From contig CAOKJI010000040.1 in the NCBI GenBank assembly GCA_948468495.1, positions 1 through 9,439 of the forward strand: a stretch of 9,439 bases of DNA, read 5' to 3'. The stretch comes from an uncultured Dorea sp. GTDB taxonomy: Bacteria > Bacillota_A > Clostridia > Lachnospirales > Lachnospiraceae. The translations under genes and the position numbers were made by a program. Numbering within the stretch: the stretch's first letter is position 1; the number at the start of each line of letters is the position of its first letter. Of this stretch, positions 1 through 9,439 are shown one piece after another. The notes under the pieces were generated by a model, which was not told the DNA's origin, searched no databases, and saw nothing but the letters and a program-made list of their open reading frames with translations.

Positions 1-1301
1 CCCTGATAGCAGATTTTAGCGCTGCGGATGGTTCCTTCTCCTGCATAATGGGTGAAATATCCGGCCCGGTATTTTTCCTGAATCAAGAAGGGATAGGACG
101 CGTCCTGCACATGCTTCGTCCCGATTCCCACCTCCCATTTCAGCTTCGCCGCATAGGGGCGCAAATCGAAAATTGCTCCGCCCTCATCCATATTAACGCC
201 GGCCCGCATGTAGGGGTCGGTATACCAGAACAACTGCTTATCAGAGCCATAGAGGATATCCCTCCACAGAGCGCACTCCGGCTCGGTATAATGCTTCTTC
301 TTCCGGTAATAGGCCGCAAATTCGGACATAGTCATGTCAATAAGCTTCCCTTCCTTTTTCAAATCGCCGTAATACTTACAGCCGTCGGAATAGGATTTTA
401 AGAGCAGCTCATAGGGGGCTTCCCAGCGTCCCATCTTATTCATCCAGCCGGGTCCTACAAACATCATATTATAAGCATAACCGTTATTATACTTCTCCTG
501 CGCCCGGTACTGATCAATTAAGTTATACAAATATGGGTATTCCCATGTTTTGGAATCATAAATCATCCCCCGCAGCACGTTCTGCGGATGGGTTCCAAAA
601 TTCGAGCCGTTGCCGTCATAGCAGGCCAGCAAATCTCTGGAAAGATGAGGAATCGCTACAATCCCGGAATCCTCAGCCTCATTGGCCGCCGGCGCATGGG
701 TGTTCTGCTTTGACGGAATCCAGGGAGCCCATGGGCCGCCGTCAAATAACGTATACCAGGAATTATTACAGGTATGGTAAGCTTTCGGCCCCTCTTCCCA
801 GCAGGTAGCAATGGCGCATTTCACCATAGGATACTTCGCTTTGATATAATTGGTCAGTTCTGCATCCATATAATAAGAGCCGGTAGATTCCGGGTAGAAA
901 CCGAACCGCTCATAAAACTTGGCAAATACGTCGTCCACAATCGTCTTCTTATCTTCCATCGAAAACATCCAGATACAGAAATCCTTCGTCTGATACTTAT
1001 CCCGGAACTGCTCGCAGGGAAGCCCAAGGAGCGACAAAGCAATCTCGTCCCCGTATTTCTTATGATCTTCCTTCGCAATCTGCACCGCCTCATCGTTAAA
1101 AAGCGCCGCATAGGTCATATGGATGGTAACCTTCAGTCCGTTCTCATGCGCAAGTCTCTGCTGCGTCCTGAAAATGTCCAGTGATTCGGTCAAAAGCTTC
1201 TTATCACCGATATCCTCTTCCTTACCATGACCGGTAACCGTAGCCGAGTACTCCGGTACCATCTCCGGTCTGTGAATGACGTTCAGAATAAATTCACCCA
1301 T
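1..1301 (-). CDS. Uncharacterised protein, possible carbohydrate-active enzyme (3' end cut by window edge)
   Basis: An open minus-strand frame of 433 codons runs from ATG at 1301 off the left edge without a stop. The start is fixed by the ribosome binding site AAGGAG nine bases upstream. There is no signal peptide, so the protein is probably cytoplasmic. Segments such as HMTYAALF (residues 61-68), KYGDEIALSL (82-91) and TGSYYMDAEL (140-149) resemble the strand-end His/Asp patterns of the glycoside hydrolase/deacetylase (beta/alpha)-barrel superfamily. The middle is very rich in Trp, Tyr and Gly (e.g. FDGGPWAPWIPSKQNTHAPA, 186-205), as in sugar-active enzymes. It follows the sugar importer operon but lies beyond a terminator, so it probably has its own promoter. 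A link to the DUF3863-type proteins is possible but is only from memory. The coding region is secure; the enzymatic role is inference. Confidence 0.8.
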   Translation of the reverse strand, partial: MGEFILNVIHRPEMVPEYSATVTGHGKEEDIGDKKLLTESLDIFRTQQRLAHENGLKVTIHMTYAALFNDEAVQIAKEDHKKYGDEIALSLLGLPCEQFRDKYQTKDFCIWMFSMEDKKTIVDDVFAKFYERFGFYPESTGSYYMDAELTNYIKAKYPMVKCAIATCWEEGPKAYHTCNNSWYTLFDGGPWAPWIPSKQNTHAPAANEAEDSGIVAIPHLSRDLLACYDGNGSNFGTHPQNVLRGMIYDSKTWEYPYLYNLIDQYRAQEKYNNGYAYNMMFVGPGWMNKMGRWEAPYELLLKSYSDGCKYYGDLKKEGKLIDMTMSEFAAYYRKKKHYTEPECALWRDILYGSDKQLFWYTDPYMRAGVNMDEGGAIFDLRPYAAKLKWEVGIGTKHVQDASYPFLIQEKYRAGYFTHYAGEGTIRSAKICYQ

Positions 1302-1378
1302 TCCTTTTGTCTCCTTCCTTCTATTAAAAATTGAAACATTGATTTTCCTTCTATGTAAAGCGTCTCAGTAATGCTCTG

Positions 1379-1417
1379 CCTCCCGCGATATAACCTTCCG
1401 GGAGGGCCAGACGCCCT
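1379..1417 (-). other. Overlapping hairpins in leader of the uncharacterised gene
   Basis: The 1302-1425 gap contains two small inverted repeats that share bases. CCTCCCG (1379-1385) pairs with CGGGAGG (1399-1405) around a 13-base loop, and AGGGC (1403-1407) pairs with GCCCT (1413-1417) around a 5-base loop. They cannot form at the same time because both use 1403-1405. Neither is followed by a T-run on the minus strand, so they are not terminators. No convincing promoter was found in this gap. The best minus-strand pair, TTTACA (1354-1359) with TTTCAA (1331-1336) at 17 bp, has a poor -10. Confidence 0.35.
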
Positions 1418-1425
1418 GTGAATTA

Positions 1426-1472
1426 CATAAAAATCCGGCACCCCAGCACAAATGACTGTAAGGGATGCCGGA
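1426..1472 (-). terminator. Intrinsic terminator of the ABC importer operon
   Basis: On the minus strand TCCGGCATCCC (1472-1462) pairs with GGGGTGCCGGA (1444-1434) over 11 positions, one of them a U-G wobble, around a 17-base loop. A run of five T follows at once (1433-1429). It lies about 75 bp after the stop of the MalG-like permease. The wobble pair becomes a C-A mismatch on the plus strand, so it reads as a minus-strand terminator. Confidence 0.85.
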
Positions 1473-1546
1473 CAACTCTTCTTATCATTTATTGTTCGTC
1501 AGTGAAGAAGCCGCCGTCTCTCTTCCTCTTATCACATAGGATACTT

Positions 1547-2377
1547 CTACTTCACCGCGCCTGTAATACCTTCTGCGAACTGTTTCTGCAATACGAAGAA
1601 TACAATCATTGTAGGAACCGAGCAGAATAATACGCCCAACATCAGAAGACCGTAGTCTGTGGTGTAGCCCGCCGCCATATTGGCAATCAGCATCGGCATC
1701 GTCTGCGCATTGGTATCCGTCATAATTACCTTCGGCCACAGGTATGCATTCCATGCATTCATGAAGGTAATAACCGCTGCCGCCGCATAAGTAGACTTCA
1801 TCATCGGCATATACATGCGGAAGAAAATCTGAATCTCTGTCAATCCGTCTATACGAGCCGCTTCCATAACGTCAATCGGGAAGTTTCTGGAATTCTGACG
1901 GAACATCATAATCAGAAACGGCGTGGAAATTGCGGGAAGGATAAAGCCCCATACGGTATTCAGCATATTCATGCCCGCAATCATTTTAAACAGAGGAATC
2001 ATCGTTGCAACTCCCGGAATCATCATGGCAAGGAGCAGGACGGTAAATACCATATCCTTCTTCTTATCATGGTAAAGCTCAAAACCAAATCCTGCCAGCG
2101 AACAAATCAGCAGCGCAATCACCGTCTGCACGACTGCATACAGGAAGGAATTTCCCATAGCTCCCCACAGATTCTGCCCCCCGATTAGGTTCTGGAAATT
2201 CACTCCCAGATTACCGCCCGGCAGAATCCTCCCCTGGGCGACATCAAAGGATGTATTGGTAGCCGCAGAAATCATCCAGTAGAATGGGAATACCGAAATA
2301 AATGATACAATTGCCAGGAAAATATATGTCGGAATTAACCGGCGCTGAATCATACTTCTGTTCTTTTTCTCAGTCAC
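1547..2377 (-). CDS. Sugar ABC transporter permease, MalG-like (CUT1 family)
   Basis: An inner-membrane subunit of a binding-protein-dependent sugar importer, about 276 residues, the usual size for the family. It has about six hydrophobic helices. The first is near residues 17-37, following a short basic N-terminus. The cytoplasmic EAA loop, EAARIDG followed by the FRMYMPMMK segment (about 172-194), docks the ATPase. The C-terminus ends in the family-typical FVLQKQFAEGITGAVK. I chose GTG at 2377 because AGGTGAT, part of the ideal Shine-Dalgarno sequence, lies five bases upstream. GTG at 2386 would add three residues but has no good site. The gene overlaps the end of the preceding permease by 8 bp, so the two are translationally coupled. 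It is the last gene before the terminator. Confidence 0.95.
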   Translation of the reverse strand: MTEKKNRSMIQRRLIPTYIFLAIVSFISVFPFYWMISAATNTSFDVAQGRILPGGNLGVNFQNLIGGQNLWGAMGNSFLYAVVQTVIALLICSLAGFGFELYHDKKKDMVFTVLLLAMMIPGVATMIPLFKMIAGMNMLNTVWGFILPAISTPFLIMMFRQNSRNFPIDVMEAARIDGLTEIQIFFRMYMPMMKSTYAAAAVITFMNAWNAYLWPKVIMTDTNAQTMPMLIANMAAGYTTDYGLLMLGVLFCSVPTMIVFFVLQKQFAEGITGAVK

Positions 2378-3269
2378 GCGTATCACCTACTTTCATATTA
2401 ATTAATGCCAGAATACCTACCATGATAAATACAAAGAATGCCATGGCTGTCGCATACCCAAAGTTCGCAACGCTGGTACCGAAGGTATTGTTGTAAATAT
2501 AATGGGACATGGTAATGGTTGAGAATGCCGGCCCGCCGTTGGTTAAGTTGATGGACTCGTCAAACAACTGTAAAGTACCGTTAATCGACATGATAAAGGT
2601 CATGATAATCGTCGGCTTTAAGAGCGGTACGGTAATTCCCCAGAAAGTCTTCCATCCGTTGGCTCCGTCAATCTTGGCTGCTTCGTATACGGAATACTCA
2701 ATGTTCTGCAAGCCAGCCAGATAGAATACCATATTATATCCGGTCCATCTCCAAATCAGAGCAATGATGATAACCGCTTTCGCGCTTGCCGCATTTCCCA
2801 GGAAATTATAATTCTCGGATAAAATACCAATATTTACCAGAATCGTATTAATTAATCCTTCTGTTGCAAATAAGGATTTAAAAATCAGGGAATAAGAAAC
2901 CAGCGCTGTCGCACAGGGAAGAAATACGCATGTACGGAAAAATCCCTTCAGTTTCAAATCCTTGTTATTCAGTAACTGAGCCAGTAAAATGGCCAGTACC
3001 AGCATAATCGGCACCTGAATCGCCAGATACAGGAAGGTGTTGCCTACGGAGCGTAAGAAAAGCTGATCCGCAAACATTCTGGTATAGTTATAAAAAATCG
3101 GGCTTGCCCACTCCATATTCGCACTGGAACCAGTTTTTAATGAAGTGATAAACGCGCTAATCATCGGCCAGAAGCTCATAACGGCAATCATCAGAGTTGC
3201 CGGAGCCAGGAATATCCAGCCGGCTCTTGACTGCTTCTCAAGCAGGCTCATTCCTTTTTTCTTTTCCAC
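2370..3269 (-). CDS. Sugar ABC transporter permease, MalF-like (CUT1 family)
   Basis: The partner permease of the importer, 299 residues. The N-terminus is basic, then a first helix at about 17-40 carries the family pattern GWIFLAPATL. Further helices lie near 77-100, 115-132, 165-187, 220-240 and 270-292. The EAA loop starts EAAKIDGANGW at 196 and ends ITVPLLKP at 219, the ATPase contact. The motif NLTNGGPAFST near the C-terminal part is typical of MalF-like subunits. The start is GTG at 3269, with GGGGG about seven bases upstream as ribosome binding site. The ATG six codons later has a site too close to it. It lies 82 bp after the binding-protein gene, with a hairpin between. No ATPase gene is present in the operon. 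Confidence 0.95.
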   Translation of the reverse strand: MEKKKGMSLLEKQSRAGWIFLAPATLMIAVMSFWPMISAFITSLKTGSSANMEWASPIFYNYTRMFADQLFLRSVGNTFLYLAIQVPIMLVLAILLAQLLNNKDLKLKGFFRTCVFLPCATALVSYSLIFKSLFATEGLINTILVNIGILSENYNFLGNAASAKAVIIIALIWRWTGYNMVFYLAGLQNIEYSVYEAAKIDGANGWKTFWGITVPLLKPTIIMTFIMSINGTLQLFDESINLTNGGPAFSTITMSHYIYNNTFGTSVANFGYATAMAFFVFIMVGILALINMKVGDTRD

Positions 3270-3287
3270 TAGAATTCCCCCTTCTCA

Positions 3288-3319
3288 ACAGAAAAGGGAA
3301 AACGGCAAACCGTTTTCCC
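3288..3319 (-). terminator. Leaky terminator/attenuator between binding-protein and permease genes
   Basis: GGGAAAACGG (3296-3305) and CCGTTTTCCC (3310-3319) form a perfect 10-bp stem with a 4-base loop. On the minus strand the stem is followed by TTTTCTGTT. It lies in the 82-bp gap after the binding-protein gene. Such hairpins are known in ABC importer operons to cut read-through, so that more binding protein than permease is made. On the plus strand it is followed, five bases later, by a run of eight T, but no plus-strand gene ends there. Confidence 0.75.
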
Positions 3320-3351
3320 CGTTCATTTTTTTTATTTTTATTTTGTCGAAA

Positions 3352-4689
3352 TTAGTTGCCCATCTCGAAGTTCAGCTGATCTTCCGCACCCTTAAGCTCT
3401 TCGTCAATGTCGCCGCCATTTACGATATTAATAACAGCAGCGCCGAGCTTCTCACGACAGGTGTAGTGGTATGGACTCTGCTCGATTGTCTGTACGTGAG
3501 ATCCCATCTCAGAAATCTCTGCGTAAATCGGAGTATTGTTGAAGAACTCTACGCCCTCATTGTAAACCTCAGACTCGCCTGCAGGAATGTAGGTAGAAAC
3601 AACGCCGCCATCCTTCAGTGCATTGTCATAGGTAACAGTACTCTTACCAAATGTGTAAGCAAGGAAATCTTTTGCAAGATCTGTCTTCTTGCAGTTAGCT
3701 GTAATGTACAGGGAAGAACCGCCGTTAGAAGCGTATCCGTCTCCGCCTTCCAGTGTAGGCATAGTTGTAATCTCCCATTTTCCGCTGTTAGCCTCTACAG
3801 CCTGAATGGTAGGAATAATCCAGTTACCGTTCATAACGCCTGCAACCTGATCGCCCTGGATTGCCTTATCTGTGTAATCTGACCAGCTGTTTGGAAGAAG
3901 AAGGATCTCTTCATTTACCATCTCTACTACCAGCTCAACGATCTCTTTGAGCTTGTCATTTCCTACGATAAACGGCTTGCCGTCCTTGAACTGGGAAACG
4001 CCCTCAGCCTGCAGCATCATGTACATCAAATCGTTGCCGTCGCTGTTCATGCAAAGAAGAGCCTTGCCTGTCTTCTCCTTAACTGCCTTGCCGACTTCGA
4101 TAAACTTCTCCCATGTGATGCCCTTCATGTCGTCCATTTTATAACCTGCCTCGTCCAGAAGGTCTACGCGATAAGCCATAATAACTGTACCGCCGTCTAC
4201 CGGAACGCCGTAGTGTACGCCGTCGATGGTAGAGTAGTCAAGCTTCTCTGCATAGAAGTCATCCCAGTTGATGTCGATGTCATCCACGTTCTGCCATGCA
4301 TCCGGATAATCCGCTACATACTTCTGAATCCAGTGATCCTGGAACAGAACCATATCCGGCAGAGTCTCGTACTTGCCTGAGGAAGCTGCTGTGGTAATAG
4401 CGGTCTCAACGTCCTGTGAGCCGCCCTGCTCTTTGATATCAAGAACAAAGTCTGAATTAACATTCTCCTTGTAGTCAGCCGCTGCTGCCTCAAGAGCCGG
4501 AATGTTGAAGTTCGGATCCCACGCTGCAACGGTCAGTGTGTTCTCGTCATCACTTGTACCCATCTCAGCAGCGCCTGCATCCCCGCCGTCACCTGCGTCG
4601 TCCCCACCGGTGCTTCCGCCACCGCCGCATGCAGCCAGGGAAAGAACCATGGTACCTGCAAGCAGCATTGAAATAAGTTTCTTTTTCAT
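3352..4689 (-). CDS. Sugar-binding lipoprotein of ABC importer (SBP family 1)
   Basis: The extracellular sugar receptor, 445 residues, usual for family 1 solute-binding proteins. A lipoprotein signal peptide (MKKKLISMLL..., 1-20) ends in the lipobox LAAC, so Cys21 would be lipidated and anchor the protein to the outer face of the membrane. A flexible Gly/Asp/Ala-rich linker covers about 22-48, then the binding fold begins. Family patterns seen are GVHYGVPVDGGT (157-168) and AGVMNGNW (283-290). Many Trp and Tyr residues suit sugar stacking. The ribosome binding site AAGGAGGA lies eight bases before ATG. It is the first gene of the importer operon, with its own regulated promoter upstream and an attenuator downstream. 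The substrate cannot be read from the sequence; a galactoside is suggested only by the neighbouring GH2 gene. Confidence 0.96.
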   Translation of the reverse strand: MKKKLISMLLAGTMVLSLAACGGGGSTGGDDAGDGGDAGAAEMGTSDDENTLTVAAWDPNFNIPALEAAAADYKENVNSDFVLDIKEQGGSQDVETAITTAASSGKYETLPDMVLFQDHWIQKYVADYPDAWQNVDDIDINWDDFYAEKLDYSTIDGVHYGVPVDGGTVIMAYRVDLLDEAGYKMDDMKGITWEKFIEVGKAVKEKTGKALLCMNSDGNDLMYMMLQAEGVSQFKDGKPFIVGNDKLKEIVELVVEMVNEEILLLPNSWSDYTDKAIQGDQVAGVMNGNWIIPTIQAVEANSGKWEITTMPTLEGGDGYASNGGSSLYITANCKKTDLAKDFLAYTFGKSTVTYDNALKDGGVVSTYIPAGESEVYNEGVEFFNNTPIYAEISEMGSHVQTIEQSPYHYTCREKLGAAVINIVNGGDIDEELKGAEDQLNFEMGN

Positions 4690-4737
4690 TCTCTATGTCC
4701 TCCTTTTTTTATCAGTTTATTCAGAAAGGCTTTTACT

Positions 4738-4749
4738 TATTGTGCAATA
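4738..4749. repeat. Small inverted repeat in leader of binding-protein gene
   Basis: TATTG-TG-CAATA is a perfect 5+2+5 inverted repeat about 36-47 bases after the predicted transcription start. The duplicated block upstream of AraC gene 2 keeps it with one change (7400-7411, TATCG-TG-CAATA). It could be an operator or a short RNA stem. Confidence 0.35.
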
Positions 4750-4920
4750 TGTATAGCTTTTCCCCTTTCCGCCACTGATTTTCTATGTATAATTATACTT
4801 ATTTCTCTTTTTCATTGTGTTTATATTCAATCAAAAAACAGGCATTTTCAACCAAGTTGTTCAATTATGCACAAAGACTTTCTGAGGATTTATGCGTTTC
4901 ATTGCCTGGAGCATATCCTC
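4742..4920. repeat. Duplicated promoter block, copy A
   Basis: This stretch aligns with 7404-7587 over its whole length, in the same orientation, with a 5-bp length difference near 4755-4770 and single-base gaps. The best part, 4828-4855 against 7495-7522, differs at one of 28 positions. Copy A covers the leader and promoter of the binding-protein gene and the last about 60 bp of the membrane-protein gene. Confidence 0.85.
4785..4853 (-). promoter_or_regulatory. AraC-activated promoter of the importer operon
   Basis: Minus-strand -10 TATAAT lies at 4797-4792. Seventeen bases upstream the -35 position holds ACACAA (4820-4815), a poor match to TTGACA, so an activator is probably needed. Just upstream of it are two direct half-sites, GATTGAATAT (4832-4823) and GGTTGAAAAT (4853-4844), exactly 21 bp apart (two helical turns). 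This is the standard arrangement for an AraC-family protein bound next to the -35. Expected start of transcription is near 4785, giving a leader of about 95 bases. The same elements at the same spacings recur at 7459-7520. Confidence 0.7.
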
Positions 4921-5376
4921 AGGAAGATCCAGAAGCAGTTTAATCTTTCTCTGGTTTTCTGTAATAATCATCGTATAATAAGGGACGTCCGGCTCATAGG
5001 AAGTATAGTCATATTTGGGAAGTCTCTCCGTACCACCTTTTAACCGGTACTTTGCCACTGCTTCATGCCAGTTAGGCGCAACCACCTCCAGATTCTTCAA
5101 ATCCAGCTCATGTTCCTCCCGGCGCCGGCGTCTTCCATGAATGACCGCAATTGTAAAGTTTGTTCCATCCATGACATATTCATAATCCTTTACACTGTTT
5201 GCCTCATAGATGAAATACATACCCGCTGTCAGAAGCGCCAGAAGCATCATCCCCCTATCCAGCAGAATACCCGACAAAAGAAACAGCACGCACATGACAA
5301 TCATCGTCTTTGACAGAATCTTTGTAGACGTCTTTATCCGCCGGTGAACCTGCTTTACCATCTTGTAATTCATCAT
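4861..5376 (-). CDS. Two-helix membrane protein of unknown function
   Basis: A 171-residue protein that I do not recognise with confidence. A basic N-terminus (KQVHRRIKTSTK, 8-19) leads into two hydrophobic helices at about 22-38 and 42-58 with a very short turn, so both ends should be cytoplasmic. The rest is a soluble domain of alternating beta-like stretches, with YEYVMDGTNFTIAVIHGRRR (66-85), an Arg-rich cluster at 82-86, and APNWHEAVAKY (100-110). It resembles the small PH-like domains fused to two-helix hairpins that are common in clostridia, but this is inference. The ATG is 3 bp after the stop of AraC gene 1, whose end carries the ribosome binding site AAGGATGG, so the two are coupled. 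The importer promoter starts directly after its stop. Decayed sequence matching its 3' end occurs at 7528-7587. Confidence 0.85.
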   Translation of the reverse strand: MMNYKMVKQVHRRIKTSTKILSKTMIVMCVLFLLSGILLDRGMMLLALLTAGMYFIYEANSVKDYEYVMDGTNFTIAVIHGRRRRREEHELDLKNLEVVAPNWHEAVAKYRLKGGTERLPKYDYTSYEPDVPYYTMIITENQRKIKLLLDLPEDMLQAMKRINPQKVFVHN

Positions 5377-5379
5377 CTC

Positions 5380-6312
5380 TTACCATCCTTTCAATGCACT
5401 GATTTTAAAGTCTAACATCTGACCCGCGTAGTTTTCCGGAGAGCGCTTCCATTGATAAGGCGTCTTATCCAGCATCCGCTTAAAATTCCGGTTAAATGTG
5501 GACACATTGCCGTATCCCACCCGGTAAGCGACCTCTTCCATCGTGGCGTGGCTCTTAAGAAGCAGATTGCTTGCCTCATGGATTCGGACTACATTCACAT
5601 AATCATTGGGCGTCATATTCATGCATTCCTGAAATATCCTCCGAAAATGGCTTTCGCTGATATTGCACTCATCCGCCAAATCCCGGATTCGGATTTCTTC
5701 GTTATAATGCTGCTTTACATAGGCAAGAGCCGGCGCGACCTGAAAGCTTCTGGGACTTTTCCTTGGCATTTCCCCCCGCACATTATGAATCCTTAAGAGT
5801 TCCACTACAAAAGACTGTAGAAGCCCTTTTAGTTTCTCCTTATACATATAGGCCTTCCGCTCACACTCCTCTCGGATTTCCATGATTGTCCGGCTGATCT
5901 TCTCATGTTCCTGCCGATGAAAAAATAGCGGGGACCCATATAATATATTTAGAAGATATTCTGTATTCAGCTTGCTGAAAGACAGCTCTTTCATCTCCTG
6001 AATCACGCTGTCCAAATCAAAATACATCCACTCCCAGTACGCGATTGTCCCCGGAACTGTCATATTATTATGCGGATAATTGGGCGGAACAATTGCGATA
6101 CATCCTTCCCCAAAGGTTTTGACAGAATCCTTCCATATACATTCCCCCTCTCCCTCGTAGCAGATACCGATTTCCATATAATTATGAAAATGCAAATCCG
6201 AAACATCATTCCCGTAGGGCCTCCTCCACTCTTCCCCCAAAAGCGCAAGCACCTGCTCATTTGCTCCCATTTCATAATATCTGAACTGCAGCTTTGGTTT
6301 TTTCTTTGCCAT
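5380..6312 (-). CDS. AraC-family transcriptional regulator 1
   Basis: A 310-residue regulator of usual family length. The N-terminal part is a cupin sensor domain: HFHNYMEIGICYEGEGE (41-57) and FGEGCIAIVPPNYPH (67-81) are its two metal- or sugar-site type motifs. Residues 130-175 form the linker helices. The C-terminal part holds two helix-turn-helix units: IRIRDLADECNISESHFRRI (207-226) and MEEVAYRVGYGNVSTFNRNF (258-277), followed by the family-typical KTPYQWKR. The ribosome binding site GGAGGAG is seven bases before ATG. It follows AraC gene 2 after 17 bp and precedes the membrane-protein gene, so the three form one transcription unit. It probably senses the sugar taken up by the importer and binds the 21-bp-spaced half-sites; which of the two regulators does this cannot be told from sequence. 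Confidence 0.94.
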   Translation of the reverse strand: MAKKKPKLQFRYYEMGANEQVLALLGEEWRRPYGNDVSDLHFHNYMEIGICYEGEGECIWKDSVKTFGEGCIAIVPPNYPHNNMTVPGTIAYWEWMYFDLDSVIQEMKELSFSKLNTEYLLNILYGSPLFFHRQEHEKISRTIMEIREECERKAYMYKEKLKGLLQSFVVELLRIHNVRGEMPRKSPRSFQVAPALAYVKQHYNEEIRIRDLADECNISESHFRRIFQECMNMTPNDYVNVVRIHEASNLLLKSHATMEEVAYRVGYGNVSTFNRNFKRMLDKTPYQWKRSPENYAGQMLDFKISALKGW

Positions 6313-6329
6313 AATGCATCTCCTCCGCC

Positions 6330-7160
6330 TTAAGACTGCATTCCCCGATACTCTGAAGGCGTACAGCTCTTATATTTTTTAAATACCTTTGAAAAATACA
6401 GATTATCCTCAAATCCAACCGAATGTGCAATACTTCCCACCGGAAGGTCCGTCTGATTCAGAAGCTGACAAGCCTGTCCAATCCGATATTGCAGCAGATA
6501 TTCCTTGGGCGACTGATTCAGCATCCCCTGAAACAGACGGAACAGATAGCTTCTGCTAACGCCTGTATAATCAGCCACATCCTCTACCGATATCGGATAG
6601 GAATACTGCTCGGCAATGTACTGTTTTGCCCGTTCCACGTAGTCTGCCTGCAGATTTGCAGGCCTTTTCTCCCCCTTCGTATGTTTCATCAAAAATCCCA
6701 TCAGGGAATATACGGCCCCTGTCATTGACACTGCATCCTGAAAGGTATTGCCGTTGGCCTCATAGACAGCCCGAATCTTCTCAAATAATTCTTCGCTGAT
6801 GTCCGACTGGTTCAGCACCGGATGCTCTCTTGAAAAATCTGTATTTGCAATCATGGAATAAGCGTCATTTCCCGCGAATCCTACCCATGCGTATTCCCAG
6901 GGCTCCTGTCTGTCGGCCTGATAACTGGATTCCACCTGTGGAAACAGCAAAAAAGTATCCCCAGACTTTAAGTGATATTCCTTTCCTCCCATTCTGTAAC
7001 AACCCCGGCCGCAGATAATATGGTGAAGCAGGTAATGATCCCGCACTCCGGGCCCCCATTGATAACCAGGGTGACACTTTTCATAACCTGTATTGTAGAC
7101 AGAGAGGGAATTTAACTGCCTGTCTGACGCATAGTAGGCATATCTGTATGTATCTGACAT
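6330..7160 (-). CDS. AraC-family transcriptional regulator 2 (MsmR-like)
   Basis: A 276-residue regulator. The N-terminal arm and sensor domain contain GYEKCHPGYQWGPGVRDHYL (25-44) and IICGRGCYRMGGKEYHLKSG (48-67), the pattern of the AraC-type sugar-sensing domain seen in MsmR-like regulators of sugar operons in Gram-positive bacteria. Two helix-turn-helix units lie at about 191-212 (SVEDVADYTGVSRSYLFRLF) and 241-264 (SIAHSVGFEDNLYFSKVF), ending in TPSEYR. I chose ATG at 7160 because AAGGAG lies six bases upstream; an in-frame ATG at 7181 lies upstream of that site and would add seven residues. It is divergent from the beta-galactosidase gene across about 620 bp of regulatory DNA and is first in the regulator transcription unit. 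Target sites in the gap suggest control of lacZ, of itself, or both. Confidence 0.94.
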   Translation of the reverse strand: MSDTYRYAYYASDRQLNSLSVYNTGYEKCHPGYQWGPGVRDHYLLHHIICGRGCYRMGGKEYHLKSGDTFLLFPQVESSYQADRQEPWEYAWVGFAGNDAYSMIANTDFSREHPVLNQSDISEELFEKIRAVYEANGNTFQDAVSMTGAVYSLMGFLMKHTKGEKRPANLQADYVERAKQYIAEQYSYPISVEDVADYTGVSRSYLFRLFQGMLNQSPKEYLLQYRIGQACQLLNQTDLPVGSIAHSVGFEDNLYFSKVFKKYKSCTPSEYRGMQS

Positions 7161-7403
7161 CGGACGTCTCCTTATTTGCATAAAATATAGAAATGCTCAT
7201 TCCTGCCAAAAAGAAAGCAAGACAAACATTTCATTTCCGAATTGTATACAGTACCGGAACAAGTCTGTAACTATGATATAATTCCCTGTGGAACTGCCTG
7301 AAAAGGTCGCTGTTAGAACATGCTATAAAGAGAAAAAACAGACTGTGCAAAGCGGGCCCTGCCGGATACGAAATCACATAACCCCTGGCACAACCTCTAT
7401 ATC
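7161..7403. other. Non-coding leader region of AraC gene 2
   Basis: About 240 bp between the AraC gene 2 start and duplicated copy B with no credible gene. A possible local minus-strand promoter is TTGGCA (7209-7204), a 16-bp gap and TATTTT (7187-7182); it would start transcription only a few bases before the ribosome binding site, so it is doubtful. An interrupted dyad TTCCG (7235-7239) / CGGAA (7255-7259) encloses the palindrome TGTATACA. If the copy-B promoter is active, this region is a leader of about 290 bases. No terminator is seen in it. Confidence 0.4.
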
Positions 7404-7451
7404 GTGCAATATCTATAGATATCGGACCCATTCCTTTTCCACTAATTCTAT

Positions 7452-7520
7452 ACGTGTGATTATACTGATTTTTTTCTTCTATTGTGTTCATATTCAATCC
7501 AAAAACAGGCATTTTCAACC
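7452..7520 (-). promoter_or_regulatory. AraC-type promoter of the regulator genes (copy B)
   Basis: Minus-strand -10 TATAAT is at 7464-7459 and the weak -35 ACACAA at 7487-7482, with a 17-bp gap. Half-sites GATTGAATAT (7499-7490) and GGTTGAAAAT (7520-7511) are again 21 bp apart. All distances equal those at the importer promoter. It points to AraC gene 2, whose start codon lies about 290 bases downstream, and suggests autoregulation by the protein that controls the importer. Confidence 0.6.
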
Positions 7521-7527
7521 AATATGC

Positions 7528-7587
7528 TCAAATATGCACAAAACTTTTTTATGAATTTATCTGCTTTATACTCTGGAACATATTTCA
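7528..7587 (-). pseudogene. Decayed 3' end of a second copy of the two-helix membrane-protein gene
   Basis: Read on the minus strand, these bases align with the last about 20 codons of the gene at 4861-5376, including a TGA at the matching place (7530-7528). The copy has lost bases near its upstream end, and its aligned frame contains two TAA codons, so it cannot be translated like the original. No further match to the gene was found beyond about 7590. It explains why a promoter of this locus sits here: a segment was duplicated and then mostly lost. Confidence 0.55.
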
Positions 7588-7628
7588 TTTTCATTAGATG
7601 AACCCCTCTTTTATCATTGAAACAGGAC

Positions 7629-7700
7629 TATTTTATGCAACATTTTTCCATGTTTTTGCATCTATTTTATATTGCATATTTTTCGGGACAATCACATAAT
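7629..7700 (+). promoter_or_regulatory. Promoter and candidate operator of the beta-galactosidase gene
   Basis: Plus-strand -35 TTGCAT (7672-7677), a 17-bp gap and -10 CATAAT (7695-7700) fit a sigma-A promoter; the leader would be about 73 bases. Upstream lie ATGCAA (7635-7640) and TTGCAT (7656-7661), 21 bp apart, readable either as an inverted repeat or as two direct half-sites TTTATGCAAC/TTTTTGCATC. The distal site lies in TATTTTATGCAA (7629-7640), which recurs exactly on the minus strand just upstream of AraC gene 2 (7187-7176). Confidence 0.55.
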
Positions 7701-7733
7701 GGAACTAACAATATGAATGGAAAGAAATTAGGA

Positions 7734-7766
7734 CGGAATCCATCCTGCCAGACAGGACAGATTCCG
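7734..7766 (+). promoter_or_regulatory. Leader hairpin next to the lacZ ribosome binding site
   Basis: CGGAATC (7734-7740) pairs with GATTCCG (7760-7766). Inside, TCCTG (7743-7747) pairs with CAGGA (7753-7757) around loop CCAGA, with a symmetrical CA/CA internal loop between. One base later comes AGGAGG (7768-7773). No T-run follows, so it is not a terminator. It may stabilise the message or tune access of the ribosome. Confidence 0.6.
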
Positions 7767-7779
7767 CAGGAGGTTAGCT

Positions 7780-9439
7780 ATGTTTGACTACAGCAAAATC
7801 AAAAACGTTACATTCTACAAAGAAAATGTAATGCCGGCGCATTCCGACCATGTATACTTCCCGGATGAAGAGTCTTTGAGAGCCGGGGAGAATCCGTTCC
7901 GCTATTCCTTAAACGGTATATGGAAATTCTCTTATGGAAGGAATCTGGACGAGACAATAAAGGGCTTTGAGCAGGCGGACTATAATTGTAAGAACTGGAG
8001 CGACATCCGGGTACCCGCCCACATTCAGATGGAGGGATATGATGTTCCGGCATACGTGAATACCCAGTATCCCTGGGATGGCCGGGAAGATATCTGGGCC
8101 GGAGAAATTCCCACTGAATTTAATCCTGTCGCCAGCTATGTGAAATATTTTCACGTACCGGAACAGATGAAAGGACAGGCGTTATACATCTCCTTCCAGG
8201 GCGTGGAAAGCGGTATGGCGCTGTGGCTGAACGGACAATACGTGGGCTACAGCGAAGACAGCTTTACTCCCTCTGACTTTGATTTGACGCCTTATCTGAC
8301 GGAAGGTGAGAATAAGTTAGCCCTGCAGGTCTATAAGTGGACCAGCGGAAGCTGGGCGGAAGATCAGGACTTTTACCGTTTCTCCGGGATTTTCCGGGAT
8401 GTATATTTATACACAAAGCCCGCAGTGCATATCGAAGATTTGAAGATTCAGGCGCTTCTTGATGATACTTATACAAAGAGTACGCTAAAAATCAATGTAA
8501 AATCCCAGGGACGCGGATTCGTGCGGATGATTCTCTCTGAGATGCCGCTGTACCGTTTTCCGGGAAGCGCTGTAACCGATTTAGGAGAAGAAGCTAATCG
8601 AGAAGTGGCGAAGGCCGAATTTACTCTGTCAGATGGAAAAGGAGAACTTACCCTTCCTCTGGAATGTATGAAGCTCTGGAGCGCAGAAGAACCGAATCTG
8701 TACGAACTGCTTCTGACTGTTACCGATGAGCAAGGAGTAATCACCGAAGTCATCGCTGCCGGAGTGGGCTTCCGCCGGTTTGAAATGAAAGACCATATGA
8801 TGTGCTTAAATGGCAGAAGAATCGTATTCAAAGGCGTAAACCGCCATGAATTCAGCTCCGTAGCGGGACGCGTTCCACAGCCGGAAGAACTAATCCAGGA
8901 CATTATTACCATAAAACGACACAACATCAATGCGATTCGTACCTGCCATTACCCGAATGATTCCCCGCTGTACAATCTCTGCGACGTATATGGACTCTAT
9001 CTGATTGACGAAACTAACATGGAAACCCATGGCTCCTGGGACGCAGTCATGCGGGGAGGCGATTACGAACTTGCCATTCCCGGAGATAAACCGGAATGGG
9101 AGGACCCTCTCCTTGACCGGGTAAATTCTATGTACCAGCGGGATAAGAACCATCCTTCTATCCTCATCTGGTCCTGTGGAAATGAATCTTACGGCGGACT
9201 TGTGATTAAGAAAATGTCAGATAAATTCCGGGAACTGGACGATACCAGACTGGTCCATTATGAAGGCGTGTTCCAGGACCGCCGCTATAACGAAACCAGC
9301 GATATAGAAAGCCAGATGTACACTCCTGTTTCCACGATTGAAGCTTTCCTGTCCAAACACAGAGATAAGCCGTTTATCTGCTGCGAATATACCCATGCCA
9401 TGGGCAATTCCTGCGGCGCCATGCACAAGTATACGGATT
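7780..9439 (+). CDS. lacZ: Beta-galactosidase, glycoside hydrolase family 2 (3' end cut by window edge)
   Basis: The first 553 residues of a LacZ-type enzyme that cleaves terminal beta-galactose; full-length relatives have about 1000 residues, so roughly half is present. There is no signal peptide, so it acts in the cytoplasm. Order: N-terminal sugar-binding domain (VPAHIQMEGYDVPAYVNTQY, near 87-106), immunoglobulin-like domain, then the catalytic barrel from about 340. Matching E. coli LacZ, the acid/base is Glu469 (SCGNES, E. coli Glu461) and the nucleophile Glu536 (CCEYTHAMGNS, E. coli Glu537). Glu415 and His417 (NMETHG) match the magnesium ligands; His356 (NRHEF) and His390 (CHYPN) match the substrate histidines. 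The sodium ligand Asp201 is Ser189 here. AGGAGG lies six bases before ATG. It is divergent from the regulators. GH2 is certain; the exact natural galactoside is not. Confidence 0.96.
   Translation, partial: MFDYSKIKNVTFYKENVMPAHSDHVYFPDEESLRAGENPFRYSLNGIWKFSYGRNLDETIKGFEQADYNCKNWSDIRVPAHIQMEGYDVPAYVNTQYPWDGREDIWAGEIPTEFNPVASYVKYFHVPEQMKGQALYISFQGVESGMALWLNGQYVGYSEDSFTPSDFDLTPYLTEGENKLALQVYKWTSGSWAEDQDFYRFSGIFRDVYLYTKPAVHIEDLKIQALLDDTYTKSTLKINVKSQGRGFVRMILSEMPLYRFPGSAVTDLGEEANREVAKAEFTLSDGKGELTLPLECMKLWSAEEPNLYELLLTVTDEQGVITEVIAAGVGFRRFEMKDHMMCLNGRRIVFKGVNRHEFSSVAGRVPQPEELIQDIITIKRHNINAIRTCHYPNDSPLYNLCDVYGLYLIDETNMETHGSWDAVMRGGDYELAIPGDKPEWEDPLLDRVNSMYQRDKNHPSILIWSCGNESYGGLVIKKMSDKFRELDDTRLVHYEGVFQDRRYNETSDIESQMYTPVSTIEAFLSKHRDKPFICCEYTHAMGNSCGAMHKYTD

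Follow-up and report, generated by a model that had tools for sequence, protein, structure and literature searches.

An apparently copied importer promoter precedes the operon of its likely AraC-type activator in an uncultured Dorea sp.

In the 9,439-nucleotide stretch of DNA from an uncultured Dorea sp. analysed here (the window), a promoter block of a sugar importer operon occurs twice, as copy A upstream of the importer genes and as copy B upstream of an operon encoding two AraC-type regulators. The best explanation, which is given a probability of about two in three, is that copy B arose by duplication of the importer promoter within this lineage and that the product of AraC gene 1 acts as an activator at both copies and thereby on its own operon. 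The duplication, its direction from A to B, the missing native -10 element and the constraint on copy B are read from sequence comparisons, while AraC gene 1 is the predicted activator at both copies, with the position of the site alone pointing to activation rather than repression.

Features are on the reverse strand unless indicated otherwise. The first gene of the importer operon codes for a sugar-type ABC substrate-binding protein (3352-4689), and two ABC importer permeases are encoded at 2370-3269 and 1547-2386. The regulator operon comprises AraC gene 2 (6330-7181), the first gene downstream of copy B, AraC gene 1 (5380-6312), the proposed activator binding both copies, and a last gene (4861-5376) coding for a 171-aa protein, for which Pfam and NCBIfam searches returned no match. 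A LacZ-type GH2 beta-galactosidase gene (7780-9438, forward strand), cut by the window end, is divergent from this operon. The predicted site is linked to an AraC-family regulator, with the Pfam domains HTH_18 and AraC_binding.

Copy A (4738-4916), which combines the importer-operon promoter with the 3' end of the gene upstream of it, and copy B (7400-7583), which reads towards the AraC2-AraC1-171-aa operon, form a same-orientation repeat with 144 of 176 aligned bases identical and 11 gap letters in local alignment. The repeat far exceeds chance expectation (blastn E ~1e-29, with the fetched loci and the window as database) and is the longest direct-repeat family within the window. An initial annotation had reported two blocks aligning end to end in the same orientation, with 27 of 28 bases identical in the core; both observations were reproduced on re-alignment, with the ends corrected from 4742/7404 and 4920/7587 to 4738/7400 and 4916/7583. 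The block of about 180 bp that it described is likewise present, but is not promoter throughout, as approximately 57 nt are the end of a gene. When copy A was searched against 61 genomes, two matches each were found in G001 (completeness only 82%) and G004 and one in G009, together with a single short, weak match (E 1e-4 to 4e-4) in each of three more distant genomes; a third copy of the block was absent from the nearest genome searched. A dispersed mobile promoter or MITE family, with many copies per genome, was rejected, since only two copies are present in G001 and in G004.

The copy A block contains, at 4861-4917, the final coding stretch of the 171-aa gene (4861-5376). A decayed copy of these last 57 nt (40/57 identical), in frame and with an internal stop, is found at 7528-7584. 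This in-frame tail inside copy B sets the direction of the duplication as A to B, with copy B derived from an existing promoter and retaining a trace of its origin; copy A looks ancestral. This dead gene tail is missing from the initial annotation. A second close copy of the 171-aa gene was not found in 21 genomes, in which the sole other match (28%) is in G009, and derivation of copy B from a paralogous locus was rejected on these grounds. As the tail is that of the locus's own 171-aa gene, the acquisition of a region from another genome, as in horizontal regulatory transfer, is not indicated. To the left of the tail, homology does not rise above that of shuffled sequences. A gap of 218 bp (7182-7399) separates copy B from AraC gene 2; 7182-7400 is matched in G001 and G004 only among the 61 genomes, and a plasmid collection search returned no match. 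The region downstream of copy B was also considered as a decayed binding-protein gene, which was discarded as its alignment score lies within those of shuffles (p=0.25). Copy B may plausibly have originated when the regulator unit was tandemly duplicated together with its promoter, the first unit then being lost save for its gene tail and the promoter.

The predicted activator site of copy A (4814-4849) is a direct repeat, GAAAATGCC-N12-GAATATAAAC, with a 21-bp spacing, after which CACAAT lies in the -35 region. The -10 TATAAT is located at 4792-4797, with a predicted start near 4785, and a downstream element, CTATACATATTGCACAATA, at 4738-4756. The predicted activator site of copy B is at 7481-7516, its -10 TATAAT at 7459-7464, with a predicted start near 7452, and its downstream element, CTATAGATATTGCACGATA, at 7400-7418. 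The AraC-type direct repeat, the layout of which was established by alignment and PWM, sits 16-17 bp before TATAAT. With gap columns scored as mismatches, the two copies are identical at 34/36 positions of the activator repeat, 6/6 of the -10, 17/19 of the downstream element, 14/20 of the spacer and 15/41 of the first transcribed stretch, in agreement with the earlier claim that the elements and their spacings are kept while their surroundings have diverged. The strict motif pattern matches nowhere except these sites in the genomes searched, which fits a single dedicated regulator. This favours the earlier proposal that the same regulator binds both copies, although the likely binder, AraC gene 1, had not been noticed. 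A leader hairpin of the importer (4711-4779) surrounds the downstream element of copy A, upstream of the Shine-Dalgarno sequence, and none is found at copy B. It was assessed by an arm-swap test between species rather than column-wise alignment, in which hairpin stems shift register; no Rfam family was detected within the window at the gathering threshold. Retention of the DNA-binding module, with the leader hairpin left behind, would, on the tentative reading of repeated capture set out below, let transcriptional and post-transcriptional control part at a clean boundary.

A promoter of the form TTGYAK-N17-TATAST precedes AraC gene 2 in 5/5 relatives without copy B, where the -10 is TATACT or TATAGT, and in 0/3 genomes with copy B. 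In the window, ATGATA (7612-7617) stands where the native -10 has been lost, at the 17-bp spacing, and the old -35 TTGCAT is still present at 7635-7640, in the conserved control region (7633-7675, no strand assigned) that separates the GH2 gene from the divergently oriented AraC2 gene. Judged by sequence, the former promoter is displaced or disabled in all three genomes with copy B. The occurrence of AraC gene 2 without copy B, which had initially been put forward as a case against selection on both copies, is indeed observed in these five relatives; their native-looking promoter suggests, however, that they look ancestral rather than degenerate. Neither the loss of the operon's own -10 nor the lineage restriction of copy B had been recognised. 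With the core of the regulator operon's original promoter gone, the activator is now probably autoregulated, turning on its own expression. AraC1 would bind the 21-bp direct repeat beside the -35 and recruit RNA polymerase to both copies, and a positive feedback loop would increase expression of the importer and the activator operon in step. The beta-galactosidase gene has retained its former control region, which AraC2 may read; the loop would then raise AraC2 and, via AraC2, the hydrolase.

Beyond the window itself, copy B was detected in G001 and G004/L039 alone, and it evolves fast, with 58-78% identity by segment between the window and L039 compared with 89% for the copies A. Outside the activator repeat and -10, the inserted region is 58-67% identical between the two, and the gene tail within copy B is dead. 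These features would be expected of a decaying, functionless duplication relic, with the AraC2 operon starting elsewhere, for instance within 7182-7399, where a generic promoter scan places a weak site (7209-7182) adjoining the AraC2 start. The scan includes neither copy A nor copy B among its sites. Such a relic is nevertheless considered unlikely, as the weak site ends at the AraC2 start codon, the scan yields 7 sites against 7.4 in shuffles, the native -10 is lost in all three genomes with copy B, and both B copies, -10 included, preferentially keep the columns conserved in relatives. In a comparison based on relatives without copy B, of columns conserved in at least nine of ten relatives with the other columns, the window copy B keeps 38/42 conserved against 44/67 other columns (one-sided Fisher p=0.0026) and that of L039 38/42 against 39/67 (p=0.0002). 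Alternative cut-offs gave p-values of 0.0077 and 0.045 for the window and 0.0019 and 0.00028 for L039, and the observed count was reached in 4/108 and 0/108 rotation controls. This constraint on copy B supports, for that copy, the selection proposed in the initial annotation. The short promoter block was compared by means of an identity table rather than a tree; by this table window B is no nearer to L039 B (0.73) than to window A (0.75). The window and L039 group together in the importer tree, whereas in the AraC1 tree L039 joins L011, which is without copy B (support 76), and a single gain of copy B is therefore not clean. The two trees also conflict on L009/L010 and several nodes are weak, so that any count of independent captures would be tentative.

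Of the 80 closest among 436 related loci, 38 carry the motif and have upstream flanks exceeding 2 kb; a co-directional AraC1 homologue is encoded within 2.6 kb in 32 of these, compared with AraC2 in six. Although copy B is located directly upstream of AraC gene 2, it is on this count highly improbable that AraC2 rather than AraC1 binds both copies. Two helix regions of AraC1, SExHFRRxF and STFNRNF, are for the most part conserved across the window and the 32 loci and differ in AraC2. An AraC1 homologue also occurs in 19/30 loci without a strong motif, and distant AraC1 'homologues' may be other AraC proteins. L018 contains the motif, with an AraC1 homologue absent within the 2.2 kb examined. 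The same regulator could also act at both copies as a repressor or by means of a DNA loop, the sites being 2,667 bp apart, resulting in negative autoregulation. Repression by looping is possible for AraC-type proteins, both copies retain the downstream TTGCAC element, a possible operator, and TTGCACAA occurs on either strand in 22/80 importer leaders versus 22/8193 control windows, the 80 loci being related and hence not independent. The direct repeat, however, adjoins a weak -35, which is a usual place for activation, and single-copy loci retain the identical layout, making repression improbable.

In the 80 closest of 436 related loci, 44 carry a copy A motif scoring >10 ahead of the binding-protein gene, and 38 of these 44 also have a TA..AT hexamer 16-17 bp beyond it; both strands of all 80 loci together contain 60 motif matches >10 in 2.65 million positions. 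A promoter copy is found directly before AraC gene 1 in five loci (L009, L010, L012, L013 and L014), and AraC2 is absent from the locus DNA examined in each. The AraC1 promoter copy of L014 is closest to that locus's own importer copy, suggesting a further event or gene conversion. The operon of the proposed activator carries the predicted site in three genomes before AraC2-AraC1 and in five loci before AraC1. Tentatively, the importer promoter could be a module that the locus's activator genes have captured repeatedly, before AraC2 in the window lineage and immediately ahead of AraC1 in the L009-L014 AraC1 clade, each capture converting an ordinary activator into a self-amplifying switch.

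Promoter capture and AraC autoregulation are each known, and are combined here in the proposed reading. Promoter propagation in prokaryotes, reportedly described by Matus-Garcia et al. in 2012, involves promoter copies before different genes of one genome. Here too a promoter sequence exists in more than one copy with different genes behind it, but in the genomes searched the two copies are at one locus, with no dispersed family, and the promoter has gained as its new target the operon that encodes its own likely activator. Promoter capture via deletion or tandem duplication activates silent genes, according to the sections of PMC11111574 drawn on here, and similarly places an existing promoter before another coding region; in the present locus, unlike in those sections, a regulator operon exchanged its own conserved promoter and the copy is not confined to one species. 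Horizontal regulatory transfer, or intergenic switching (Oren et al. 2014, as outlined in part of PMC5890482), also swaps the regulatory region and retains the gene, whereas the replacement here derives from the same locus, at a distance of 2.7 kb, and not from recombination with another genome. The locus offers a concrete case of promoter copying as a route by which bacteria rewire gene control, and reveals what is retained and what is dropped from a promoter region afterwards. If the proposed reading is correct, a single type of sugar-uptake locus would display the state before, in five relatives with the native promoter ahead of AraC2, the state after, in copy B with the dead gene tail as its scar, and an apparent parallel case before AraC1, and the activator's gain of autoregulation would be directly testable with natural sequences. 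As in the AraC-family sites of 21-bp direct-repeat periodicity described in the relevant part of PMC3870299, a pair of half-sites spaced by 21 bp is present at promoters of sugar genes; the half-site sequence (GAAWATGC ... GAATATGCAAAC) and the sugar system differ.

Two blocks that the initial annotation had read as one promoter region present twice in the same orientation form a real repeat, placed by local alignment at 4738-4916 (copy A) and 7400-7583 (copy B). The two share 144 of 176 aligned bases, with 11 gap letters besides, and no other direct-repeat family in the window is as long. Copy A lies between the gene for a 171-aa protein (4861-5376) and that for a sugar-type binding protein (3352-4689), beyond which two permeases are encoded, all on the minus strand, and judging from this gene arrangement it occupies the position required of the importer promoter. 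Copy B is oriented towards AraC gene 2 (AraC2; 6330-7181), AraC gene 1 (AraC1; 5380-6312) and the 171-aa gene, likewise on the minus strand, with a LacZ-type GH2 gene (7780 onward, plus strand) divergent from AraC2. The claimed core identity (27/28) is reproduced and, as had been proposed, the elements are kept while their surroundings have diverged: with gap columns scored as mismatches, the activator repeat (34/36), -10 (6/6) and downstream element (17/19) are nearly identical, while the spacer (14/20 columns) and the first transcribed stretch (15/41) are less so. At the far end of the window, positions 3-1301 (minus strand) encode a protein of at least 433 aa without Pfam, NCBIfam or PDB match, with 92-96% full-length identity in ten close relatives.

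Comparison across related loci argues for an importer promoter that is both old and specific. When aligned, the importer upstream regions yield the consensus GAAWATGCC-N12-GAATATAAAC with a 21-bp period, followed by an ACRCAAT box, a 16-17 bp spacer, TATAAT and, further downstream, TATACANATTGCACAA; 21-bp direct repeats are described as a trait of AraC-family sites in PMC3870299. A PWM of the 36-bp part, trained on 15 sequences (including copy A of the window and the importer-side copy of the related locus L039, excluding both B copies), was applied to the 80 nearest among the 436 relatives found. Upstream of the binding-protein gene, 44 of these 80 loci give a score above 10; the 44 include the training loci, the more distant ones being non-training, and in 38 of the 44 a TA..AT hexamer lies 16-17 bp past the motif. 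Over both strands of all 80 loci, such hits number 60 in a total of 2.65 million positions. A strict pattern allowing up to three mismatches, too tight to catch more divergent relatives, matches only G001, the genome nearest to the window (two matches), G004 (two) and G009 (one) among 41 genomes, and a slightly longer pattern matches only G001 (two) among 397 family genomes, all of these matches being at this locus. At 4738-4756 and in related importer leaders, TTGCACAA (either strand) occurs in 22 of 80 leaders versus 22 of 8193 control windows.

Copy B most likely came from copy A, since it is missing from the GH2-AraC2 gap (blastn, PWM) of five relatives that share the gene order (L011, L017, L026, L027 and L032), the native -10 has been lost where copy B is present, copy B carries a tail of the 171-aa gene, and no second close copy of that gene occurs in 21 genomes. 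The native promoter, TTGYAK-N17-TATAST, precedes AraC2 in all five relatives without copy B, while the three with it (window, G001, L039) retain the native -35 and lack a -10 at the native spacing; the matches of G004 and L039 are identical, so that the two seem to be one genome, as do G009 and L027, and each pair was counted once. The tail comprises the final 57 nt of the gene, in frame (40/57 identical), with an internal stop. The regulator unit and its promoter may have been duplicated in tandem and the first unit then lost. The 218-bp stretch that separates copy B from AraC2 (7182-7399) matches only G001 and G004 among 61 genomes, and within the AraC2 leader TATGTGATTTCGTATCC (7364-7380) is identical in the window and L039 while the surrounding stretch is 66% identical. 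A conserved element (7633-7675; ATGGAAAAATGTTGCATAA in the AraC2 direction) lies between the diverging promoters of GH2 and AraC2 and is possibly the AraC2 site. In L011, a MITE-like inverted repeat (AGAGCGTGTCTGAAAATT ..., 6867-7283) was seen by eye between the AraC2 promoter and gene.

That copy B is a decaying relic without a role is improbable, and this account is to be set beside both the fast divergence of the inserted region (58-78% by segment between the window and L039, where copies A are 89% identical; window B shares 0.73 with L039 B and 0.75 with window A) and the pattern of what has been kept. The proposal of selection on copy B is borne out in that bases conserved in relatives are preferentially retained, which marks copy B as constrained. 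Among columns identical in the A copies of the window and L039, those kept in at least nine of ten relatives' importer copies (excluding L010 as a twin of L009, the distal copy of L011, which lacks a -10, and L012, with its importer copy outside the alignment) are retained at 38/42 versus 44/67 others in window B (p=0.0026) and 38/42 versus 39/67 in L039 B (p=0.0002). Cut-offs of 8 and 10 of ten give p = 0.0077 and 0.045 (window) and 0.0019 and 0.00028 (L039), and a rotated match pattern attains the observed count in 4/108 and 0/108 cases, respectively.

The preferred reading, with a probability of roughly two in three, is that copy B was duplicated from copy A and that AraC1 activates both copies, and hence its own operon. 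Among the 38 loci that bear the motif and extend more than 2 kb upstream, 32 have a codirectional AraC1 homologue no more than 2.6 kb away and six have AraC2. An AraC1 homologue also occurs in 19 of 30 loci without a strong motif; homologues are tblastn matches (E<=1e-8) with identity down to ~32%, and some may be other AraC proteins. L018 has the motif and no AraC1 homologue within its 2.2 kb of flank. The AraC1 helix regions SExHFRRxF and STFNRNF, which have a role in DNA recognition, are for the most part preserved across the window and 32 loci with the motif (exceptions include L069 and L072; L037 and L085 of 34 candidates were left out), and AraC2 differs in both. A generic promoter scan and the AraC1 tree weigh against duplication with activation by AraC1. 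In five loci (L009, L010, L012, L013 and L014), promoter copies precede AraC1 and importer alike, and AraC2 was not found in the DNA covered. The AraC1 proteins of these loci make up a single clade (support 100), while in the importer tree L009/L010 join the window and L039. The L014 AraC1 copy is identical to its own importer copy at 57 of the first 60 aligned bases, while that of L013 shares more with window copy A (0.80) than with the importer copy of L013 itself (0.69). L011 bears a second copy without -10 in tandem before the importer, and its grouping with L039 in the AraC1 tree (support 76) does not agree with copy B having been gained cleanly just once. Two captures are likely and a third is possible. 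Promoter capture (PMC11111574) and intergenic switching (PMC5890482) are known ideas, and the text reached by a full-text literature search contained no mention of this locus, which does not prove its absence from print.

The importer leader contains a hairpin (4711-4779, minus strand) upstream of the Shine-Dalgarno sequence, whose arms are species-specific but complementary, and which is a candidate post-transcriptional element without Rfam match. A hairpin around the downstream element, before the Shine-Dalgarno sequence, occurs in all 15 close-group importer leaders, two near-twin pairs included (z -2.1 to -5.8 against dinucleotide shuffles), whereas none of seven regulator-side copies reaches z -2 (-1.4 to +1.1), the folded stretches being 56-81 nt and 61 nt, respectively. 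Arm pairing averages -11.1 kcal/mol within and -6.2 between species (permutation p=5e-5) across 13 of the 15 leaders, the near twins L001 and L010 being omitted, although L018 contradicts the trend (rank 9/13). The downstream element may act as DNA, since the regulator-side copies retain it without the hairpin.
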